Of a stretch of DNA of 64,000 nt, positions 1 through 64,000 are shown piece by piece. Both the position numbers and the translations under genes were made by a program. The stretch lies in NCBI RefSeq assembly GCF_039543225.1, contig NZ_BAABJI010000002.1, positions 1,364,001 to 1,428,000 on the forward strand. Direction: 5' to 3'. This DNA is from Mucilaginibacter defluvii. Lineage in GTDB: Bacteria; Bacteroidota; Bacteroidia; Sphingobacteriales; Sphingobacteriaceae. The notes under the pieces are model-generated. The model was not told the DNA's origin. It saw only the letters and a program-made list of their open reading frames with translations, and did no database searches. Each line of letters begins with the position of its first letter. Position 1 is the stretch's first letter.

Positions 1-75
1 TGACCGGCCCAAGCACAAAAAAGGGTTGAACCGGACGTAATCCCTGCTCAACCCTACAATTGCGATCGCGAAAAT

Positions 76-816
76 TTATAAGCTCATTCCGCCATCCATC
101 ACAATTTCTGCCCCAGTAATGAATTTGGCTGCATCGCTTGAAAAATAGGCCACCATTTTAGCTACGTCATCCGCTTCACCAAACTGCTTTAAAGGAACAC
201 GTTCCAGCATCCAGGCATCCAGGTTTTTCCTTGCTTCTTCATCCAAGCCTAATTTGTTGAGTATTTCGGTCTGTGTCGGTCCCGGACTTACGGAGTTGAC
301 TCTGATCTTCCGTGGGGCCAGTTCAATTGCAGCAGCTTTCATTACGGAGTTCAATGCTGCCTTGCTTGACGAATATACCGATGCGTTAGCACCATGCATG
401 CTGGCTGTATTTGATGACAGGAATACCACTGATGCGCCATCATTGAATAATGGAATGAATTTACTCAAGGTGAAGTAGGCGCCCTTGTAGTTAATATTGA
501 TGACCTGGTCAAATACCTCTTCGGTAGCTGTTTCAATAGAAGCACCGCCAACGATCCCCGCATTGATGAACAGAATATCTACCTTACCGTATTGTTGGCT
601 GACTTCAGTAGCTAACTGGTCGATTGCGTGAATGTTGCCTTGATCGGCCACTAAGCCCGTAACGCCTAATTGTTGGGCGGCGGTTTCAACAGCTTCCTGT
701 CTGCGGCCGGTAATGATCACCTGAGCGCCTTGTACTTTTAATTCTTTTGCGGCAGCGTATCCAATACCGCTATTGCCACCGGTTACTACAGCAACCTTTC
801 CTTCTAAATTTTTCAT
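76..816 (-). CDS. SDR-family oxidoreductase, divergent from HxlR regulator
   Basis: Classical short-chain dehydrogenase/reductase of 246 residues, a cytosolic NAD(P)-dependent enzyme. The cofactor motif TGGNSGIG lies near residue 15, NAG near residue 85, and the catalytic Ser with YSSSK lies near residues 135-155; the PG motif (VSPGPTQTE) follows. I place the start at the ATG at 816 (MKNLEGK); an in-frame ATG at 840 adds eight residues unlike the family. Divergent from the HxlR gene at 894, with a palindrome between them, so probably repressed by it and induced by an electrophile or quinone. The substrate cannot be read from sequence. SDR assignment is secure. Confidence 0.93.
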   Translation of the reverse strand: MKNLEGKVAVVTGGNSGIGYAAAKELKVQGAQVIITGRRQEAVETAAQQLGVTGLVADQGNIHAIDQLATEVSQQYGKVDILFINAGIVGGASIETATEEVFDQVININYKGAYFTLSKFIPLFNDGASVVFLSSNTASMHGANASVYSSSKAALNSVMKAAAIELAPRKIRVNSVSPGPTQTEILNKLGLDEEARKNLDAWMLERVPLKQFGEADDVAKMVAYFSSDAAKFITGAEIVMDGGMSL

Positions 817-865
817 GACATATATTTTTTGTTTCTGCAAACGTATGTTATATTTGATATAATAT

Positions 866-879
866 TGATACCAGTATCA
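866..879. promoter_or_regulatory. Palindromic operator candidate between SDR and HxlR genes
   Basis: The sequence TGATAC-CA-GTATCA is a perfect 6-bp inverted repeat with a 2-bp centre, placed 15 bp before the HxlR start codon and in the shared divergent promoter region. HxlR-type regulators bind such short palindromes as dimers. Assignment to the neighbouring regulator is inference. Confidence 0.5.
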
Positions 880-893
880 CAGAGTATACCAAC

Positions 894-1259
894 ATGGATG
901 AACATTTAGTTAAAGAGGTTCTATCGGCACCCCGAAATCAGAAGGAAGAAATCCAGGCTTTGCAGGACACTATTTATGTAATAGGCGGCAAGTGGAAACT
1001 GCCTATCATTAATTCCATCTGTAATGGAAACAGGCGCTTCAGAGAGATCGAAAGAAGCATACCAGGTATTACCACCCGCATGTTATCGCGCGAACTGAAA
1101 GATATGGAAGCTAATAAATTGTTGAAACGTACCGTTACACCGACCAGCCCTGTAACGGTTGAATATTCGCCCAGCGATTATTGTCATTCTTTTGCCGATA
1201 TTATTTTACATATGATTAAATGGGGTAAGGAACATAGGCAACGTTTAAAGGAAGACTAA
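894..1259 (+). CDS. HxlR-family winged-helix transcriptional regulator
   Basis: A 121-residue protein with one HxlR winged-helix domain. It shows the family pattern IGGKWKLPII, then RFREIERSIPGITTRMLSRELKDME (recognition helix region) and the wing VEYSPSDY. HxlR proteins sense electrophiles, aldehydes or redox change and control adjacent oxidoreductases. Divergent from the SDR gene and followed on the same strand by DoxX, hydrolase and Ohr genes, which could be in its regulon. It lacks an obvious family CxxC pair; effector unknown. Confidence 0.92.
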   Translation: MDEHLVKEVLSAPRNQKEEIQALQDTIYVIGGKWKLPIINSICNGNRRFREIERSIPGITTRMLSRELKDMEANKLLKRTVTPTSPVTVEYSPSDYCHSFADIILHMIKWGKEHRQRLKED

Positions 1260-1436
1260 TTTTATGATATTGTTTTTGATTGCCTTTCTGTTTTGAAAGG
1301 TTGTTTGAATACTCCGATTAAGTTCAAAACCTCAAATGTCTAACTGGCGTTTCAGTATGTCCGGTTTAATCATTATCTGCTCATGGCGGGGTTTGTTTTG
1401 CCACAACTTTGTGTCAACAATCAAAAACAAAACGTC

Positions 1437-1859
1437 ATGAACTTAAAAACATCAAAAACAATTTATTGGTCAGGTGCCATCTTTATCTCACTTTGGTTTG
1501 GCGCGAGCGGCCTCTTCGAACTCACTAAAAACCCTATTGTTTGGGACATCACCGTAAAACTGGGTTATCCGCCGCACTTCATTTACATTCTCGGCGTAGC
1601 CAAACTTTTAGGCGTAGCCGTATTGTTAACTCCTAACCGCTTTCTTAGACTAAAAGAGTGGGTTTTCGCCGGTATCTTTTTCGATATAACTTTTGCGTTC
1701 TTCTCCAAACTTGCTGTATTAGGATTTGCTCCTACCATTGACGCCATCATTGCTTTTACAGCCATTTCCATCACTTACATTATGTTCAGGAAACTTTATC
1801 TGGCAATCTATACAAAAGCCGGTTCAGAACAAGTGGTTAACAATTTGGAAAAGGTTTAA
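1437..1859 (+). CDS. DoxX-like membrane protein
   Basis: Small integral membrane protein of 140 residues with about four hydrophobic segments (TIYWSGAIFISLWFGASGLFEL, FIYILGVAKLLGVAVLL, WVFAGIFFDITFAFFSKLAVL, IIAFTAISITYIMF). The pattern GAxKLLGxAxLL and the length fit the DoxX/DoxX-like family, often found beside redox and thiol-stress genes. A longer reading from 1383 is possible but its extra N-terminus is not family-like, so the ATG at 1437 is preferred. Probably co-transcribed with the hydrolase at 1897 and Ohr at 2983. Confidence 0.8.
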   Translation: MNLKTSKTIYWSGAIFISLWFGASGLFELTKNPIVWDITVKLGYPPHFIYILGVAKLLGVAVLLTPNRFLRLKEWVFAGIFFDITFAFFSKLAVLGFAPTIDAIIAFTAISITYIMFRKLYLAIYTKAGSEQVVNNLEKV

Positions 1860-1896
1860 TAGAATAATCATCATTGCACTATAAATTTCAATTGTT

Positions 1897-2946
1897 ATGA
1901 AAGAGATTACATCTATCGCCCATCGCATCTTCATCATTGCGGCTGCCATAATCGCCATTATATTGCAAACCAGTTCACATCTGTTACAGGCACAGCCTGT
2001 TGCTGATCAAAGCACTGCTCGGCAAACAAGCCCTTCCGACACCGCTTTTGCAACAATTAAGCAAATAAAGGCTGGGGTGCTTAATATAGGTTACGCTGAA
2101 GTTGGACCGGTAAACGGTAAACCGGTAATATTACTACACGGCTGGCCGTATGACATTAACAGTTACGCAGAGGTTGCACCACTACTGGCGGCGAAAGGAT
2201 ACCGGGTTATCGTTCCTTACTTGCGGGGTTACGGAAGTACCCGTTTCCTTTCTGACAAAACACCGCGCAACGGACAGCAGGCCGCATTAGCTGAAGATGT
2301 GATTGCATTGATGGATGCCTTGCATATACAAAAGGCCACGCTTGGCGGCTTTGACTGGGGAGCGCGTACTGCGGACATTGTCGCAGCCTTATATCCTCAA
2401 CGGGTTAATGCGCTGGTGTCAGTAAGTGGTTATCTTATCGGTAGCCAGCAAGGTAATAAAGCTCCGCTGCCGCCAAAGGCAGAACAAGCCTGGTGGTACC
2501 AGTATTATTTCGCTACCGAACGTGGAAAAGCGGGCTACACAGCAAATACTAAAGAATTCGACAGATTGATATGGCGAACCGCCTCACCAGATTGGAAGTT
2601 TACTGATAACGATTATAACCGCTCTGCCGCAGCTTTTGATAATCCAGACCATGTGGCCATCGTTATTCATAATTACAGGTGGAGGTTGGGGCTCGCAAAA
2701 GGTGAAGCAAAATATGACGCCCTGGAAAAACAACTGGCTTTAGCGCCCGCCATAACCGTGCCCACGGTGACATTGGAAGGCGATGCGAACGGCGCGCCTC
2801 ACCCGGCTCCTGCAGATTATGCAAAGCGCTTTACCGGCAAATACATTCATCATACCCTGGCCGGCGGCATTGGCCATAACCTGCCACAGGAAGCGCCACA
2901 AGCATTTGCTGATGCTATTATTGAGGCGGATAGCCTTGCCAAATAA
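1897..2946 (+). CDS. Exported alpha/beta hydrolase, epoxide-hydrolase type
   Basis: A 349-residue alpha/beta-hydrolase. Residues 1-33 form a signal peptide (hydrophobic IIAAAIIAIIL ending near AQP). The oxyanion motif LLHGWPYD is followed by GGFDWGAR, where the nucleophile position is Asp (G-x-D-W-G) rather than Ser, as in epoxide hydrolases and haloalkane dehalogenases; the catalytic His lies in GGIGHNLPQE near the C-terminus. Periplasmic location and hydrolysis of an epoxide or halide ester are predicted. Follows DoxX by 37 bp and precedes Ohr by 36 bp, so one operon. Substrate unknown. Confidence 0.82.
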   Translation: MKEITSIAHRIFIIAAAIIAIILQTSSHLLQAQPVADQSTARQTSPSDTAFATIKQIKAGVLNIGYAEVGPVNGKPVILLHGWPYDINSYAEVAPLLAAKGYRVIVPYLRGYGSTRFLSDKTPRNGQQAALAEDVIALMDALHIQKATLGGFDWGARTADIVAALYPQRVNALVSVSGYLIGSQQGNKAPLPPKAEQAWWYQYYFATERGKAGYTANTKEFDRLIWRTASPDWKFTDNDYNRSAAAFDNPDHVAIVIHNYRWRLGLAKGEAKYDALEKQLALAPAITVPTVTLEGDANGAPHPAPADYAKRFTGKYIHHTLAGGIGHNLPQEAPQAFADAIIEADSLAK

Positions 2947-2982
2947 TATTCAACAAAAACACACAAGTAAACGTTAAATAAA

Positions 2983-3441
2983 ATGGAAAATCAAAATGTA
3001 ATCAGCAGTGAAAAAATTGCCAGCATAGCCATCAAAAAAATGCTGTATACCGCTAAAGTGCATATTACAGGTGGCAGGGAAGGTAATGCTACCAGCGATG
3101 ATAAGCGCTTAAACATAAGTCTTTCTACACCGGGCGGTCCCGGCAATGGCACCAATCCCGAACAGTTATTTGCCGCCGGATGGTCAGCCTGTTTCATCGG
3201 GGCGATGCGTCATAACGCCTCAAGCCTGCAGATACCGCTACCCAAAGACCTGGCTGTTGATGCAGAAGTTGACCTGGGAACCAGCGAAGGTGGTTTTTAT
3301 CTGCAAGCACGCTTGAATGTGAAGCTACCCGGTTTATCAGCAGAGCAAGCAAAAACCGTGGTAGAAGCAGCTCACCAAACGTGTCCGTACTCCAAAGCTA
3401 CCCATGGGAATATCAACTTGGAGATCAATGTAGCCGTATAA
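2983..3441 (+). CDS. Organic hydroperoxide resistance protein, Ohr/OsmC family
   Basis: A 152-residue OsmC-fold peroxidase. Both active-site cysteines are present: GWSACFIGAMRHNA and HQTCPYSKATHGN, the latter the Ohr signature with C-P-Y-S-x-A-T. The N-terminal half carries the GREG and LSTPGGPGNGTNPEQLFAAG segments typical of Ohr. It reduces organic hydroperoxides in the cytosol using dihydrolipoyl partners. Its position at the end of the HxlR/DoxX/hydrolase run supports an oxidative or electrophile-stress role for the whole group. Confidence 0.93.
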   Translation: MENQNVISSEKIASIAIKKMLYTAKVHITGGREGNATSDDKRLNISLSTPGGPGNGTNPEQLFAAGWSACFIGAMRHNASSLQIPLPKDLAVDAEVDLGTSEGGFYLQARLNVKLPGLSAEQAKTVVEAAHQTCPYSKATHGNINLEINVAV

Positions 3442-3495
3442 GCAGGTAGTAAATTACAATCAATGCGGAGCACTTAAGAGCAAGTACTCTGCATT

Positions 3496-4083
3496 TTATT
3501 TGAACAACATGCGCAAGATCAGTTCCCTGCGCTCGGAGATGAGCTTAGCAAATTGCTGTTCATCCATCGCGAAAAATTGCCGGTATATGGGCGACATCAT
3601 AATTGGGTAGGATAGTAATGAGAAAAGGTTGATCAGGAAATGTTTAGGATCTGTTTTTTCGATCGTCCCCAACTGCATTTCTTTTTCAATTTCACTCAGA
3701 AAGGACGATACCGGGCCTTCATCAATTTTAGTTACCAAGTTTTGCCCGGCAGTGTTAATCTCGGTAACCAAGAACACTTCCTGAAAAGGGTATTCCATCA
3801 TATCTTTTGTAAACACGTCGATCAACTCCTTTATTTTTTTTCTGAAAGGCATGTTAGACGACATTACTTCTCCCAATCGCAGGCTCAAGGCTTGCATAGA
3901 TTCAGCGAAGACCAAAGCGATCAACTGATCCCTTGTTCTGAAATAATAATGTACAGCCGACCTGTTCATTCCTGCAGCATCAGCGATGTCCTGCGTGGTG
4001 GCGTGCAATTTTCCTTCTTTAAAAAATAGTTTTTTTGCGGTCGATTTAATAAGCTCTTCAGTTCCTGTATCTTTTGCTGGCAT
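3496..4083 (-). CDS. TetR-family repressor coupled to ABC-F gene
   Basis: A 195-residue TetR regulator. The N-terminal helix-turn-helix spans residues 8-55 with the pattern TTQDIADAAGMNRSAVHYYFRTRDQLIALVF; the rest is the helical ligand domain. Its ATG overlaps the stop codon of the upstream ABC-F gene (TAATG), so the two are translationally coupled and it probably regulates the pair. A palindrome upstream of the ABC-F gene (5712-5726) is the best operator candidate. The ligand is unknown, possibly a ribosome-targeting drug. Confidence 0.92.
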   Translation of the reverse strand: MPAKDTGTEELIKSTAKKLFFKEGKLHATTQDIADAAGMNRSAVHYYFRTRDQLIALVFAESMQALSLRLGEVMSSNMPFRKKIKELIDVFTKDMMEYPFQEVFLVTEINTAGQNLVTKIDEGPVSSFLSEIEKEMQLGTIEKTDPKHFLINLFSLLSYPIMMSPIYRQFFAMDEQQFAKLISERRELILRMLFK

Positions 4084-5687
4084 TATATTTTATCGTACTT
4101 TTTAAGTTCTATCATTTTATCTACGGCAATTTCCTTTACAAAATACGCGTCGTGTGAGATCAATAACAAAGTTCCTTCGAAATCCTTAACCGCGGCTGTC
4201 AATACTTCCATGCTTTTAATATCCAGGTTATTGGTCGGCTCATCCAGGATCAACATATCAGGCGCATGATCGGATACGGATAAGCAGCATAATGCCAACT
4301 TCATTTTTTCACCACCACTTAACACACCGCTCCTTTTGTTCCAGGCATTACGATCAAACTGAGCATATATCAGCAACGACCTCAGTTCGTGCTCCTGCAA
4401 TTGCCGGCTGTCAAAATCCTGTAACTGTTCAAAAACGCTTTTCTCAGGATCGAGTATGGTGTAATCCTGGTCGAGGTACAAATAATTAAAATTCGCCCGT
4501 TCCAGTCGTCCGTCCGTTGGTTGCAGCATGCCAGTAACGATCTTAAGTAAAGTTGTCTTTCCTGCACCATTGGCACCTTTGATGTGCACGCGGTCGCCCG
4601 AACGTATTTGAAACGTCAGCGCATCCCATAAAGGATGCCTGTCAAATGCATAAGTGATCTCTTTTGCGTCAACCAACACTTTGCCTTTATGCATTCCTGA
4701 CGAGGTAATATCTATTTTGAGAACCTGATATTGTTGAATTTGACTGCGTATTTGCCTGATGTTATCGCTGATATGGTTTAGCTTTTCGTTTTGCGCGTTC
4801 AAGGCCTTTGCTGTACTGCCTTGAGCCTGGCTTCTCAGTCCACCCGCAATGATGCGGGGCAGCGATCCGGATTTGCCTTCTGCCTTGCCTCGGCTCTCCA
4901 TCCGCTGCCGTTTTTCTGCAACTTCTCTTGCTTGTGCCTGGCTTTGCTTCATGGTTTTGGTCTGCTCATGCAGGTCATTTTCCAGGGCATTCAACTTTAG
5001 ATATTTTTGTGCCTGGTAGAAATTAAAGTTGCCGCCGTAAACCTCTGCCTTAGAAAAACTTAGCTCAAGCGTTAACGGTAACAAGTTAAGCAAAGCACGG
5101 TCGTGACTTATTACCACAATTGTCGCCCGGCTATCACTGATCAGCCGGTACAACTGATCGCGGCTGCCTGTATCTAAATGGTTAGAAGGTTCGTCAAGTA
5201 AGATGATATCAGGATCATGGAGCGTGATCCCGGCTAAAAAGACTTTAGTCTTTTCACCGCCGCTTAATTCATGCAGTCTTTGTGAAGGCGATAAATGCTC
5301 AAGATGCCATTCCGCCATAGCTAAGTGTAATTTATCTTCGATCTCCCAGTCATCGTTCAGGTCATTAAAGTGTTGAATGTCGACACTGCCCTCAGTTATA
5401 GCTTTCAGAGCCGCTAATTTCAAGTCGACTGTTAAAGCCCGGGCAATGGTCATCTCATCATATTGTCCTAAATGCTGCGGCACATACCATGGTCTGGCCG
5501 GAATGCTCACGTGCCCTGTTGTCGGAGCAATAATACCTGCTACAATTTGCAGTAAGGTAGACTTACCAACGCCATTATTACCTACCAATGCAGCTTTATC
5601 ACCTTTGTCGATGGAAAATGTAATGTCGCGAAAGAGTTGTGTCCGGTCAGTATGACTATAACTTACGGAGTTGACAATTATGCTCAT
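4083..5687 (-). CDS. ABC-F family ATP-binding protein, ribosomal protection type
   Basis: A 534-residue protein with two ABC ATPase domains on one chain and no membrane segment, the ABC-F layout. Domain 1 has Walker A GNNGVGKST, signature LSGGEKTKV and Walker B IILLDEPSNHLD; domain 2 has GANGAGKTT, LSGGEKMKL and MLILDEPTNNLD. A charged linker joins them (HEQTKTMKQSQAQAREV region). ABC-F proteins act at the ribosomal E site; antibiotic-resistance members displace drugs. Start chosen at the ATG at 5687 (MSIIVNSVSY). First gene of a two-gene operon with the TetR gene. Whether it protects against drugs or is a housekeeping member cannot be told. Confidence 0.92.
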   Translation of the reverse strand: MSIIVNSVSYSHTDRTQLFRDITFSIDKGDKAALVGNNGVGKSTLLQIVAGIIAPTTGHVSIPARPWYVPQHLGQYDEMTIARALTVDLKLAALKAITEGSVDIQHFNDLNDDWEIEDKLHLAMAEWHLEHLSPSQRLHELSGGEKTKVFLAGITLHDPDIILLDEPSNHLDTGSRDQLYRLISDSRATIVVISHDRALLNLLPLTLELSFSKAEVYGGNFNFYQAQKYLKLNALENDLHEQTKTMKQSQAQAREVAEKRQRMESRGKAEGKSGSLPRIIAGGLRSQAQGSTAKALNAQNEKLNHISDNIRQIRSQIQQYQVLKIDITSSGMHKGKVLVDAKEITYAFDRHPLWDALTFQIRSGDRVHIKGANGAGKTTLLKIVTGMLQPTDGRLERANFNYLYLDQDYTILDPEKSVFEQLQDFDSRQLQEHELRSLLIYAQFDRNAWNKRSGVLSGGEKMKLALCCLSVSDHAPDMLILDEPTNNLDIKSMEVLTAAVKDFEGTLLLISHDAYFVKEIAVDKMIELKKYDKI

Positions 5688-5711
5688 AAAGATGCAAAAG
5701 TATGTCATCTT

Positions 5712-5726
5712 TTTTGTTCAACAAAA
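5712..5726. promoter_or_regulatory. Palindrome upstream of ABC-F/TetR operon
   Basis: TTTTGTT-C-AACAAAA is a perfect 7-bp inverted repeat around one central base, lying 25 bp upstream of the ABC-F start codon. Length and position fit a TetR operator overlapping the leader or promoter. Binding by the operon's own TetR protein is inference. Confidence 0.45.
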
Positions 5727-5857
5727 TTGTTTAAATAAATTTGATTGAAACGTTCGTATACTGGCTTGTCTAATTCAGGATCGGTTATGTCCGGTTCGCG
5801 CCAATATTGGTGGTCTAAAATGAAGCCAAGCTGTAGTTTAGTTAAAAATTACGCAGC

Positions 5858-6820
5858 ATGGTAAGTTCAAAAACACTTAAGAGGCTTTGGCCGATAGCCG
5901 GAATATTATTTGTGGGAATCGTTTCCATACAGTTTATGCAGGTTCCGGTGCAAAATGATGAAGTAACACACCCGATCAATGCACCGGAAGAAGTGACCAA
6001 AATTTTCAGGAAAGCCTGCTATGACTGTCATTCCAACGAAACGAAACTAAGCTGGTACGATAAGGTAGCTCCGGTATCATGGCTGGTCAATCATGATGTT
6101 AAGGAAGCTCGTTCACGCTTCAACTTTTCCACCTTTGACACGCTTAGCGTAACAGATCAGCAAGTGCGTTTATGGGAAATGGTGAACATGGTACTTGCAG
6201 GTAAAATGCCGCTGAACACTTATACCACACTACATCCTGGGGCTAAGCTTACGCCGCACGATGTAGAAGTACTAAAAAATTATGTAGTGAGCATCAGCCC
6301 GACAAAATACCATGATAGTACGCAGATCAAAAGCGCTGAAGAAGAGCAAAATGTTTTGGGAGAGAGATTAACTGCTTCTGAAAATATACCGGTAGCGCCC
6401 AACGGCGTCCGGTTCATCCCGGATTACAAAAACTGGGAGGTGATCAGTACGACCAGCCGCTTTGATAACCATACTATGCGTGTGATATACGGGAACAAAG
6501 TAACCGTTAATGCCATCCGAAGCGGGCGTATCAAACCCTTTCCGGATGGTGCAGCAATTGTTAAAGTAGTTTATAACATCATTGAGGAAAGGGATGGTAA
6601 AGTTCATCCGGGAGCATTTAATAACATCCAGATCATGATCAAAGATGAAAAGCGTTTCCCTGAGAGTAAAGGCTGGGGATTTGGTAAATTTAATGGTACC
6701 GGTCTTAAACCTTACGGTGAAACTGCGGCATTCAACACTGCATGCTACAATTGCCACAAGATAGCTGATGAAACGGGCTATGTGTTCAGCATTCCATTAG
6801 AAAATAAAGATCTTAAATAA
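5858..6820 (+). CDS. Haem-binding domain plus cytochrome P460-like protein
   Basis: A 320-residue exported protein. A membrane or signal segment (WPIAGILFVGIVSIQF) lies at residues 10-27. An N-terminal haem-binding domain carries CYDCH near residue 50, followed by the family pattern SWYDKVAPVSWLVNHDV and a GKMPL motif. The C-terminal half resembles the cytochrome P460 fold and has a second haem site, ACYNCHKIADETGYVFS. A two-domain c-type haem protein in the periplasm is predicted, possibly a peroxidase or nitrogen-oxide handling protein. Next to the lipoprotein at 6822 (1 bp apart), so probably co-expressed. Confidence 0.82.
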   Translation: MVSSKTLKRLWPIAGILFVGIVSIQFMQVPVQNDEVTHPINAPEEVTKIFRKACYDCHSNETKLSWYDKVAPVSWLVNHDVKEARSRFNFSTFDTLSVTDQQVRLWEMVNMVLAGKMPLNTYTTLHPGAKLTPHDVEVLKNYVVSISPTKYHDSTQIKSAEEEQNVLGERLTASENIPVAPNGVRFIPDYKNWEVISTTSRFDNHTMRVIYGNKVTVNAIRSGRIKPFPDGAAIVKVVYNIIEERDGKVHPGAFNNIQIMIKDEKRFPESKGWGFGKFNGTGLKPYGETAAFNTACYNCHKIADETGYVFSIPLENKDLK

Positions 6821-6821
6821 A

Positions 6822-7262
6822 ATGATAAAAATGAAGACATTTGCAATGTTGCTATGTGTGATTGCCGGATCATACGGATGCGCCAATAATACATCAAATG
6901 ATGGCCAAAAAAGAATTATTCACAACGCTCATGGCCTGAAAGTGATCACCTCTTTTTCTGACCGTAAACAGCAAACCATTTCCCTTTTGTATGGTAATGC
7001 ACCCGCCTTACAAAGTGCCAAAACAGGCATACACGATAAGGGAGAGTTATTTGAATTGGTAACATTTAAGCAGGCTGACAATAAATACTGGTATGGCAGT
7101 TACATTAATGGTGCGGTTCAAAGTATCGAACGGGTCACTTCATATATTGCAGATAAAAATGACATCGCTTTTAAATATGAGATAACCCAAGGCCATATTT
7201 CGGGTAATGCCGGTATAAGAATAAAAAGCATTACCTCGCACCGGGCCTTGCTGTTTCCATAG
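6822..7262 (+). CDS. Putative lipoprotein
   Basis: A 146-residue protein with a short signal peptide and lipobox (VIAGSYGC, Cys near residue 20), hence likely a lipoprotein. The mature part is beta-rich and polar and not recognised. It begins one base after the haem-binding/P460 gene and is probably its operon partner; it could also begin at the inner ATG at 6831. Function unknown. Confidence 0.65.
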   Translation: MIKMKTFAMLLCVIAGSYGCANNTSNDGQKRIIHNAHGLKVITSFSDRKQQTISLLYGNAPALQSAKTGIHDKGELFELVTFKQADNKYWYGSYINGAVQSIERVTSYIADKNDIAFKYEITQGHISGNAGIRIKSITSHRALLFP

Positions 7263-7327
7263 CAGTTCTGTAACTAGAGCTAAATAAATAGCTTTGTTCA
7301 TTATCAACCCGTTGGCTGATTAATATA

Positions 7328-8353
7328 ATGTTAATGAAAAGATCACCACTACATATATCACATACCACTATCTGGGTCAGCGCTGTTACCCTTGGTTTGC
7401 TTTCATCAGTACCGCAACTGGCCTCTCATAAATTTAATGTTGCCGAGGCGGCGGTCAACGCGGGGATTACCGCTGCCTTTGCCGTGTTGATGTGGTATTT
7501 CAATATCTACATGCTATCACGAAAAAAAGATAGTAAACGCGTGCAAAGCATATCTTACACCAAATTGCTTAGTTCGTTGCTATTCGGGCTTGTGATAATG
7601 TTCGGATTGGCATGGGTCCAGCAACTGATACTTTCTCATATCAATTTCGGCCCCACCATGCTGATGGTTGAGGTACGGGGCATACTCATCAACCTGGTAT
7701 TTTATATGTTTTTAAATCTTCTGCAGCAGAACTACGAAAACCAGCATGTCAGTATGGAATTAGACAAGATCAAAAGCGATAACCTGGCAGCTCAGTATGA
7801 ATTGTTGAAACAGCAGATCAACCCGCACTTTCTATTTAACAGCTTGAATACATTAAAGGCCATGGTAGAAACGGGCGACAAAGAAGCGGTTGACTTTATC
7901 CTTAAGCTTTCCAACTTCTACCGCTTTACACTGGAAAGCCGCAAGCTCGACCTGATACATGTGCATGAAGAAATGGAAATTATGAATGCCTACCTCTTTC
8001 TGCAAAAAGCCCGCTTTGAGGAAGGTTTGAAATTTACCTCAGCGCTTACCGAAGGTACACTGAAGACCCTGATACCACCATTTACACTGCAACTGTTGAT
8101 AGAAAATTGCATCAAGCACAATGTTGTTTCCTTAAGCCGCCCTTTACACATCACCATTTACGAAGACGGTGAATACATCATTGTAGAAAATTTATTGCAG
8201 GTAAAAAAAGGAGATGTGAGTTCAACAGGTGTCGGACTGAAAAATATAGGTTTACGTTACAGCCACCTGCTTGATAAGAATATTGAGATCACAAACGACG
8301 AAAAAACTTTTAAGGTAAAACTGCCACTTATTTATGAACATCATAATCATTGA
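7328..8353 (+). CDS. LytS/YehU-type sensor histidine kinase
   Basis: A 341-residue membrane kinase. Four hydrophobic segments fill residues 10-135, then a helix leads to the phosphoacceptor motif LLKQQINPHFLFNSLNTLK (His_kinase family, PF06580). The ATPase domain follows with LLIENCIKHNVV (N box) and GVGLKNIGLRYSHL (G box). It autophosphorylates and passes phosphate to the LytTR regulator encoded next, whose start overlaps this gene by 20 bp. This is the intact counterpart of the broken system at 33.8-35.1 kb. Signal unknown. Confidence 0.92.
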   Translation: MLMKRSPLHISHTTIWVSAVTLGLLSSVPQLASHKFNVAEAAVNAGITAAFAVLMWYFNIYMLSRKKDSKRVQSISYTKLLSSLLFGLVIMFGLAWVQQLILSHINFGPTMLMVEVRGILINLVFYMFLNLLQQNYENQHVSMELDKIKSDNLAAQYELLKQQINPHFLFNSLNTLKAMVETGDKEAVDFILKLSNFYRFTLESRKLDLIHVHEEMEIMNAYLFLQKARFEEGLKFTSALTEGTLKTLIPPFTLQLLIENCIKHNVVSLSRPLHITIYEDGEYIIVENLLQVKKGDVSSTGVGLKNIGLRYSHLLDKNIEITNDEKTFKVKLPLIYEHHNH

Positions 8354-9095
8354 AGACGAACTGCGGACAGCCCGCTCCCTGGAAACCATTATTAAGGATA
8401 TCAAGCCAAATGCCCGCATCACCGGCCAATATCAAAGCGTGGAAGACTCGGTTGCGGCGCTTTCAGAGGCTGCACAACCCGATCTGATTTTTATGGATAT
8501 TCAGCTGGCAGACGGTTTGTCTTTCGAAATATTTAAATTAGTAAGGATCACCTGCCCGGTAGTATTCTGTACGGCATTTGATGAGTATTCACTGGAAGCA
8601 TTTAAAAGTAATGGCGTAGACTATGTTTTAAAGCCTTTTTCTAAGGATGACATTGAAGAAGCCTTGCGAAAGGTGGATAACCTCAAGAACTTTTTTCAAC
8701 AGAAAACGATGCCTGACATCGAAAGTCTGCTACAGCGCCTTAGTCCGCAAAGCGGCAAAACGAGCTTCCTTGTATTTAAAAATCAGAAGTACACTACTAT
8801 TCAAACAGACAATATTGCCTTTTTCTATATACGCAATGATTCTACTTTTTTGATGTGTTTTGACAGGCAGGAATATGCGCTGAGCCAGTCGCTTGATAAT
8901 ATTGCCGCTTCGGTTTCATCAAAGCAGTTTTTTCGGGTTAACCGTCAGTATCTGGTCAACTTCAAAGCAATTAAAGAGGTCGAGCATTATTTTCTGCGCA
9001 AACTTTATGTAAAACTCGTAATTGATACGCCTGAAAAGCTGCTGATCAATAAAGAAAAATCGCACAGTTTTTTGAGTTGGATGGAGGAGCGGTAA
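8334..9095 (+). CDS. LytTR-family response regulator
   Basis: A 253-residue regulator. The receiver domain (1-120) has the acidic pair IIEDE, phosphoacceptor Asp in DLIFMDIQLADG and Lys in YVLKPFS. The C-terminal LytTR domain (about 140-250) shows the typical ending KQFFRVNRQYLVNFKAIKEV. LytTR proteins bind direct repeats one or two helical turns apart. It overlaps the kinase gene and so forms a two-component pair. Targets could include the PepSY/TonB operon downstream, but I saw no shared motif. Confidence 0.93.
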   Translation: MNIIIIEDELRTARSLETIIKDIKPNARITGQYQSVEDSVAALSEAAQPDLIFMDIQLADGLSFEIFKLVRITCPVVFCTAFDEYSLEAFKSNGVDYVLKPFSKDDIEEALRKVDNLKNFFQQKTMPDIESLLQRLSPQSGKTSFLVFKNQKYTTIQTDNIAFFYIRNDSTFLMCFDRQEYALSQSLDNIAASVSSKQFFRVNRQYLVNFKAIKEVEHYFLRKLYVKLVIDTPEKLLINKEKSHSFLSWMEER

Positions 9096-9306
9096 TTGTT
9101 AGCAGCTTAATACATCCTTAAAAGATTCTTTTTTGATTTTTTCGTTGAGACCCGGGTTGCCGTTTCTGTTCGTATTGGGGTTGTTCCACACGATCTATGG
9201 AATACCTAGTTGGTCTACTAAAAATAATACTTAGATCAGTTTAAACATTAACATACAACATCAAACAGCCACTTACCTAAGATCCCTTTTGATCATGAGC
9301 AGTCAG

Positions 9307-10515
9307 TCAAACCTGGCGTTTCTTGATTTTTCTTCCCCATTTACGGTTATACCAAATGATAAACCCGGTTACCGGCATACTCGCGCCGATCATACATGCC
9401 AAGAAGGCTAAAATCTTTGTAGGCAGCCCTAAGATCTGGCCAGTATGTATATCAAAATTCATCCGGAACATTTTTTCACCTGTTGATAAATTAGCATAGG
9501 GTTGGTCATGTTGTCCAAGTGGCGGTAATTCCCTGAGCGTTTTTTGATCAAAAAAATGAACAGCCCTGTTGTAGAGCAAAGTTCCATCACCGAAATAAAC
9601 GGTCGCTTCATAAGCTGCTGATGGTTTATCGGGTATGTTTATGGATATGCTTCCAAACCTACCGTCATGTTTCCGGCTCAACTTGTTCCATATAAAGTCT
9701 TCCGGATGGTTAAATTTAGCAATGGTCGCCGTCGTATCCGATCTTGGATCCAGATGTTCTTCATCCAGGGCCTTCCACGTCAATACCTTGTAAGTGCCTT
9801 GCTGGAACCACTCAAACGTAAAGAATATCCCGGATAAGGTTAAGGCCAAAACAAACAGCACGGAATAGAAGCCGATCACATTGTGAATGTCTATATTCAG
9901 CCGTTTCCATTTCGCCCGCCATTTTACAGTAAACGAGTCTTTAACGATTTTCTTAGTCCACCTTTTGGGATACCACCAAATTAAACCGGTTATAATAGTA
10001 ATAACAAAAATGATACAAGCGGAACCCACGACCGGGCTTCCAATATTCCTTGGGAGCCATAGAAACCGGTGGCCCGCACGGATAAATATGAAAAAGTTAT
10101 CAGCCGCACTCTGCTCGCGTTGGTCTTTTAAGATTTCACCTGTATATGGATTTAAATATATTTCCGCCTGTTGCTGTTCCGGCAAGGTAAAATTAAGTGT
10201 CACGGAGCGACCTGCCTTCCAGTATTTGATGCTGGTTAGCGTATCGTTGGTGATGTGTTGGGTCTTAAAATAAACTCTTGACCGGGCTAATAGTTCCGAC
10301 GGGGGCAGGTATGGTTTCTGCTGCGCCTGGACGTACCAGTGCTTTTCAGTAAATCGCCAGACCTCGTATCGCCATACCCAAATGCCACCTGTAAAACAAA
10401 CGATGAATACAATAATGCCCGATGTTAAACCCAGCCAGAGATGCAGCCATTCGGATACTTTACGAAAGCCGGATTTTTTTTCTTTTGGGGATCTTCTTTT
10501 TGTTGCGGTAAGCAT
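9307..10515 (-). CDS. PepSY-associated transmembrane protein, iron uptake type
   Basis: An inner-membrane protein of about 402 residues with four transmembrane segments (LWLGLTSGIIVFIVCFTGGIWVWRYEV near residue 35; IIFVITIITGLIWWYP near 185; VLFVLALTLSGIFFTFEWF near 225; ILAFLACMIGASMPVTGFIIWYNRK at the end). The pattern HLWLGLTSG and the periplasmic PepSY-like region fit proteins that act as ferric-siderophore reductases or permeases. It lies 36 bp downstream of the TonB receptor gene on the same strand, a standard pairing. I use the ATG at 10515; one at 10536 is possible. Confidence 0.88.
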   Translation of the reverse strand: MLTATKRRSPKEKKSGFRKVSEWLHLWLGLTSGIIVFIVCFTGGIWVWRYEVWRFTEKHWYVQAQQKPYLPPSELLARSRVYFKTQHITNDTLTSIKYWKAGRSVTLNFTLPEQQQAEIYLNPYTGEILKDQREQSAADNFFIFIRAGHRFLWLPRNIGSPVVGSACIIFVITIITGLIWWYPKRWTKKIVKDSFTVKWRAKWKRLNIDIHNVIGFYSVLFVLALTLSGIFFTFEWFQQGTYKVLTWKALDEEHLDPRSDTTATIAKFNHPEDFIWNKLSRKHDGRFGSISINIPDKPSAAYEATVYFGDGTLLYNRAVHFFDQKTLRELPPLGQHDQPYANLSTGEKMFRMNFDIHTGQILGLPTKILAFLACMIGASMPVTGFIIWYNRKWGRKIKKRQV

Positions 10516-10551
10516 AGTTAGGATAAGGGGAGGCAACCCTCCCCTTGTTCG

Positions 10552-12879
10552 TTAAAATCTGAATGATAAGCTTGCCATTACATTTCTTGGTGCCTGTGAG
10601 TTACCGCCAATGTCCCAATATTTCTTCCCGGAGATATTATTAAGCTTAACACCCAGTCTCCACTTGCTTTGATCGTAAAACACGGTACCACTGTAAACGG
10701 TATAGGATGGCATATAAAAGGTATTATCAGCTGTAAAGAAGTTCTTGTCAGCATAATTAACCCCAAAACCCAGGCCCAAACCTTTCAACCTGTTTTGCAG
10801 GGTATAAGTCGCCCAGAAATTAGCGACGTTTTCAGGAGAGGTCGTGGCTTTATTACCCTCGATAGCAGGGTTAGATGATTTAATGATGCGGTTATCATTA
10901 TAGGCGTACCCGGCAACCAGGGTTAAGCCGGCAACAGGGTTGCCGATCAGCTCGATGTCAACACCCTTGCTTCTTTGCTTACCATCCTGAACGGTGAAGT
11001 TTGCCTCAGTTCGGGTGGCATTGTCGATATCTATATTATAATAGCTCGCGGTCATGCTCAGCTTTTTATCGATCAGTTCGGCTTTCACGCCACCTTCATA
11101 CTGCTTTGCGTAAACCGGGTCCAAAACCAGCACATTGCCATCCGGCTGAGTTACCGGGGCGAGATTCTGAAAGCCGTTCATGTAATTCCCAAACAGGGAA
11201 ACCTTATCTTTTACGACCTGGTAGACTAACCCTAATTTGGGAGACAGGGCCGTTTGCTTATAGCCTTCGGTATTACCCACCTTTTTGCGCTCGAACCGTT
11301 CCAAGCGCAAACTCAACATGACTGAAAGCCTGTCGGTAAAGCTGATGACGTCAGACGCATAGGCGCTCATCGTTTGCTGGTCTGCGATGGCTGTCGTATA
11401 AAGCGGCATGATGGCGTCAACCGCTTTCCGCCTGATCGGTGCAAAAGTGGAAGTCACGTTTATCGTATCAAGCGTAACGACATTGCCACCTGCCCGGCGG
11501 CTGCCATCGTAATACCTGTAATTCAATCCACCAAGGAAGTTGTGTTTGATAATCCCTGTTGAAAATTTACCATTAAAGTTTTGCTGCAAATTGGTGAAGT
11601 TATTGGATATCGGCCCCCACATACCCACCTGCCTGATGGCACGGGTTGGCGAAAGCCAGTTAGCATAGGATTGATAACTGTAATCTACATCTTCACCAAC
11701 AAATGAAAACAGGGTCGTTGATTTCCAATTATCGGAGATAACGTATTCTGCCTGCGCGAAAAATTTGGAAGCGGAGGTTTTACCATTATTATCATCGTGG
11801 AACATAGATGTCGTATAGTCCAATTGAAGTTCGGCCGGCGTTCTCAACCCCGAAGCGGCGGCATAAGTATTATAGGTACGACGTGTGCCTTTGGCATTAA
11901 AAAGTTCCGCGTCAAAATGAAAGGTGAGCTTGTCAGAAGATTTGTAGATAAGGCTCGGAGCGATGGTGTAGGTATTGTTGAAGCCATAGCTTAAAAAACT
12001 CGCTTCTTTATTGGCAGCTAAGTTCACCCGGAACAAAACCGTCTTATCTTTATTAAGCGGCGTATTCACATCAGCGGTAAGCCTGTTCAGGTTATAGCTG
12101 CCTGCGGTGTAAGACACTTCCACGCTTGTGGTATCAAAAGGCTTTTTAGTCACGAGGTTGACCACACCACCAAATGAGGAGACCGCAGCACCGAATAGGG
12201 TTCCTGATGGGCCTTTCAAGACTTCGATCCTTTCTACATTCGAAATATCCAGTGATGAACGACTGGCTGAGGTTTCCATACCATTTCTGGCGTTAACTCC
12301 GCTTACAAAACCTCTGAAAGCGATACCGACACCGCCGGCAGGAAAAGTATAAGCGACCGCACCAGGCGTGTTTTGTACAGCGCTGACAATATCGATCGAT
12401 AACTGCTCTTTTAAAAGCTCCTTGCTGATAACCGTATAAACCTGCGGGTTCTCAAGATTTTTCAAAGGCATACGGGCAATATAATCGCTTCTTTTACTGG
12501 CTATCGTTTTTGTTCTGCCCGATGAGATACTTACCTCCTCTAATTGTTGTAAAGTCTCTACCATCACGAAATCCACCTGAGTATTCTGTCCGGCTGCTAC
12601 AGTGACCTCTTTAGCATCACTTTGCAAACTCAAATACTTGGTCGTGATTTTATGGGTACCGGCGGGAAGGCGCTTGAAGCGAAACTCTCCCCGGTCAGTA
12701 GTAGAGGTGGATAACTTTAGTTCGGTTACGGATACGGTAACCCCTTCTAAGGGCTTACCGTCGGCGGTCTTAACTGTCCCGCTTATAGAGGCGGCGTTTT
12801 GTGCTTGGGCTGTAAATGTAAGCAGCGTAACGGCTGCAAGAATCATGCTGAATAGCTTAAAAAATAGAGGTCTCTTCAT
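10552..12879 (-). CDS. TonB-dependent siderophore receptor
   Basis: A 775-residue outer-membrane receptor. A signal peptide ends near AQA; residues about 27-110 are a carboxypeptidase-regulatory-like beta domain (ISGTVKTADGKPLEGVTVSV); then comes the plug with IARMPLKNLENPQVYTVI and NVERIEVLKGPSGTLFG, and a 22-strand-type barrel ending in the aromatic residue F (ASLSFRF). The plug pattern resembles FecA/FhuA-type siderophore receptors, and the adjacent PepSY gene supports iron import. Start set at the ATG at 12879, giving a clean signal peptide. Confidence 0.93.
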   Translation of the reverse strand: MKRPLFFKLFSMILAAVTLLTFTAQAQNAASISGTVKTADGKPLEGVTVSVTELKLSTSTTDRGEFRFKRLPAGTHKITTKYLSLQSDAKEVTVAAGQNTQVDFVMVETLQQLEEVSISSGRTKTIASKRSDYIARMPLKNLENPQVYTVISKELLKEQLSIDIVSAVQNTPGAVAYTFPAGGVGIAFRGFVSGVNARNGMETSASRSSLDISNVERIEVLKGPSGTLFGAAVSSFGGVVNLVTKKPFDTTSVEVSYTAGSYNLNRLTADVNTPLNKDKTVLFRVNLAANKEASFLSYGFNNTYTIAPSLIYKSSDKLTFHFDAELFNAKGTRRTYNTYAAASGLRTPAELQLDYTTSMFHDDNNGKTSASKFFAQAEYVISDNWKSTTLFSFVGEDVDYSYQSYANWLSPTRAIRQVGMWGPISNNFTNLQQNFNGKFSTGIIKHNFLGGLNYRYYDGSRRAGGNVVTLDTINVTSTFAPIRRKAVDAIMPLYTTAIADQQTMSAYASDVISFTDRLSVMLSLRLERFERKKVGNTEGYKQTALSPKLGLVYQVVKDKVSLFGNYMNGFQNLAPVTQPDGNVLVLDPVYAKQYEGGVKAELIDKKLSMTASYYNIDIDNATRTEANFTVQDGKQRSKGVDIELIGNPVAGLTLVAGYAYNDNRIIKSSNPAIEGNKATTSPENVANFWATYTLQNRLKGLGLGFGVNYADKNFFTADNTFYMPSYTVYSGTVFYDQSKWRLGVKLNNISGKKYWDIGGNSQAPRNVMASLSFRF

Positions 12880-12982
12880 TGTGAATGTAGTTTGAAGCGG
12901 CAAATATAATATTATTTAGAATTAAACTAAATAAAGATGAAGTTCGATCTGGTCAAAGGATAAAGGCGGCTTTAGTAAGCAC

Positions 12983-13138
12983 CAGCAGCGTCGGCACCCT
13001 GATTACCAATATGCCATAGCAGCATTAGAAGCAATGCTGCCGGGGACCTCAATTATTCGGGTGCACCGATCTTTTATAATAGCGACTAACAAGATAGTTC
13101 GTACACGCATGAAGAAATCAATGTCGCAAGCGGCCTGA
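12983..13138 (+). pseudogene. Decayed LytTR DNA-binding domain
   Basis: No start codon or full domain, but one open frame encodes YQYAIAALEAMLP and then SIIRVHRSFIIATNKI, which match the core of LytTR output domains (compare FRVNRQYLVNFKAI in the intact regulator at 8334). The receiver domain is gone and the frame closes at 13136. A possible last piece of the domain (NRSYKR) lies near 13165 in another frame. This is a remnant of a second LytTR regulator beside the TonB operon. Confidence 0.6.
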
Positions 13139-13799
13139 TACGTTTGGTGGTTCTACAGGAAACAGGTCCTACAAACGCTGACTGATACAAGCACCGAGAA
13201 TTGCAGATAAATGCAGAATGGTTTGAGCCTACGCAGGGTTACCATCAAATCCTTTTATTATATCCCATTCTTACAAAGCATCATGGAAAATATCTAAATA
13301 TCTCATCTTGGTTACGCCTTGCTCTGAAAATTTAATTTTTGAGTAACTATTTTGGAGTATTCAGGTTTGAACCCTGATGTTGGTTCCGTATCAAACTTCG
13401 ATCTTTACCTTCATATGAGGCTTCAATTTTACGCCGGCCTATGGCATGATATCTTCAGAATAAGTTCTTTCATATGATGCCAGACATAAGAAAAGCCGAT
13501 TCCACATTTGATGCCACCACCTTTTATTATTCTATCACGCGTTCCGTTATACTCAGGGAATAAATTCTGTCACTATCGCATCAAAGCAAGGCTCCGGGGA
13601 AAGTAACGGTCTGTTGTCAGTAATTTAAAATCGAATTTTTATTATGCGGCTTATAATCACTAAAGAACAGGTCTTGTTTGATTTTCTTAACTTTCCTTTA
13701 TGCAATGAAAAAATTACCTAGTCTGTTTTCGATAAAGCAGATGGATAGGCTTCCGATCGGACACCAAAGAATGCTTCTGAAATTCAGCAACATATTTGA
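13139..13799. other. Non-coding stretch with decayed sequence
   Basis: About 660 bp with stops in all frames and no recognisable protein apart from the LytTR remnant just before it. Base composition is like that of the neighbouring coding DNA, suggesting degraded genes rather than a regulatory region. I recognise nothing specific here. Confidence 0.5.
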
Positions 13800-14915
13800 T
13801 CAATTCCCTAATCCACTTCGTGCAGCCAGTTGCTGACCATGTATGGTCAGTGCTTTTGCATGGCGGAGTTGCTGTTCACTCCAAAACCGCAGTGCTGCTT
13901 GCGTATCCAGATGTTCTTCAAGATTCATAGCTAAAGTGATCGCATCCCGGTAAGCCTTAGCCGTTCCGGAAGCGGTATGAGGCCTGACCAGGCTTGCTGC
14001 ATCTCCCAAAACTACAACATTGCCCTTGTACATTTGGGCTACGGCCATATCCAGGATCACCTGTACAAATGGCTGCCTTGTTTGCAGCACGCGGTTACGC
14101 AATACGGTCGGCAGTTGTTCATAAGCAGTTCGGTTCAGGTCTTCCTGACTTGCCTTACTCAAGTAACCGGCCGGAACTGTAAAATCACGTTTCAGGCCAT
14201 TTTTACCTGTTAATAAGTGGTCTAATTCCTTCTGTGTTTTATTTTGATACCAAACCCAATTGTATAATCTTTTACCCTCTGTTAATTCGCCATTAGGCCC
14301 CGGAACCGGGTAACATAACAGATGTGAGTTTTCATAAGAATAGATAGAAAACTTGTCGCCGAAGAAAGCCACCTCTTCCTTAGTTAATTCACTTTCTGGA
14401 ATCAGCCCCCGGTAAGCAACGTAGCCGGCATATAGCGGGTGAATGTTGGGGGCTACATATTCTCTCACCACCGAGTTAAAGCCATCGGCACCAATCAGCA
14501 AATCGGCAGTTCTTTCCTCGCCGTTTTTAAATATAGCCCTTACGCTGCCATTTTCATCGTTTATCTTATCCAGTTCAAATCCGTTGAAGTAATTAGCCGA
14601 TGGAAAGAAATCTTTTAGCCTACGCCACAAATAATTCCAGGATGTAAATATAGTATCATTAGGATAGATCAATGCTGTATTACCGTTATCATCTAGTACC
14701 TGCCGCTGCGTGGCCGGTACGCCAAATACCTCCCGTGGCGCTATGCCTTTTTCTATCAGGTAATCCATCAGATCGGGCTGAATCACCAACCCGGCACCAC
14801 GGTCTTTCATATCGCCGGGTGAGCGTTCATAGATGTTTACCTGATTTCCTTTTTCTTGCAATGCAATACCTGCGCATAGTCCGCCGATGGAACCGCCTAT
14901 TATGATGATATTCAC
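13800..14915 (-). CDS. FAD-dependent aromatic monooxygenase
   Basis: A 371-residue class A flavoprotein hydroxylase. The ADP-binding motif is IIIGGSIGGLCAGIALQEKG at the N-terminus, GADGFNSVVR lies near residue 155, and the GD motif VVVLGDAASLVRPHTASG near residue 300 contacts FAD. The segment RGAGLVIQPDLMDYL resembles 2,6-dihydroxypyridine hydroxylase-like enzymes; antibiotic-modifying TetX-type enzymes share the same fold. It starts 8 bp after the MFS exporter gene, so both form an operon for handling an aromatic compound. Substrate not determined. Confidence 0.88.
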   Translation of the reverse strand: MNIIIIGGSIGGLCAGIALQEKGNQVNIYERSPGDMKDRGAGLVIQPDLMDYLIEKGIAPREVFGVPATQRQVLDDNGNTALIYPNDTIFTSWNYLWRRLKDFFPSANYFNGFELDKINDENGSVRAIFKNGEERTADLLIGADGFNSVVREYVAPNIHPLYAGYVAYRGLIPESELTKEEVAFFGDKFSIYSYENSHLLCYPVPGPNGELTEGKRLYNWVWYQNKTQKELDHLLTGKNGLKRDFTVPAGYLSKASQEDLNRTAYEQLPTVLRNRVLQTRQPFVQVILDMAVAQMYKGNVVVLGDAASLVRPHTASGTAKAYRDAITLAMNLEEHLDTQAALRFWSEQQLRHAKALTIHGQQLAARSGLGN

Positions 14916-14923
14916 GCTATTAA

Positions 14924-16084
14924 TTATTTAGATATAGATTTGCCTGTAACCACATTTACAATTGCTGCAACTGCTAACAGCGCTATAAAAGAGGTTGACC
15001 AGCACCAGCCGCCTGCATTATAAAGCTGTATGGCGATAAAGGACCCCAAAGCGCCGCCGATGAAATAACTCGTCATGTAAACGGTATTAATGCGGCTATT
15101 AGCCAGATGATCCAGTGTATAGATAACGGCTATGTTGGTAACCTGGGTAGCCTGAACGCCGATATCCAGCAGGATAACGGTGATCCAGATAGCGGCAATA
15201 GCACCGGGAAATAGTATTAACACGAGGATACTTACTAATGTTAAGCCAGTGGCAAATAGTAAAGACCTGCGAGGTGTACCCTTGTCTGCCAGTTTACCAA
15301 ATACGGGCGCTATCAAAGCCCCTGCTGCAGCAAGTAATCCAAACAAGCCGATATGCGATGCAGAATAATTAAACGGCGCATCACTCAGATAAAAAGTAAG
15401 GGTTACCCAAAAAGCACTGAGTGTACCAAAAGCAAGCATGCCGGTTAAAGCACTACGGCGCAGCAGCGAAAATCTGCATAACTGGGCTACTGTTGATTTA
15501 AGCAGGCCACCGTAAGTCCCGGTAAAACGTTCGTTTGTTGATGGGAAATCAACCTGCATTAGTATGGCGGTACAAAATACCATAGCAGCCGATATCAGGT
15601 ATACATACTGCCAGCCCAACCATCCGGTAATAAAACCGCTGTAAACCCGGGCCACCAAAATGCCTATCAATATACCTGTAAATATTTGCCCAACTATTTT
15701 GCCCCGGTTCTCTTTAACCAGGCTGGCGGCCATAGGTAGTATAACCTGCGCCACAACCGAAAATACACCTATCAAAAGGCTTCCGGCGTACAGGATAGTA
15801 AGTGTTGGCGAATAGGCAACCAGCAATAAGGAAAGGATCAAACCTGTTTGGAGATAAAGAATGAGCTTTTTGCGCTCGATCATATCCCCAATGGGGGTCA
15901 GGAAAAACAAGCCTAAGCCGTAGCCAACTTGAGATAATACAGATATGGTACCAGCCTTTTCGGCGGTGATGTGAAATTTCTGCGCGATCGCATGCAGTAT
16001 AGGCTGGCTGTAATAAACATTCGCTACGGCAATCCCGGCGGTAGCCGCCATAATTAAAATCTGGGTTCGTGTTAAATATTTCAT
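14924..16084 (-). CDS. MFS transporter, efflux type
   Basis: A 386-residue major facilitator protein with about 12 transmembrane segments and the motif-A-like loop GDMIERKKLILYL after TM2. N-terminal ANVYYSQPILHAIA is typical of DHA1 exporters such as the YgaY/YnfM group. First gene of an operon with the FAD monooxygenase. An 11-bp inverted repeat lies just upstream (16100-16135), and a Crp-like regulator gene lies farther upstream on the same strand, so controlled expression is likely. Confidence 0.9.
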   Translation of the reverse strand: MKYLTRTQILIMAATAGIAVANVYYSQPILHAIAQKFHITAEKAGTISVLSQVGYGLGLFFLTPIGDMIERKKLILYLQTGLILSLLLVAYSPTLTILYAGSLLIGVFSVVAQVILPMAASLVKENRGKIVGQIFTGILIGILVARVYSGFITGWLGWQYVYLISAAMVFCTAILMQVDFPSTNERFTGTYGGLLKSTVAQLCRFSLLRRSALTGMLAFGTLSAFWVTLTFYLSDAPFNYSASHIGLFGLLAAAGALIAPVFGKLADKGTPRRSLLFATGLTLVSILVLILFPGAIAAIWITVILLDIGVQATQVTNIAVIYTLDHLANSRINTVYMTSYFIGGALGSFIAIQLYNAGGWCWSTSFIALLAVAAIVNVVTGKSISK

Positions 16085-16099
16085 TGCTACTTGTTGTTA

Positions 16100-16135
16100 T
16101 TGTATTGTTTTATTTATCCTGATCAAACAATACAA
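16100..16135. promoter_or_regulatory. Long inverted repeat upstream of MFS/monooxygenase operon
   Basis: TTGTATTGTTT and AAACAATACAA form perfect 11-bp arms separated by 14 bp, starting 16 bp upstream of the MFS start codon. An outer TTGTTG/CAACAA pair extends the symmetry. It lies in the leader or promoter of the operon and has no T-tract, so an operator is more likely than a terminator. Its regulator may be the Crp-like protein at 16220-16810. Confidence 0.55.
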
Positions 16136-16219
16136 AGTTGGCAACAACGAGTGCTTTGCACCAATGAACTGGTTTAGGAAATAAGGGCAAACTGGATCAA
16201 CAAAAGATGTTGAACCAGA

Positions 16220-16810
16220 TTAACTTTCCCGAGATACCCGCTTATTCCGGAGTTTGGAAAGGTACTCGGTAGTCATGCCGAGAAAAGATGCCAGGGCGTA
16301 TTGCGGCACTTTACTTACAATGGCAGGATAACGCTCCAGAAAAAGTTCATAGCGTTGTTCAGCCGTTTTGGTCAGATTTACGATAACCCTGCGCGCCATA
16401 TGAGCGGCAGTGTTCTCTGCCAATATGCGGAAGAAGGTTTCATATATATGCTTGCGTTTTTTAAGTTCTTGTTCTGCTTCGTAACTGATCTGTAGCACTA
16501 CGCTGTCCTCCAAGGCCATCACAAACATGGATGCAGGCTGCTGAAAAATATAGCTGTTATAATCGGATATCCACCAATCATCTATGGCGAATTGTATGGT
16601 ATGCTCCTGCCCCTCATCGCCTATGACATATGCCCTGAAACTTCCCTGAACGACATAGAATCTGTATTTAGCGACAAATTCAGGCTGGACAATGAACTGC
16701 CGTTTCTTAACTTTAACTAGTTTAAAGCTTTGGCAGAACTCATCAAGTTCGTCATCGGCTACTCTGATGCGTTTCTGAATATGTGTTGCAAGTGAGGTAA
16801 AATCTGTCAT
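16220..16810 (-). CDS. Crp/Fnr-family regulator (cyclic-nucleotide-binding-like)
   Basis: A 196-residue protein with a cNMP-binding-like beta-barrel (residues 25-120; YRFYVVQGSFRAYVI, HTIQFAIDDWWISDYNSYIF) and a C-terminal helix-turn-helix (VPQYALASFLGMTTEYLSKLRNKR). The FAIDDWWISD pattern marks a Bacteroidota subgroup in which the cAMP-contact Arg is missing. It lies upstream of the MFS/monooxygenase operon on the same strand and divergent from the gene at 16892. Typical single-gene neighbour regulator. Confidence 0.9.
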   Translation of the reverse strand: MTDFTSLATHIQKRIRVADDELDEFCQSFKLVKVKKRQFIVQPEFVAKYRFYVVQGSFRAYVIGDEGQEHTIQFAIDDWWISDYNSYIFQQPASMFVMALEDSVVLQISYEAEQELKKRKHIYETFFRILAENTAAHMARRVIVNLTKTAEQRYELFLERYPAIVSKVPQYALASFLGMTTEYLSKLRNKRVSRES

Positions 16811-16891
16811 GCGGGGGTTTAAGCCTTTAAATAACTAATCTGGAAGCAAGATAATCATAGATTATAAAAACTTTAACCAACTGGTTCAATT

Positions 16892-17944
16892 ATGAAGTAT
16901 TTAATTTTTTTGCTCTTATTAATATCCATTAAAGCACGTGCTCAGCAGGTGGATATACTCATTATCGGCGTTTCCCATAATTACAGCAAATGCCCTACAC
17001 AAGATCTTTCCGGTATCTACGCCAAGATCAGGAACTTTCAACCGGACGCTTTTTTCGGCGAATTTTTAAGCAAGGAAGACGAGCGTCTGGTGATGGATTA
17101 CTGGTGTAAACAGGACAATATAAAGCGATTAACTATCTTGAAAAGCAACCGTAAAATCGCAGCTGATTTGCTGCCAAAGACCATCGACAGCTTAAAAAAG
17201 CTCGCCTTGCTTAAACCTCAGGATTACCGGGTTAAGACTGATCTGGCCTACGCTTATTACCTGGATCAGGACGTGGCCAACGGGCATTACCAGTTCTGGC
17301 AGGTGTTCGACCAGCTTCAAAAAAAGCCCGACGCTAATCTGGAGAAGTATGTTAATGAAGTTCTTAGCCCCCGATCAGATACCACCGGGCGAAGTATGAA
17401 AAGGTTGAAAACTTCTGAATATGCACTGATCGCATTCCCGATGATGCAGGAACTGGGAATACGTGAATTGCTGGCGATGGACTGCCAGGACTATGACCTC
17501 AACTGGGGTGCAGCCTGGGCAGCCTTTGACGCAAAATACAATTTATTGAAAAAAGACACTTCTTCCGCGGCCGGTAAAAAATTAAGATCGCAACTATCTG
17601 AAATGATTAATGGTTTTGAAAAATATCAAAAAATAGAAAATTCTTCTAAAAACCTAACCGAGTGGCTGAATACTGATGAGGCCGCTGCAATTTCCGCTTC
17701 AGGAGATTTTTATTTGCCAGAAATGTATGATCTAAAGAACTTCCCTAAAGAAGAAATGCTATCGAAAATACACTGGTGGATCATGAGAAATAAGGGGATG
17801 TGCGATAATGTGGTTAACCGGGCGATAAAGGCAGGTGCAAAAAAAGTAGTTGTAATAGCAGGGGCCAATCACCGGAAATACATGCAGGATATTTTCAGAT
17901 CCAAGCCAAATGTTAGGATTCGGAATATCAATGAGATCAAATGA
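16892..17944 (+). CDS. Secreted protein, DUF5694/TraB-like
   Basis: A 350-residue protein with a signal peptide (MKYLIFLLLLISIKARAQ). The start DILIIGVSHNYSKCP, the central GEFLSKEDE, and the end KAGAKKVVVIAGANHRKYMQDIF match the layout of TraB/GumN/EreA-like proteins, in particular DUF5694 members: a His near the N-terminus, a Glu a few dozen residues later and a His near the C-terminus form the presumed metal or catalytic site. Periplasmic hydrolase-like function is inferred from the fold only. Stands alone, divergent from the Crp-like gene. Confidence 0.65.
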   Translation: MKYLIFLLLLISIKARAQQVDILIIGVSHNYSKCPTQDLSGIYAKIRNFQPDAFFGEFLSKEDERLVMDYWCKQDNIKRLTILKSNRKIAADLLPKTIDSLKKLALLKPQDYRVKTDLAYAYYLDQDVANGHYQFWQVFDQLQKKPDANLEKYVNEVLSPRSDTTGRSMKRLKTSEYALIAFPMMQELGIRELLAMDCQDYDLNWGAAWAAFDAKYNLLKKDTSSAAGKKLRSQLSEMINGFEKYQKIENSSKNLTEWLNTDEAAAISASGDFYLPEMYDLKNFPKEEMLSKIHWWIMRNKGMCDNVVNRAIKAGAKKVVVIAGANHRKYMQDIFRSKPNVRIRNINEIK

Positions 17945-18222
17945 TCGTGTTCGTCTACGACAATTTTTGACTCCTGGCATCGGATGACGCGGCATGGATC
18001 TCCTGCGAGCAAATGTCGGTTTCTGGGGCATCTATGGTTTTTAACAGCATAACAGGGGTTGAAATTTGTAAACCTTGTTATATCAGCCCTGTTAAATGTT
18101 GGTCGCCGAATTATCGCCACTGAAATGATAAACTGACCCATGATCGCCTATTTGCAAATATGGATCAGGATACCAAATGAAATCTAAACAAGGATAATCA
18201 TTTATCTAACAACTCCTCGAGC

Positions 18223-19458
18223 TTAGACCACTACATCGGCTGCCGTTTCACAAGCTACTGTGATCATTTTTACCATCTTTTCTAAAAGACCATCGATCGG
18301 ATTATCACTCGTATTGGTGAAGCAAAGTGAGCCATTGCTTGTGATCACGCCAATAGTTTGTTCTTTACCTTTGCCAGAGCGCACCATAGGTCCGTAAACT
18401 GCCTTTAATTTCAATTTACCGAATTCAGTGCTGTATCTGATTTTCCCGAGATTAGTAACCATGATCTCATGATTGAAAGCATTTTTCAAAATGTCGATCA
18501 TCTGTTGTATGTCGGCACTGTTGAAGGCGATACCTCTAAAAAAGTTAATATAATTTTTTACATGTTCTTCCGTATTTGTTCCGGACAGTCCGTCTTTAGC
18601 CAGGCGTGCAACGTTCCAAAAAGACAGGTTTTGCTCTCCTTCAAAATATACCGCATGTGTAGTAATATTTAAGCCGTAATTATCATCCAGACCAAGCGGT
18701 CGTCGGGCGCATATCGGAGAGATCATTTCAATTTTTTTGTCAGACCATTCAGAACGCATTTTTCTTGATAAGATCAATACAGTAGCACAAAGGGCACCAT
18801 GTACCGTTGTCTTTTCTTCCCGTGCCTTATCAATAAGTTTATCAGTAATTTCCTTGTTTACTCTTATACTTAAAACTTTAGGTGCAACCGCTTTATTTTG
18901 ATCGGTCCATATATATTGCTTGTCCGAAAGAGCAGTAATTACATCTTCAGGAAGTCCAAGGCTTTCGTCGTTCGACGGCTGAGGGTTCATTGCCGGTAAT
19001 TCGTTTCCACTAACAGCGGTCAAAATATCACGAATCAAGTAACTTAGCGAGGTTCCATCCGCAACTGCATGATGGGCCGCCAATATCAAGACCGTGGAAG
19101 CAGGTTTCTGAATAAGCACTACCCGTAAAAGCGGACCTTCTGCCGTAATAAATCTAACAGCAAGTTCTTTTTCCACTTCCTGTTCCCAGCGGTAGTCTTT
19201 ATCCACATTTAAAACCCTGATCGGGATAGGCAACTGGTCAACATGCTCCAGTGCGGGCCTGGAAAACTGGTCTTGAACGATTCGCACTGACAGATTTGGA
19301 TGTCGCAATTGTGCGGATCTTATGGCCTGCTGCCAGGCAGTAACTGGTTCAATGCCGTCAATATCAGCGGCCAATGCAAAGTCTTTAGAATCTATCTGAT
19401 CTAAAAGCCAGAAGGTTTTTTCGAATGCACCCAGGGTGCGATTTTGTTGATTTTTCAT
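18223..19458 (-). CDS. Condensation-domain/acyltransferase-like protein
   Basis: A 411-residue protein of the CoA-dependent acyltransferase superfamily. The active-site motif AAHHAVADGTSL (HHxxxDG) lies near residue 135, and a second family motif near the C-terminal half (ISPICARRPL, then NLGKIRYSTEFG) matches condensation or PapA/alcohol acetyltransferase enzymes. There is no carrier or adenylation domain nearby, so a stand-alone acyltransferase is more likely than part of a peptide synthetase. Start set at MKNQQNRTL (19458). Substrate unknown. Confidence 0.75.
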   Translation of the reverse strand: MKNQQNRTLGAFEKTFWLLDQIDSKDFALAADIDGIEPVTAWQQAIRSAQLRHPNLSVRIVQDQFSRPALEHVDQLPIPIRVLNVDKDYRWEQEVEKELAVRFITAEGPLLRVVLIQKPASTVLILAAHHAVADGTSLSYLIRDILTAVSGNELPAMNPQPSNDESLGLPEDVITALSDKQYIWTDQNKAVAPKVLSIRVNKEITDKLIDKAREEKTTVHGALCATVLILSRKMRSEWSDKKIEMISPICARRPLGLDDNYGLNITTHAVYFEGEQNLSFWNVARLAKDGLSGTNTEEHVKNYINFFRGIAFNSADIQQMIDILKNAFNHEIMVTNLGKIRYSTEFGKLKLKAVYGPMVRSGKGKEQTIGVITSNGSLCFTNTSDNPIDGLLEKMVKMITVACETAADVVV

Positions 19459-19712
19459 GTTAGTGTTTTTAATGAATTTTACTGCATAGATCAGCAAGTC
19501 GACAAGCTGTTCGGCTTACCGATAGCGTTACCCTGCTTATATTCACTGATCGTTTTTGCAAGTGATTAGGCAAAGATGCCTTGATGGCCGTTTGGCTACA
19601 ATCACCTATTGCGGGAGCGTTGTAACTCAATACGGGTAGATTTTAACAAGATTATAATGGCCTGAGTCGCCAACAGCAGGTTTCAGAGGTTGTAAGTAAG
19701 CACCTTATACTG

Positions 19713-20078
19713 TCAATATTGCCCTGTGTTGAGCAATACCAGTGTACATGCTATCTCGGTTTGAATACCTCTTTTACGTGCAAGCAGCTCAAGTACCGGG
19801 TTTTCTGCGCCGGGATTGAATATAATGCGTTTAGGATTCGTCAGGAGGATATAATCGTACAGCGTAGCTTGATTTAGCGGATTGATATAAAGTGAGATCG
19901 TGTCAATGTCATTGTGAATGATCTCCGGCTTTTCAATGTTTACGCCAGCTACATCCCCTGATTTGAGGCCAACATTTACAATCGTATATCCTAGTTTAAC
20001 AAGCCGGTTAGCTGCAAGATTGGCATACCTGCCTGGTTCTGTTGTAGCACCGAGTATTATTGTTTTTTTGTGGTTCAT
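19713..20078 (-). CDS. CoA-binding domain protein (YccU-like)
   Basis: A 121-residue Rossmann-fold protein with TIILGATTEPGRYANLAANRLVKLGY at the start and KRIIFNPGAENPVLELLARKRGIQTE near the end, the CoA_binding_2 pattern. Single-domain members bind coenzyme A or a nucleotide; their cell role is not known. It lies between the acyltransferase and an alpha/beta hydrolase on the same strand but with gaps of 250 and 100 bp, so may be a separate unit. Confidence 0.85.
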   Translation of the reverse strand: MNHKKTIILGATTEPGRYANLAANRLVKLGYTIVNVGLKSGDVAGVNIEKPEIIHNDIDTISLYINPLNQATLYDYILLTNPKRIIFNPGAENPVLELLARKRGIQTEIACTLVLLNTGQY

Positions 20079-20175
20079 GATCAGTTGATTAATTAATTTG
20101 AAAAAGGTTACATAATTAAACGGGCATAGACAGTCGTTATGTCGCCTATGCCCTTTATCATTATTGATTGTGGTT

Positions 20176-21081
20176 TTAAGATCTGGCGAATTTTTCCAGT
20201 TCTGTATTGAACTTATCCATCTCTTCGATAAACAAAGCGTGACCGCTGTTCTCGAATTTTACGATGTATGAGTTCTTCAGGCCTTTGTGCAGTTGCTCAG
20301 CAAATACAAAGTCACACAGTCTATCTTTTGTGCCATGGAAGATGGCTACCGGAATCTTGATCTTGCCTAATGCCGGACGCAGATCCAGGTCGCGCAATGC
20401 CATGATCGCATGTGCAGTAGCATAAGGCGATGCATCAGCGCTGATGCTGGCCAGCCAGTTGGCGGCAGGTGCTGAAAGGCTGGTATCAGTTGCGCCGAAC
20501 CCTTTGCCAAATCCTTCGATCAGTTGTTGCCTGTTGGTTTCTATGGTTTTGATCAGGTCGGCTGCTCCCTCATCGGTAATGCCGTAAGGATAATCTGCGC
20601 GTTGTTTCCATGACGGTGCTGCAGCACCGAATAGTGCAAGCTTACTGATGTGCGCGCCGTTATACTTTGCTGCATAGTGGGTCACCACTGCGCCACCCAT
20701 CGAGAACCCGCCCAGCACTGCATTTTCAATTTTTAATTTTTCGAGTACAACTTTAATGTCGTCAGAGAAAACATCAAAATCATATTTGCCGTAAGGCCGG
20801 TCTGATTTGCCGAAACCTCTCAGGGAGATACCTATTACTCTAAAGCCTTTGTGCACCAGGTACTGATATTGATACTCATACATCGCATCGTTAAGAGGCC
20901 AGCCGTGGATGAGCACGATCGGTTGCCCATTACCCAGATCGGTGATATGTAGCTTTACGCCTTTTTCTACTTCAATATACTCGGCACGTCCGGCTGAGGC
21001 GGGTGTTCTTTTTACCTGGGCATTAACGCTTTGAAAAGTTAGTGCAATTAAAAGGGCGATGGTGGAGATAAGTGTTTTCAT
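20176..21081 (-). CDS. Exported alpha/beta hydrolase, serine type
   Basis: A 301-residue alpha/beta-hydrolase with signal peptide (TLISTIALLIALTFQSVNAQ). The oxyanion motif VLIHGWPLND, nucleophile elbow GFSMGGAV (Ser), acid in HGTKDRLCDF and His in ENSGHALFIEE give a complete triad. It resembles non-haem chloroperoxidase or arylesterase-type hydrolases. Related in layout to the exported hydrolase at 1897, which has Asp at the nucleophile position. Periplasmic esterase activity is predicted; natural substrate unknown. Confidence 0.87.
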   Translation of the reverse strand: MKTLISTIALLIALTFQSVNAQVKRTPASAGRAEYIEVEKGVKLHITDLGNGQPIVLIHGWPLNDAMYEYQYQYLVHKGFRVIGISLRGFGKSDRPYGKYDFDVFSDDIKVVLEKLKIENAVLGGFSMGGAVVTHYAAKYNGAHISKLALFGAAAPSWKQRADYPYGITDEGAADLIKTIETNRQQLIEGFGKGFGATDTSLSAPAANWLASISADASPYATAHAIMALRDLDLRPALGKIKIPVAIFHGTKDRLCDFVFAEQLHKGLKNSYIVKFENSGHALFIEEMDKFNTELEKFARS

Positions 21082-21797
21082 TGTTTTTAGTTTTTGATGT
21101 ATGTAATGTTTTTATTGCTATCGGTTAACATTACAAAGGTGGGCAGAACTGCCCGACCTGGGAATGGATATATAGCTGAGTGTCTTGCAGATTTTTCCCA
21201 ATAGCCACTTCGATCAAATTTTTCCAAGCCACTTTATTGACCAGGAGCCTTCGTGCGCAAGGTTATAAAGGCTGCTTTAAAGATCCAGAAGAGATATATT
21301 CCGGATTCGGCACGGATGGACACTTAACTTTGCTGCAACTTTGCAACGCATTAAGTATAGTATGGACTATTAAAAACCTGTAAGGTTGAAGACGAGCATA
21401 TCGATGTACAGGGGATCATGTACAGCCTGTATTATCCGTTCAATATGGAGTGGCGCGGACATGCTTATATACTGAAGTACTGAGTTTTGACTTTGAAACG
21501 GAGGCCCGAAATAATGTATACGTGGTACTGTCAGGTCACCAAATCAACTTTTTAAGATAGCTAAAAAAGATGATGAGTTCAGCGTTACCTGTTCCGTATT
21601 CAGAGATAAAAATGGGTTACCTAAGCTTCACTTTGAGCAATAATACATCCCTCAACAAAAAATCATGGCTAAAGCTGTATATCATGTACCTGTGTGCCTG
21701 CTACAGGCAGTAGACCACATTTACCAGGATCGCTGCTTGCTAAACCGAATGACGTTACTGTACTTGAAGAGTTAAAATCACCGCTTGGGACAGTGAT
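21082..21797 (+). other. Gene-free stretch with decayed protein fragments
   Basis: No intact gene in about 715 bp. Short open fragments on the plus strand look protein-like: one near 21395-21481 (DVQGIMYSLYYPFNMEWRGH), one near 21539-21643 ending DKNGLPKLHFEQ, and one near 21712-21801 (NDVTVLEELKSPLGTVI). They lie in different frames and are not recognised, so this is probably the wreck of one or two genes. Confidence 0.4.
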
Positions 21798-22784
21798 CTA
21801 ACCTTTATCGTAAAAGTGTTGAATTAGCCTCAGCCGTTTCTGAACGGTTCCGGACCTCATGGGCTCAAAATCCTGTAATACTTTCCCTTCTTTTTCTATT
21901 TGGATACGGAAGGGTTGTTTGAAAATTTTGGTTAAGTGATACAGGGTAACAAGTTCAGCCAGGTCCTCGTGCCAGCTGGCCGTGCTGTATAAAGATACAA
22001 ATGGTGTACGGATGAGTTCGCCGTAAACCTGCGTGGCTTCAGCAGGCAGATAACGACGCCCGCCCGGCCGGAATATGCTTTTCACCACCAGAGAGTCCCT
22101 AAATGGCCAGCTATGAGAATTAATGTTACGCCAAACACCTTTTGAAAAATCCCTGGCGAAAGCGGTCATGTGCGGCTTGCCGGCTATCGTGTCCGCCGAA
22201 ATAAGATGGACCGAACCATCTACTACATGGGTACCCTCATGTATCAATACATAGGTCAAAGCACTCAACAGACCGGCCTGCACAGAGATAGATAATGACG
22301 GGTCTGCGACGAAGCTTTTGCGCTCCTTTTCAGTTACCCACTCAGATACGGTTTGGTGAAGAATGCCGGCCCGGAAAGTGATATGGTACAGGTTTACATT
22401 CTCCTTATCAGCGACGGGTGATGTCAGCGCGGTATTGGGCATGTTGTCCAAAAAGCTGATACTTTTCAAATGTCGCTTTAGTATTCGCTGATGCAAAGGC
22501 GGGAGCGCCGCAAAAGCTGAAGCGACAATACTTGCTTCTTCTTTGGTCAGCTGATGCTCCGTAGGTGACATTCCTGCTTCCCGAAACATTTTGATCACAT
22601 CATCAGGCGTTTTTTCAACACGTTGAGTTAAGGGCTTGCCCGAATTAAGGCCGTACTTTTTTTGAACTGCCTCTAAAATGTCTGTTTTGTTATCCTCGCT
22701 TTTATCCTGGCCAAGGCTTATCGAAGCTTTAAAAATATATAGGATACAGATGCAGCCTGTTAAGACTATGCGGATATTTTTCAT
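21798..22784 (-). CDS. Secreted protein with HExxH zinc-protease motif
   Basis: A 328-residue protein with an N-terminal signal segment (MKNIRIVLTGCICILYIFKASISLG). The segment YVLIHEGTHVVDG holds a perfect HExxH motif near residue 185, and a second acidic stretch, WHEDLAELVTLYHL, lies about 90 residues later and could supply the third zinc ligand as in gluzincins. The family was not recognised. Periplasmic or surface metallopeptidase is a reasonable inference. It follows the AraC gene on the same strand with a 70-bp gap. Confidence 0.6.
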   Translation of the reverse strand: MKNIRIVLTGCICILYIFKASISLGQDKSEDNKTDILEAVQKKYGLNSGKPLTQRVEKTPDDVIKMFREAGMSPTEHQLTKEEASIVASAFAALPPLHQRILKRHLKSISFLDNMPNTALTSPVADKENVNLYHITFRAGILHQTVSEWVTEKERKSFVADPSLSISVQAGLLSALTYVLIHEGTHVVDGSVHLISADTIAGKPHMTAFARDFSKGVWRNINSHSWPFRDSLVVKSIFRPGGRRYLPAEATQVYGELIRTPFVSLYSTASWHEDLAELVTLYHLTKIFKQPFRIQIEKEGKVLQDFEPMRSGTVQKRLRLIQHFYDKG

Positions 22785-22856
22785 ATGGATCGACTATGGT
22801 CATTTATATTATACATTGCAGTAAGCAACTGTAAAGTAAGCATACAAACGACTATT

Positions 22857-23750
22857 TTATAATTCTTTAAGTTTAACGGTATTGGTCTCCTCAGCATTGC
22901 GCTGCCCAAGATATTTAGCTTTAAATGCAGATGGTGAGTCACCGGTCTTAATAAAAAACAGCCGGCTGAAATAAGCCGGGTCATCGTATCCCAGTTCATA
23001 GGCGATCTCCTTAGCCGTCATAGCCGTATGGACTAAAAGTCGCTTAGCTTCCAAAATGATGCGATTTTTGATCACTTCATTTGGCGGAGGAAGATTCATC
23101 CTTTTGAATTTGTGTGTAAGTGTCTTAGGTGCAACGAGCATCAGATCAGCATAATCTGCTACGGTATGTTTTTGTTTGTAATGGGCTTCTACCAGTTGAG
23201 TAAAGTGTCGGAATGCATCCGGGTCATTATTTTGGTCGGTAAGTGCTCCGCCAAGATGCTGTTGTTTCCATAACCGCGTTGACTTAATGAGCAACTGTTT
23301 CAGATACGTGCGAAGCATTTCTTCATGGGAGGATTCCTTCAGCAAAAACTCACTCTCCAACTGGGTAAATAAATACTTAATGAACATGGCCTCCTGATCA
23401 GGAACTGCAGTCATTGGCATATTGTTGATGTTATTGAATAACAGGCCATCACAAGCTACTTCTTCATCGTGTATCTGGATACAATAAAAGTCCCGGTTAT
23501 AAAATATAAAATACCCGGACTCGCTGCACATATTCTGAATACTTAGCACCTGGTTCGGGCTTATGAAAAACAAAGCGGGGCCATCCGTTTGGTAAACATG
23601 AAAGTCTACTTTTATTTTACAACCCTTGGGTAAGTACATTGCCTTGATATAAGCTTTATAAGCGTCAGAATTGATCAGTTCAAGACTCTCGTTGTTTACA
23701 TGCAAAAGGCCAATGGTTTTCAAGCTGGCATCAAATATATTTTTTGTCAT
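22857..23750 (-). CDS. AraC-family transcriptional regulator
   Basis: About 297 residues. The C-terminal part has two helix-turn-helix units: VADYADLMLVAPKTLTHKFKRM and AKEIAYELGYDDPAYFSRLFFIKTGDSPSAFK, the AraC signature. The N-terminal part is a cupin-like sensing domain (GPALFFISPNQVLSIQN). I use the ATG at 23750; an upstream ATG at 23798 is possible. Probably regulates the HExxH gene downstream or itself. Confidence 0.9.
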   Translation of the reverse strand: MTKNIFDASLKTIGLLHVNNESLELINSDAYKAYIKAMYLPKGCKIKVDFHVYQTDGPALFFISPNQVLSIQNMCSESGYFIFYNRDFYCIQIHDEEVACDGLLFNNINNMPMTAVPDQEAMFIKYLFTQLESEFLLKESSHEEMLRTYLKQLLIKSTRLWKQQHLGGALTDQNNDPDAFRHFTQLVEAHYKQKHTVADYADLMLVAPKTLTHKFKRMNLPPPNEVIKNRIILEAKRLLVHTAMTAKEIAYELGYDDPAYFSRLFFIKTGDSPSAFKAKYLGQRNAEETNTVKLKEL

Positions 23751-23907
23751 TGTGTTGGACTGGTTAAGGCATACCTGATAAGCATCATGGTACGTCAATG
23801 ATACAATAGTTCCCGAAAATTTATGGATTTGCTCAAAGGTGAAAGATGTTGGTACTGATTAGAAGGCAGTGACAGTAGTCTCCCTGTCTTTTATCAGAAT
23901 GCACCTG

Positions 23908-24303
23908 TCAGCTTAATATCTCATCGACTTCCGGTTCGCTTACTGATAGTGCATTTTGTTTTAAAATAACCCTGCGTAGTCGCTCCTGATGTTCGTCGCC
24001 CCAAAGGCCGATGGATCCAATCAAGGGGATCAACGTTTTGCCGAATTCTGTAAGACCATATTCTACTTTGGGAGGCATTACCGGATAGATGGTTCTGGTC
24101 ACCAGTTCATGATCTTCCAACTCTTTCAACTGTACATTAAGCACCCGGCGTGTTGCGTCGGGTATCTTCCGCTGCAATTCACTGGGCCGTAAGTGGCCTT
24201 GATGAATAAACCACAGGATGCGGATCTTCCATTTGCCATACAGCACCTCACCTATCAGGTCAAGGCCGCAATTAAGAGACGGGGCGATCTTTTTAACGTA
24301 CAT
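23908..24303 (-). CDS. HxlR-family transcriptional regulator, divergent from SDR
   Basis: A 131-residue HxlR protein: LIGEVLYGKWKIRILWFIHQGHLRPSELQRKIPDATRRVLNVQLKELEDHELVTRTIYPVMPPKVEYGLTEFG covers the full winged helix. A Cys lies in the N-terminal arm (SLNCGLDLIGEV), the position of the redox Cys in HypR/YodB-type members. The start at 24303 gives a normal family N-terminus. Divergent from the SDR gene at 24438 with a perfect 8-bp-arm palindrome between them. Confidence 0.92.
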   Translation of the reverse strand: MYVKKIAPSLNCGLDLIGEVLYGKWKIRILWFIHQGHLRPSELQRKIPDATRRVLNVQLKELEDHELVTRTIYPVMPPKVEYGLTEFGKTLIPLIGSIGLWGDEHQERLRRVILKQNALSVSEPEVDEILS

Positions 24304-24337
24304 AAGTACAAATATACAACAGCCTTTATTGGTGTGC

Positions 24338-24361
24338 AATACGGACAAATTTATCCGTATT
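24338..24361. promoter_or_regulatory. Palindromic operator candidate, HxlR/SDR pair 2
   Basis: AATACGGA-N8-TCCGTATT is a perfect 8-bp inverted repeat centred about 46 bp before the HxlR start and 88 bp before the SDR start. Spacing of the arms (16 bp centre to centre) suits a winged-helix dimer. It is unlike the palindromes of the other HxlR/SDR pairs, as expected for separate specificity. Confidence 0.6.
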
Positions 24362-24437
24362 TGATTCGTAACCCCGTAATTGTTTGATACTCGTGTACTG
24401 TTGAGATTTGCACAATCAAACAATAACAATTAAAATC

Positions 24438-25232
24438 ATGACACAAGAAATCAATTACAGTAATGAATTATCCGGAAAGATCGCCTTGGTAACAGGTGGT
24501 ACTAAAGGCGCCGGAAAGGCTATTGCAGATAGACTATTACAGGCTGGTGCAACGGTCATTATAACTGCGAGGAACACTCCGGAACAAGAGAACAGCAGCC
24601 TGCATTTTATCCCTTCGGATCTGAGCAAGGCAGAAGATACGCAAAAAGTGATCAGCGAAGTGCTGTCAAAATATGGCAGGCTGGATATCCTGATTAATAA
24701 CCTTGGTGCTTCATCCACACCTGCCGGTGGTTTTGCTGCATTGAATGATGAGGATTGGTTATCAACCCTGCAAGCTAATTTACTGGCTCCTGTCAGGCTT
24801 GACAGGGGATTTTTACCGCAAATGATCGAGCAGAAAAGCGGTGTTATAATTCATATCGCTTCCATTCAGGGTATATTGCCGCTTTACGATTCTACCTTGC
24901 CGTATGCAGCTTCAAAAGCAGCACTGATCAATTATAGTAAAAGTTTATCAAAAGAAGTTACACCAAAAGGAGTCCGCGTGCTGACGGTTTCGCCGGGATG
25001 GATCAATACCGCAGCATCGGTAGCCTTTTTGGGCGAAATTGCAAGAAATGCAAATAGCACGGTAGAAGAAGCGCAGCAAGGTGTGATGGATGCATTGGGT
25101 GGCATACCTTACGGCAGGCCCGCCGAGCCGGAGGAAGTAGCCGAGCTGGTTGGCTTCCTGGTATCACCGAGGGCCAATTACTTAACAGGAACAAATTTCG
25201 TTATTGACGGGGGGACAGTACCAACCATTTAA
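24438..25232 (+). CDS. SDR-family oxidoreductase
   Basis: A 264-residue short-chain dehydrogenase with TGGTKGAG cofactor motif, NNLG in place of NNAG near residue 95, catalytic Ser in IHIASIQG and YAASK near residue 165, and a C-terminal GTNFVIDGG. It starts at the ATG at 24438 (MTQEINYS); the ATG at 24408 lies inside the presumed promoter. First gene of an operon with the SnoaL-like gene at 25266, divergent from an HxlR regulator. Confidence 0.92.
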   Translation: MTQEINYSNELSGKIALVTGGTKGAGKAIADRLLQAGATVIITARNTPEQENSSLHFIPSDLSKAEDTQKVISEVLSKYGRLDILINNLGASSTPAGGFAALNDEDWLSTLQANLLAPVRLDRGFLPQMIEQKSGVIIHIASIQGILPLYDSTLPYAASKAALINYSKSLSKEVTPKGVRVLTVSPGWINTAASVAFLGEIARNANSTVEEAQQGVMDALGGIPYGRPAEPEEVAELVGFLVSPRANYLTGTNFVIDGGTVPTI

Positions 25233-25265
25233 AAATTCAAATAAATATTTAATCAAATAAAGATC

Positions 25266-25589
25266 ATGGAATTACCGCAATTAGTAGCGCAATTTGTAGA
25301 AACACAGAACACTTACGACAGCGAAGCGTACAAAGAGTGTTTTACCGAGACCGCCATCGTTCATGACGAAGGCAAGGTCCATACTGGTAAAGAAGAGATA
25401 CGGGCATGGATCGAAGATGCTAATGATAGATATAAATCTGTCATGAAACCGCTTCAATACGATGAGTCGGGCTCGAACGGTGTATTAACCGCCGAGGTTT
25501 CAGGTACATTTCCCGGAAGCCCGATCGTACTAAAATTTCATTTAGGCCTAAAGAATGATCTCATCGATTCTTTGAAGGTGACCGGGTAA
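25266..25589 (+). CDS. SnoaL/NTF2-like protein
   Basis: A 107-residue single-domain protein of the NTF2-like cone fold (FVETQNTYDSEAYKECFTETAIVHDEGKVHTGKEEIRAWIEDAN). Such small proteins act as isomerases, dehydratases or ligand carriers. It follows the SDR gene by 33 bp and is probably its operon partner; the strong convergent terminator at 25625 closes the unit. Catalytic residues cannot be assigned. Confidence 0.8.
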   Translation: MELPQLVAQFVETQNTYDSEAYKECFTETAIVHDEGKVHTGKEEIRAWIEDANDRYKSVMKPLQYDESGSNGVLTAEVSGTFPGSPIVLKFHLGLKNDLIDSLKVTG

Positions 25590-25624
25590 TTATCGGTCTA
25601 CTGCAATACCAAGTCCCGCGATTA

Positions 25625-25654
25625 GGAAACCGCCAAAAAAACATGGCGGTTTCC
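25625..25654. terminator. Stem-loop between convergent operons
   Basis: Perfect 11-bp arms (GGAAACCGCCA / TGGCGGTTTCC) with an 8-base loop lie 36 bp after the SnoaL-like gene and 69 bp before the end of the convergent MFS gene. Tails are short, so a bidirectional transcription stop of modest strength is likely. Confidence 0.65.
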
Positions 25655-25722
25655 TGAGTAGACAAGCTTACCAACGGTGATTTTAATTTGAAATATGGAT
25701 TCTGACCCTATGTTTTTCTGCA

Positions 25723-27102
25723 CTAACGTTTCCAACATAGCATCGCTGCCGCTGCTAAAGAAAATCCGATGACTGAAATGGCTATGCCAAAACTAAATTG
25801 AATTTCCGACGCGTTTGCGCCGTCCTGTGCGAGCGTAAAAAAGAGCCCACCGATCAACGCAACGAAGACGGCAGCGCTTATTTGAAAAGTGGCACTTACC
25901 AGACCTGCCGCCAAACCTGAGAAGCGTGGATCAACCTGGTCAACGTTCAAGCGCACTAGCGCCGGGATGGCAATTCCTTGTCCAAGCCCTATAATAAAAA
26001 GCGGCAGAAAAAGATATGACGTAATTCCATTTAGGGAAAGTCCAACAGTGAAAATGAGTCCGGTAATCTCAAGGATCATTCCGAATGCTGCCGTTCGGGA
26101 ACCAAGCCGGCTAACTATTGCGGGACTGCACCATGGACCAAGAAAAAAACCGATTCCCAGCGGTAAAATGGCCAAACCTGTCGCCAGCGTGTCGTGCCCC
26201 AGAGCATCCTGCTCATACACTGCAAAGATCAAGAAAAAAGAAGCCAGGGCATAAAAAAAGAAGGCTGCAGCCAGATTCCGTCTTAATCCGCTCTTCATGA
26301 ATAAAGATGGGTACACCAACGGCGAGGCATCTCTGGATTCCTTCTTTTTTTCATAATACCAAAATGCCAATAGCAAAGGGACACTTATGATCAGCAAGAT
26401 CAAGCACCACCATGGCCAGTGATTTTCACGACCCCCTATAAGCGGAAGCACGAATGCCAGCAGTCCGGCAGCGAGTAATATGGCACCCGGAACGTCCAGT
26501 ACATCGGACTTTTCAGCACGATTTTCTTTTAGGAAGATTAAGGCGGCCGGTATGGCAAGAACAACTACCGGCAAGTTGATGAGAAACACACTTCGCCAGC
26601 CCAGGCCGAATAGGTCAGCCGATACCAGCACACCTCCCAACAACTGTCCGGCCACGGATGCCAGTCCAAAAGTTGCGCCATAAAAGCTCAATGCCCGGTT
26701 CTTTTCTTTTGGAGGAAAAAGGGCATGTATGGATGCCAGCGATTGCGGACCCATGATGGCTGCCGCCACGCCTTGTAACAACCTGCCGGCTACTAATATG
26801 GCCGGCGATGGTGCAAAGCCGCATAAAGCAGATGTAACGCCGAAACCGAGCATGCCGAAAATGAACACCCGCTTTCTTCCATATATATCCCCTAACCGGC
26901 CACCCAGTATTAATGTGACGGCATACGCAGCAGCGTAGACCGATACCACCAACTGGGAATCCCCGGTGGATGCATGGAGGTCTGTCCGAATAGTTGGCAG
27001 CGCTACATTAACGATAAAAAAATCAAGCGGCGGTAATAATGTGCCGGTCAACAATACCGCCAGCGCCATCCACCGGCGAGGGTCAACAGTATCTGTTTCC
27101 AT
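25723..27102 (-). CDS. MFS multidrug exporter, DHA2 (14-TM) type
   Basis: A 459-residue transporter with about 14 membrane segments. Motif A is GGRLGDIYGRKRVFIFG after TM2, and motif C-like GPQSLASIHALFPPKEKNRALSFYG follows TM4, as in EmrB/QacA exporters. The N-terminus MALAVLLTGTLLPPLDFFIVNVALPTI is characteristic. It lies 82 bp downstream of the SDR gene at 27185 on the same strand, so both may be controlled by the HxlR regulator at 28031. Exports drugs or toxic metabolites by proton antiport. Confidence 0.9.
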   Translation of the reverse strand: METDTVDPRRWMALAVLLTGTLLPPLDFFIVNVALPTIRTDLHASTGDSQLVVSVYAAAYAVTLILGGRLGDIYGRKRVFIFGMLGFGVTSALCGFAPSPAILVAGRLLQGVAAAIMGPQSLASIHALFPPKEKNRALSFYGATFGLASVAGQLLGGVLVSADLFGLGWRSVFLINLPVVVLAIPAALIFLKENRAEKSDVLDVPGAILLAAGLLAFVLPLIGGRENHWPWWCLILLIISVPLLLAFWYYEKKKESRDASPLVYPSLFMKSGLRRNLAAAFFFYALASFFLIFAVYEQDALGHDTLATGLAILPLGIGFFLGPWCSPAIVSRLGSRTAAFGMILEITGLIFTVGLSLNGITSYLFLPLFIIGLGQGIAIPALVRLNVDQVDPRFSGLAAGLVSATFQISAAVFVALIGGLFFTLAQDGANASEIQFSFGIAISVIGFSLAAAAMLCWKR

Positions 27103-27184
27103 ATAAGTGTATGATTGAAAAAAAGGCGGCCCTTGAGCAAGGCTGCCTTCATTTTAAAAAAATGATCGCAGACGACCGATTTCG

Positions 27185-27931
27185 TCAGGCGTTAAAACCA
27201 CTGTCTGCGGTAATGAATGATCCGGTAATATATTTACTCTCCTCACCAGCCAGGAAGGCCACTAATGCACCAATATTTTCGGCAGTTCCATATTCAGGCA
27301 TTGCCATTCTAGAGCGCAAAAAGTCTGAAAACTCCGTATTATCAGGATTCATATCGGTAGTTGTCGGCCCAGGCTGAACAAGGGTTACAGAAATCCCCTT
27401 AGGTCCAAGGTCGCGTGCTAATGCCCGGGTAAAGCCTTGTAATGCAGATTTGCTCATGGTATATAATAGGGTCTGCGGCATGATGGCGGTATCGCCCATA
27501 TTACTACCAATAGTGATGATGCGGCTACCTTGCTTGAGATACTTAATAGCTTCCAATGCCGCTACATAGACAGCTTTGACATTGATATCCATCATTTCGT
27601 CATAATCGCTTACGCTCAGTTCGCTGACATCTTTGGCGAAAAATATGCCGGCGTTGCTGACCAGGATATCCAATCCGCCGAATTCGTTTACGGTTGCTTT
27701 TACAGCTCCGGTTACCGCCTCCGGTTGGCGGCTGTCGGCTTTTATAGCCAAAGCGCGACCACCTGACGCCTGGATGTCGGCAACTATTGCACTGGCTTTT
27801 TCAGCAGAACTATCGCTGGTGTAAGTGAATGCCACACTGGCTCCTTCAGATGCTAATCGTTGTACTATGGCAGCTCCTATACCGCGGCTTCCCCCGGTAA
27901 CTAATGCTACTTTGTTCGCTAATTTTTTCAT
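27185..27931 (-). CDS. SDR-family oxidoreductase
   Basis: A 248-residue short-chain dehydrogenase: TGGSRGIGAAIVQRL cofactor motif, NAGIF near residue 88, Ser in ITIGSNMG, catalytic YTMSKSALQG and the PGPTTTDMNP loop. Divergent from the HxlR gene at 28031, with a 17-bp palindrome covering the regulator's leader. Probably in one unit with the DHA2 exporter downstream, a repeat of the pattern detoxifying enzyme plus efflux pump. Confidence 0.93.
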   Translation of the reverse strand: MKKLANKVALVTGGSRGIGAAIVQRLASEGASVAFTYTSDSSAEKASAIVADIQASGGRALAIKADSRQPEAVTGAVKATVNEFGGLDILVSNAGIFFAKDVSELSVSDYDEMMDINVKAVYVAALEAIKYLKQGSRIITIGSNMGDTAIMPQTLLYTMSKSALQGFTRALARDLGPKGISVTLVQPGPTTTDMNPDNTEFSDFLRSRMAMPEYGTAENIGALVAFLAGEESKYITGSFITADSGFNA

Positions 27932-28003
27932 GATGATGTTTGTTTTTATAAAATAATGGACAAACGTACAAGCAACCTTTTATATTTGTAAGTAAAGCAT
28001 AAA

Positions 28004-28020
28004 TTGTTAGGTACTAACAA
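28004..28020. promoter_or_regulatory. Palindromic operator candidate, HxlR/SDR pair 3
   Basis: TTGTTAG-GTA-CTAACAA is a perfect 7-bp inverted repeat around a 3-bp centre, ending 10 bp before the HxlR start codon at 28031. It contains the GTAC core common in operators of YodB/HxlR-type regulators. Autoregulation by steric block is the simple reading. Confidence 0.6.
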
Positions 28021-28030
28021 AAAAGTAAGT

Positions 28031-28414
28031 ATGAGAAAAGAAACTTCAACAAACTCCATAAATGAAAGACGGATAACCGACAGTTGTGGGATGGCTAATA
28101 CACTGCGCATCATTGGCGGTCGCTGGAAGCCAGCTATTTTATGTCGTTTAATGCACGGAACAATGCGTTATAACGAACTAAAGAAGTCAATCGAAGGGAT
28201 ATCTGAACGTATGCTGGTCGCGCAACTGCGTGAATTGGAACAAGATGGCATTATTGCGAGGGTAGTTTACCCTGAAGTGCCGCCAAGGGTGGAATACCAT
28301 ACAACTGATTTAGGAAAAACGATGCATGATGTGATCAACGCTATGGCTGACTGGGGACACATGTATAGGACCGTAACTGAGCAAAAGCTTGCTGTTCAGG
28401 AAGCGCTACTCTAA
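28031..28414 (+). CDS. HxlR-family transcriptional regulator
   Basis: A 127-residue HxlR protein with IIGGRWKPAILCRLMHGTMRYNELKKSIEGISERMLVAQLRELEQDGIIARVVYPEVPPRVEYHTTDLG. A Cys (ITDSCGMANTL) sits just before the first helix, at the usual redox-sensing place. The ATG at 28031 is preferred to a TTG at 28004, which lies inside the palindrome. Divergent from the SDR/exporter unit. Confidence 0.92.
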   Translation: MRKETSTNSINERRITDSCGMANTLRIIGGRWKPAILCRLMHGTMRYNELKKSIEGISERMLVAQLRELEQDGIIARVVYPEVPPRVEYHTTDLGKTMHDVINAMADWGHMYRTVTEQKLAVQEALL

Positions 28415-28647
28415 TTATTTAATAAATACGGCAGCCTTTATTACTCATCAGACATAGTGCACCAATACAGCCACCTACAGAAAAAGTCTAATCTTAACTA
28501 CTTGTTATGCAGTACTTACGTTGTATTGATCCAAAGCCGGTCAGGCGCATGCCGATCAGTTTCATTGCCTGAATTGTTCGCTTCGATAAGTATATCTAAG
28601 TTCATTAATCATTTCCGGGACTCAAGCTATTGTTTATTTTTGAGCGT

Positions 28648-29244
28648 ATGTTCGAGGTCTTCGAAAAATATCTGCGCGGGTTTGCTGAGGTCTCCAACGA
28701 GGAAATGGCCCGGATCGAACAGGCTGCACAAATAAAAAAGATCCGCAAATGGCAATCAGTTTTGCACGATGGCGAAGTTTGGAGATCCATGTGCTTTATT
28801 GCTGACGGCTGTTGCAGGCTCTATCGTTACGATAAGAATGGCACCGACCATACTGTCCGTTTTGGTGTTGAGCACTGGTGGATGACTGACCCTGAAAGTT
28901 ATAACAACGGCACACCCTCCGATTATAATATTGAAGCATTATCAGCCAGCACGCTGATCATCTGGAATAAAGATGACTGGGAGAAGCTAATGAACGATAT
29001 CCCGGCGTTTAAACTATTTTTTGACCGTTTGAATGCAAAAGCGTTCGAAATGAGTCAACGACGCATCTTTTCGCTGATCAGCAGCCCCGCTGAAGAACGA
29101 TACCTGGAGTATCAAAAAACATATCCAAAAGTTTTCAATAAAGTCCCTTTACACATGGTAGCGTCTTATCTGGGTATCTCCAGGGAAACGCTCAGCCGGG
29201 TTCGGAAAGATTTCGTAAAGCGAAATAAAAACCCTTCGGTTTGA
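28648..29244 (+). CDS. Crp/Fnr-family regulator (cyclic-nucleotide-binding-like)
   Basis: A 198-residue protein of the same subgroup as the one at 16220: a beta-barrel domain with CFIADGCCRLYRYDKNGTDHTVRFGVEHWWMTDPESYNNG and a C-terminal helix-turn-helix (VPLHMVASYLGISRETLSRVRKDF). The cAMP-binding consensus is not conserved. The start is the ATG at 28648. Its stop codon lies inside a terminator loop. No clear partner gene; the convergent amidase follows. Confidence 0.9.
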   Translation: MFEVFEKYLRGFAEVSNEEMARIEQAAQIKKIRKWQSVLHDGEVWRSMCFIADGCCRLYRYDKNGTDHTVRFGVEHWWMTDPESYNNGTPSDYNIEALSASTLIIWNKDDWEKLMNDIPAFKLFFDRLNAKAFEMSQRRIFSLISSPAEERYLEYQKTYPKVFNKVPLHMVASYLGISRETLSRVRKDFVKRNKNPSV

Positions 29245-29254
29245 TCCGAAGGGT
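29231..29254 (-). terminator. Terminator for the amidase gene, overlapping Crp-like stop
   Basis: ACCCTTCGG-TTTGAT-CCGAAGGGT gives perfect 9-bp arms with a 6-base loop. On the minus strand the stem is followed by TTTTTATTT, so it is a good intrinsic terminator for the amidase. The stop codon of the Crp-like gene (29242-29244) lies in the loop, so the element is shared by the two convergent genes. Confidence 0.75.
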
Positions 29255-29296
29255 CTATGGGATCTTATAACGCACAATGTTATGCAATTAAAAAAT

Positions 29297-30724
29297 TTAG
29301 AAATTCGGATGCAGATCACGCACCGTACTGACGCTTTCCAACAATGAGGCAATATGCAGGATGGTAGGTTCTGCTAACCAGTTTCCCACGATCTGTACAT
29401 TGATGGGTAAGCCCTCTTTACTCGTTCCGAACCGCATCGAGATACCCGGCAAACCAGTCACGTTCAACGGCACGGTTGCGCCTTGTAAATAGGTTGCATC
29501 AACCGTTTGGCCGTCAATCACAAATTCAGATTCACCATGTTTGTGGGCCGGTATTGGCAATACGTGCGTTATTAGAGCATCGTAATGCTGGAAGTATGCA
29601 GCATACCCATCCCGGATGCGTTCTGCCGCTTGTTCAGCATCGATATAGTCATCCATGGAGGTATCCGGTAATGAAAGCATTGTTTTAGCCATCTTGTAAA
29701 TTTCGCTATCACTACGGCCGGCAGTAGCCTGGCGGAACGCTGGTTTCATTTCCATCACATGCAAGCGATTGAAAACGTCAAGCGCAAAGTCTTTTTCCAA
29801 AGCAGGTATTCCGACAGCCTCGACCGTAAGCCCAAGATCCTGTAAATCTTTGGCCGCCGCTTTAACCGTAGCTGCAACTTCTGCATCAACAGGCCCGAAA
29901 CCAGGCCCAACCATCCAGCCAATGCGCAATGGCCGATATGGATACTGAGCAATGCCGCTGTTAAAGTTTGCGGTACTGGAAGAATAGGCATCGAAACCAT
30001 CCGGTCTTGCTAATTGTGAAAAGGCCAATGCGAGGTCCCGAATACTTCTCGCCATAGGACCCACATGCCAGAAACGGCGGGGCGCTCTTGGCCAAATGCC
30101 GGTCATCGGGATACGGCCATGGGTTGCTTTGAGCGAAACGATACCCGTTTGTGCGGCCGGGCCGCGAACCGAGATCGCCAAGTCTGTGCCCAATCCTAAA
30201 GGCGACATCCCTGCCGCTATAGCAGCAGACTCACCACCACTGGAGCCGCCCGGTGTACGTGAAAGATCCCAGGGATTATTTGATCTGCCCGACAGCAGGT
30301 TATCACTTTCTATCCAATAAGAAAACTCTGGTAAGTTCGTCTTTGCCAATAAAATACCACCTGCTTTTTTCATACGTGACACGCTGGTGGCGTCTTGTTG
30401 CGGAATACGGCCTTTGAAGATCGGTGAACCCCTTTGGGTTAAAGTCTCAGCCGTGTCGATGGAGTCTTTAACGGTAAAAGGCACACCATGCAGGGGGCCT
30501 AATTCATCGCCGCGCAATACCGCTGCTTCGGCCTTTTTTGCTTCATCCATCGCAGTATCTGCGATGGCGACGATGGCATTGATTTCAGGATCGATGGCTG
30601 CGATCCGATCAAGGTGTGCTTTCACTACCTCCACCGGCGATATCTCTTTCTTGCGGATCAGCTCGGCCATGGAGCTTGCATCCTGATAGAATAAAGGTGC
30701 ATTGTTGCCTGTGCTCGTTTTCAT
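29297..30724 (-). CDS. Amidase, amidase-signature family
   Basis: A 475-residue amidase-signature enzyme hydrolysing a carboxamide. The Ser-cisSer-Lys triad is visible: Lys86 in VPFTVKDSID, Ser161/162 in TPGGSSGGESAA, and Ser185 in GTDLAISVRGPAA, which departs from the usual G-G-S-I-R by having A-I-S-V-R. No GatB/GatC gene is nearby, so it is not a tRNA amidotransferase subunit. Cytosolic. Divergent from the AraC gene at 30904; a GCGTGACA repeat lies between them. Confidence 0.9.
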   Translation of the reverse strand: MKTSTGNNAPLFYQDASSMAELIRKKEISPVEVVKAHLDRIAAIDPEINAIVAIADTAMDEAKKAEAAVLRGDELGPLHGVPFTVKDSIDTAETLTQRGSPIFKGRIPQQDATSVSRMKKAGGILLAKTNLPEFSYWIESDNLLSGRSNNPWDLSRTPGGSSGGESAAIAAGMSPLGLGTDLAISVRGPAAQTGIVSLKATHGRIPMTGIWPRAPRRFWHVGPMARSIRDLALAFSQLARPDGFDAYSSSTANFNSGIAQYPYRPLRIGWMVGPGFGPVDAEVAATVKAAAKDLQDLGLTVEAVGIPALEKDFALDVFNRLHVMEMKPAFRQATAGRSDSEIYKMAKTMLSLPDTSMDDYIDAEQAAERIRDGYAAYFQHYDALITHVLPIPAHKHGESEFVIDGQTVDATYLQGATVPLNVTGLPGISMRFGTSKEGLPINVQIVGNWLAEPTILHIASLLESVSTVRDLHPNF

Positions 30725-30769
30725 CTATTCAATGATTATTGTTAAATAATGTGCACCTTCTCATGAAGT

Positions 30770-30847
30770 GCGTGACACAAAATTGCAAGCAACGGCACAT
30801 CTGAAACGAAGTAGTTTGACGCAATTTGAGCGTGACATTTATCACGC
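30770..30847. promoter_or_regulatory. Repeated GCGTGACA sites with palindrome before AraC gene
   Basis: GCGTGACA occurs at 30770-30777 and again at 30830-30837, 60 bp apart on the same strand. The second copy is half of the palindrome GCGTGA-N6-TCACGC (30830-30847). They sit in the shared upstream region of the divergent amidase and AraC genes, and are likely the binding sites of that AraC protein or another regulator. Confidence 0.5.
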
Positions 30848-30903
30848 TTTCTGATGTACTCAAAATGCGAGTGGGAAAAGATTGATTTTAGTAACTTTGG
30901 TAA

Positions 30904-31767
30904 ATGTCAAAACCCGAAAACGCGGAAATTCCAGGACTGGATCTTGCCGACCTGAGACTAAAAGGTTTTAAGGTTCATGCCATTCCTGCCTCAACAGAGG
31001 TACCGGTCAGAGCCGGACGGCGTGACTTCTACAAAATGGGTTTGATCGATGGGGACATGACCATCGATTTTGGTGGCCGGCTACTCGACATCAAAGGGAC
31101 GGTTCTTTTTTTTGTTAATCCACGTGTACCGCATGCTCTTGTCCGGCGTATCAACCGCACGAGTGGTTATGCCTGCATCTTTACCGAAACCTTCCTTAAT
31201 AGCCGAGAGCTACACGATTCACCGCTTTTCAGAACAGGCGGTGATCCGGTTGTGCCCCTGAACGTGGAACAAGCAAGCTTTATGAACGGTCTGTTTAATA
31301 AAATGCTGGCTGTTTACGAAAGCGACTACCTTTACAAAGGCGATCTGATCAGAAGCAGCATCTCGCTAATCATTCACGAGGCGTTGCGTATCCAGCCTGC
31401 ACAGGCAACCCTAACGTTCAGGAATGGCGCAAGCCGGATTGCGCATTTATTCACCGACCTGCTCGAAAGACAGTTCCCTATAGAACGGAGCAACGAGCCA
31501 TTAAGGTTACGCAGCCCGAAAGATTACGCCAGCAATCTTACGGTACACGTCAATTACCTTAACAGGTCGGTCAGAGAAACGACCGGCAGGTCTACCACCG
31601 CACATATAGCGGCGAGAATCATTGCCGAAGCTAAAGCGCTATTACAGCATAGCGATTGGAGTGTGGCAGAGATCGCCTACGCGCTTGGTTTTGATTATCC
31701 AGCCTACTTTAACAATTATTTCAAGCGGCTCACCGGCAGCACGCCGAACAGTTTCCGTAAGGTTTGA
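30904..31767 (+). CDS. AraC-family transcriptional regulator
   Basis: A 287-residue AraC protein. The N-terminal 170 residues form a cupin-like domain (GLIDGDMTIDFGGRLLDIKGTVLFFVNPRVPHALV). The C-terminal pair of helix-turn-helix motifs ends WSVAEIAYALGFDYPAYFNNYFKRLTGSTPNSFRKV, with SNLTVHVNYLNRSVRETTGRSTTAHIAARI before it. Divergent from the amidase and 84 bp ahead of an epimerase-like gene; either may be a target. Confidence 0.92.
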   Translation: MSKPENAEIPGLDLADLRLKGFKVHAIPASTEVPVRAGRRDFYKMGLIDGDMTIDFGGRLLDIKGTVLFFVNPRVPHALVRRINRTSGYACIFTETFLNSRELHDSPLFRTGGDPVVPLNVEQASFMNGLFNKMLAVYESDYLYKGDLIRSSISLIIHEALRIQPAQATLTFRNGASRIAHLFTDLLERQFPIERSNEPLRLRSPKDYASNLTVHVNYLNRSVRETTGRSTTAHIAARIIAEAKALLQHSDWSVAEIAYALGFDYPAYFNNYFKRLTGSTPNSFRKV

Positions 31768-31851
31768 AATTCATAATTATTGGATTGATACTGATTGGTC
31801 AACCAGGCTTTTTTGCATGCAACTTTGCCTTGTAACAATAAATCATTCAAA

Positions 31852-32712
31852 ATGAAAATTTTAGTAACGGGAGCAACAGGGAAAGTAGGCAGTCGTTTGG
31901 TGCCGCGCCTTTTAGCCAAAGGCTATGACGTATCTATACTGGTAAGGGACAGATCGAAAGCAACAGAATTGATCGGACTTGGTGCAAAAGCCATTACCGG
32001 TGATCTGTATGAACCATCGACCTTGCCACCTGCGGTAGCGGGGATGGATGCGGTGATCCACCTCGCCGCACTGTTCCGTACCTTTACAGATAACGAAGGT
32101 ATTATAAAGACCAATCGTGAAGGTAGTATCGCGTTGGCGCAGGCCGCGCAGGAAGCGGGTGTCAAACGTTTTGTATTTACCAGCACCTCCAATGTGTATG
32201 GTTCAGGTTATCGTCGGCCAGCAAGAGAAGATGAACAAGTAGACATCAATGACCCGCGTGCTTACGCTTCCAGCAAGATAGCCGCAGAAAGGGAGTTGAT
32301 CAGTATGCACCAAAACCAGAGTTTTGACGTTCGTGTGCTGCGGCTTGGCTTCGTTTACGGTGACAACGACCCGCACATCGCAGAGATCATTCCTTACATT
32401 GGCAAGCTCAAGATGCATTCAGGCTCACGCATGCACATGGTACATCATCTCGATGTTGCACAGGCGCTGATCCTACTGCTGAACACCGAAGGCCTGGACG
32501 GAGAGATATTTAACGTGGCCGACGATGCCCCGATAACGTTATATGAGCTGGCTCATTCTATCGGCCAGATGGAAGGAACTTTTGGTATTGATGAGGGCCC
32601 GCTTGACGATCCGTTCCAGGGCGTGCAGGATATTTCCAAACTGCGCAATAGAACAGGTTTCCGTCCTTTAGTGCCAAGCTACTTCGTAGCCCGGGATCTT
32701 GATATTTTGTAG
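31852..32712 (+). CDS. NAD(P)-dependent epimerase/dehydratase-like (extended SDR)
   Basis: A 286-residue extended SDR: the Rossmann motif [13 protein letters not shown] at the N-terminus, DAVIHLAAL near residue 65, TSTSNVYG near 105, and the active-site YASSK near 140. The length fits atypical sugar-epimerase or dihydroflavonol-reductase-like members. I start at the ATG at 31852 ([10 protein letters not shown]). No sugar-nucleotide genes surround it, so the substrate may be a ketone or aldehyde. Confidence 0.88.
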
Positions 32713-32859
32713 TAACAACCTTCGGAATTTACCAATGGTCGGATCGCTGGGCTTAAAGCAAACTGAGCCCTTCCGATATAAGCCAGCTAACCCGATGTCC
32801 ATATGGCGGCATCGGGTCAGTACTGGCGCAAATATTATTCGTACGAAGAAGTATTTTTT

Positions 32860-33579
32860 CTAACGAGCATTGGAATAATTGGAATAAACGGTTTCTACCT
32901 GTGTAGTAACCGCTCTACCCAAAAATTTCGCTTCCATGTTAAGGGCATCTTTCAGTGGTAGATATCGCTTGCTTATCTTATCAAATGAATAGTTCGTTGT
33001 GATCTGAAATCTATCTGCGGTCAGCGCACCGATCTTGACCGGCTTTTCATTGATGATCTGTTGTTGCTGGAGTTCTTTGGTCTTTAAGTCGATCGTCAAA
33101 GACGCCCTGCAATCTTTTAAAAATCCTGCATCTTTCGGGATTGAAGCTGCATCCAATTTGTAGCTGATCACCAAATTGTCCGCGGTTTCGCTTTCGATCT
33201 TGAAACTCGTTTCTACTGCTTTGTCAACGGTCGGTTTTTTCCTGGCATTGCGGAAAGTATTGCTTTCATACAAGGAGGGTGTTTTACCGTCAACAGAAAC
33301 AACTTTCCATTGCTCGCGGCCCGATGCAGCAGGGTTGAAATTAGCGATAAGCACCTTCGTTTTACCAGCGGTAGTGGTCGACTCTTTAAGTTCAAAAGTA
33401 CGATCTGTAGGTAACCTTAAATTCATCGGGTCCAACATTGACTGATCCAGACCATACTTCTTAAAAGCGTTGACAACGACATCTTTTTGCGCAGATGCAT
33501 CAAGTGTACTTATGGCCATCAAAGTAATCGCCAATATTGTTTTTAGGTTAGTTTTCCCGTATCTTATTAATGTGTTCAT
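32860..33579 (-). CDS. Secreted protein of unknown function
   Basis: A 239-residue protein with a signal peptide (LKTILAITLMAISTLDASAQ). The mature part is beta-rich (TKVLIANFNPAASGREQWKVVSVDGKTPS, LVISYKLDAASIPKDAGFLKDCRASLTIDLKTKEL) and not recognised. Periplasmic location likely. It has no close co-directional partner; the LytTR regulator gene ends 210 bp upstream on the same strand, and the gap holds no clear gene. Confidence 0.6.
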   Translation of the reverse strand: MNTLIRYGKTNLKTILAITLMAISTLDASAQKDVVVNAFKKYGLDQSMLDPMNLRLPTDRTFELKESTTTAGKTKVLIANFNPAASGREQWKVVSVDGKTPSLYESNTFRNARKKPTVDKAVETSFKIESETADNLVISYKLDAASIPKDAGFLKDCRASLTIDLKTKELQQQQIINEKPVKIGALTADRFQITTNYSFDKISKRYLPLKDALNMEAKFLGRAVTTQVETVYSNYSNAR

Positions 33580-33790
33580 ATAGTTAATCGTCTTTTTAAT
33601 TTTAATAAATTTTATAGTGGTATGTCATCGGGCAATTGATCGATGCTTCGGTCACGGCCGGGCATAGCGTAGTCACTGGATGCTGTTCCACCGTAGGTTC
33701 CCGTATCAAAGATGTTTTGTAATGATCGCAGTGCAGATTAAGCGAGCCGCAGGGCATTCTTAAACGTGATAGTTCAATATCTCCACTAAA

Positions 33791-34531
33791 TTAATTGAAA
33801 CTGTTATCCGGCGGCGGCAGCGATAGCATTTTGGTATTAATAAAGTCAAAGAAAGCCTTTTTGTAAGCATCACCGATCGTAATGGGTTGCTCTTCGTTCA
33901 AAATTCTGACCATGTTGCCCTCAACTGCTGTCAGGTGGCTGAGCGAAATGATATAGGATTTATGCACTCTTACGAACCCTCTTGCCGAAAGACTTTCTGA
34001 AAGCTCTTTCAGCTTTAGATAAGTAATGATCTTTTTTTGATCGTCCATATGGATGATCGCGTAATTACTCAGACCTTCAATATAAGTAATCCTGCGTGCG
34101 TCGATCTTAAGTAGTTTTCCCTTTTGTTCGGTTTTGACAAACACATAATGATCCTGATCTGTTGCCGGTCGAAGACTGCTGTGGATTGTCCAGAGCCTGT
34201 TCACGGCCTTCAAAAATCGAAGGAACTGAACGGGTTTCAGCAAGTAATCGACAACCTGGTGTTCAAAACCCTCGATAGCATATTCCTTGTATGCAGTGGT
34301 CATAATGATATGGCTGTCCTTACTGATAAGCTTAAGCATTTCGATCCCGGTAAGCTGAGGCATCTGCACGTCCAAAAAAACAAGGCCGGGTTTCAGATCC
34401 GTGATCATGGCCAATCCTTTGACAGGATTTGTCGCCGTACCCACCACGAGCAGAAAATGCACCTGGCTGATATGTTGAAGAAGCAGATCTATTGCGTGCT
34501 GCTCATCGTCTATAATAACGCAATCGATCAT
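33791..34531 (-). CDS. LytTR-family response regulator of the broken two-component pair
   Basis: A 246-residue regulator with receiver domain (IIDDEQH acidic pair, Asp in LVFLDVQMPQLTG, Lys in YLLKPVQ) and LytTR output domain (YIEGLSNYAIIHMDDQKKIITYLKLKEL, then GFVRVHKSYIISLSHLTAVEG). It appears intact. Its kinase gene, overlapping by 29 bp upstream, has lost its phosphoacceptor. The direct-repeat promoters at 35.4-41.9 kb, with 21-bp periodicity as used by LytTR proteins, make this protein a prime candidate for controlling them, perhaps now independently of phosphorylation by its partner. Confidence 0.92.
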   Translation of the reverse strand: MIDCVIIDDEQHAIDLLLQHISQVHFLLVVGTATNPVKGLAMITDLKPGLVFLDVQMPQLTGIEMLKLISKDSHIIMTTAYKEYAIEGFEHQVVDYLLKPVQFLRFLKAVNRLWTIHSSLRPATDQDHYVFVKTEQKGKLLKIDARRITYIEGLSNYAIIHMDDQKKIITYLKLKELSESLSARGFVRVHKSYIISLSHLTAVEGNMVRILNEEQPITIGDAYKKAFFDFINTKMLSLPPPDNSFN

Positions 34532-35132
34532 ACTCGAATTTTATATGTAAAGTTACACTAAAAGTTAAGCCGGTGTCTGCTATCACAAAGCTACAGCCTT
34601 CACCGTAAGTCAGCTTCAGCTGTTGTCTGATGTTTTGCAGGCCGACGCCGTTAGACAGTTCCTTGATCCCTTTGCCTTTCTTGTTCCCGATCTCAAAAGT
34701 GAGTCCGTTGACAGCGGTGTTTACCCTGATCTGTAAGGGATGTTCAGGATCATGCAGATAGCCGTGCTTGAATGCGTTCTCTACCAGCGTGATCAGCACC
34801 AACGGAAGAATGCTTATTGACTGGTCATCTATCTGCTCTTCGTACCTGATGTTCAAATGATGGTCGTGACGGCGCTGATTGATTTCCACCACATTCTTCA
34901 GGTGCTCAAGTTCATCCATGATATTCACTTTACCATCAAGGCTTTCACTGCTGCCCAGGGCATAGCGCATGATATTAGCCAGCATCAGGACCGAATCGGC
35001 GGTCTCCCTGTCCGTTTTGATCACCTTACCGTAAATAAAGCTTAACGAATTAAACAAAAAATGCGGGTTGATCTAGGCTGCGAAAAGTCCCATAACCAGG
35101 AATGTGATAAGAAAAATTGTTGTTGCCTTCAT
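34503..35132 (-). pseudogene. LytS-type histidine kinase truncated at the H-box
   Basis: The kinase part is intact from the H-box onward: INPHFLFNSLSF, then VLITLVENAFKHGYL (N box) and GVGLQNIRQQLKLTYG (G box). However, a TAG codon at 35073-35075 sits exactly where the family has Gln (xAQINPHFLFN; one base from CAG), and before it only a short segment, MKATTIFLITFLVMGLFAA, is open, so the sensor domain is missing. Translation from the TTG at 35057 would omit the phosphoacceptor His. Probably non-functional as a kinase. Confidence 0.8.
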
Positions 35133-35373
35133 TTTACCGTAGGGTGTGTTTGCGTTTTTGATACCTATAACAAACGGCATTATGGAGCGTCAGGCATTTT
35201 TACGCCTTTTGGATAAAAACCGTAATATAACTGCATTAGCGGAAGTGCAACTTTTTGCTTGAAGAGTATTATAAAAGGATTGATGTAAATTCAAAACTTG
35301 AAATCACGGAAGAAGAAGGAGAAATATGCATTATGCGATTTTCTGGCAAATGCAACTCGGCATCACAGAATTT

Positions 35374-35429
35374 GGCAATGCAATACCGCAATATGGCAAA
35401 ATGAAAATGTGCTATGATACAGACCTTTG
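35374..35429 (+). promoter_or_regulatory. Direct-repeat promoter, copy A (before SnoaL-like gene)
   Basis: GGCAATGC at 35374 and GGCAAAATG at 35395 are 21 bp apart with ACCGCAATAT between. A TTTG lies at 35426, exactly 31 bp after the second GGC, matching the -7 TTTG of Bacteroidota promoters. The start codon at 35454 follows by about 25 bp. The same arrangement recurs at 37018, 38717 and 41833. Confidence 0.75.
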
Positions 35430-35453
35430 GATAATAAACAAATCTTAGATATC

Positions 35454-35930
35454 ATGGCTAAAGAGAATAACAACAACGAACTGACGCTAAAAATCTATAA
35501 AGCATTCGCAAACAATGATCTGGCGCAATGGGATGGTGTGATACACCCGGATGTGAAACTAAACAGCCCGGCCGGTCGCGGCTTAGCAGGAATAGAAACG
35601 CTTAAATCATTTGCCGGAGCATTTCACGCTGCTTTCCGTCCGACAGTCGACCTGATCGATCATTATGTGGCCGGTGACAGAGGCCTAGTAACGGTCAACC
35701 TGCACTGGAAACATGATGGTGAAGAATTTTACGGTATCAAGCCAAGCGGTCAGGGCGGTACTTCAGTAGAAACTTTCCTGCTGCGTATCGAGAACGGTTT
35801 GGTGACGCATTGGGATACCGCTGACAACTCACTTGATCTGGCCAACTACCTTTTCAGCGAAGGTTATGATCTGCCGAAAGAAGTAAAACCACCGGCGCTG
35901 ATCGAGGGACCGAACATCCACGGCAGATAA
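35454..35930 (+). CDS. SnoaL-like polyketide-cyclase-type protein
   Basis: A 158-residue NTF2-fold protein (YKAFANNDLAQWDGVIHPDVKLNSPAGRGLAGIETLKSFAGAFHAAFRPTVDLIDHYVAGDRGLVTVNLHWKHDGE pattern), the SnoaL family. The ATG at 35454 is chosen because the promoter TTTG is at 35426, which rules out the TTG at 35427. Members act as isomerases or cyclases or bind small ligands. It is the first gene controlled by the shared direct-repeat promoter, divergent from the LytTR pair. Confidence 0.85.
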   Translation: MAKENNNNELTLKIYKAFANNDLAQWDGVIHPDVKLNSPAGRGLAGIETLKSFAGAFHAAFRPTVDLIDHYVAGDRGLVTVNLHWKHDGEEFYGIKPSGQGGTSVETFLLRIENGLVTHWDTADNSLDLANYLFSEGYDLPKEVKPPALIEGPNIHGR

Positions 35931-35948
35931 GTTTAGGAAATGTAAATA

Positions 35949-35978
35949 TTAACCTGCAATTAAAACATTCAAGGTTAA
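35949..35978. promoter_or_regulatory. Inverted repeat before AraC gene
   Basis: TTAACCT and AGGTTAA form 7-bp arms separated by 16 bp, 20 bp upstream of the AraC start codon. It could be an autoregulatory site or a weak stem-loop after the SnoaL gene; there is no T-tract. Confidence 0.35.
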
Positions 35979-35997
35979 TGCTTTAAATTTATAAATC

Positions 35998-36921
35998 ATG
36001 AAAAAGGAAAGAACCGCTACGGTAAACACCAGAACGCTTTCGGAGATCCACCGGGACCATGGCCTGCCTGTTCCGGCGCATCCGCTGATCAGTCTGATCG
36101 ACTGGCCGAAACACCAGATCCCAAAAAACAATTTTCCGGGTACCGTTGTCTCGGGCTTCTACCGTATCACTTTAAATATTGGCATGAGTGGTAAGTCCAA
36201 ATACGGACAAGGCCATTATGACTATTCGGAAGGCGGAATGACCTTCGTCGCGCCAACCCAGGTGATCAGCCCTTGTGTTTACGATGTGGCGGATGACTGG
36301 TCGATGTATACGCTGCTGATTCATCCCGATTTTCTGTGGAACTATCCAATCGCGAAAACCATTAAACAGTACGGCTTTTTCTCCTACAATACGAATGAGG
36401 CGCTGCACCTTTCCGATAAAGAAAGGAATACGATCATCACCATTTTTCAGAACATCGAAGATGAACTGAACAGCCGGATCGATGATGTCAGCCAGGATGT
36501 AGTCATCGCGCAGATCGAATTGTTGCTGAACTACGCGAACAGGTTCTATAAACGTCAGTTCATTACGCGCAAGGTCGTCAACAATGATCTCCTGCAAAAA
36601 ATGGATGATATTCTGGACGGATACCTGAATGGTGATAAAACACTGAGCGAAGGCATTCCAACCGTTCACTTCCTTGCCGAGAAACTGAATGTTTCGCCGA
36701 GTTATCTCAGTGATATGGTGCGCTCGGTGACTGGTCAGAGCGCGTTGGGAGTGATCCATCAGAAGATCATTGAGAAAGCAAAGGAAAAGCTGTCGGGAAC
36801 GAATATGTCTGTCAGTGAAGTGGCTTATGAACTCGGCTTCGGTCACCCTTCTTCCTTTACGAAATTGTTCAAAGCAAAGACCGATATGTCTCCGCTGGAG
36901 TTCAGAAAGTCTTTTAATTAA
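35998..36921 (+). CDS. AraC-family transcriptional regulator
   Basis: A 307-residue AraC protein. The N-terminal cupin-like half (GGMTFVAPTQVISPCVYDVADDWSMYTLLIHPDF) is typical of Bacteroidota members; the two C-terminal helix-turn-helix motifs are FLAEKLNVSPSYLSDMVRSVTGQ and MSVSEVAYELGFGHPSSFTKLFKAKTDMSPLEFRKSF. It lies inside the set of genes sharing the direct-repeat promoter, so it is the alternative candidate to the LytTR protein as their activator. It ends at a strong terminator and has no copy of that promoter itself. Confidence 0.92.
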   Translation: MKKERTATVNTRTLSEIHRDHGLPVPAHPLISLIDWPKHQIPKNNFPGTVVSGFYRITLNIGMSGKSKYGQGHYDYSEGGMTFVAPTQVISPCVYDVADDWSMYTLLIHPDFLWNYPIAKTIKQYGFFSYNTNEALHLSDKERNTIITIFQNIEDELNSRIDDVSQDVVIAQIELLLNYANRFYKRQFITRKVVNNDLLQKMDDILDGYLNGDKTLSEGIPTVHFLAEKLNVSPSYLSDMVRSVTGQSALGVIHQKIIEKAKEKLSGTNMSVSEVAYELGFGHPSSFTKLFKAKTDMSPLEFRKSFN

Positions 36922-36963
36922 GGGCCTATTTTCAATTTCAAATACGCTGCGGGTGTAGCGTTA

Positions 36964-37000
36964 AACCTTCGGGATGATCCATCCTGAAGGTTTTTTATTT
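36964..37000 (+). terminator. Intrinsic terminator after AraC gene
   Basis: AACCTTCGGGATG and its imperfect complement CATCCTGAAGGTT form a stem with a short loop, followed by TTTTTTATTTT. It lies 43 bp after the AraC stop codon and just before direct-repeat promoter copy B, insulating the two units. Confidence 0.8.
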
Positions 37001-37017
37001 TGTTACCGTCGAGTTAC

Positions 37018-37073
37018 GGCAAAGTAATACCTCAATACGGCAAAATGCTGTTGTTGCCACATCCGGAAATTTG
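37018..37073 (+). promoter_or_regulatory. Direct-repeat promoter, copy B (before MFS gene)
   Basis: GGCAAAGT at 37018 and GGCAAAATG at 37039, 21 bp apart with ACCTCAATAC between; TTTG at 37070, exactly 31 bp after the second GGC. The likely initiation codon at 37101 follows. Nearly identical to copies A, C and D. Confidence 0.75.
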
Positions 37074-37165
37074 ACATCGTTTCAAATAAATGATGTCAAT
37101 ATGATCAGTCCAACCGAAAATAATAACGCCAACGATGCCGTATCGCCAAACCCGCGCGGGATCTA

Positions 37166-38686
37166 TTGCTGATAGCGGTCTGCTGCGTAGCGGTCGCCAC
37201 CCCATTTTGTTTCACCGGGATCGCTGTCGGCTTACCGGCGATCAGCCGTTCGCTCGGCGGCACACCGATACAACTGAACTGGGCGATCAACTCCTTTCTG
37301 CTAACCTTCGGCAGTACACTAATGGCTGCGGGCGCTTTAGCAGATAACTATGGCCGTAAACGTCTGTTGCTTTGGGGACTGGCCATCTTTGGTTTTTTCT
37401 CGATCTGTCTTGCATTTTCGGCCAACATCCTGTGGTTCGATATACTACGTGCTTTACAAGGTTTGGGTGCAGCTGCTGCCTTCGCAGGTGGCTTTGCTTC
37501 TCTGGCGCAGGAATTTGACGGATCAGCAAGGTTAAGGGCTTTCAGTATCGTGGGCACCAGTATCGGCATCGGGCTTGCGTTCGGACCGATCGCCGCCGGA
37601 TGGCTGATCGCGCACTTCGGCTGGCCGGCCATTTTTGTGTTCGTGCTGGTACTTGCTGTACTCGCCTTATTATTTGCAGCTATTTTCATGCGGGAATCCC
37701 GTGACCCGGAGGCCGCCGGGCTGGACTGGAAAGGTGCGATCAGTTTTACGCTCGCACTGTCAGCTTTTACCTTCGGTATCATACAAGGACCGGAAAGCGG
37801 ATGGTCGCATCCGCTGGTGGCCGGACTTTTAGGTGGATCAGGCTTACTCTTCGGCATTTTTGTACTGATAGAAAGGGCTTCCAAACGCCCGATGCTGGAC
37901 CTGTCCCTGTTCCTTTTCCCGCGTTTTGTGGGCGCGCAGTTACTGGCGATCGCGCCGTCGTTCGCTTTCGTGGCGCTTTTAGTACTGCTGCCTGTTCGTT
38001 TTGTGGGTATCGAAGGAATGGATGAACTTGCCGCCGGCCAGTTGATGGTCGCCCTGTCCGCACCTTTTCTCATCCTGCCCATCGTGGCAGGCCTGCTCAC
38101 CAGATGGTTCGCCCCGGCGACCATTTGCGGTGCCGGGCTGGCGATCTCTGCTGCCGGTCTTTACTGGCTCAGCCAGCACCCTGCGGGCACCGACCCGGTC
38201 GCGCTGATCGGCCCCTTGTTAACGGTCGGTGTGGGCATCAGCCTGCCCTGGGGATTGATGGACGGCCTCGCCGTTAGCGTGGTCCCGAAAGAACGCGCCG
38301 GCATGGCGACCGGCATCTTCAGTACCTCGCGTGTAGCTGGCGAAGGCGTTGCCCTGGCTATCGTAACAGCGTGTCTTTCCGCACTGATCAATACCAACCT
38401 GAGAACGGCGGTCAATAGCAAGGCCAATGCAGTAGCCCAGCTTTTGATTACGGGAAATTTAAAAGGCGCGTCAGCACTGGTCCCGCAGGTAGATCAAACA
38501 ACGCTCTTGCTGGGTTACAATAACGGATTTACGGCTGCGCTTTGGTTGTTAAGCGGCATCACCCTGGTAACCGCCCTGACGGTATTCCTGTTCCTGGGGC
38601 AAAGCCATCAGACGGTCGAGGCTATCGAGCAGGAAGCGGAGATCACTGCGGCGCATGAGCCGCCTACCGATGAGCGAACTTCCTGA
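37166..38686 (+). CDS. MFS multidrug exporter (DHA2 type) with 5' frameshift
   Basis: A 14-TM exporter of about 506 residues. TM1 is IAVCCVAVATPFCFTGIAVGLPAI, motif A is ADNYGRKRLLLWG, and the antiporter motif is near GFASLAQEFDGSARLRAFSIVGTSIGIGLAFGPIAAG. The upstream ATG at 37101 encodes a plausible leader (MISPTENNNANDAVSPNPRG) but is in another frame; adding one T at 37163-37164 would join it as GILLLIAVCC. As read, translation must start at a TTG (37166), giving a short but complete TM1. Either a recent frameshift or a sequencing slip. GC-rich and unlike the flanking genes. Confidence 0.8.
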   Translation: MLIAVCCVAVATPFCFTGIAVGLPAISRSLGGTPIQLNWAINSFLLTFGSTLMAAGALADNYGRKRLLLWGLAIFGFFSICLAFSANILWFDILRALQGLGAAAAFAGGFASLAQEFDGSARLRAFSIVGTSIGIGLAFGPIAAGWLIAHFGWPAIFVFVLVLAVLALLFAAIFMRESRDPEAAGLDWKGAISFTLALSAFTFGIIQGPESGWSHPLVAGLLGGSGLLFGIFVLIERASKRPMLDLSLFLFPRFVGAQLLAIAPSFAFVALLVLLPVRFVGIEGMDELAAGQLMVALSAPFLILPIVAGLLTRWFAPATICGAGLAISAAGLYWLSQHPAGTDPVALIGPLLTVGVGISLPWGLMDGLAVSVVPKERAGMATGIFSTSRVAGEGVALAIVTACLSALINTNLRTAVNSKANAVAQLLITGNLKGASALVPQVDQTTLLLGYNNGFTAALWLLSGITLVTALTVFLFLGQSHQTVEAIEQEAEITAAHEPPTDERTS

Positions 38687-38716
38687 TGACATTGTTTTTA
38701 CAAAACTCGAAAAGTC

Positions 38717-38772
38717 GGCAATGTATTCCCTCAAAACGGCAAAATCCGAAACGGCGGGTATGCTGACCTTTG
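38717..38772 (+). promoter_or_regulatory. Direct-repeat promoter, copy C (before NADP-binding gene)
   Basis: GGCAATGT at 38717 and GGCAAAATC at 38738, 21 bp apart with CCCTCAAAAC between; TTTG at 38769, exactly 31 bp after the second GGC. The gene start at 38824 follows by 52 bp, a longer leader than in the other three copies. Confidence 0.75.
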
Positions 38773-38823
38773 ACATTAGAAAAGAACATGTGTAAGAACA
38801 CAATAAACCAAAAGAAAAATAAG

Positions 38824-39522
38824 ATGAAGATCGGAATTTTGAATACCGGAAACATCGGCTCAAGACTCGCCAGGGCGTGGGTAGCAGCCGGACATGAATT
38901 GGTCATTGCACAGGATGGCGATTACTGGAACCTGGAACCACTTTTAAAAGAATTGGGAGAAAAAGCCCGTTATGGCACGATACGGGAAGCTGCCGAGTTT
39001 GGCGATGTCCTGCTATTTTCAGTTTACTGGCCGCGCCTGGAAGCTGTACTGGAAGCTGCCGGTGATGCCCTCAACGGCAAGATAGTGATCGAGACCATGA
39101 ACCCGCTGGGCGTTACTGAAGAGTTCGTTCATTATCACGACCTGGAATTCATGAAGAACAGTTCGACCGCTGAAACCTTGCAGTCACGCATCCCGACCGC
39201 GAAAGTGGTGAAAGCATTTAACATCCTACCGGCACCAACACTGGAACCGGCAGCATGGAAAGATAACCCGGTAAAACCCAACATATTTTACGCAAGCGAC
39301 GATGCGGAAGCCGGAAAAGCAGCACGCGGACTGATCGTCGATGCCGGTTTCACACCGTTGAATACTGGCGAACTGAAATCAGCACGTGCCATTGAGCAAC
39401 TGGGTGTACTGATGCACCGTGTTGCCAACCACGAGTATAACGGGGATGAAACGCTTATCCGCCTCGGCGTGTCTGTAATCCAGGCACAACCGGGCCCGAT
39501 ATTCCGCGAGAACCTGGTATAA
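38824..39522 (+). CDS. NADP-binding F420-reductase-like oxidoreductase
   Basis: A 232-residue Rossmann protein: ILNTGNIGSRLARAWVAAGHELVIA at the N-terminus, then GKIVIETMNPLG and VVKAFNILPAPTLEP, the pattern of the NADP-oxidoreductase, coenzyme F420-dependent family (ProC-like fold). In bacteria without F420 these proteins use NADP(H) with unknown acceptors. Start set at MKIGILNTGN (38824); the ATG at 38770 lies inside the promoter. A second member of the family is encoded at 40985. Confidence 0.85.
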   Translation: MKIGILNTGNIGSRLARAWVAAGHELVIAQDGDYWNLEPLLKELGEKARYGTIREAAEFGDVLLFSVYWPRLEAVLEAAGDALNGKIVIETMNPLGVTEEFVHYHDLEFMKNSSTAETLQSRIPTAKVVKAFNILPAPTLEPAAWKDNPVKPNIFYASDDAEAGKAARGLIVDAGFTPLNTGELKSARAIEQLGVLMHRVANHEYNGDETLIRLGVSVIQAQPGPIFRENLV

Positions 39523-39643
39523 GCCACATTCGTTTGCCGCAGATACAGATCGCGGTGTTTATGGAATTGATCAGTAAGCGCTTTTAGCCAAAGTACGGAA
39601 CAGCATGGGGTCAGCCATCGCCATGTTGTTCCATATACTGCTG

Positions 39644-40021
39644 TCAGGCAGTTACTGCGTTTTGTTGCGGAGTTTCCTTAGACTCGCGTAATACGACCTG
39701 ACGGTGTGTTTTACCCCAATCGGAAAGATCATAGATCAGGTTTTGTAGGGACCAGCCATATTCGGTCAGGTTATATTTTACCGATACAGGCGTTGTGTCC
39801 AGGACTGTTCTTTTAACCAGTTTGTTCTCCTCCAGGTCTTTGAGCTCTTTGCTCAACTGTTTATTGGAGATCCCGTGCAGGTCATTTAAGATCTCGGAGA
39901 ACCGGCGATCATTGTAATAACACATAGAGGAAATGATGGAGATCTTCCATTTTCCGTTGAGTACATCCATCGCATCATGGATAGCAAGGATGTCGCGTTT
40001 GTGGCAAATTTCTTCTGTCAT
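39644..40021 (-). CDS. HxlR-family transcriptional regulator
   Basis: A 125-residue HxlR protein: DVLNGKWKISIISSMCYYNDRRFSEILNDLHGISNKQLSKELKDLEENKLVKRTVLDTTPVSVKYNLTEYG. Cys residues at the N-terminal arm (EEICHKRD) and in helix 2 (SSMCYYN) could be redox-sensing. Divergent from the SDR gene at 40125 with a palindrome between. It sits inside the direct-repeat regulon block but does not share its promoter. Confidence 0.92.
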   Translation of the reverse strand: MTEEICHKRDILAIHDAMDVLNGKWKISIISSMCYYNDRRFSEILNDLHGISNKQLSKELKDLEENKLVKRTVLDTTPVSVKYNLTEYGWSLQNLIYDLSDWGKTHRQVVLRESKETPQQNAVTA

Positions 40022-40048
40022 AAGTTACTTGGTTACCTCAAATATACC

Positions 40049-40071
40049 GTTACTTTAGGTTACAAAGTAAC
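40049..40071. promoter_or_regulatory. Palindromic operator candidate, HxlR/SDR pair 4
   Basis: GTTACTTT-N7-AAAGTAAC is a perfect 8-bp inverted repeat, and further GTTAC half-sites occur at 40024, 40032 and inside the centre. It lies 28-50 bp before the HxlR start and 54 bp before the SDR start. Likely operator of the adjacent regulator. Confidence 0.6.
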
Positions 40072-40124
40072 GAAAATAAATTGAGTTGACCTATGTTTGC
40101 ATCGTTAATTAAATAATCAAGAAA

Positions 40125-40868
40125 ATGAGTTCATCAAACAAAAATGTAGTAATAACCGGTGGTAGTCAGGGAATTGGCTTAGCCACCGCAAAACAATTTA
40201 TCGGTCAGGGCGCTAATGTTTGGATCACCGGCAGAAATGCAGATAACCTGAAAAAAGCTGCTGACGAGATCGGCAGCGCAAACTTGAAAACTGTTGTCTC
40301 CGATACTTCGAAATTCGACGGAATCGCTGCTTTGGAAAAAGCGATCGCCGATAGCGGCGTAAAGATCGACGTATTATTCCTGAACGCAGGTGTTGCCGCT
40401 TTCGCACCGATCGAGCACGTTACCGAAGCGGACTTTGACATACAGTTCAATACCAACGTTAAAGGCCATTTCTTCACGCTGCAAAAGCTGATCCCGCATT
40501 TGGCTGACGGGGCATCGATCACGTTCACCTCTTCAGGTGTGGCAACAGGTTCAGCTATTGCGACCGCTGTTTATTCAGCGACCAAAGCGGCCATCAATAA
40601 GATCGCTGATGTAGCATTGAACGAACTTGCGCCAAGAAAGATCCGTGTAAATATCGTTAGCCCAGGCCCGATCGCTACTCCGGGTCTTGATTCGGTTGCA
40701 CCGCCGGAAGCTCAGGCCTACCTGGCTTCGACCACTGCGCTGCAACGTGTTGGTACCGCTGACGAGATCGCAGGCGCTGTGGTATTCCTGGCCAGCGAAG
40801 CTGCCGGTTATATCAACGGTGCAGATATCGCGATCGACGGTGGCTTTATCCAGTACCACTTGAAATAA
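40125..40868 (+). CDS. SDR-family oxidoreductase
   Basis: A 247-residue short-chain dehydrogenase, TGGSQGIG motif, NAG in VLFLNAGVAAF, Ser in ITFTSSGVA and catalytic YSATK, with PGPIATPG loop and GADIAIDGG end. It resembles the SDR at 76-816 in length and in the LAPRKIRVN segment, suggesting the two HxlR/SDR pairs are paralogous. Divergent from the HxlR gene; followed 116 bp later by a NADP-binding protein gene. Confidence 0.93.
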   Translation: MSSSNKNVVITGGSQGIGLATAKQFIGQGANVWITGRNADNLKKAADEIGSANLKTVVSDTSKFDGIAALEKAIADSGVKIDVLFLNAGVAAFAPIEHVTEADFDIQFNTNVKGHFFTLQKLIPHLADGASITFTSSGVATGSAIATAVYSATKAAINKIADVALNELAPRKIRVNIVSPGPIATPGLDSVAPPEAQAYLASTTALQRVGTADEIAGAVVFLASEAAGYINGADIAIDGGFIQYHLK

Positions 40869-40984
40869 ACCGTTGGCGGGTAAGTACAAAGGAATATCCC
40901 GGATACCCCAATAACAAACAGTAACGCCGGAAACCGCAGGTTCTCCGGCTTACTCATTCTTATCATCCTATAAATTCATATCTT

Positions 40985-41812
40985 ATGTCAGAGGAAATAA
41001 AAACATCAAAGAACGATCATCAGATCAGAACGGTAGGCATTATCGGCACAGGACAGATCGGTACGACGCTTGCCCGTTTATCGGTAAGGGCGGGTATTTA
41101 CGTCGTACTCAGTAACACGCGTGGGCCGGAAAGTTTGAAATCACTTGTCGCAGAATTGGGTCCGCTGGCAAAAGCCGGTAGCATCAGCGAGGCAATCGGA
41201 GCAGCGGATATTATTGTTGCCACGATACCTTTACCGAACTACAGATCATTACCTGCCGACAAACTATCAGGAAAGATCGTGATCGACACCATGAATTATT
41301 ATCCCATCGGTTACAATATCGAGGAACTGGATAATAATAAGTTCACTTCGAGTGAACTGGTACAGCAACACCTGATCGGATCGGAGGTCGTGAAAGCGTT
41401 CAACAATATTCCATATCCACATATCGCCCTGCATGCAAGGCCCAAAAATGACCCCGGCCGTACGACAATTCCTATTGCTGGTGATGATGAGGCGGCGAAA
41501 GCTGCGGTCGAGCAGTTCACCAATAAGATCGGTTATGATACCGTAGATGCGGGCACACTTGCCGAAAGCTGGCGATTTGAACCGATGACGCCGATCTATT
41601 ACTGGCCATATGCGCCTGTTGTTCCGGAGGGGTCTAACGACGCCGACGCACGCAGGATCTATCAGACCACATTCGTTGATCCGCTGAGGCCAACTGCCGC
41701 ACAACAACTGCTTAAAGAGACCGAACGGAAGACCCCTGTAGGCGGACGCCTTGATATCCTTCCACCGATCCATCTAAAGTTATACGAGGAATTCACGCAA
41801 GGCAGGTACTAA
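40985..41812 (+). CDS. NADP-binding F420-reductase-like oxidoreductase
   Basis: A 275-residue Rossmann protein: VGIIGTGQIGTTLARLSVRAGIYVVLSNTRG, then IVIDTMNYYPIGYN and VVKAFNNIPYPHIA, and GDDEAAKAAVEQFTNKIGYDTVDAGTLAESWRFEP, matching the same family as 38824 with a longer C-terminus. No copy of the direct-repeat promoter was seen before it; it may be transcribed with the SDR at 40125. Confidence 0.85.
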   Translation: MSEEIKTSKNDHQIRTVGIIGTGQIGTTLARLSVRAGIYVVLSNTRGPESLKSLVAELGPLAKAGSISEAIGAADIIVATIPLPNYRSLPADKLSGKIVIDTMNYYPIGYNIEELDNNKFTSSELVQQHLIGSEVVKAFNNIPYPHIALHARPKNDPGRTTIPIAGDDEAAKAAVEQFTNKIGYDTVDAGTLAESWRFEPMTPIYYWPYAPVVPEGSNDADARRIYQTTFVDPLRPTAAQQLLKETERKTPVGGRLDILPPIHLKLYEEFTQGRY

Positions 41813-41832
41813 AAAGCAGCAATACCAGATTC

Positions 41833-41888
41833 GGCAAAGTATTCCCGCAAAACGGCAAAATGGAAAAGCATGGCATTGCGGAAATTTG
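41833..41888 (+). promoter_or_regulatory. Direct-repeat promoter, copy D (before SDR gene)
   Basis: GGCAAAGT at 41833 and GGCAAAATG at 41854, 21 bp apart with CCCGCAAAAC between; TTTG at 41885, exactly 31 bp after the second GGC. The SDR start at 41912 is 24 bp downstream. Confidence 0.75.
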
Positions 41889-41911
41889 TCACAACATATC
41901 AAAAACATATT

Positions 41912-42703
41912 ATGGCACAAGAAAATGAGTTAAAGAATGGTAAGGTATTAGCCAATACAACAGCATTAGTAACAGGCGGTTCACGCGGCATTGGCCGTGC
42001 GATCGCTGAAAGGCTTGCCGCAGATGGCGCATTGGTGGCCGTTACCTACAATGCAAGTAAGGATGCAGCGGAAGAAGTGGTTGCGGGTATCGAGCAAGCG
42101 GGCGGCAAAGCATTCGCGCTTTTCGCTGACCTGGTGAACGCTTCAGCGATACCAGCCTTATTTGAGCAACTGGATACCGAACTGACCAGCCGTACTGGCA
42201 GCAATGTGTTGCATATCCTGGTAAATAATGCAGGAAACTCAGGCTGGGGCGGTTTGGCTGACGCCACACCGGAAAGCTTTGATACCATGTTCGCAGTACA
42301 TGCACGCGCGCCGTTTTTTATGACCCAGGCGGCACAAAGCCGTTTATCAGATGGTGGCCGTATCATTAATATTTCGTCAGGTCTCGCCACACGCCCCTTG
42401 CCAATGGTCCCGATCTATTCGATGGCCAAGGCTGCTATCAATACGCTAACCCATGCCTTAGCGATGGAATTGGGCAAACGCGGGATCACCGTTAATTCAG
42501 TGGCTACGGGCTGGACCAAAACGGATATGAACGCTGCGGTACGCGAAAATTCGGATATGGTCAAATCTATTGAGGCAGATACTTCACTTGGCCGTTTCGG
42601 AGAAACTTCAGACATCGCATCTGTTGTTGCCTTTCTTGCCTCACATGAGGGCCGTTGGGTAACCGCGCAGGTAATTGAGGCGAGCGGCGGCTATAGACTT
42701 TGA
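41912..42703 (+). CDS. SDR-family oxidoreductase
   Basis: A 263-residue short-chain dehydrogenase: TGGSRGIGRAIAERLAADGALVAVTYNA cofactor motif, NNAGNSGWG, Ser in INISSGLA, catalytic YSMAKAAIN and a C-terminal segment VIEASGGYRL. Start at the ATG at 41912, because the ATG at 41870 lies upstream of the presumed transcription start. Last gene with a direct-repeat promoter and the last before decayed mobile DNA. Confidence 0.93.
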   Translation: MAQENELKNGKVLANTTALVTGGSRGIGRAIAERLAADGALVAVTYNASKDAAEEVVAGIEQAGGKAFALFADLVNASAIPALFEQLDTELTSRTGSNVLHILVNNAGNSGWGGLADATPESFDTMFAVHARAPFFMTQAAQSRLSDGGRIINISSGLATRPLPMVPIYSMAKAAINTLTHALAMELGKRGITVNSVATGWTKTDMNAAVRENSDMVKSIEADTSLGRFGETSDIASVVAFLASHEGRWVTAQVIEASGGYRL

Positions 42704-42706
42704 TTT

Positions 42707-43728
42707 TTAATATTTAAACACGGCGATCGTGCGATAAAAAGCTTTTACTAACCAATTGTTTTTTTGAGAGGTCCCCCGGCTTAGTTCGTCATCTAAGCCG
42801 CAAAAGCCACCTGCATCAATTGCAAGGTGGCTTTGCCATTGAACTAAAGATCGCTTCGAAAGGTAAGCTGCGATCCTCTTATTCCCGTCAGAGAAAGAAT
42901 AATTTTTGACAACGAAATATAAAAGATTGGCTGCTTTCTCTTCAATGGTGGGGTAAAACTCTGTACCGTCGAATGATTGATAAATTGTACCAATGGATCC
43001 TTTAAAGGAATCATCTTTTTCATTTGCGAACAAACTACTTTCCCCAAAAACGATCTTAAGGTCATCAATAGCTTTAATAGCTTCTTCGTATGTTGCAACA
43101 AATAGCTGGTAGTCTGTCGTTCCATCAAGTGATAATTGTTGGTGATCATATTTATCGAGTACGTCAAGTGCATAACTGTAATCGGTAACCACCTTTAAAA
43201 GACCGACAGCTTCTTCACTGGAAAGTTCTTTGTTCTTTATAACATTCCCTAAGAGATTTACGGCTTGTTTAAGAGAATCAAATTGAGCCGACTGATCCTT
43301 CAATTTCCGTTCGTTAATCGTATAACCCTGAATCAGATGATCTTTTAAGGTTTGATTAGCCCAAATGCGGAATTGTGTTCCCCGTTTTGAATTTACCCGG
43401 TATCCTAATGATATGATTGCGTCTAAATTGTAATACTCCACATCCCGAACTACGTTTCGGTTTCCCTCGCTTGAACTGTTGCATTTTTTGCAACAATTGC
43501 GTTCCGGTCAAGTTCACCCTCCAAAAATATATTTCGAAGGTGTCGGGATATGACTGATTTGTCACGTTCAAAAAGTTCTGCTAACTGGTTAAGGGTTAAC
43601 CATAGGGTATCATCCCTCAATTTAACTTCAACTGTGGCGCCGCCGCCGGCGTCCTGATATATAATGATCTGATCGTTGTGCATAATTTCGTTATTGAGTA
43701 ATTGGACTGGAAATTCGATTGTCTCCAT
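42707..43728 (-). pseudogene. RhuM-Fic family protein, broken
   Basis: The N-terminal RhuM part (DDTLWLTLNQLAELFERDKSVISRHLRNIF) is open from 43728 to 43450, and the middle and Fic part (EYYNLDAIISLGYRVNSKRGTQFRIWA onward) from 43441 in a shifted frame; one base seems missing near 43460. The Fic motif reads YSFSDGNKR, with Tyr in place of the catalytic His, and the C-terminus after RIAA is replaced by unrelated sequence. Such proteins AMPylate targets and often accompany mobile elements or toxin systems. This copy is dead. Confidence 0.8.
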
Positions 43729-43786
43729 GGTTTAATCATAGCCTGCTTTGGATCAGTTGTTGCATTATTCGCAATAACTGGTTTGA

Positions 43787-45020
43787 TCAATCATGATCTG
43801 TGCTGCCCTGATTGTTCTCAATGATCTTTTTAAGTTGTCCCATATCATCACTGATCTTCTTCAGCAGTACTCTGGCATAGATCTGGGTGGTGGCGATCTT
43901 GGTATGGCCCATCATTTTGCTAACCGTCTCGATCGGAACATTATTAGAAAGGGTTATCGTAGTGGACACCGAATGTGAGTACCTTTTTGATCCCGTTCAT
44001 AAAGCCGATCTCTTTCAGGTAACTGTTAACCTTTTGATTAGACAGATTGGGGAAAAGCGTACCTGTGATCTCCGCGCGGTCACCGTGACGGTAACGCTCC
44101 AAAATTTGCTGGGCGACGGGAAGGATAGGGATATTGGTCGGTTCGTCGCTTTTTTGGCGGAATAACTTGATCCACTGCGCACCATCTTCACCCGTAGTAA
44201 TATTGTTCTCCTTCAGGTTCATCAGGTCCACATAAAATAGCCCGGTGTAGCAACTGAAAACGAATAGATCACGAACGATGTTCAGCCGGTCGACAGCAAA
44301 ATCTTTTACCTTGATGGAATCAAGTTCTTTTTGATTGAGGAGGGCGGTCTCAACTTTTTTATACCTGAACTTATAATTCTTGAAAGGATCACGGGATATC
44401 CAGGTCAATTTTAACGCGAGCGTCGTCATTTTACGCAGGCGGATCAGGTGTTTCATTACGCCGTTGTTGTTCATCGGCCGTTGATGATCTTTGGGCTTAT
44501 GGTTCCGGAGATAGGTCTCAAAGTCAATAATGAACTTGTAGTCGACATCATTGATCCTGATGTCGGTCGTATTGCGCTTTTCTTTCAGGAACTTCTCCAG
44601 GTACCGGCGGGTTACAGCATAATGCTTGAGTGTGCTCCACGTGAGGGCGGCAGAGGCGGTCTCGTAGTGGTAGTCCATCAATTTGCTGAGCGAATAGGTT
44701 TGCTCAGTATCTTCGCCCAGGAACATAGCCTTAAGTAGTTGTGGCGTAACTTCCTTGCCAGCGATCTGTAATTGCTGGTAATAGGTTGTGATCGTGAATT
44801 TGACCTGTTCAAGGTAAGCGTTGGTCTCTTTGGCTTCGGGGACCTTTATCCTTAGACCGCCACGACCCGAGTCCCAATTGTCGACCTTCACTTGATGTTT
44901 TAATGCGAATCGAACACGTTCTTTGTTGACGGTAACGGCTGCATAAACGTTCGTTACGCCGTCCTTCGCCTTTTCTTTTTTGATGGTGAAATGCACACCA
45001 AACAACTGTGATGTCTTCAT
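43787..45020 (-). pseudogene. Tyrosine recombinase (Bacteroides-type integrase), inactivated
   Basis: The SAM-like core-binding and catalytic domains are open from 45020 to 43944 (SKLMDYHYETASAALTWSTLKHYAVTRRYLEKFL; VFSCYTGLFYVDLMNLKENNI). The frame is then lost at LTFGVHYDNPF, and the rest resumes in another frame at STTITLSNNVPIETVSKMMGHTKIATTQIYARVL, with the nucleophile Tyr. The segment expected between, with H-x-x-R-H-T-F-A, is missing, apparently by a small deletion. The integrase cannot work. Upstream at 45331 is a tRNA-like attachment remnant. Confidence 0.88.
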
Positions 45021-45277
45021 CTTTTACAGTTTTTAAATGAATAAATGATTAATTACATCCCGAAATCGTCATTTTCAGGGGCCAGGAAAGGCGAAAGTGT
45101 GGTTAGAATTCCAGTCCTTTTGGATTCATTACGATCTTTATTTAAAGATATAATATCTTATCTAGCAGCCACTTAACACGTTCTTGACCCCCAAATGTAA
45201 TAACTACTTTCGGGGGGCCGGATTGGTGTTCCAAAGCGTGCATTCGTAAGGACTGAAAAGGACCAGAATAAAATAAA
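45021..45277. other. Leader region of the broken integrase
   Basis: About 260 bp upstream of the integrase start with no gene; AT-rich, probably its promoter and a piece of attachment-site arm DNA. No clear repeat recognised. Confidence 0.4.
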
Positions 45278-45308
45278 AAACCCTCTAAATCGCTGATTTA
45301 GAGGGTTT
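45278..45308 (-). terminator. Strong terminator downstream of tRNA fragment
   Basis: Perfect 14-bp arms (AAACCCTCTAAATC / GATTTAGAGGGTTT) around a 3-base loop. On the minus strand it is followed by a T-rich tail (TTTTATTTTATT), so it terminates minus-strand transcription. It stands 22 bp after the 3' end of the tRNA fragment, as a tRNA gene terminator does. Confidence 0.85.
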
Positions 45309-45330
45309 GCAATTCTTGAAAAACTGCTTT

Positions 45331-45354
45331 TGTGCGCCCACCTGGGCTCGAACC
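45331..45354 (-). repeat. tRNA 3'-end fragment, likely attachment-site remnant
   Basis: Read on the minus strand, GGTTCGAGCCCAGGTGGGCG followed by CACA looks like the T-loop (TTCGAGC), 3' half of the T-stem and 3' acceptor strand of a bacterial tRNA. The 5' side breaks off within the T-stem: bases before GG do not pair. So only about 24 bp is present, typical of an integration core duplicated by a site-specific recombinase. The full tRNA is not in the window; a tRNA-Lys identity is possible but unproven. Confidence 0.65.
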
Positions 45355-45949
45355 TTATCTTATAGTAAATTGATAATCAAACACTTAAATATCTTGAAAA
45401 CATCAAGGTTACGGAATAGGTTTCGTAACCATTACGACACAAATATAGTCAACTCAAATGTTATTCTTATGTAGAATTTCAAGACTATGTATGGGTATAG
45501 CTATCTAAATCCAAGGTAAGTGATAACATCCGAAAATACAAATGCCCAAAAGTGTTTTGCACATCCCTTATTGCAGTTCATGATTTACGCGGAATTAGTA
45601 ATAATTTTTAGCTAACTGGTTTGGTAGATGTTAAGCTCAATAGTTCCCTTAAGGTAAGCAGAACTTATAATCAACGCACGAAATTTGTTGAAGACTATTG
45701 AGGTTCTAAGATAAAGCTAGAAAAAGCAATCATTAGTTAGGGCAGGAGGATTAATCCTTTACGCAAATAACAACTTATCAATAAGTTAATTTATATTTTC
45801 AAAACAACCCACTTCTTTACTCACATAATTTTAACAGCGATTGACGCAAATTTGATTAAGATAATCAATTTATGCAATCTAGATATTTTATAAATAATGA
45901 AGTATGCTATATAAGGCATTCGTGGTTTTAATAATTAAGTTCGATAAAC
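45355..45949. other. AT-rich gene-free stretch
   Basis: About 595 bp without a recognisable gene. An inverted repeat, GGTTACG-N10-CGTAACC (45407-45430), lies 52 bp from the tRNA fragment and could be an integrase or excisionase arm site. The remainder is AT-rich and has stops in all frames. Confidence 0.4.
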
Positions 45950-46165
45950 ATGATCGGGTCAAACATCTATTTTCACCCCTTTGTCGAATTTGAAAGATTT
46001 GCTGTCCGCAATTGGGAATTTAATGTTCGTTTTGGCCTACCTCCCGAACTGGTGCGTTGGTTACTTGTAGATGGCGCAGGCGCCAGATCATTGTGGATAG
46101 CCGTGGTTTATCAGTATTTGATCTGGCGGCACAGCAAGACAATGAAGAAGCGATTAGCTTATTAG
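45950..46165 (+). CDS. Small hypothetical protein, doubtful
   Basis: A 71-residue frame with ATG start; contents (FAVRNWEFNVRFGLPPELVRWLLVDGAG) have a faint likeness to DUF3606-type small proteins but no clear match. It could be a decayed gene or chance. Downstream is the cold-shock gene. Confidence 0.25.
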   Translation: MIGSNIYFHPFVEFERFAVRNWEFNVRFGLPPELVRWLLVDGAGARSLWIAVVYQYLIWRHSKTMKKRLAY

Positions 46166-46291
46166 AAGTTGCTTAAAGCCACAAGGCGTATCGCTTTTCA
46201 ATTAATTTATTGATTTTCAAATATTTATTTAAAAATAAAAGCATATTGCCGTTTATTATGGTTACCTTGCTCACTTACTAAAATAAATAAT

Positions 46292-46486
46292 ATGCAACAA
46301 GAAGGAATCGTGAAATTCTTCAACACTCAAAAAGGGTTTGGATTTATTTCACAAAACGACAATCGTGACGACCTGTTCGTTCACTCAACTGGTCTGATAG
46401 ATCAGATCAATGAGAACGACCGCGTAAGTTATGAAGTCGAAACAGGCCGCAAGGGTCTGAATGCGATCAATGTACAAGTGATTTAA
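46292..46486 (+). CDS. Cold-shock domain protein
   Basis: A 64-residue CSD protein with both RNA-binding motifs: RNP1 KGFGFI and RNP2 DDLFVHSTG. It binds single-stranded RNA/DNA and acts as an RNA chaperone. A monocistronic gene with a long AT-rich leader, the kind that confers thermal regulation, and a strong terminator at 46508. Confidence 0.95.
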   Translation: MQQEGIVKFFNTQKGFGFISQNDNRDDLFVHSTGLIDQINENDRVSYEVETGRKGLNAINVQVI

Positions 46487-46507
46487 ACCCAACATACAAT
46501 TTTTCGT

Positions 46508-46538
46508 AAAAGCACCTGTTACTACAGGTGCTTTTTTT
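46508..46538 (+). terminator. Intrinsic terminator after cold-shock gene
   Basis: AAAAGCACCTGT-TACT-ACAGGTGCTTTT has perfect 12-bp arms and a T-tract, 22 bp after the stop codon. A typical strong factor-independent terminator. Confidence 0.9.
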
Positions 46539-46663
46539 GTTAGCAGCTGAATCGATCCGTCGCGTAGTCATTTCGAAGCAGCGCATTACATGGACTTTCC
46601 GCTTTATTCTTTATTAGTACCTTTAATTACATTACGTGGAGCGATAATTGTGACTACCTGTAC

Positions 46664-47044
46664 ATGGATAACGAGCCGCAGCAAAAAACACTATTGATCA
46701 TTGAAGACGATACAGATATTTTAGACATACTCGAATTGATCTTCCAATTAGAAGGTTATAAGGTTTTCCGTTCTGAAACAGGTGCGGAAATCGAAGATCT
46801 GAAGCTAATGGCGCCGCACCTCATCCTGTTGGATCTTCGTTTAAGCGCGGGTGGCCAGGAAGGTGCAGCGATCTGCCTCCGCTTAAAAGCTCAGGAATCA
46901 ACCCGCCATATTCCCATTGTCCTGCTATCAGCCGAAATGAACATCAGTACAGTGTGTACTGAATGCGGGGCAAATGATTACATTAAAAAGCCATTTGACA
47001 TGGATCACTTGTCTTCCAAAGTGCGGTCACTTGCCCATGCCTGA
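46664..47044 (+). CDS. Single-domain response regulator
   Basis: A 126-residue receiver domain: LLIIEDDTDILDILE acidic pair, phosphoacceptor Asp in LILLDLRLSAGG, Thr/Ser position in VLLSAE and Lys in YIKKPFD. There is no output domain, so it is a CheY-type relay protein. It lies 58 bp before the RsbQ-like hydrolase and PAS kinase genes on the same strand and is probably a phosphate acceptor for that kinase. Confidence 0.93.
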   Translation: MDNEPQQKTLLIIEDDTDILDILELIFQLEGYKVFRSETGAEIEDLKLMAPHLILLDLRLSAGGQEGAAICLRLKAQESTRHIPIVLLSAEMNISTVCTECGANDYIKKPFDMDHLSSKVRSLAHA

Positions 47045-47102
47045 CTTTTATTTGTAATAATTAACTTTATCTTTATCAGTTAACAGCGGATCGGACAACA
47101 TC

Positions 47103-47906
47103 GTGAAAGAAAAAGTACTCAAACGTAATAATGTGAATGTTATCGGTGAGAGCGAACAGGTGATATTGTTTGCGCATGGCTTTGGCTGTGATCAGCATGC
47201 CTGGCAGTATGTGGTAGGCTCTTTCACTTCCGATTACAAAGTTGTACTTTTCGATTACACGGGTTCCGGTAAGTCAGATATTAGTCAGTATGATAAAGTC
47301 AAGTACAACAGCCTGGATGGTTATGTGCAGGATCTTTTGGATGTATGTGATGCGCTGGAATTGAGCAAAGTGGTCTTTGTTGGCCATTCTGTCAGCAGCA
47401 TGGTCGGCTTACTTGCCGCCAATAAGCGGCCGGAATTATTTGCTAAACTTATTTTTATCGGTCCCTCGCCAAGATATCTGAACACCGAAGATTATACCGG
47501 CGGTTTCGAAGAAAAAGATTTGGAAGGCTTATTTGAATTCATGGATAGCAATTATCTGGGCTGGTCAGGCGCCATGGCACCTGCGATAATGGGTAATCCT
47601 GACCGTCCTGAACTTGGTGAGTTCCTGACCGGCAGCTTTTGTTCCAACGACCCCGATATTGCGCGCGACTTTGCCCGTGCGACGTTCTTCGCAGATAACC
47701 GCGCCGATCTGTCCAACGCAACGGTGGATAGCCTCACGCTGCAATGTGCGGATGATATCATTGCGCCAACTTCTGTAGGACATTATGTGCAGCAGCATAT
47801 GCCCGGCAACACGCTTGTGCTAATGAATGCTACGGGCCACTGCCCGCATATCAGTGAGCCGGCAGAAACTATTTCGCTTATCAAAAATTATCTTCTATTC
47901 AATTAA
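47103..47906 (+). CDS. RsbQ-like alpha/beta hydrolase
   Basis: A 267-residue alpha/beta hydrolase closely following the RsbQ pattern: KRNNVNVIGE, ILFAHGFGCDQHAWQYV, VLFDYTGSGKSD, nucleophile VGHSVSSMVGLLA, LIFIGPSPRYLN, acid in CADDIIAPTS and His in ATGHCPHISEP. In Bacillus, RsbQ supplies a small molecule to the PAS domain of RsbP in energy stress. It starts at a GTG (47103). The PAS kinase gene starts one base after its stop codon, so the two are coupled. Confidence 0.88.
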   Translation: MKEKVLKRNNVNVIGESEQVILFAHGFGCDQHAWQYVVGSFTSDYKVVLFDYTGSGKSDISQYDKVKYNSLDGYVQDLLDVCDALELSKVVFVGHSVSSMVGLLAANKRPELFAKLIFIGPSPRYLNTEDYTGGFEEKDLEGLFEFMDSNYLGWSGAMAPAIMGNPDRPELGEFLTGSFCSNDPDIARDFARATFFADNRADLSNATVDSLTLQCADDIIAPTSVGHYVQQHMPGNTLVLMNATGHCPHISEPAETISLIKNYLLFN

Positions 47907-47907
47907 T

Positions 47908-49383
47908 ATGGATCGGTCACAAAGTGAGCAACAGGAATTTCTCGCGTCGCTCATCGATGTGGCTGAGCTTTACGATAAAGCGCCCTGCGGGTATTTTTCT
48001 ATTTCACCCACAGGCATCATCATCAAGATCAATCGTACTTTACTTACCTGGCTGGGTTATAATGCAACTGAGCTAATTGGTCAAAAATTCAGCAGACTGC
48101 TGCCCAAAGGTGGCCAGATGCATTTCGAGATGTTCTTTATGCCGCTGGCAGGCGTAGACAAATCCGTTAAAGAATTAAGTTACGAGATCCTCAGAAAAGA
48201 CACCACGGTTATTCCCGTATTGCTAAATGCTTCCGCAGTCCTGGATAATACAGGCAAATTGGCGGCGGTCAACTGCGTACTTAATAGCAATGCTGAACGC
48301 AGGCAATATGAGAAAGATCTGTTGCAGGCGAAACGGATCGCTGAACGTGAAAGGAAGCGACTGGCATTTATGGCCGATCTAATTCCGGAGATCATCTGGA
48401 CGGCCACAGCGAAGGGTACGCTTGATTATGTTAATGCCAGATTTTGCCAATACTTTGACTGCGACGGTAAGGAAACACGCGCATCCTTCATTCTCTCAAA
48501 AATGCATCCGGAAGACCGCCGGAACTTTTTAAATAGCTGGCGCGCCAGTTTGGCCACCGGCAGTGACTTGGAAGCGAAAGTAAGAGTGGTCAATACAAAA
48601 GGCGCTTACGAATGGCATCTGTTGAGAGGTGCAAAGTTTTTAGACGAACAGGGCAATCTGACGAACTGGTTCGGCTCTTGCGCAAATATAGATGGCCATA
48701 TTAACGCAATGAAGAAGAAGGATGACTTCATCAACATCGCCAGTCATGAATTGAAAACACCGATCACCAGCTTAAAAGCGATCCTGCAGTTAATGGACCG
48801 GCTAAAAGCTGATCCGGCTAATAAAATGCTGCCTGGCTTAATTGAGAAAGCAAACCGGAATGTCGGCAAGGTCAATACCCTCGTTGAAGAATTGCTGAAT
48901 GTCAGTCAGCTCAACGATGGCCAGCTGCATTTGAATAAGACGCTTGTTGATCTGGATGAATTAATTGGTGATTGTGTGCATCACATACGTATTGATCAGC
49001 AATATGAAATTTTAACAGTTGGTGACAAAGGCGTTACCATATTTGCCGATGCTGGACGGATCGAGCAGGTGATCAATAACTTTATCAGCAACGCGATCAA
49101 ATATGCGCCAGACAGCAAACAGGTATTGGTAAATATTACAGGAAAGCCAAACGAGATATTTGTAGAGGTGACCGACCAAGGGCCAGGCGTTGAAACCGAT
49201 AAGATACCTTATTTATTTGACCGCTATTACCAAATCGAAAATAAGGGCAGTAAGTATTCAGGCTTAGGATTGGGGCTATACATTTGTGCGGAGATCATCA
49301 AAAGACATGGGGGCAAGATCGGCGTCAACAGCAAGCTGGGAAAAGGCAGTACTTTTTATTTCAGTTTGCCCCGCCAGGGATAA
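47908..49383 (+). CDS. Soluble PAS-PAS hybrid-free sensor histidine kinase
   Basis: A 491-residue cytosolic kinase. PAS 1 covers residues about 20-130 (APCGYFSISPTGIIIKINRTLLTWLGYN), PAS/PAC 2 about 155-265 (DLIPEIIWTATAKGTLDYVNARFCQYFD). The HisKA H-box is FINIASHELKTPITSLKA near residue 275; ATPase boxes are INNFISNAIKYAP (N), VTDQGPGVETDKIPYLFDRYYQ (G1/F) and GLGLGLYICAEIIKRHGG (G2). There is no membrane segment. It directly follows the RsbQ-like gene, so a small product of that hydrolase may be sensed by PAS 1. Confidence 0.92.
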   Translation: MDRSQSEQQEFLASLIDVAELYDKAPCGYFSISPTGIIIKINRTLLTWLGYNATELIGQKFSRLLPKGGQMHFEMFFMPLAGVDKSVKELSYEILRKDTTVIPVLLNASAVLDNTGKLAAVNCVLNSNAERRQYEKDLLQAKRIAERERKRLAFMADLIPEIIWTATAKGTLDYVNARFCQYFDCDGKETRASFILSKMHPEDRRNFLNSWRASLATGSDLEAKVRVVNTKGAYEWHLLRGAKFLDEQGNLTNWFGSCANIDGHINAMKKKDDFINIASHELKTPITSLKAILQLMDRLKADPANKMLPGLIEKANRNVGKVNTLVEELLNVSQLNDGQLHLNKTLVDLDELIGDCVHHIRIDQQYEILTVGDKGVTIFADAGRIEQVINNFISNAIKYAPDSKQVLVNITGKPNEIFVEVTDQGPGVETDKIPYLFDRYYQIENKGSKYSGLGLGLYICAEIIKRHGGKIGVNSKLGKGSTFYFSLPRQG

Positions 49384-49745
49384 TTGCAAAGCCCGTTATC
49401 AGCCCTATTCATTGATTCCGTCATTCACCTTATTTTTACGACTTCTTTTGGCATTTAAATTAATAAAGGGTGTAAGCGTACTTGTGCCAAGAAACTACTA
49501 TGCCTGTTTAATGGTATACAAATTAATTAAAAATGTAAAACTCAAATTATAATTAAATATCTATGGATGATTGTCAAGTCCTTTATATTGTAATTAGTGA
49601 ACATTAATCAGGCCATAAAAGGCTTACGCTCGGTAAGCGAAAAAGCCCCATTCGGGGCTTTTGCTCGGCTTATATAACAAGTATCTGCAAGAAAATTAAT
49701 CAGCATTTCATGATTACCCCTTACAATATTAAAAAGCAATGGCGA
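49384..49745. other. Intergenic region holding a terminator
   Basis: About 360 bp between convergent genes. Apart from the bidirectional terminator at 49641-49662, nothing gene-like is seen; it is AT-rich. Confidence 0.6.
49641..49662. terminator. Bidirectional intrinsic terminator
   Basis: AAAAGCCCC-ATTC-GGGGCTTTT has perfect 9-bp arms with T- and A-tracts on both sides. Serves the PAS kinase unit on the plus strand and the DUF2383 gene on the minus strand. Confidence 0.85.
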
Positions 49746-50222
49746 TCAGTTGTTCGCTTTAACGATTTGCTGTTCAATTTCTCTTAGCGCAGTCTGAATG
49801 CCGTCCCGTTGTTCGGTAAGCAACTTTAAGTGATCCGCGTGATCGGCATAGTCAGCGATACACATATCATATTTGTCAATAGCGGCACGTTCGCCGGTGG
49901 TTATCGCAGTCAATATTGCGTAGTCTTCTCTACTGCTGAATGCCTGCTTGACATTTAACCAGGCACGATGTAAACCACCTAATATGCCTCCATTTTCATT
50001 ATCGGCATCTTCACCGTGCAGTGCGATGTGTTCTTTCAGTTCAGCAGCATAGACAATGCGTTCTCCGGAGATCCTGGAAAACAGTGCTTGTAATTCAGGG
50101 TTTTCTGTGGCTTCTGCCGCGGATTGATATCCTTCCTTTCCGTCGTTGACCAACTCGAGTATTTCTTTTAGATCATTAGTGACCTGTTGCTTGCTTTTTA
50201 ATGATGATGATTTGATTTCCAT
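49746..50222 (-). CDS. DUF2383/PA2169-type four-helix-bundle protein
   Basis: A 158-residue all-helical protein: LKEILELVNDGKEGYQSAAEATENPELQALFSRISGERIVYAAELKEHIALHG, then LTAITTGERAAIDKYDMCIADY. This fits PA2169 family (DUF2383), ferritin-like four-helix bundles with E and H residues that could bind metal. Frequent among stress-induced genes in Bacteroidota. Monocistronic. Confidence 0.88.
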   Translation of the reverse strand: MEIKSSSLKSKQQVTNDLKEILELVNDGKEGYQSAAEATENPELQALFSRISGERIVYAAELKEHIALHGEDADNENGGILGGLHRAWLNVKQAFSSREDYAILTAITTGERAAIDKYDMCIADYADHADHLKLLTEQRDGIQTALREIEQQIVKANN

Positions 50223-50361
50223 AGTATAATTTTTAACATATAGTGCAAAAAGCCGGCCGTAACCGAATTTTATAAATGACCAGTTTAGATCAGGTGGACA
50301 CTACCTGCACCCTATAATCCTACGCTTATTTATAAGGAACTATCGGCAGAGATCAGCGTAA

Positions 50362-50754
50362 TTATTTAATATGCATTGCCTGGCAAAACTTTCTTATATT
50401 CTCATCAAGCAGGTTTTTGTTAAGGTCGTCGTAGTGGTCAATCCTGTATTTAATAAGCTTGGCAATACCGGCTTCAATTTCACGGATCATCGAATTAATG
50501 TAAATAAGTGCTCCCGATTTTGCTCTTTCCATTGCCACGGCTTTCTCCAAATATCCATAGAACCTATCCTCTTCAGATAGAAGAGAATAGTTAAACCCTT
50601 GTCCCATGTTAAGATTATCTGGCTGAACAAAGACCGGCATTTCCCGCTTAAAACGGTTCAAAGCTACCGGCTTAAAATCGTTAGTCGATATTTCCATCAC
50701 CGCTGTATCGTTCTTACTTACCTTAAAGTATTTTATATAACAGTTTTTTTCCAT
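50362..50754 (-). CDS. Hypothetical protein
   Basis: A 130-residue soluble protein not recognised. The first half is beta-like with DTAVMEISTNDFKPVALNRFKREMPVF; the second half is helical (FYGYLEKAVAMERAKSGALIYINSMIREIEAGIAKLIKYRIDHYDDL). Precedes nothing obvious; the outer-membrane gene at 50779 ends 24 bp upstream on the same strand, so the two may be co-transcribed. Confidence 0.6.
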   Translation of the reverse strand: MEKNCYIKYFKVSKNDTAVMEISTNDFKPVALNRFKREMPVFVQPDNLNMGQGFNYSLLSEEDRFYGYLEKAVAMERAKSGALIYINSMIREIEAGIAKLIKYRIDHYDDLNKNLLDENIRKFCQAMHIK

Positions 50755-50778
50755 GGTATTACTTATTTAAACTTACTA

Positions 50779-52011
50779 TTAAAACTTTTCGCCCAGATTC
50801 AGCAATACTGCACTGTAACCTTTACTGAAGGCATAATCTATCCCTATATTGGTATTGGAGCCTTTATTGAATTTAATGCGCAAGCCAGTGCCTGCGGCCG
50901 GATGCCACGATCTTAAAAGAGAACCCGAACCGCTTACTGTGGTAACGTTAACAAACGCAACAAATCCCAGTAGCCCGTTGCCGGTAATATCGCGCCGGTA
51001 TTCGCTTTCCAGATATACCAGTGATCTGCCTCGGTATCTGTTTTGCTCTAATCCCTCGCCTGACCTATTATAAGGGTCTGAGCCTATGCCCGGAAGGTCC
51101 AGATATGGGGCATTACTGTTAAACACTGTCCAGAAGTAAGACCAAAAAGCAAGTGTGTTTTGTCGGGTTGGGTTGTCGCGGTCTAAAGGCAGATACTTTC
51201 TTGCATCAATATAAAGCGAGTTCCATTTTTGATCGCTCCCTAAAAATGTGGGGTTTGTGCGGTAAACTATATTCAGGTAAGAGCCGGGTAGCGGATTGAT
51301 CGAATTGTTCCGGGTGTCGTATAGCAAAGACAGGTTTACCCCTGAGGATAAAGAGCTGCTTTGCGTACCATAGTTATAATGTGTAAATTGCTGAAGGTCT
51401 ATACCTGGGTCGTCACTGCTGATGCTGTTGTGGTAATCTAAATTATAACCGCCGCCGGCATAAAAATAAGGCGTAATTTTTTTGAGTGCAGTTTGGTAGA
51501 AGCGGATATAATTCTGATTGACCAATGTTTTATTTTGGTAATTATTAGCACTCCCAAGTCCCCAGGTGTATTGTGGATAAACCAATAAGCGGATATCGCC
51601 CTGAATATTCCAGGTATTGTTGGGCAGCCAAATGCTGGTACGTAATGGAATACCAAAACGTCCTTTAAAATTCCAATAAGGTGCAAAGTTGGCACTGGAA
51701 AGATTGGTAGTACTTTGCGGCCCCAAATAGGTTCCGGCGGTGGTACTGGTGATCAACGCCCGGCCTGCTCCTCCAGGTACTGCACCAGGTACAGGTAAAA
51801 CAGAGAAATATATCTTTTTTCCGCGCTGAACTCGCGTTTTCTGAGGTTTGATGTGAAAGAGCGCTTTGCCGATATCGATTAGATCAGTTTGTTGAGCTGT
51901 ATCACGTTGCTGACTTTGCTTGGGAATGGTATTAGAGGCATCTTGCGCTATGATGATGGTTGGCAGTAACAAACAGGCACAAAATACGCCTGCCGCATAC
52001 TGCATTTTCAT
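50779..52011 (-). CDS. BamA/TamA-like outer-membrane beta-barrel protein
   Basis: A 410-residue protein with a signal peptide (AAGVFCACLLLPTIIIAQ). The mature chain is rich in alternating aromatic beta-strands (YFYAGGGYNLDYHN, SSGVNLSLLYDTRNNSINPLPGSYLNIVYR) and ends VLLNLGEKF with a C-terminal Phe, the outer-membrane insertion signature. The segment SLLYDTRNNSINPLPGSYL resembles the surface-antigen (BamA barrel) family. No POTRA domains. Probable outer-membrane enzyme or porin-like protein; function unknown. Confidence 0.75.
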   Translation of the reverse strand: MKMQYAAGVFCACLLLPTIIIAQDASNTIPKQSQQRDTAQQTDLIDIGKALFHIKPQKTRVQRGKKIYFSVLPVPGAVPGGAGRALITSTTAGTYLGPQSTTNLSSANFAPYWNFKGRFGIPLRTSIWLPNNTWNIQGDIRLLVYPQYTWGLGSANNYQNKTLVNQNYIRFYQTALKKITPYFYAGGGYNLDYHNSISSDDPGIDLQQFTHYNYGTQSSSLSSGVNLSLLYDTRNNSINPLPGSYLNIVYRTNPTFLGSDQKWNSLYIDARKYLPLDRDNPTRQNTLAFWSYFWTVFNSNAPYLDLPGIGSDPYNRSGEGLEQNRYRGRSLVYLESEYRRDITGNGLLGFVAFVNVTTVSGSGSLLRSWHPAAGTGLRIKFNKGSNTNIGIDYAFSKGYSAVLLNLGEKF

Positions 52012-52050
52012 GACCCTATCAGGGCCGGCTGACTTTTTGATTGGCTCATG

Positions 52051-52170
52051 TTATTTTTTCTTTTTGTTTGCAATGATCTGCGGTGCAGGTGATGCCGATT
52101 TACCTGTCTGGTAGTCTGACGGCATTTTTTTTCCTACCACGTTAGGCATTTTCTTTTTGTCTTTACTCAT
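52051..52170 (-). CDS. Small Lys-rich protein
   Basis: A 39-residue protein starting at the ATG at 52170, with KKMPNVVGKKMPSDYQTGK and ending in four Lys. Similar short basic proteins (KKxPNVVGKKMP) occur, as I recall, in Mucilaginibacter relatives, which supports both the reading and the taxonomy. Function unknown; it may bind nucleic acid or lipid. Confidence 0.55.
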   Translation of the reverse strand: MSKDKKKMPNVVGKKMPSDYQTGKSASPAPQIIANKKKK

Positions 52171-52323
52171 GATAATTATTGTTTTCTGCAGCGATGATGA
52201 TTTGAAAGTGTCTGCTGCGTGTGTTATAGTACAACTGGCCGGAGCCCGTTTTGTTACGGCCGCCATTAAATATATATTACTCTTCGGCCGCCGGCTTTTA
52301 ATATGTGCAACATAGGCAACAAG

Positions 52324-52809
52324 CTAAAATTGATTATAATAACCCTCTACCTTCTCAGTGATCTCTCTGAACACAGATGACCGTAATTTTTCACCCGTAA
52401 GTTGTTGCCAATTGCATTTGCTGTCCTGTGTTAACTCAGCAACCTGCGATCCATTCATCCAAACAGTATAAATGCCTTTGTCTTTCAATATCACCTCACA
52501 AAAAATCAGTTCATCTGCCGACTGTATGCCGAAACCAAACGCTGACATCAGTTCTTGCTGGTGCGGAACAATCAATTCTTTCAAAAATTTTTTGATAGCG
52601 GCCTTCGCAGCATCATCGAAATTATCGAAACCCAGAAGCGTATAAGCGACATTATCCAGGGTGACGTTCCCTATAAACATCTCATCTTCAAATAAAAGAT
52701 GTTTACCGGTATTAACAAACTGCTGCTCGTAAAAAGCAAGTATCGTTTCCACCTGGATGTAACGTTCAATGCCGTTGTCGTTCAGTGTAAATCCTGTTCG
52801 GTATATCAT
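52324..52809 (-). CDS. Hypothetical protein downstream of bestrophin
   Basis: A 161-residue protein from the ATG at 52809 (MIYRTGFTLNDNG). A longer reading from a GTG at 52920 overlaps the bestrophin stop codon but adds a poor N-terminus. It has no membrane segment; contains LLFEDEMFIGNVTLDNVAYTLLGFDNFDDAAKAAIKKFLKEL. Not recognised. Likely co-transcribed with bestrophin. Confidence 0.55.
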   Translation of the reverse strand: MIYRTGFTLNDNGIERYIQVETILAFYEQQFVNTGKHLLFEDEMFIGNVTLDNVAYTLLGFDNFDDAAKAAIKKFLKELIVPHQQELMSAFGFGIQSADELIFCEVILKDKGIYTVWMNGSQVAELTQDSKCNWQQLTGEKLRSSVFREITEKVEGYYNQF

Positions 52810-52916
52810 GACTCTTTGTTTTACAGCTACCAGAACATGTAGTTCTAGCAGAACTAAGTAGCGTCCGCTTATAAGGGGGATCAGGTCGTTAGACCATTGT
52901 TCAAGGCATGGTGCTA

Positions 52917-53810
52917 TCACATGATAATTCCATCATGCGCCTTATTTCTAAAAGGTAATACTCGGTCCCCTAACATTTCCTTAATATCGATTTCGAGCGC
53001 ATTGGCAATGGCCGTAACAGGAATATCGTTTTCTTTATTTGAAAAGGGATCCTGAATTTCAATGGCAATTTGCTCAATGATCATAAATATAAAAATGACG
53101 CATATTGCTATAGGGATCGCAATGTAACCGAATGTCTCTACCATGCCGAAGGGAAGTAACATAGCAAATAAATGTACCAAAAAGCTGGTGAAATGACTGT
53201 AAGGTATCGGAAACGGGGTATTTTTTATCCGTTCAGCGCCCCCTAAACTGTCTGTCAAGCGGGCAGTAGTCTCATCCAATCTCAGCATATCAAAATTGGT
53301 GATATGGCCTTCTGATTCTAATTTTTTGAACGCATATAAATTGTGCAATAACAACAAGTTAGGGAAATTTTCCCGTTTTACCAGATCGTCCCATTCATCT
53401 GTATATAAAAACGAAGCGATCACAGAAAAGTCTGGCTGCCCTCTTAAACGCTGGCCTAAAGCGTAAAGAAAGGCTATCTGGCGATAAGCCATACTTTGCA
53501 AGTGTTTTCCTGTAACTTTAGTTTCTAACGTAAAAACAATAAGTTGTCTGATCAATGTCCTGGAGTCGTTCACCAGTGCTCCCCAGATCTTACGTGCTTC
53601 CCACCAGCGGTCATAAGCGGAACTGATGCGAAAACCCATTAAGATAGATAGCACTATGCCGATCATCGATATGATCGTTGCCATGGATATTTGCAACTGG
53701 TAATGCAGCATGCAATAATAAACGGCTATAACGAATAAGGCATGAAACAATAACCATTTCCAGATACCTGATAGGATTGAAGCTGCGCGAATATTAATGG
53801 CTATTATCAT
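52917..53810 (-). CDS. Bestrophin-family ion channel
   Basis: A 297-residue membrane protein of the bestrophin/UPF0187 family. TM1-2 span residues 15-60, followed by the conserved FRISSAYDRWWEARKIWGALVNDSRTLIRQL, and TM3-4 near residues 210-245 (FAMLLPFGMVETFGYIAIPIAICVIFIFMIIEQIAIEIQDPFSNKENDIP). The IQDPF...NDIP tail is diagnostic. Prokaryotic members form pentameric cation channels. Placed before an unknown soluble gene. Confidence 0.92.
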   Translation of the reverse strand: MIIAINIRAASILSGIWKWLLFHALFVIAVYYCMLHYQLQISMATIISMIGIVLSILMGFRISSAYDRWWEARKIWGALVNDSRTLIRQLIVFTLETKVTGKHLQSMAYRQIAFLYALGQRLRGQPDFSVIASFLYTDEWDDLVKRENFPNLLLLHNLYAFKKLESEGHITNFDMLRLDETTARLTDSLGGAERIKNTPFPIPYSHFTSFLVHLFAMLLPFGMVETFGYIAIPIAICVIFIFMIIEQIAIEIQDPFSNKENDIPVTAIANALEIDIKEMLGDRVLPFRNKAHDGIIM

Positions 53811-54231
53811 TCAAGTCTAACCATCTGCCTGTCCAATAGTTTTCACGCAAGGTGGAACAAATGTTCTAATTTTCAGTATTTTACATTTTAAATACATAAC
53901 AATGCTGAATGCTTACAAATCGGAAAGTGAAGTGCCAATGAGTTTAGAGCAACGGATGTTTTCAAAATTAAAGGTTGTGCCCATTAGAGGAAGATCGCAT
54001 TTACCGGAATGTATTTCGAGACTTTACTGCAAATTATTTATTAAACAAATAGTGCTGCGGTTTGTCCTCTTGATGACGATAGCAGACAGGATCGAAAAGA
54101 CAATAAAAAGATCCGCTATTTTTAGTTATCAATCGCGTCCAGATGCTGGTCAAACTTGCGACTTATTGTTTGTTTTCTTTGATACATCCCTAATTTCTAG
54201 TAGTATAAAAATATACTAAAGATTAGCCAAT
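53811..54231. other. Intergenic region, no supported gene
   Basis: About 420 bp between the bestrophin gene and the DUF3606 remnant. A 105-codon frame at 53902-54219 on the plus strand has low-complexity, unfamily-like content and I do not accept it. AT-rich. Confidence 0.5.
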
Positions 54232-54416
54232 ATGAACAGGAGGTTTGAATAAATACGCCGGACAAGAGTTAGATCGATATTGATGATGAGTACACATTTG
54301 AAATGTGGAGCCGGGAGTTTAATGTTACGACGCCCAAGCTCAGGGAAGTGATACGGACAGTTGGAAATGCCGTAGTAGACGTCAGACAACGAATAAACAG
54401 CCCTGCATATCATTAG
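54232..54416 (+). pseudogene. DUF3606-like small protein, broken
   Basis: From 54273 an open frame gives IDIDDEYTFEMWSREFNVTT then KLREVIRTVGNAVVDVRQRI, the helical pattern of DUF3606 proteins. It is closed upstream by TAG at 54270, where relatives have a basic residue after NTPDKS, and the nearest ATG (54232) is in another frame and stops after six codons. So the gene has both a stop and a frame shift. Confidence 0.55.
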
Positions 54417-54422
54417 GTCAAT

Positions 54423-55280
54423 TTAAAGATACTTAAACATCTCTCGCTTTTTAGCATAGTGCCTTAACTGATGAAGTGCTTTATCTTTTAACTGCCTTAC
54501 CCGCTCACGGGTAAGCTGATAACGGTTAGCAATTTCTTCGAGGGTATAAGGCTGTTCCTGGCCGATACCGAAAAAAAGGACGAGAATTTCCTGTTCACGT
54601 TTCGCCAGGTGCTTTAATGCGTCTTTCAAGGCGACAGACAAGGACTCCCGTATGAGCAGCTCGTCAGTAGCTTCACCTTCTGCTGCCAGCAGATCCATCA
54701 AGGAACTTTCACTTTCATCATTAAGATTAGCATCTAGCGATAGCGAACGGCGTGATTTACTCATAAGATCAGCAATGCGTTCTGCAGGTAGCTCCATGAC
54801 GACCGCTACTTCTTCGATGGTGGGTTCCCGCTCAAATTCCTGCTCCAGTTGCGAGGCCTGACGATGCAGCCTGCTTAGGGCACCGATCTGATTGGCTGGC
54901 AAACGCACCACCCGTGATTGTTCGGCAATGGCCTGCATGATGCCCTGACGTATCCACCATACCGCATAGGAAATGAATTTGAAACCTTTCGATTCATCAA
55001 ACCTCTGCGCTGCCTTGATCAATCCAAGGTTTCCCTCATTGATCAGGTCATTAAGGGAAAGACCTTGATTTTGGAATTTCTTCGATACAGATACGACAAA
55101 GCGCAGGTTGGCCCCGGTTAATTTGTGCAGTGCTGCCTGATCGCCTTTCCGGATCATGCGGGTGAGCGTGACTTCCTCATCAGCCGTAACCATACCGATC
55201 TTGCTGATGTCATTCAGATACTGCTCCAATGCACGGCTGTCGCGTGAGGTGATCGTGGGCGTGATCTTGAGTTGCCTCAC
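54423..55280 (-). CDS. RpoD-like sigma-70 factor, diverged paralogue
   Basis: A 285-residue sigma factor without region 1.1, as in Bacteroidota RpoD. Region 1.2 starts YLNDISKIGMVTADEEVTLTRMI, region 2 has LRFVVSVSKKFQNQGLSLNDLINEGNLGLIKAAQRFD and FKFISYAVWWIRQ, region 3 SRVVRLPANQIGALSRL, and 4.2 YTLEEIANRYQLTRERVRQLKDKALHQLR. Regions 3 and the linker differ from the usual housekeeping protein, so this looks like an extra group-2-type factor. It starts at a GTG that overlaps the desaturase stop codon (GTGA), so its translation is coupled. Confidence 0.9.
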   Translation of the reverse strand: MRQLKITPTITSRDSRALEQYLNDISKIGMVTADEEVTLTRMIRKGDQAALHKLTGANLRFVVSVSKKFQNQGLSLNDLINEGNLGLIKAAQRFDESKGFKFISYAVWWIRQGIMQAIAEQSRVVRLPANQIGALSRLHRQASQLEQEFEREPTIEEVAVVMELPAERIADLMSKSRRSLSLDANLNDESESSLMDLLAAEGEATDELLIRESLSVALKDALKHLAKREQEILVLFFGIGQEQPYTLEEIANRYQLTRERVRQLKDKALHQLRHYAKKREMFKYL

Positions 55281-56290
55281 CGCTTCAGGTACTTAGTAAC
55301 GAAGTTTTGTTTATCATCCCGGTAATAGCTTACCGCACCCACACAATGCAGCAGACGAATGTATAGCCAGGCCATGTCCAGTTGATAAGTTTTGAAGCCG
55401 CTGCGGGCACTTTTGGGGTAAAGATGGTGATTGTTATGCCATTCCCCGGCGACTAGTCCGGGCCATAATTGGTTGATTGATCGGTCGGCCCTGTTATAGT
55501 CGATGCCTTCCCGTTGCTTGTCCTTTCCATGACCGTGGCCATCGTAGTTAAAGGTTCGTACCCCAACAGCCCAAACACCGGCTGCAGCAAATAAGGAGCA
55601 CGCTAAAGCATATCCGCCGGCCAGGTAAAATATGCCGTACCAGAATGACCAGTTGAGCAGCCAGGTAGTGAGTGTTGCAAGCGGCCTGGCGTATGACCCC
55701 CAGTACTGGTATTGCCGGTAAGTATTTCCCTTAACACCGGTATGCGCCATTAAACGGGTAACCCGCTTATAATCATTTTCACTCAGATCTCTTGCGATAG
55801 GCTGATGGTTGACATCGGCCAGGAAGCAGTACCAAAAGCCGCCCTCAGCATTATAGGGATCGCCGGGCTGGTCTGATTTGGCGTGGTGCACATAGTGAGA
55901 GATCACGTAGATCTCTTCAGGTATGATATTGAGCGTTAGTTGTCGCGTAACGAAGCGCCAGAAACCGTTGCTGAAGCGGTAGGCACCATGTGTGCAATAG
56001 CGGTGATGCCACACCGTACCATGGGTGCCCATGATGACCATTCCGTAAACAAACGCGGCCAAAAGCATCCACCAGCTGAAAAACTGGAAAACAAAGAGTA
56101 AAAAGAACGGAAGCAGGCAAAAGACCTTGAACCAGCTTACAAAAGCCAGCCAGTTCTTGCGGTCCGCAAATATATTGAGCCTGTTGAAAAATTCCCGCAG
56201 AATTGTGGTTACGCTGGGGCGTTGCAACTCACCCCTATCGTCTTGCCAGCCATACGAGGGAGGGTGCAGCACATGATCTAAAAAAGCCAT
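55277..56290 (-). CDS. Membrane fatty-acid desaturase
   Basis: A 337-residue acyl-lipid/acyl-CoA desaturase. Three His clusters are seen: WHHRYCTHG near residue 90, HYVHHAK near 130, and EWHNNHHLYP near 285, with hydrophobic segments between. It introduces a double bond into membrane fatty acids with oxygen. Its stop codon overlaps the start codon of the sigma factor gene, making a desaturase-sigma operon. Membrane fluidity control fits with the cold-shock gene nearby. Confidence 0.92.
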   Translation of the reverse strand: MAFLDHVLHPPSYGWQDDRGELQRPSVTTILREFFNRLNIFADRKNWLAFVSWFKVFCLLPFFLLFVFQFFSWWMLLAAFVYGMVIMGTHGTVWHHRYCTHGAYRFSNGFWRFVTRQLTLNIIPEEIYVISHYVHHAKSDQPGDPYNAEGGFWYCFLADVNHQPIARDLSENDYKRVTRLMAHTGVKGNTYRQYQYWGSYARPLATLTTWLLNWSFWYGIFYLAGGYALACSLFAAAGVWAVGVRTFNYDGHGHGKDKQREGIDYNRADRSINQLWPGLVAGEWHNNHHLYPKSARSGFKTYQLDMAWLYIRLLHCVGAVSYYRDDKQNFVTKYLKR

Positions 56291-56306
56291 AGTATTTGAT
56301 TAGGAT

Positions 56307-56663
56307 CTAACGGGTGTTTCTTACCGGGTAAGCTGCCAGAAAGCCCTTGCCATTGTGTTCAAGATAGCCGGCAGTTAATACTGCGTCGGTACTTGATAGC
56401 TCCTGATTAAGCTTTCTTTTTACGTGCTGGTACACATTGAGCAATTCTTCGGGTTGTAAACGCAGAATGATCAGCTTGTGGTTATTTTTTCTCAGATCGG
56501 CGATTTCCAGAGCAGTAGAAAGGGTAAGCGCCCAATGTTCTCCCTGTTTGAAACCGAGTTCCATTGCTTCGTTTTTCAGGTCGAACAAGAATAAGTTGAT
56601 TTGCTTGTCCAGGATAGGTTGGTTTTTATCTGCGTTGCCGGCAGATGAAGTTGGATTTATCAT
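56307..56663 (-). CDS. Hypothetical soluble protein
   Basis: A 118-residue protein with LFLFDLKNEAMELGFKQGEHWALTLSTALEIADLRKNNHKLIILRLQPEELLNVYQHVKRKLNQE and no recognised family. It lies 16 bp upstream of the desaturase on the same strand, so it is probably the first gene of the hypothetical-desaturase-sigma operon. Confidence 0.65.
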   Translation of the reverse strand: MINPTSSAGNADKNQPILDKQINLFLFDLKNEAMELGFKQGEHWALTLSTALEIADLRKNNHKLIILRLQPEELLNVYQHVKRKLNQELSSTDAVLTAGYLEHNGKGFLAAYPVRNTR

Positions 56664-57632
56664 TAATGTTTAGCTGACTCGGTGTGAAGCTTAAAAATTA
56701 CCTGAATCAGTTAAGGGTAACGCCTAAGGTGTCGTAAAAGAGATAGGTGTGGTAATATACGCTTACTTATTTGATTAAACGTTGTAAACAAGAAATTTAA
56801 ATTTATTTCATTGTTTTAATAACAGATATATGCGCTAATACGGTGGCAGAGTCGGTTTTTTGTAGCTTGGACAGCCTGATTACAAACTGGATACCAAATG
56901 TATTACTGCTCCTCATATTAAGTCTATTTATGTAAGTAAAAGTAAAGCCTTTAAATTACTCGCGTATTTGCTCACATCTTCCTTGATATTGATTAGTGTT
57001 TTTGGTGGAAATTAAAACAAAAAACCCGCAAATCAGTGTGATTGGCGGGTTTTTACTCCATTTAAATTTGGTATCAGTCGGAATGGCAGGACGATAACCT
57101 ATGCTTGTAAATCGCTTATTTTCAACGTTGTAATTGAAACAAATCAAAGCAGGTGTTCACTTAGGTAACCACCTCTTTTTTATAATTAAAGATACACATT
57201 TAATCTTTAAAAAAAAGCCTTGGTTTATATCTATAAGTGCTTCTTTGTGATTAACTGCGAAGATTATTGGCTTGCGTATCTCGGAAGTAACGATGGTAAT
57301 AAAGTTCACTAACAATGTACAGGGCACTTTGAATAGAAAGGGAAGGAAATGTAACTTGACCATTTTCAGCCCCTATCGCACTAATATATCGGCTTTTGAA
57401 AAAGAGGTCTCGCTACAGACCCGCTCAAATCAAATGAATAATCTCAATTGAATATAAAATATACCACTCAAACTTAATTATACGTCAATACTTCAAATTT
57501 TAGACATTTTCATTATACAAATTTTGCCTCCAAGGATATAATCTCTTATTTATTGTGTCTTCTAATTCAATCATTTGATCTTCCGTCATCAAAATAACTT
57601 CATCAACGTATCAGGCTTGTCTAATGATCAAG
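56664..57632. other. Intergenic region with one terminator
   Basis: About 970 bp with no supported gene. It holds the terminator at 57020-57055. A 68-codon minus frame near 57157-57363 (IRKPIIFAVNHKEALIDINQGFFLKI) might be a remnant but is not recognised. AT-rich; likely a boundary between the stress block and the defence block. Confidence 0.45.
57020..57055 (+). terminator. Intrinsic terminator
   Basis: AAAACCCGC-AAATCA and TGATTG-GCGGGTTTTT pair around GTG with one mismatch, with T-tract on the plus strand and A-tract on the other. No adjacent plus-strand gene is intact, so it may belong to a lost gene. Confidence 0.6.
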
Positions 57633-58487
57633 TCAGGAGGCACGCGATCTTAAGCTTTCTGCGAGCGTTGCCGCATTTTTTGGCCGGTAGTGAAAATAAG
57701 AGGAAAATTCGTCAGAACGCCAATGCTCGTCAACCCGGTAAAAACCTTCGTAATTCTTTAGCTCGTCCCGGTTTTTTATTACTAAGATATCCTCGAGGTC
57801 ATATTGTACATAGGTCGAATAACGCGTCATTCCAAGATCGCCCGATAAGCCAACTCGAAGACAGTCAAATAAGTGTAGTTGAGCTACTAAGGGTTCGACC
57901 GGCATTCCGTACGCAAGATAAAATGTCTGCACCGATTTTGTTATAAAAGGAACACGGCTGGGTGAACCAGTTTTCCAATCTTCATTCAGTTTAAAATACC
58001 AGGATGTTTCGAGGTTCGTTATAAAGCGTTTAGCCGTATTCAGATAGATGATCATAAACGCCATATCGTCTGTGCTGTAATAGGCATATTTTGAAAATAT
58101 GATCGTATGCCTGGCGGGTAACAAAAGTTTCAGTGTGATTACGGAAATGCTCAAAGTGTAGATGGTTAGACCGATGATCGCTTCAATGATCGTTAGCACT
58201 CTGACATAGCCCAAGGGTGATACATCTCCATAACCGATCGTCAATATGGATACGAAATTGAAATAGACCAATTCCCAAAATCCGGATATCTCATCTTTGA
58301 AGCTCCCTTTTGTCCCGATCGAATATTCAATGCCGGAAAAAAGCATTACCGCTGTGACATACAGCACAGCACTTATCGTAACAATTAACCAGGTATCTAA
58401 GGATTCGAGGCGTTCTGTAAAAGAGAACCTTCGCTTTGAAGGCAGTTGAAATTGAGCGTCATTATTTTTCATTTGAGGGATGATCAA
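57633..58487 (-). CDS. Two-TM potassium channel (Kir/KirBac-like)
   Basis: A 284-residue ion channel. TM1 is residues about 33-51 (WLIVTISAVLYVTAVMLF), the pore helix and selectivity filter TIGYGD are at residues 83-88, and TM2 is about 95-122. The C-terminal part is cytosolic, starting LLLPARHTIIFSKYAYYSTDDMAFMIIY, similar in order to the Kir cytoplasmic beta domain. A tetrameric K+ channel is predicted. It starts 17 bp after the GNAT gene, so it is the third gene of the SIR2 operon. Possible role as membrane effector. Confidence 0.88.
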   Translation of the reverse strand: MIIPQMKNNDAQFQLPSKRRFSFTERLESLDTWLIVTISAVLYVTAVMLFSGIEYSIGTKGSFKDEISGFWELVYFNFVSILTIGYGDVSPLGYVRVLTIIEAIIGLTIYTLSISVITLKLLLPARHTIIFSKYAYYSTDDMAFMIIYLNTAKRFITNLETSWYFKLNEDWKTGSPSRVPFITKSVQTFYLAYGMPVEPLVAQLHLFDCLRVGLSGDLGMTRYSTYVQYDLEDILVIKNRDELKNYEGFYRVDEHWRSDEFSSYFHYRPKNAATLAESLRSRAS

Positions 58488-58504
58488 AGTTTAGCGATCG
58501 AAGA

Positions 58505-58972
58505 TCATTTATAAGTAAGCAGAATAAGATCTTCTTTATAGATGCCTCCTCGTTGTTGGAACCCCATTTTCTTAAGTATATGCACCATCTCCGGTTTTCG
58601 GGTAGTGGCGAACATAGCATGGCCGCTAATAAGCGGGAATAGTTCTTTCAAAAGCTTTTGACAGGAGCCACAACCTTCATAACCTTTTCTGGTAACAATA
58701 TAACCTAACTCATAAGTGTAAGACCTGTTTAAATCGGGCACCATAGCCATATTGAAAATATCATCTCTGTAGCTTGCGTTTGGGTTTTTAAAACAAGCTG
58801 TCGCTATGATCAAATCGTCCGACACAAGAAGCGCGATCAGCCCCGCACGTTGCAAACCAGCTTTGGCATAGTTATATCTGATCTGTCCGCCACTTGCGAT
58901 CAGATCGATCGCTTCGTTTTTCAACGCCGTTGAAATGTTGTCAGGTTTGTTTACGATCAATTTGATTTCCAT
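58505..58972 (-). CDS. GNAT-family acetyltransferase-like protein
   Basis: A 155-residue protein with the GNAT order: LIALLVSDDLIIATACFKN (strands), YELGYIVTRKGYEGCGSCQKLLKELFPLI for the acetyl-CoA loop, though the Q/RxxGxG/A motif is altered to K-G-Y-E-G-C-G-S-C, and FATTRKPEMVHILKKMGFQQRGG near the end. Located 16 bp after the SIR2 gene and 17 bp before the channel gene, so part of the same transcript. Could modify the SIR2 protein or act as an antitoxin-like partner; not proven. Confidence 0.75.
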   Translation of the reverse strand: MEIKLIVNKPDNISTALKNEAIDLIASGGQIRYNYAKAGLQRAGLIALLVSDDLIIATACFKNPNASYRDDIFNMAMVPDLNRSYTYELGYIVTRKGYEGCGSCQKLLKELFPLISGHAMFATTRKPEMVHILKKMGFQQRGGIYKEDLILLTYK

Positions 58973-58988
58973 AAACTTTTACCAGACA

Positions 58989-61523
58989 CTACTGCGCTAT
59001 TAAATTTACCCGGATCAAATTTTCCACCGGCATAGAACGATTCGTTAATGATGGCAGGTCAACCTCATACAAAGTGTCACTTTCTTTAATAGCTACGATC
59101 CGGTTAGAGGCAATTTGTTGAACGGATAAGATGTCCGAATTCTTATAGCCCACCCTTTTCAAAATAGCGGGTTGGCCCTCTGCTTTTGTATCCAATTTGG
59201 TATTGATCCCTTCAAAATATTGAATCAGAGAAAAGTTGCCCATAGCAAGGTAGCCGGCAACAAGATCCATTCGGTCAGCCTGCTCGATCAAAGCATAGGA
59301 GTAGCAAATTTTTTCCGGGAAAAAGACACGGGACAATATTTTTAGCTCCCCTTCCTCATAACGGAAGATGATCATAAACGAAGATTTGCCATAATCTATC
59401 GTTAAAGTCGCCGTCAAAACGATCACCTGTTCACCGAACCAGGTTGCCGGTCTTGTTTTCGTGCCATGTATCGTTGCTTTAGTGAAAGACGGAATTTGCC
59501 CTTCAGGTAGCCTGTCAATAAGGCCTTTTACCGGCTCCATATCTGACAGCCTTTTCCATAATTCCACGATCGATAGCAATGGTGAAATGGAACCATTGCT
59601 ATCAATACCAAATATAAAATCACCCGTAACGTTAGAGGCTACAGACTTGGATCCTAAAAAGCTTTTCCCGTCCGGTAATAGTAAGACATTAACGAAAGTT
59701 CGGTTTATTTTAGATTCCTCAACAAGTTCCATGTCTTGAAAAGTCAATAGTCTGTGATCGGTAAAAATATAAGTGATTACCCGCCCGGACGATTGCAAAT
59801 TCTTCACATGGCCTATTCCTTCACCGACCTCAGCAGTAAAAAAAGTTTGTGGAAACAGGTCTTTGTTCGGATCCCAACGAAAGCAATGCTGCGAAGTATG
59901 GCCAACGACAAAGTGCTGATCACCAATTCGCATTAGAACAGCATCTTCAAAAGGAAGTGTTTTTTCACCCGGTAAGGCAGCTTTAACTTCGTAAGGGTAA
60001 TCAGCTTTTCGTAAACTAATCTCCTGTTTTGCCAAAAAAAGCAATTGGTAATCTGAATCGGGCGTGATCATAGCTTTAGCTAGGTCAGGGAAAACCGCTT
60101 CAGGATCGAGGTCAAGTAAACCTTTTAATGACTGAAGGATCCTTTTGAGATTTTCGAAAAAGTAGCGATCCGCAAATATTTCTTCTGCATCTGGTATTGT
60201 TCTCTTTTTTATAAGTTTTGCTTCCCTTATAAACTGATTAAAATTATGATCGAAGAACTGACCGTGTATCGCTCCCCAGGCGCGGTGCTTGATATCATCT
60301 AACATTCCGTTAGGAAAAGCTTTCAGGAAACTGTGAGCAAGCAGCGCTGTGTCTATCATGTCACTTTTTAGCAATAAGGGGATATTTTTAGAGTGTCGGT
60401 TCCATAATTCAATGAGTTCCTCCAGTTTGGTAACACTCACCAGGCCTCGGGTGAGTGCTTGAGTAGATGCCAGTTGTTGTCGCTTATTATTTAATTCAAG
60501 ATTATGATTTCTCAAAGCATCTTCAAGGGTTTTTAACTCTGCTGAATCCAACCAGTAGGCTTTATCAGGTAAGCTGTTTTTTACAAACTGATCGACAGCG
60601 GATTGGTCATCTGTGAGTTTGCCGGAAGCAGATAACCTTTGTAGGGTAGCATCCACTTCTTCTCCGAATTTTTTAAAACGGCCCACCATCTTATCCTGGT
60701 TGGGATTGATGTCTTTCAGAAAAACAGGGAGATCATCGTATTCCTTCCCATAAATTATGGTGTGTACATTCGCTGTTTTTAATAACTCGGAATGGCTGCC
60801 ATTTGCTAATTCCGGTTCCCTCATCAGGATATAATGCTCGTGTGGCACGGCCGGGAACCATTTATTCATAAAATCGATAACCGTGCTAAAGTCTGGATCC
60901 AAAATACCATCACGGCTACAGCCAATAAATAAAAAGTGATACTCCGACCAAAGTCTCTGCAGGATTGTTTTATAACCCTTCTTACCAGCCAGGCTTTTGT
61001 AATCTGTCGAACTGAGAATAATAGATTCAGGTTTTTGGTAAACGCCATGAAGATGAAGGATGAACTCTTCCTTTTTATTAAGTGCTCTCGGTATTTCACT
61101 ATGATGGGTCCAGTCAAATATTTTCTTCTTGTTTACTTTATAAGGGGCAGAAAGCAGATCGTCATAGTTAGTCGTCAATATGATTGAAGGACACAGGTCA
61201 TGAATGTTGTTCAAAAGTTTCAAAGATGGAGTTTTAGGATTTCCAAAAAGATCCTCCAACCAATCAGCGTAGGGGTGACCAGGTGCGTTCAAAACCTTTT
61301 TCAACTCATCTGCAGCTCCGACCAGATCGCCAGCGGCTAAAAGTACGCGCGTTTTAGCGATTTCTTCTGATCTGACATGGCGATCTTCTGCAAAATTTAA
61401 ACCGTTCTCGATAGCACCAGTCCAACCCGGAATCTCAGCAGCAGCATACGAGACACCGGCACCGATCACCGGAATTACTTTGTCCTGTTTTAAAAGATCT
61501 ATGAGTTTATCAATTGGCTTCAT
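58989..61523 (-). CDS. SIR2-domain protein with large C-terminal region, putative defence
   Basis: An 844-residue protein. Residues 1-270 are a SIR2-like NAD-binding domain: GAGVS at 21-25, catalytic-type Asn in IILTTNYDDLL (117-122), His in LHLHG (157-160), and FLFIGCSRDGILDPDF. Residues about 280-500 are helical; 500-844 show repeated beta-strand segments (MRIGDQHFVVGHTSQHCFRW, GRVITYIFTDHRLLTFQD, DFIFGIDSNGS) resembling a beta-propeller. No membrane or nuclease part. SIR2 proteins of this size act in phage defence by degrading NAD+. First gene of an operon with GNAT and K+ channel genes. Confidence 0.82.
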   Translation of the reverse strand: MKPIDKLIDLLKQDKVIPVIGAGVSYAAAEIPGWTGAIENGLNFAEDRHVRSEEIAKTRVLLAAGDLVGAADELKKVLNAPGHPYADWLEDLFGNPKTPSLKLLNNIHDLCPSIILTTNYDDLLSAPYKVNKKKIFDWTHHSEIPRALNKKEEFILHLHGVYQKPESIILSSTDYKSLAGKKGYKTILQRLWSEYHFLFIGCSRDGILDPDFSTVIDFMNKWFPAVPHEHYILMREPELANGSHSELLKTANVHTIIYGKEYDDLPVFLKDINPNQDKMVGRFKKFGEEVDATLQRLSASGKLTDDQSAVDQFVKNSLPDKAYWLDSAELKTLEDALRNHNLELNNKRQQLASTQALTRGLVSVTKLEELIELWNRHSKNIPLLLKSDMIDTALLAHSFLKAFPNGMLDDIKHRAWGAIHGQFFDHNFNQFIREAKLIKKRTIPDAEEIFADRYFFENLKRILQSLKGLLDLDPEAVFPDLAKAMITPDSDYQLLFLAKQEISLRKADYPYEVKAALPGEKTLPFEDAVLMRIGDQHFVVGHTSQHCFRWDPNKDLFPQTFFTAEVGEGIGHVKNLQSSGRVITYIFTDHRLLTFQDMELVEESKINRTFVNVLLLPDGKSFLGSKSVASNVTGDFIFGIDSNGSISPLLSIVELWKRLSDMEPVKGLIDRLPEGQIPSFTKATIHGTKTRPATWFGEQVIVLTATLTIDYGKSSFMIIFRYEEGELKILSRVFFPEKICYSYALIEQADRMDLVAGYLAMGNFSLIQYFEGINTKLDTKAEGQPAILKRVGYKNSDILSVQQIASNRIVAIKESDTLYEVDLPSLTNRSMPVENLIRVNLIAQ

Positions 61524-62040
61524 ATGTAATGATAAGGTGGTCTAATATCTGAAAAAAGAGCAGACTTTTGATTAATCTCCTAAGATTATATTCGCCAGAG
61601 ACGCAACCCGGCCCTAACCGTCTTTTGAAAATTCGGACACCTAGAATTGCGGTTCAATCGACAAAAAGTAAAACATACAATATACGTCTTGCGATTTCAT
61701 CATGACATACTGCAAATTTTATTAAGCTTGCAATCCAGTTGCGCGCAGTTCTCTCTAAAGCACCTTAATATTATTTAGTAGCACGATCGGCATTTTGAGC
61801 GAGTTTACTGAATTCAAAATATTTTTTTTAACGTGAAGTTTCATTTTGCTAACGACGATAGCTCGTCAGAATATCATATTAATGAGCAATCAGCTTGAAA
61901 ACGCTTGTGACAAAAGATTTCTGGCCACCCGCATCTTATTCAAGATCCTCATATAAAAGTTACGGCCAATTTTGCGCCGTAAACAAGGCTGTATTTGATA
62001 GCAAAATTCTGGTATCTTTATCAACTAAGCCGATCACTAT
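61524..62040. other. Divergent promoter region between SIR2 and YobI-like genes
   Basis: About 517 bp, AT-rich, no gene. A possible promoter for the YobI-like gene is TTTG at 61994 and TATCTTTA at 62013, though with shorter spacing than usual. No clear palindrome found. It separates the SIR2 operon and the NTPase gene, and may coordinate both. Confidence 0.45.
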
Positions 62041-64000
62041 GCATGACCTTTTGTACCTTCTGTCGATCAATCTCCTTTTTATACTGCTTATTTTCCGCTA
62101 TTTCCGTGTCCTTAAGAATCTCCTTTTAAGGCTGAAGCCTCCGTTTTTGAATTTTTTGCTTTGGGCGTCCAGGCTGTTACAACTGGCTGGGGCATTTCTA
62201 GCAAAAAAAGCAGGAAGTTCAACCACTACGACCTTTCGCAATCTGGCGGCTTTTGCCAAAGTCGATCTCGATGACCCTTATATCAAGCTACTGCAACAAT
62301 GCGTTCAGGATACGGACACGAAAAATATCGCGCTTACAGGGCCTTATGGATCCGGCAAAAGCAGTATCCTGCGCTCTTTTCAGCTCACCCACCCGGAATA
62401 CCATTACCTTAATATTTCGCTCGCCAGCTTTAAGGAAAATAAGGAGCAGGCCGCGCAGCCAGTGATACCTGGCAACAAAGCAATTAGTGACGCCGGCGAA
62501 ACACCGAATATCGCCTCGATCGAATACAGCATTTTACAACAGTTGTTTTACCACGTCCGCCACCAGCAGATTCCTTTCTCGCGCTTTAAACGAATCAAAA
62601 ATTTACCGGGCGGTGTCCTGCTGTTCCGGTCGGTCGCCATGGTGTGCTGGGCGGCAACGGTTGCGTACCTAATCTGGCACGAAAAGATTTTCACGACCGC
62701 AGCCGTGTGGAAAGCTTATTTTACCTGGCCGCCCGATGTGTGGAAGATGTTGTTGCTGGCATTCGTCGCATGCGGGGCTTGCTATGCCTGCTACATCGTC
62801 CTTCGCCTGTATAACAACTCGAAATTCCACAAGTTCAATCTCACCAGCGGGGAGGTGGAGATCGCCCCGGCCAGCGATGCGTCTATCCTTAACCGCCACC
62901 TGGATGAACTCTTGTATTTTTTTGAAGCGACCCGATACAATGTCCTGATCATCGAAGACCTGGACCGCTTTGATGACCCTGAGGTCTTTGTGCAGTTGCG
63001 TGAACTGAACAACTTACTTAATTATTCCCGCCAGGTCGGCCGTAAAATAAGCTTTATTTATGCCTTAAAGGACGATGTTTTCCGCGATGAGCAGCGAACA
63101 AAGTTTTTCGACTATATCATTCCAGTAATCCCTGTGATCGATCACCAGAACTCGTCCGAAAAGTTCTCGGACCGCCTTGCCGAACTGGAGATCGACCGCA
63201 GCAATATCCCGGCGTCGTTCATCAGCGATGTCGCTGCCTACATCAGTGACATGCGCCTGCTTCTCAACACCGTTAACGAGTTTCAGCTTTACCGGACTCG
63301 GCTTCATACTACGGCAGGCAGCTATGGTCAGCTGCTAGCGATGATGATCTTCAAGAACAAGTATCCTAAGCTGTTCGCACAGTTACACCGGCGTAAGGGC
63401 ATCGCTTTTAAAGTGCTCAACGGTAAAGAAAGATTTGTTGAGATCTTGAGCCAGGAACTGCTGGACAAAAAGGCCCAACTCGAAGGCCAGATAAAGACCA
63501 TGAGCTTCACGTTCCTCCGGGATAAAAAAGAATTGCGCCTAGCTTATATCGGCCGGATCATCGAGTCACTGACCGACTTTGGTGGACAATTATATATCGA
63601 GCAAAACTCATTTGACCTTAAAACGCTAACGGAGGATGACCAATTATTCGCCCAGTTTACGAAGGTGTCGAATATCCGTTATTACAAAGCCAGTGGTTAC
63701 GCACAGCATATCGGCCAGAGCTTTGCAGTGATCGAGAAACAAGTCGACCCGATCATCAGCTACCAGCAAAGGGAACACGAAGTTGCACTGCGGCAAAAGT
63801 ACAAAAGCGACGAACTGCAGCAAGAACTTAAGAAAGTCCAATTACAACTTGACCATATCCGGGCTTATCGCCTGGCGGATATTTTTGCCATCCGTTCGCT
63901 TCCGGAACTGGATGCCGAATTGGGGAAGAATAGCTTGCTCAATTATCTGGTGTCGAATGACTACCTGAATGAAGATTATAATTATTATTTATCACACTTC
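62041..64000 (+). CDS. YobI-like membrane P-loop NTPase (partial, runs off window)
   Basis: Open from the ATG at 62041 to the window end, 653 residues without a stop. Residues 5-20 are hydrophobic. Walker A is GPYGSGKSS at 101-109 and Walker B is NVLIIEDLDRF at 301-311. Two further membrane segments lie near 195-212 and 235-256, inserted between the Walker motifs as in KAP/YobI-type NTPases. After it comes YALKDDVFRDEQRTKFFDYIIPVIPVID and a coiled-coil-like region. Large membrane NTPases of this type are reported in phage-defence settings. Divergent from the SIR2 operon. The C-terminal effector part is not visible. Confidence 0.8.

What the first reader, a model, noticed from the sequence alone, without database searches (positions are those of the whole stretch)
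35374..41888. Four promoters share a 30-bp direct-repeat element, exactly spaced to TTTG
Copies at 35374, 37018, 38717 and 41833 have GGCAAWG then, 21 bp after the first GGC, GGCAAAAT, with CCBCAA in the middle. In every copy TTTG begins exactly 31 bp after the second GGC, and the gene start follows by 24-52 bp. They precede a SnoaL-like gene, an MFS exporter, an F420-reductase-like gene and an SDR. Two direct repeats with 21-bp period are what LytTR regulators such as YpdB, AgrA or AlgR bind; the second repeat abuts the -33 region as in class II activation. The LytTR gene at 33791 is next to copy A; the AraC protein at 35998 is the other candidate. I know of no description of this regulon.
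Basis: partly seen in the sequence, partly recalled or inferred. Interest (0 to 1): 0.85.

Follow-up and report, generated by a model that had tools for sequence, protein, structure and literature searches.

The report
AraC regulon with twin-repeat promoters
Four genes or operons in this Bacteroidota genome share one promoter switch, which comparative evidence assigns to a neighbouring AraC-type regulator and not to the nearby LytTR protein; it is a new example of a well-known activation layout that also recurs, with different letters, beside related AraC genes across the phylum.

Summary
In detail: four near-identical 29-bp elements (35374, 37018, 38717, 41833), 21-bp direct repeats, TTTG exactly 31 bp after the second GGC. 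They are the only copies in the 4.66-Mb genome. The layout is class-II-like, but the regulator is almost certainly the AraC protein (35998-36921), not the LytTR protein. The element follows AraC orthologs (83% in Dyadobacter soli, 70% in genome G233) where no LytTR ortholog exists, and is missing from genomes that keep the LytTR ortholog. More distant AraC homologs carry their own version, CTCATTTTGGCTACAA twice at 21 bp with the same 31-bp step to TTTG, before an SDR or AKR gene followed by AraC. Residues in the two AraC recognition helices covary with the matching boxes of the half-site. TTTG is the end of a -7 box that reads [GC]AnnTTTG instead of TAnnTTTG (59 of 60). This is AraC/XylS-type activation as in XylS and CphR: a new, undescribed member of a known kind. 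Binding, inducer and activation are untested.

The parts
35366..35403 (+). Element A: two 17-bp half-sites (35366-35382, 35387-35403), before the SnoaL-like gene and AraC
35422..35429 (+). -7 box of promoter A, GACCTTTG
   Evidence: family-wide [GC]AnnTTTG
35454..35930 (+). SnoaL-like protein (PF12680/PF07366), probable first gene of the operon with AraC
35998..36921 (+). AraC-family regulator (HTH_18; weak AraC_binding N-terminal domain), proposed regulator of all four promoters
   Evidence: comparative
37010..37047 (+). Element B, two 17-bp half-sites, before the MFS exporter
37066..37073 (+). -7 box of promoter B, GAAATTTG
37166..38686 (+). MFS exporter (DHA2/EmrB-like); N-terminus appears frameshifted relative to G037
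38709..38746 (+). Element C, two 17-bp half-sites, before the F420-reductase-like gene
38765..38772 (+). -7 box of promoter C, GACCTTTG
38824..39522 (+). NAD(P)-binding oxidoreductase (PF03807, npdG-like)
41825..41862 (+). Element D, two 17-bp half-sites, before the second SDR
41881..41888 (+). -7 box of promoter D, GAAATTTG
41912..42703 (+). SDR-family oxidoreductase (SDR2)
39644..40021 (-). HxlR-family regulator, divergent from SDR1; no element here, probably separate control
40125..40868 (+). SDR1; no element of its own
40985..41812 (+). second PF03807 oxidoreductase; no element of its own in this genome (a similar gene in G233 has one)
33791..34531 (-). LytTR response regulator: considered and rejected as the regulator of the elements
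34503..35057 (-). Remnant of the histidine kinase partner of LytTR; sensor half deleted

Best explanation
The four elements are operators of the AraC-family protein encoded at 35998-36921. Each is two tandem 17-bp half-sites, 21 bp apart. A protein dimer would bind them, with the first helix-turn-helix (HTH1) of each monomer on the upstream C-box and the second (HTH2) on the GGC-box. Using the mapped flavobacterial -7 box position (-12 to -5), the proximal half-site covers about -47 to -31 and the distal one about -68 to -52. The activator would therefore stand in for the missing -33 box and recruit RNA polymerase to a weak [GC]AnnTTTG -7 box. The regulon is local and autoregulated: SnoaL-AraC, an MFS exporter, an NAD(P)-binding oxidoreductase and an SDR. 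I infer that it responds to a small reactive or toxic compound, such as a carbonyl or other electrophile, that the enzymes reduce and the pump exports. Shown by sequence: the elements, their geometry, their co-inheritance with AraC, and covariation with its recognition helices. Inferred: binding, activation, the transcription start and the inducer.
For: Genome-wide specificity: four copies, all within 6.5 kb around AraC. In 150 same-genus genomes the element occurs in only three: this one, the syntenic G037 (4 copies, AraC 94%), and a relic in G080. D. soli (AraC 83%) has three copies, including one degenerate copy before AraC itself. G233 (AraC 70%) has five, before MFS, both oxidoreductase types and SDR2, in a different gene order. 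In these 17 copies TTTG is at +31 in 16 and +30 in one. Among 142 AraC homologs, 33 have at least 12 of 17 matching letters between half-sites 21 bp apart with TTTG at +31, against 0-4 for the other 23 periods tested from 10 to 33 bp. The homologs' consensus is CTCATTTTGGCTACAA, and the next gene is usually an SDR or AKR followed by AraC. HTH1 recognition-helix residues covary with the A box and HTH2 residues with the B box; 0.18% of random residue-window pairs show as strong a contrast. LytTR orthologs of 78-90% occur in G042, G089, G144 and G081 with no element; G233 and D. soli have only LytTR proteins of 43% or less.
Against: No binding, expression or transcription-start data. The residue-base covariation is modest and partly confounded by relatedness: the best single pair (residue 289 and the third base of GGC) rests on 3 well-supported independent pairs of sequences, nearly always in the expected direction or neutral, too few for significance. 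The AraC that carries the GGCAAAA operator is one lineage, so its own specificity change has one origin. The AraC sits next to its operators, so adjacency alone would not separate it from other local regulators; the argument rests on co-inheritance. Repression instead of activation is not excluded.
Confidence: 0.92

Rival explanations
1. The LytTR response regulator (33791-34531) binds the elements and activates the four promoters, as YpdB or AgrA do.
For: LytTR operators are direct repeats of 9-11 nt with 11-13 nt spacers, so a 21-bp period fits; YpdB binds GGCATTTCAT repeats. The gene is near copy A.
Against: Genomes with LytTR orthologs of 78-90% (G042, G089, G144, G081) have no element. 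G233 and D. soli have the element but no LytTR ortholog. Only 3 of 80 AraC-homolog loci have any LytTR homolog nearby. The kinase partner here has lost its sensor half. The element has no match to the classical LytTR motif recalled from the literature.
Confidence: 0.03
2. AraC binds the elements but represses these promoters until an inducer arrives, the proximal half-site blocking RNA polymerase.
For: The proximal half-site overlaps the -33 region, where a repressor would also block; AraC proteins can do both (own knowledge). Position inferred.
Against: There is no recognisable -33 box, and the -7 box departs from consensus at its first base in 59 of 60 unbiased family cases, which suggests promoters that need help rather than blocking. 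The layout equals that of the activators XylS and CphR.
Confidence: 0.12
3. The repeats were copied together with the genes by recent duplication and are not kept by selection.
For: The cluster contains paralogous oxidoreductases and SDRs.
Against: Sequence around the elements is unrelated between copies. The same 21/31-bp geometry is kept with different letters in AraC homologs of 50-66% identity, and with variable spacer letters.
Confidence: 0.01

Closest known systems
XylS at the Pm promoter (AraC/XylS family)
   Same: Two direct repeats, TGCA-N6-GGNTA, the second overlapping the -35 box (PMC4225500). The family-wide B box here is GG[C/A/T]TA, which fits GGNTA; XylS repeats also have a 21-bp period (own knowledge).
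   Different: The A box is CTCA with a 4-bp gap to GG, not TGCA-N6. The promoter is of the Bacteroidota type (-7 TAnnTTTG-like). In the window's own lineage the B box is GGCAA, not GGNTA. No aromatic-acid pathway.
CphR of Rhodococcus (AraC type)
   Same: 15-bp repeats at -35 to -49 and -55 to -69 (PMC6205950), close to the -31 to -47 and -52 to -68 inferred here.
   Different: Different phylum, sequence, targets (chlorophenol oxidation) and sigma consensus.
AraC on araI1-I2 of E. coli
   Same: Tandem 17-bp half-sites 21 bp apart, the proximal one overlapping the -35 region, cluster-local and autoregulatory (own knowledge). The C-terminal domain matches AraC over 81 residues.
   Different: No sign of looping sites; the inducer-binding domain is only weakly AraC-like; targets are not sugar genes.
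YpdB/AgrA-type LytTR operators
   Same: Direct repeats with a period of about 21 bp upstream of the promoter.
   Different: The regulator does not co-occur with the element.

Membership tests
AraC/XylS-type class II activator with its operator | Regulator has a C-terminal domain with two helix-turn-helix motifs | tested here: met
   PF12833 at 1.5e-21; aligns with AraC and SoxS structures
AraC/XylS-type class II activator with its operator | Two direct-repeat half-sites of about 17 bp with 21-bp period | tested here: met
AraC/XylS-type class II activator with its operator | Proximal half-site overlaps the -35 (here -33) region at fixed distance from the promoter | tested here: met
   TTTG at +31 in 16 of 17 copies; transcription start inferred from the -12 to -5 box position in PMC9723704, not mapped
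AraC/XylS-type class II activator with its operator | Operator co-inherited with the regulator gene | tested here: met
AraC/XylS-type class II activator with its operator | Regulator binds the operator and activates transcription | not testable with these tools
   indirect only: helix-box covariation
LytTR response-regulator operon | LytTR gene present wherever the element is | tested here: not met
   absent as ortholog in G233 and D. soli
LytTR response-regulator operon | Element present wherever the LytTR ortholog is | tested here: not met
   G042, G089, G144, G081
LytTR response-regulator operon | Direct repeats of about 9-11 nt spaced by 11-13 nt | tested here: met
   spacing is compatible, so spacing alone cannot separate the two families

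The most novel reading that the evidence does not exclude
Across Bacteroidota a large AraC subfamily forms many parallel, self-regulated AraC plus SDR/AKR modules. All share one rigid geometry (21 bp, then 31 bp to a [GC]AnnTTTG -7 box), while operator letters and recognition-helix residues drift together (Lys/Arg 289 with C/T, His/Tyr 283 with C versus A or T, Gln to Ser 285 with TACA to AAAA). This would be a readable protein-DNA code that keeps up to eight or more paralogs per genome from cross-talking.
Probability: 0.45. Interest if true: 0.6.

Novelty: new member of a known kind. Interest (0 to 1): 0.42.

Why it matters
Operators of Bacteroidota AraC proteins are, as far as the held literature shows, largely undescribed. 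This gives a precise operator, promoter geometry and regulator for one regulon, plus a family-wide consensus that predicts targets next to many AraC genes. The covariation offers a natural data set for reading the specificity code of the AraC family. The tight non-consensus -7 box suggests inducible, low-background promoters that could be tested as genetic parts in Bacteroidota.

Tried and rejected
My first pattern had wrong spacing and found nothing. Two isolated 3-mismatch hits in other genomes (G172, G198) lack TTTG at +31 and any AraC nearby, so they are chance. A search of 395 phylum-wide genomes for close AraC orthologs added only two of about 60% identity. Plain mutual information over all residue-base pairs is noisy, with N-terminal residues also scoring high; only the helix-versus-box contrast against random windows is usable. 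Phylogenetically independent pairs for single residues point the right way but are too few for significance. Searches of open-access papers found no description of this regulon or family operator; a paper in a closed journal could exist. I ran no structure prediction because the sequence-level evidence settled the question.

Full report
Observation. The four copies are exactly where stated and match GGCAAWGYAWTMCCKCAAWAYGGCAAAAT without mismatch; none is expected by chance in the window. The whole 4.66-Mb genome contains only these four at up to three mismatches. TTTG starts exactly 31 bp after the second GGC in each. They precede a SnoaL-like gene followed by an AraC-family gene, an MFS exporter, an NAD(P)-binding oxidoreductase (PF03807) and an SDR. 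The genes in between (an HxlR regulator, SDR1 and a second PF03807 protein) have no copy.

Which regulator. Comparative data decide this. In 150 genomes of the same genus the element occurs in only three: this genome; G037, which has the same cluster with four copies; and G080, which has one copy before a SnoaL fragment and has lost AraC. Outside the genus, Dyadobacter soli has an AraC ortholog of 83% with three copies, one of them degenerate and lying before AraC itself. G233, another genus of the family, has an AraC of 70% and five copies in a rearranged cluster. Neither D. soli nor G233 has a LytTR protein closer than 43%. Conversely, LytTR orthologs of 78-90% in G042, G089, G144 and G081 come with no element; G042, G089 and G144 keep both the kinase and the neighbouring gene of unknown function, while for G081 only the kinase was seen. 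In this genome the kinase next to LytTR is broken: its catalytic half is joined to the signal peptide of a neighbouring lipoprotein gene with a stop between them, whereas G037 has an intact 356-residue kinase.

A family-wide operator. Loci of 80 AraC homologs from across Bacteroidota and others from related genomes were scanned. Without assuming any letters, direct repeats with TTTG downstream are enriched only at period 21. With 17-bp half-sites and TTTG at +31, 33 of 142 homologs reach 12 matches, against 0-4 for the other 23 periods tested from 10 to 33. The half-site consensus is CTCAWTTTGGCTACAA. A leave-one-out profile finds it in most of the roughly 107 loci, nearly always upstream on the AraC strand. 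The start codon follows about 30 bp after TTTG, and the next gene is usually an SDR or aldo-keto reductase, then AraC. The window's element is the same object with GGCAAAA in place of GGCTACA and a degenerate upstream box in the first half-site. Only 3 of 80 loci have a LytTR homolog nearby.

Protein-DNA covariation. In 99 AraC proteins with a confident operator (effective number about 48), covariation of the HTH1 recognition helix (residues 234-246) leans to the A box and that of the HTH2 recognition helix (282-293) to the B box; only 0.18% of random pairs of residue windows show as strong a contrast. These windows share the same phylogeny, so the control is fair. Leading residues are 235, 239 and 242 (one helix face) and 289. 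By the SoxS alignment 235, 239, 285 and 289 fall where MarA uses Trp42, Arg46, Gln92 and Arg96 (own knowledge). Lys289 goes with C or A and Arg289 with T at the third base of GGC (9 of 10 in each half-site). Independent contrasts on the tree point the same way but are too few for significance. The GGCAAAA lineage has Ser285/Thr288 (HPSSFTK), while nearly all GGCTACA homologs have Gln285 with Ser or Asn 288; the tree nests this lineage within the GGCTACA family, so GGCAAAA is probably derived.

Promoter. In flavobacteria the sigma-A -7 box TAnnTTTG lies at -12 to -5 (PMC9723704). That puts the proximal half-site at about -47 to -31 and the distal at about -68 to -52. Among 60 family operators chosen without looking at the box, 59 have A at its second position and 59 have G or C, not T, at the first; the background is 31% A and 30% T. 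So the TTTG is the end of a real -7 box, with a consistent departure at its first base, and no -33 box is visible. The simplest reading is a promoter that depends on its activator. CphR sites at -35 to -49 and -55 to -69 (PMC6205950) and XylS repeats overlapping the -35 box (PMC4225500) are the closest described parallels.

Function. The targets are two oxidoreductase types, an EmrB-like exporter and a SnoaL-like protein. The divergent HxlR protein is most similar to redox-sensing RrpA/RrpB models, though below their cut-offs. I infer control of a detoxification response to a reactive small molecule; nothing here identifies the inducer.

Verdict. The regulator is AraC (0.92), the mode most likely class II activation (about 0.85). 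The kind of system is known; this regulon and the family operator were not found in the open-access papers searched.

Noticed in passing
window 34503-35130 (-): The histidine kinase beside the LytTR gene has lost its sensor half: the frame reads a lipoprotein signal peptide, a stop, then INPHFLF of the kinase. In G037 both genes are intact.
   Followed up: partly
window 37090-37166 (+): The MFS gene after copy B is out of frame with the ATG behind the promoter; compared with G037 there is a frameshift near the N-terminus, a real mutation or a sequencing error.
   Followed up: partly
L121 (G080) around 9892-10240: Relic of the cluster: one intact element before a SnoaL fragment; AraC and the other target genes are gone.
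   Followed up: partly
L163 (G233) 4513-7952: Second, partial copy of the cluster about 135 kb away, with AraC, SDR1, SDR2, HxlR and one element.
   Followed up: partly
operators of AraC homologs, L011-L250: The -7 box in this promoter family is [GC]AnnTTTG instead of TAnnTTTG in 59 of 60 cases.
   Followed up: yes
L048, L118: Contigs labelled Gammaproteobacteria and Rickettsiales MAGs carry Bacteroidota-type AraC genes, L048 also the operator; probably binning contamination.
   Followed up: no
G000:C2:657090-657818: A second LytTR gene in this genome is 83% identical to the one in the window.
   Followed up: no
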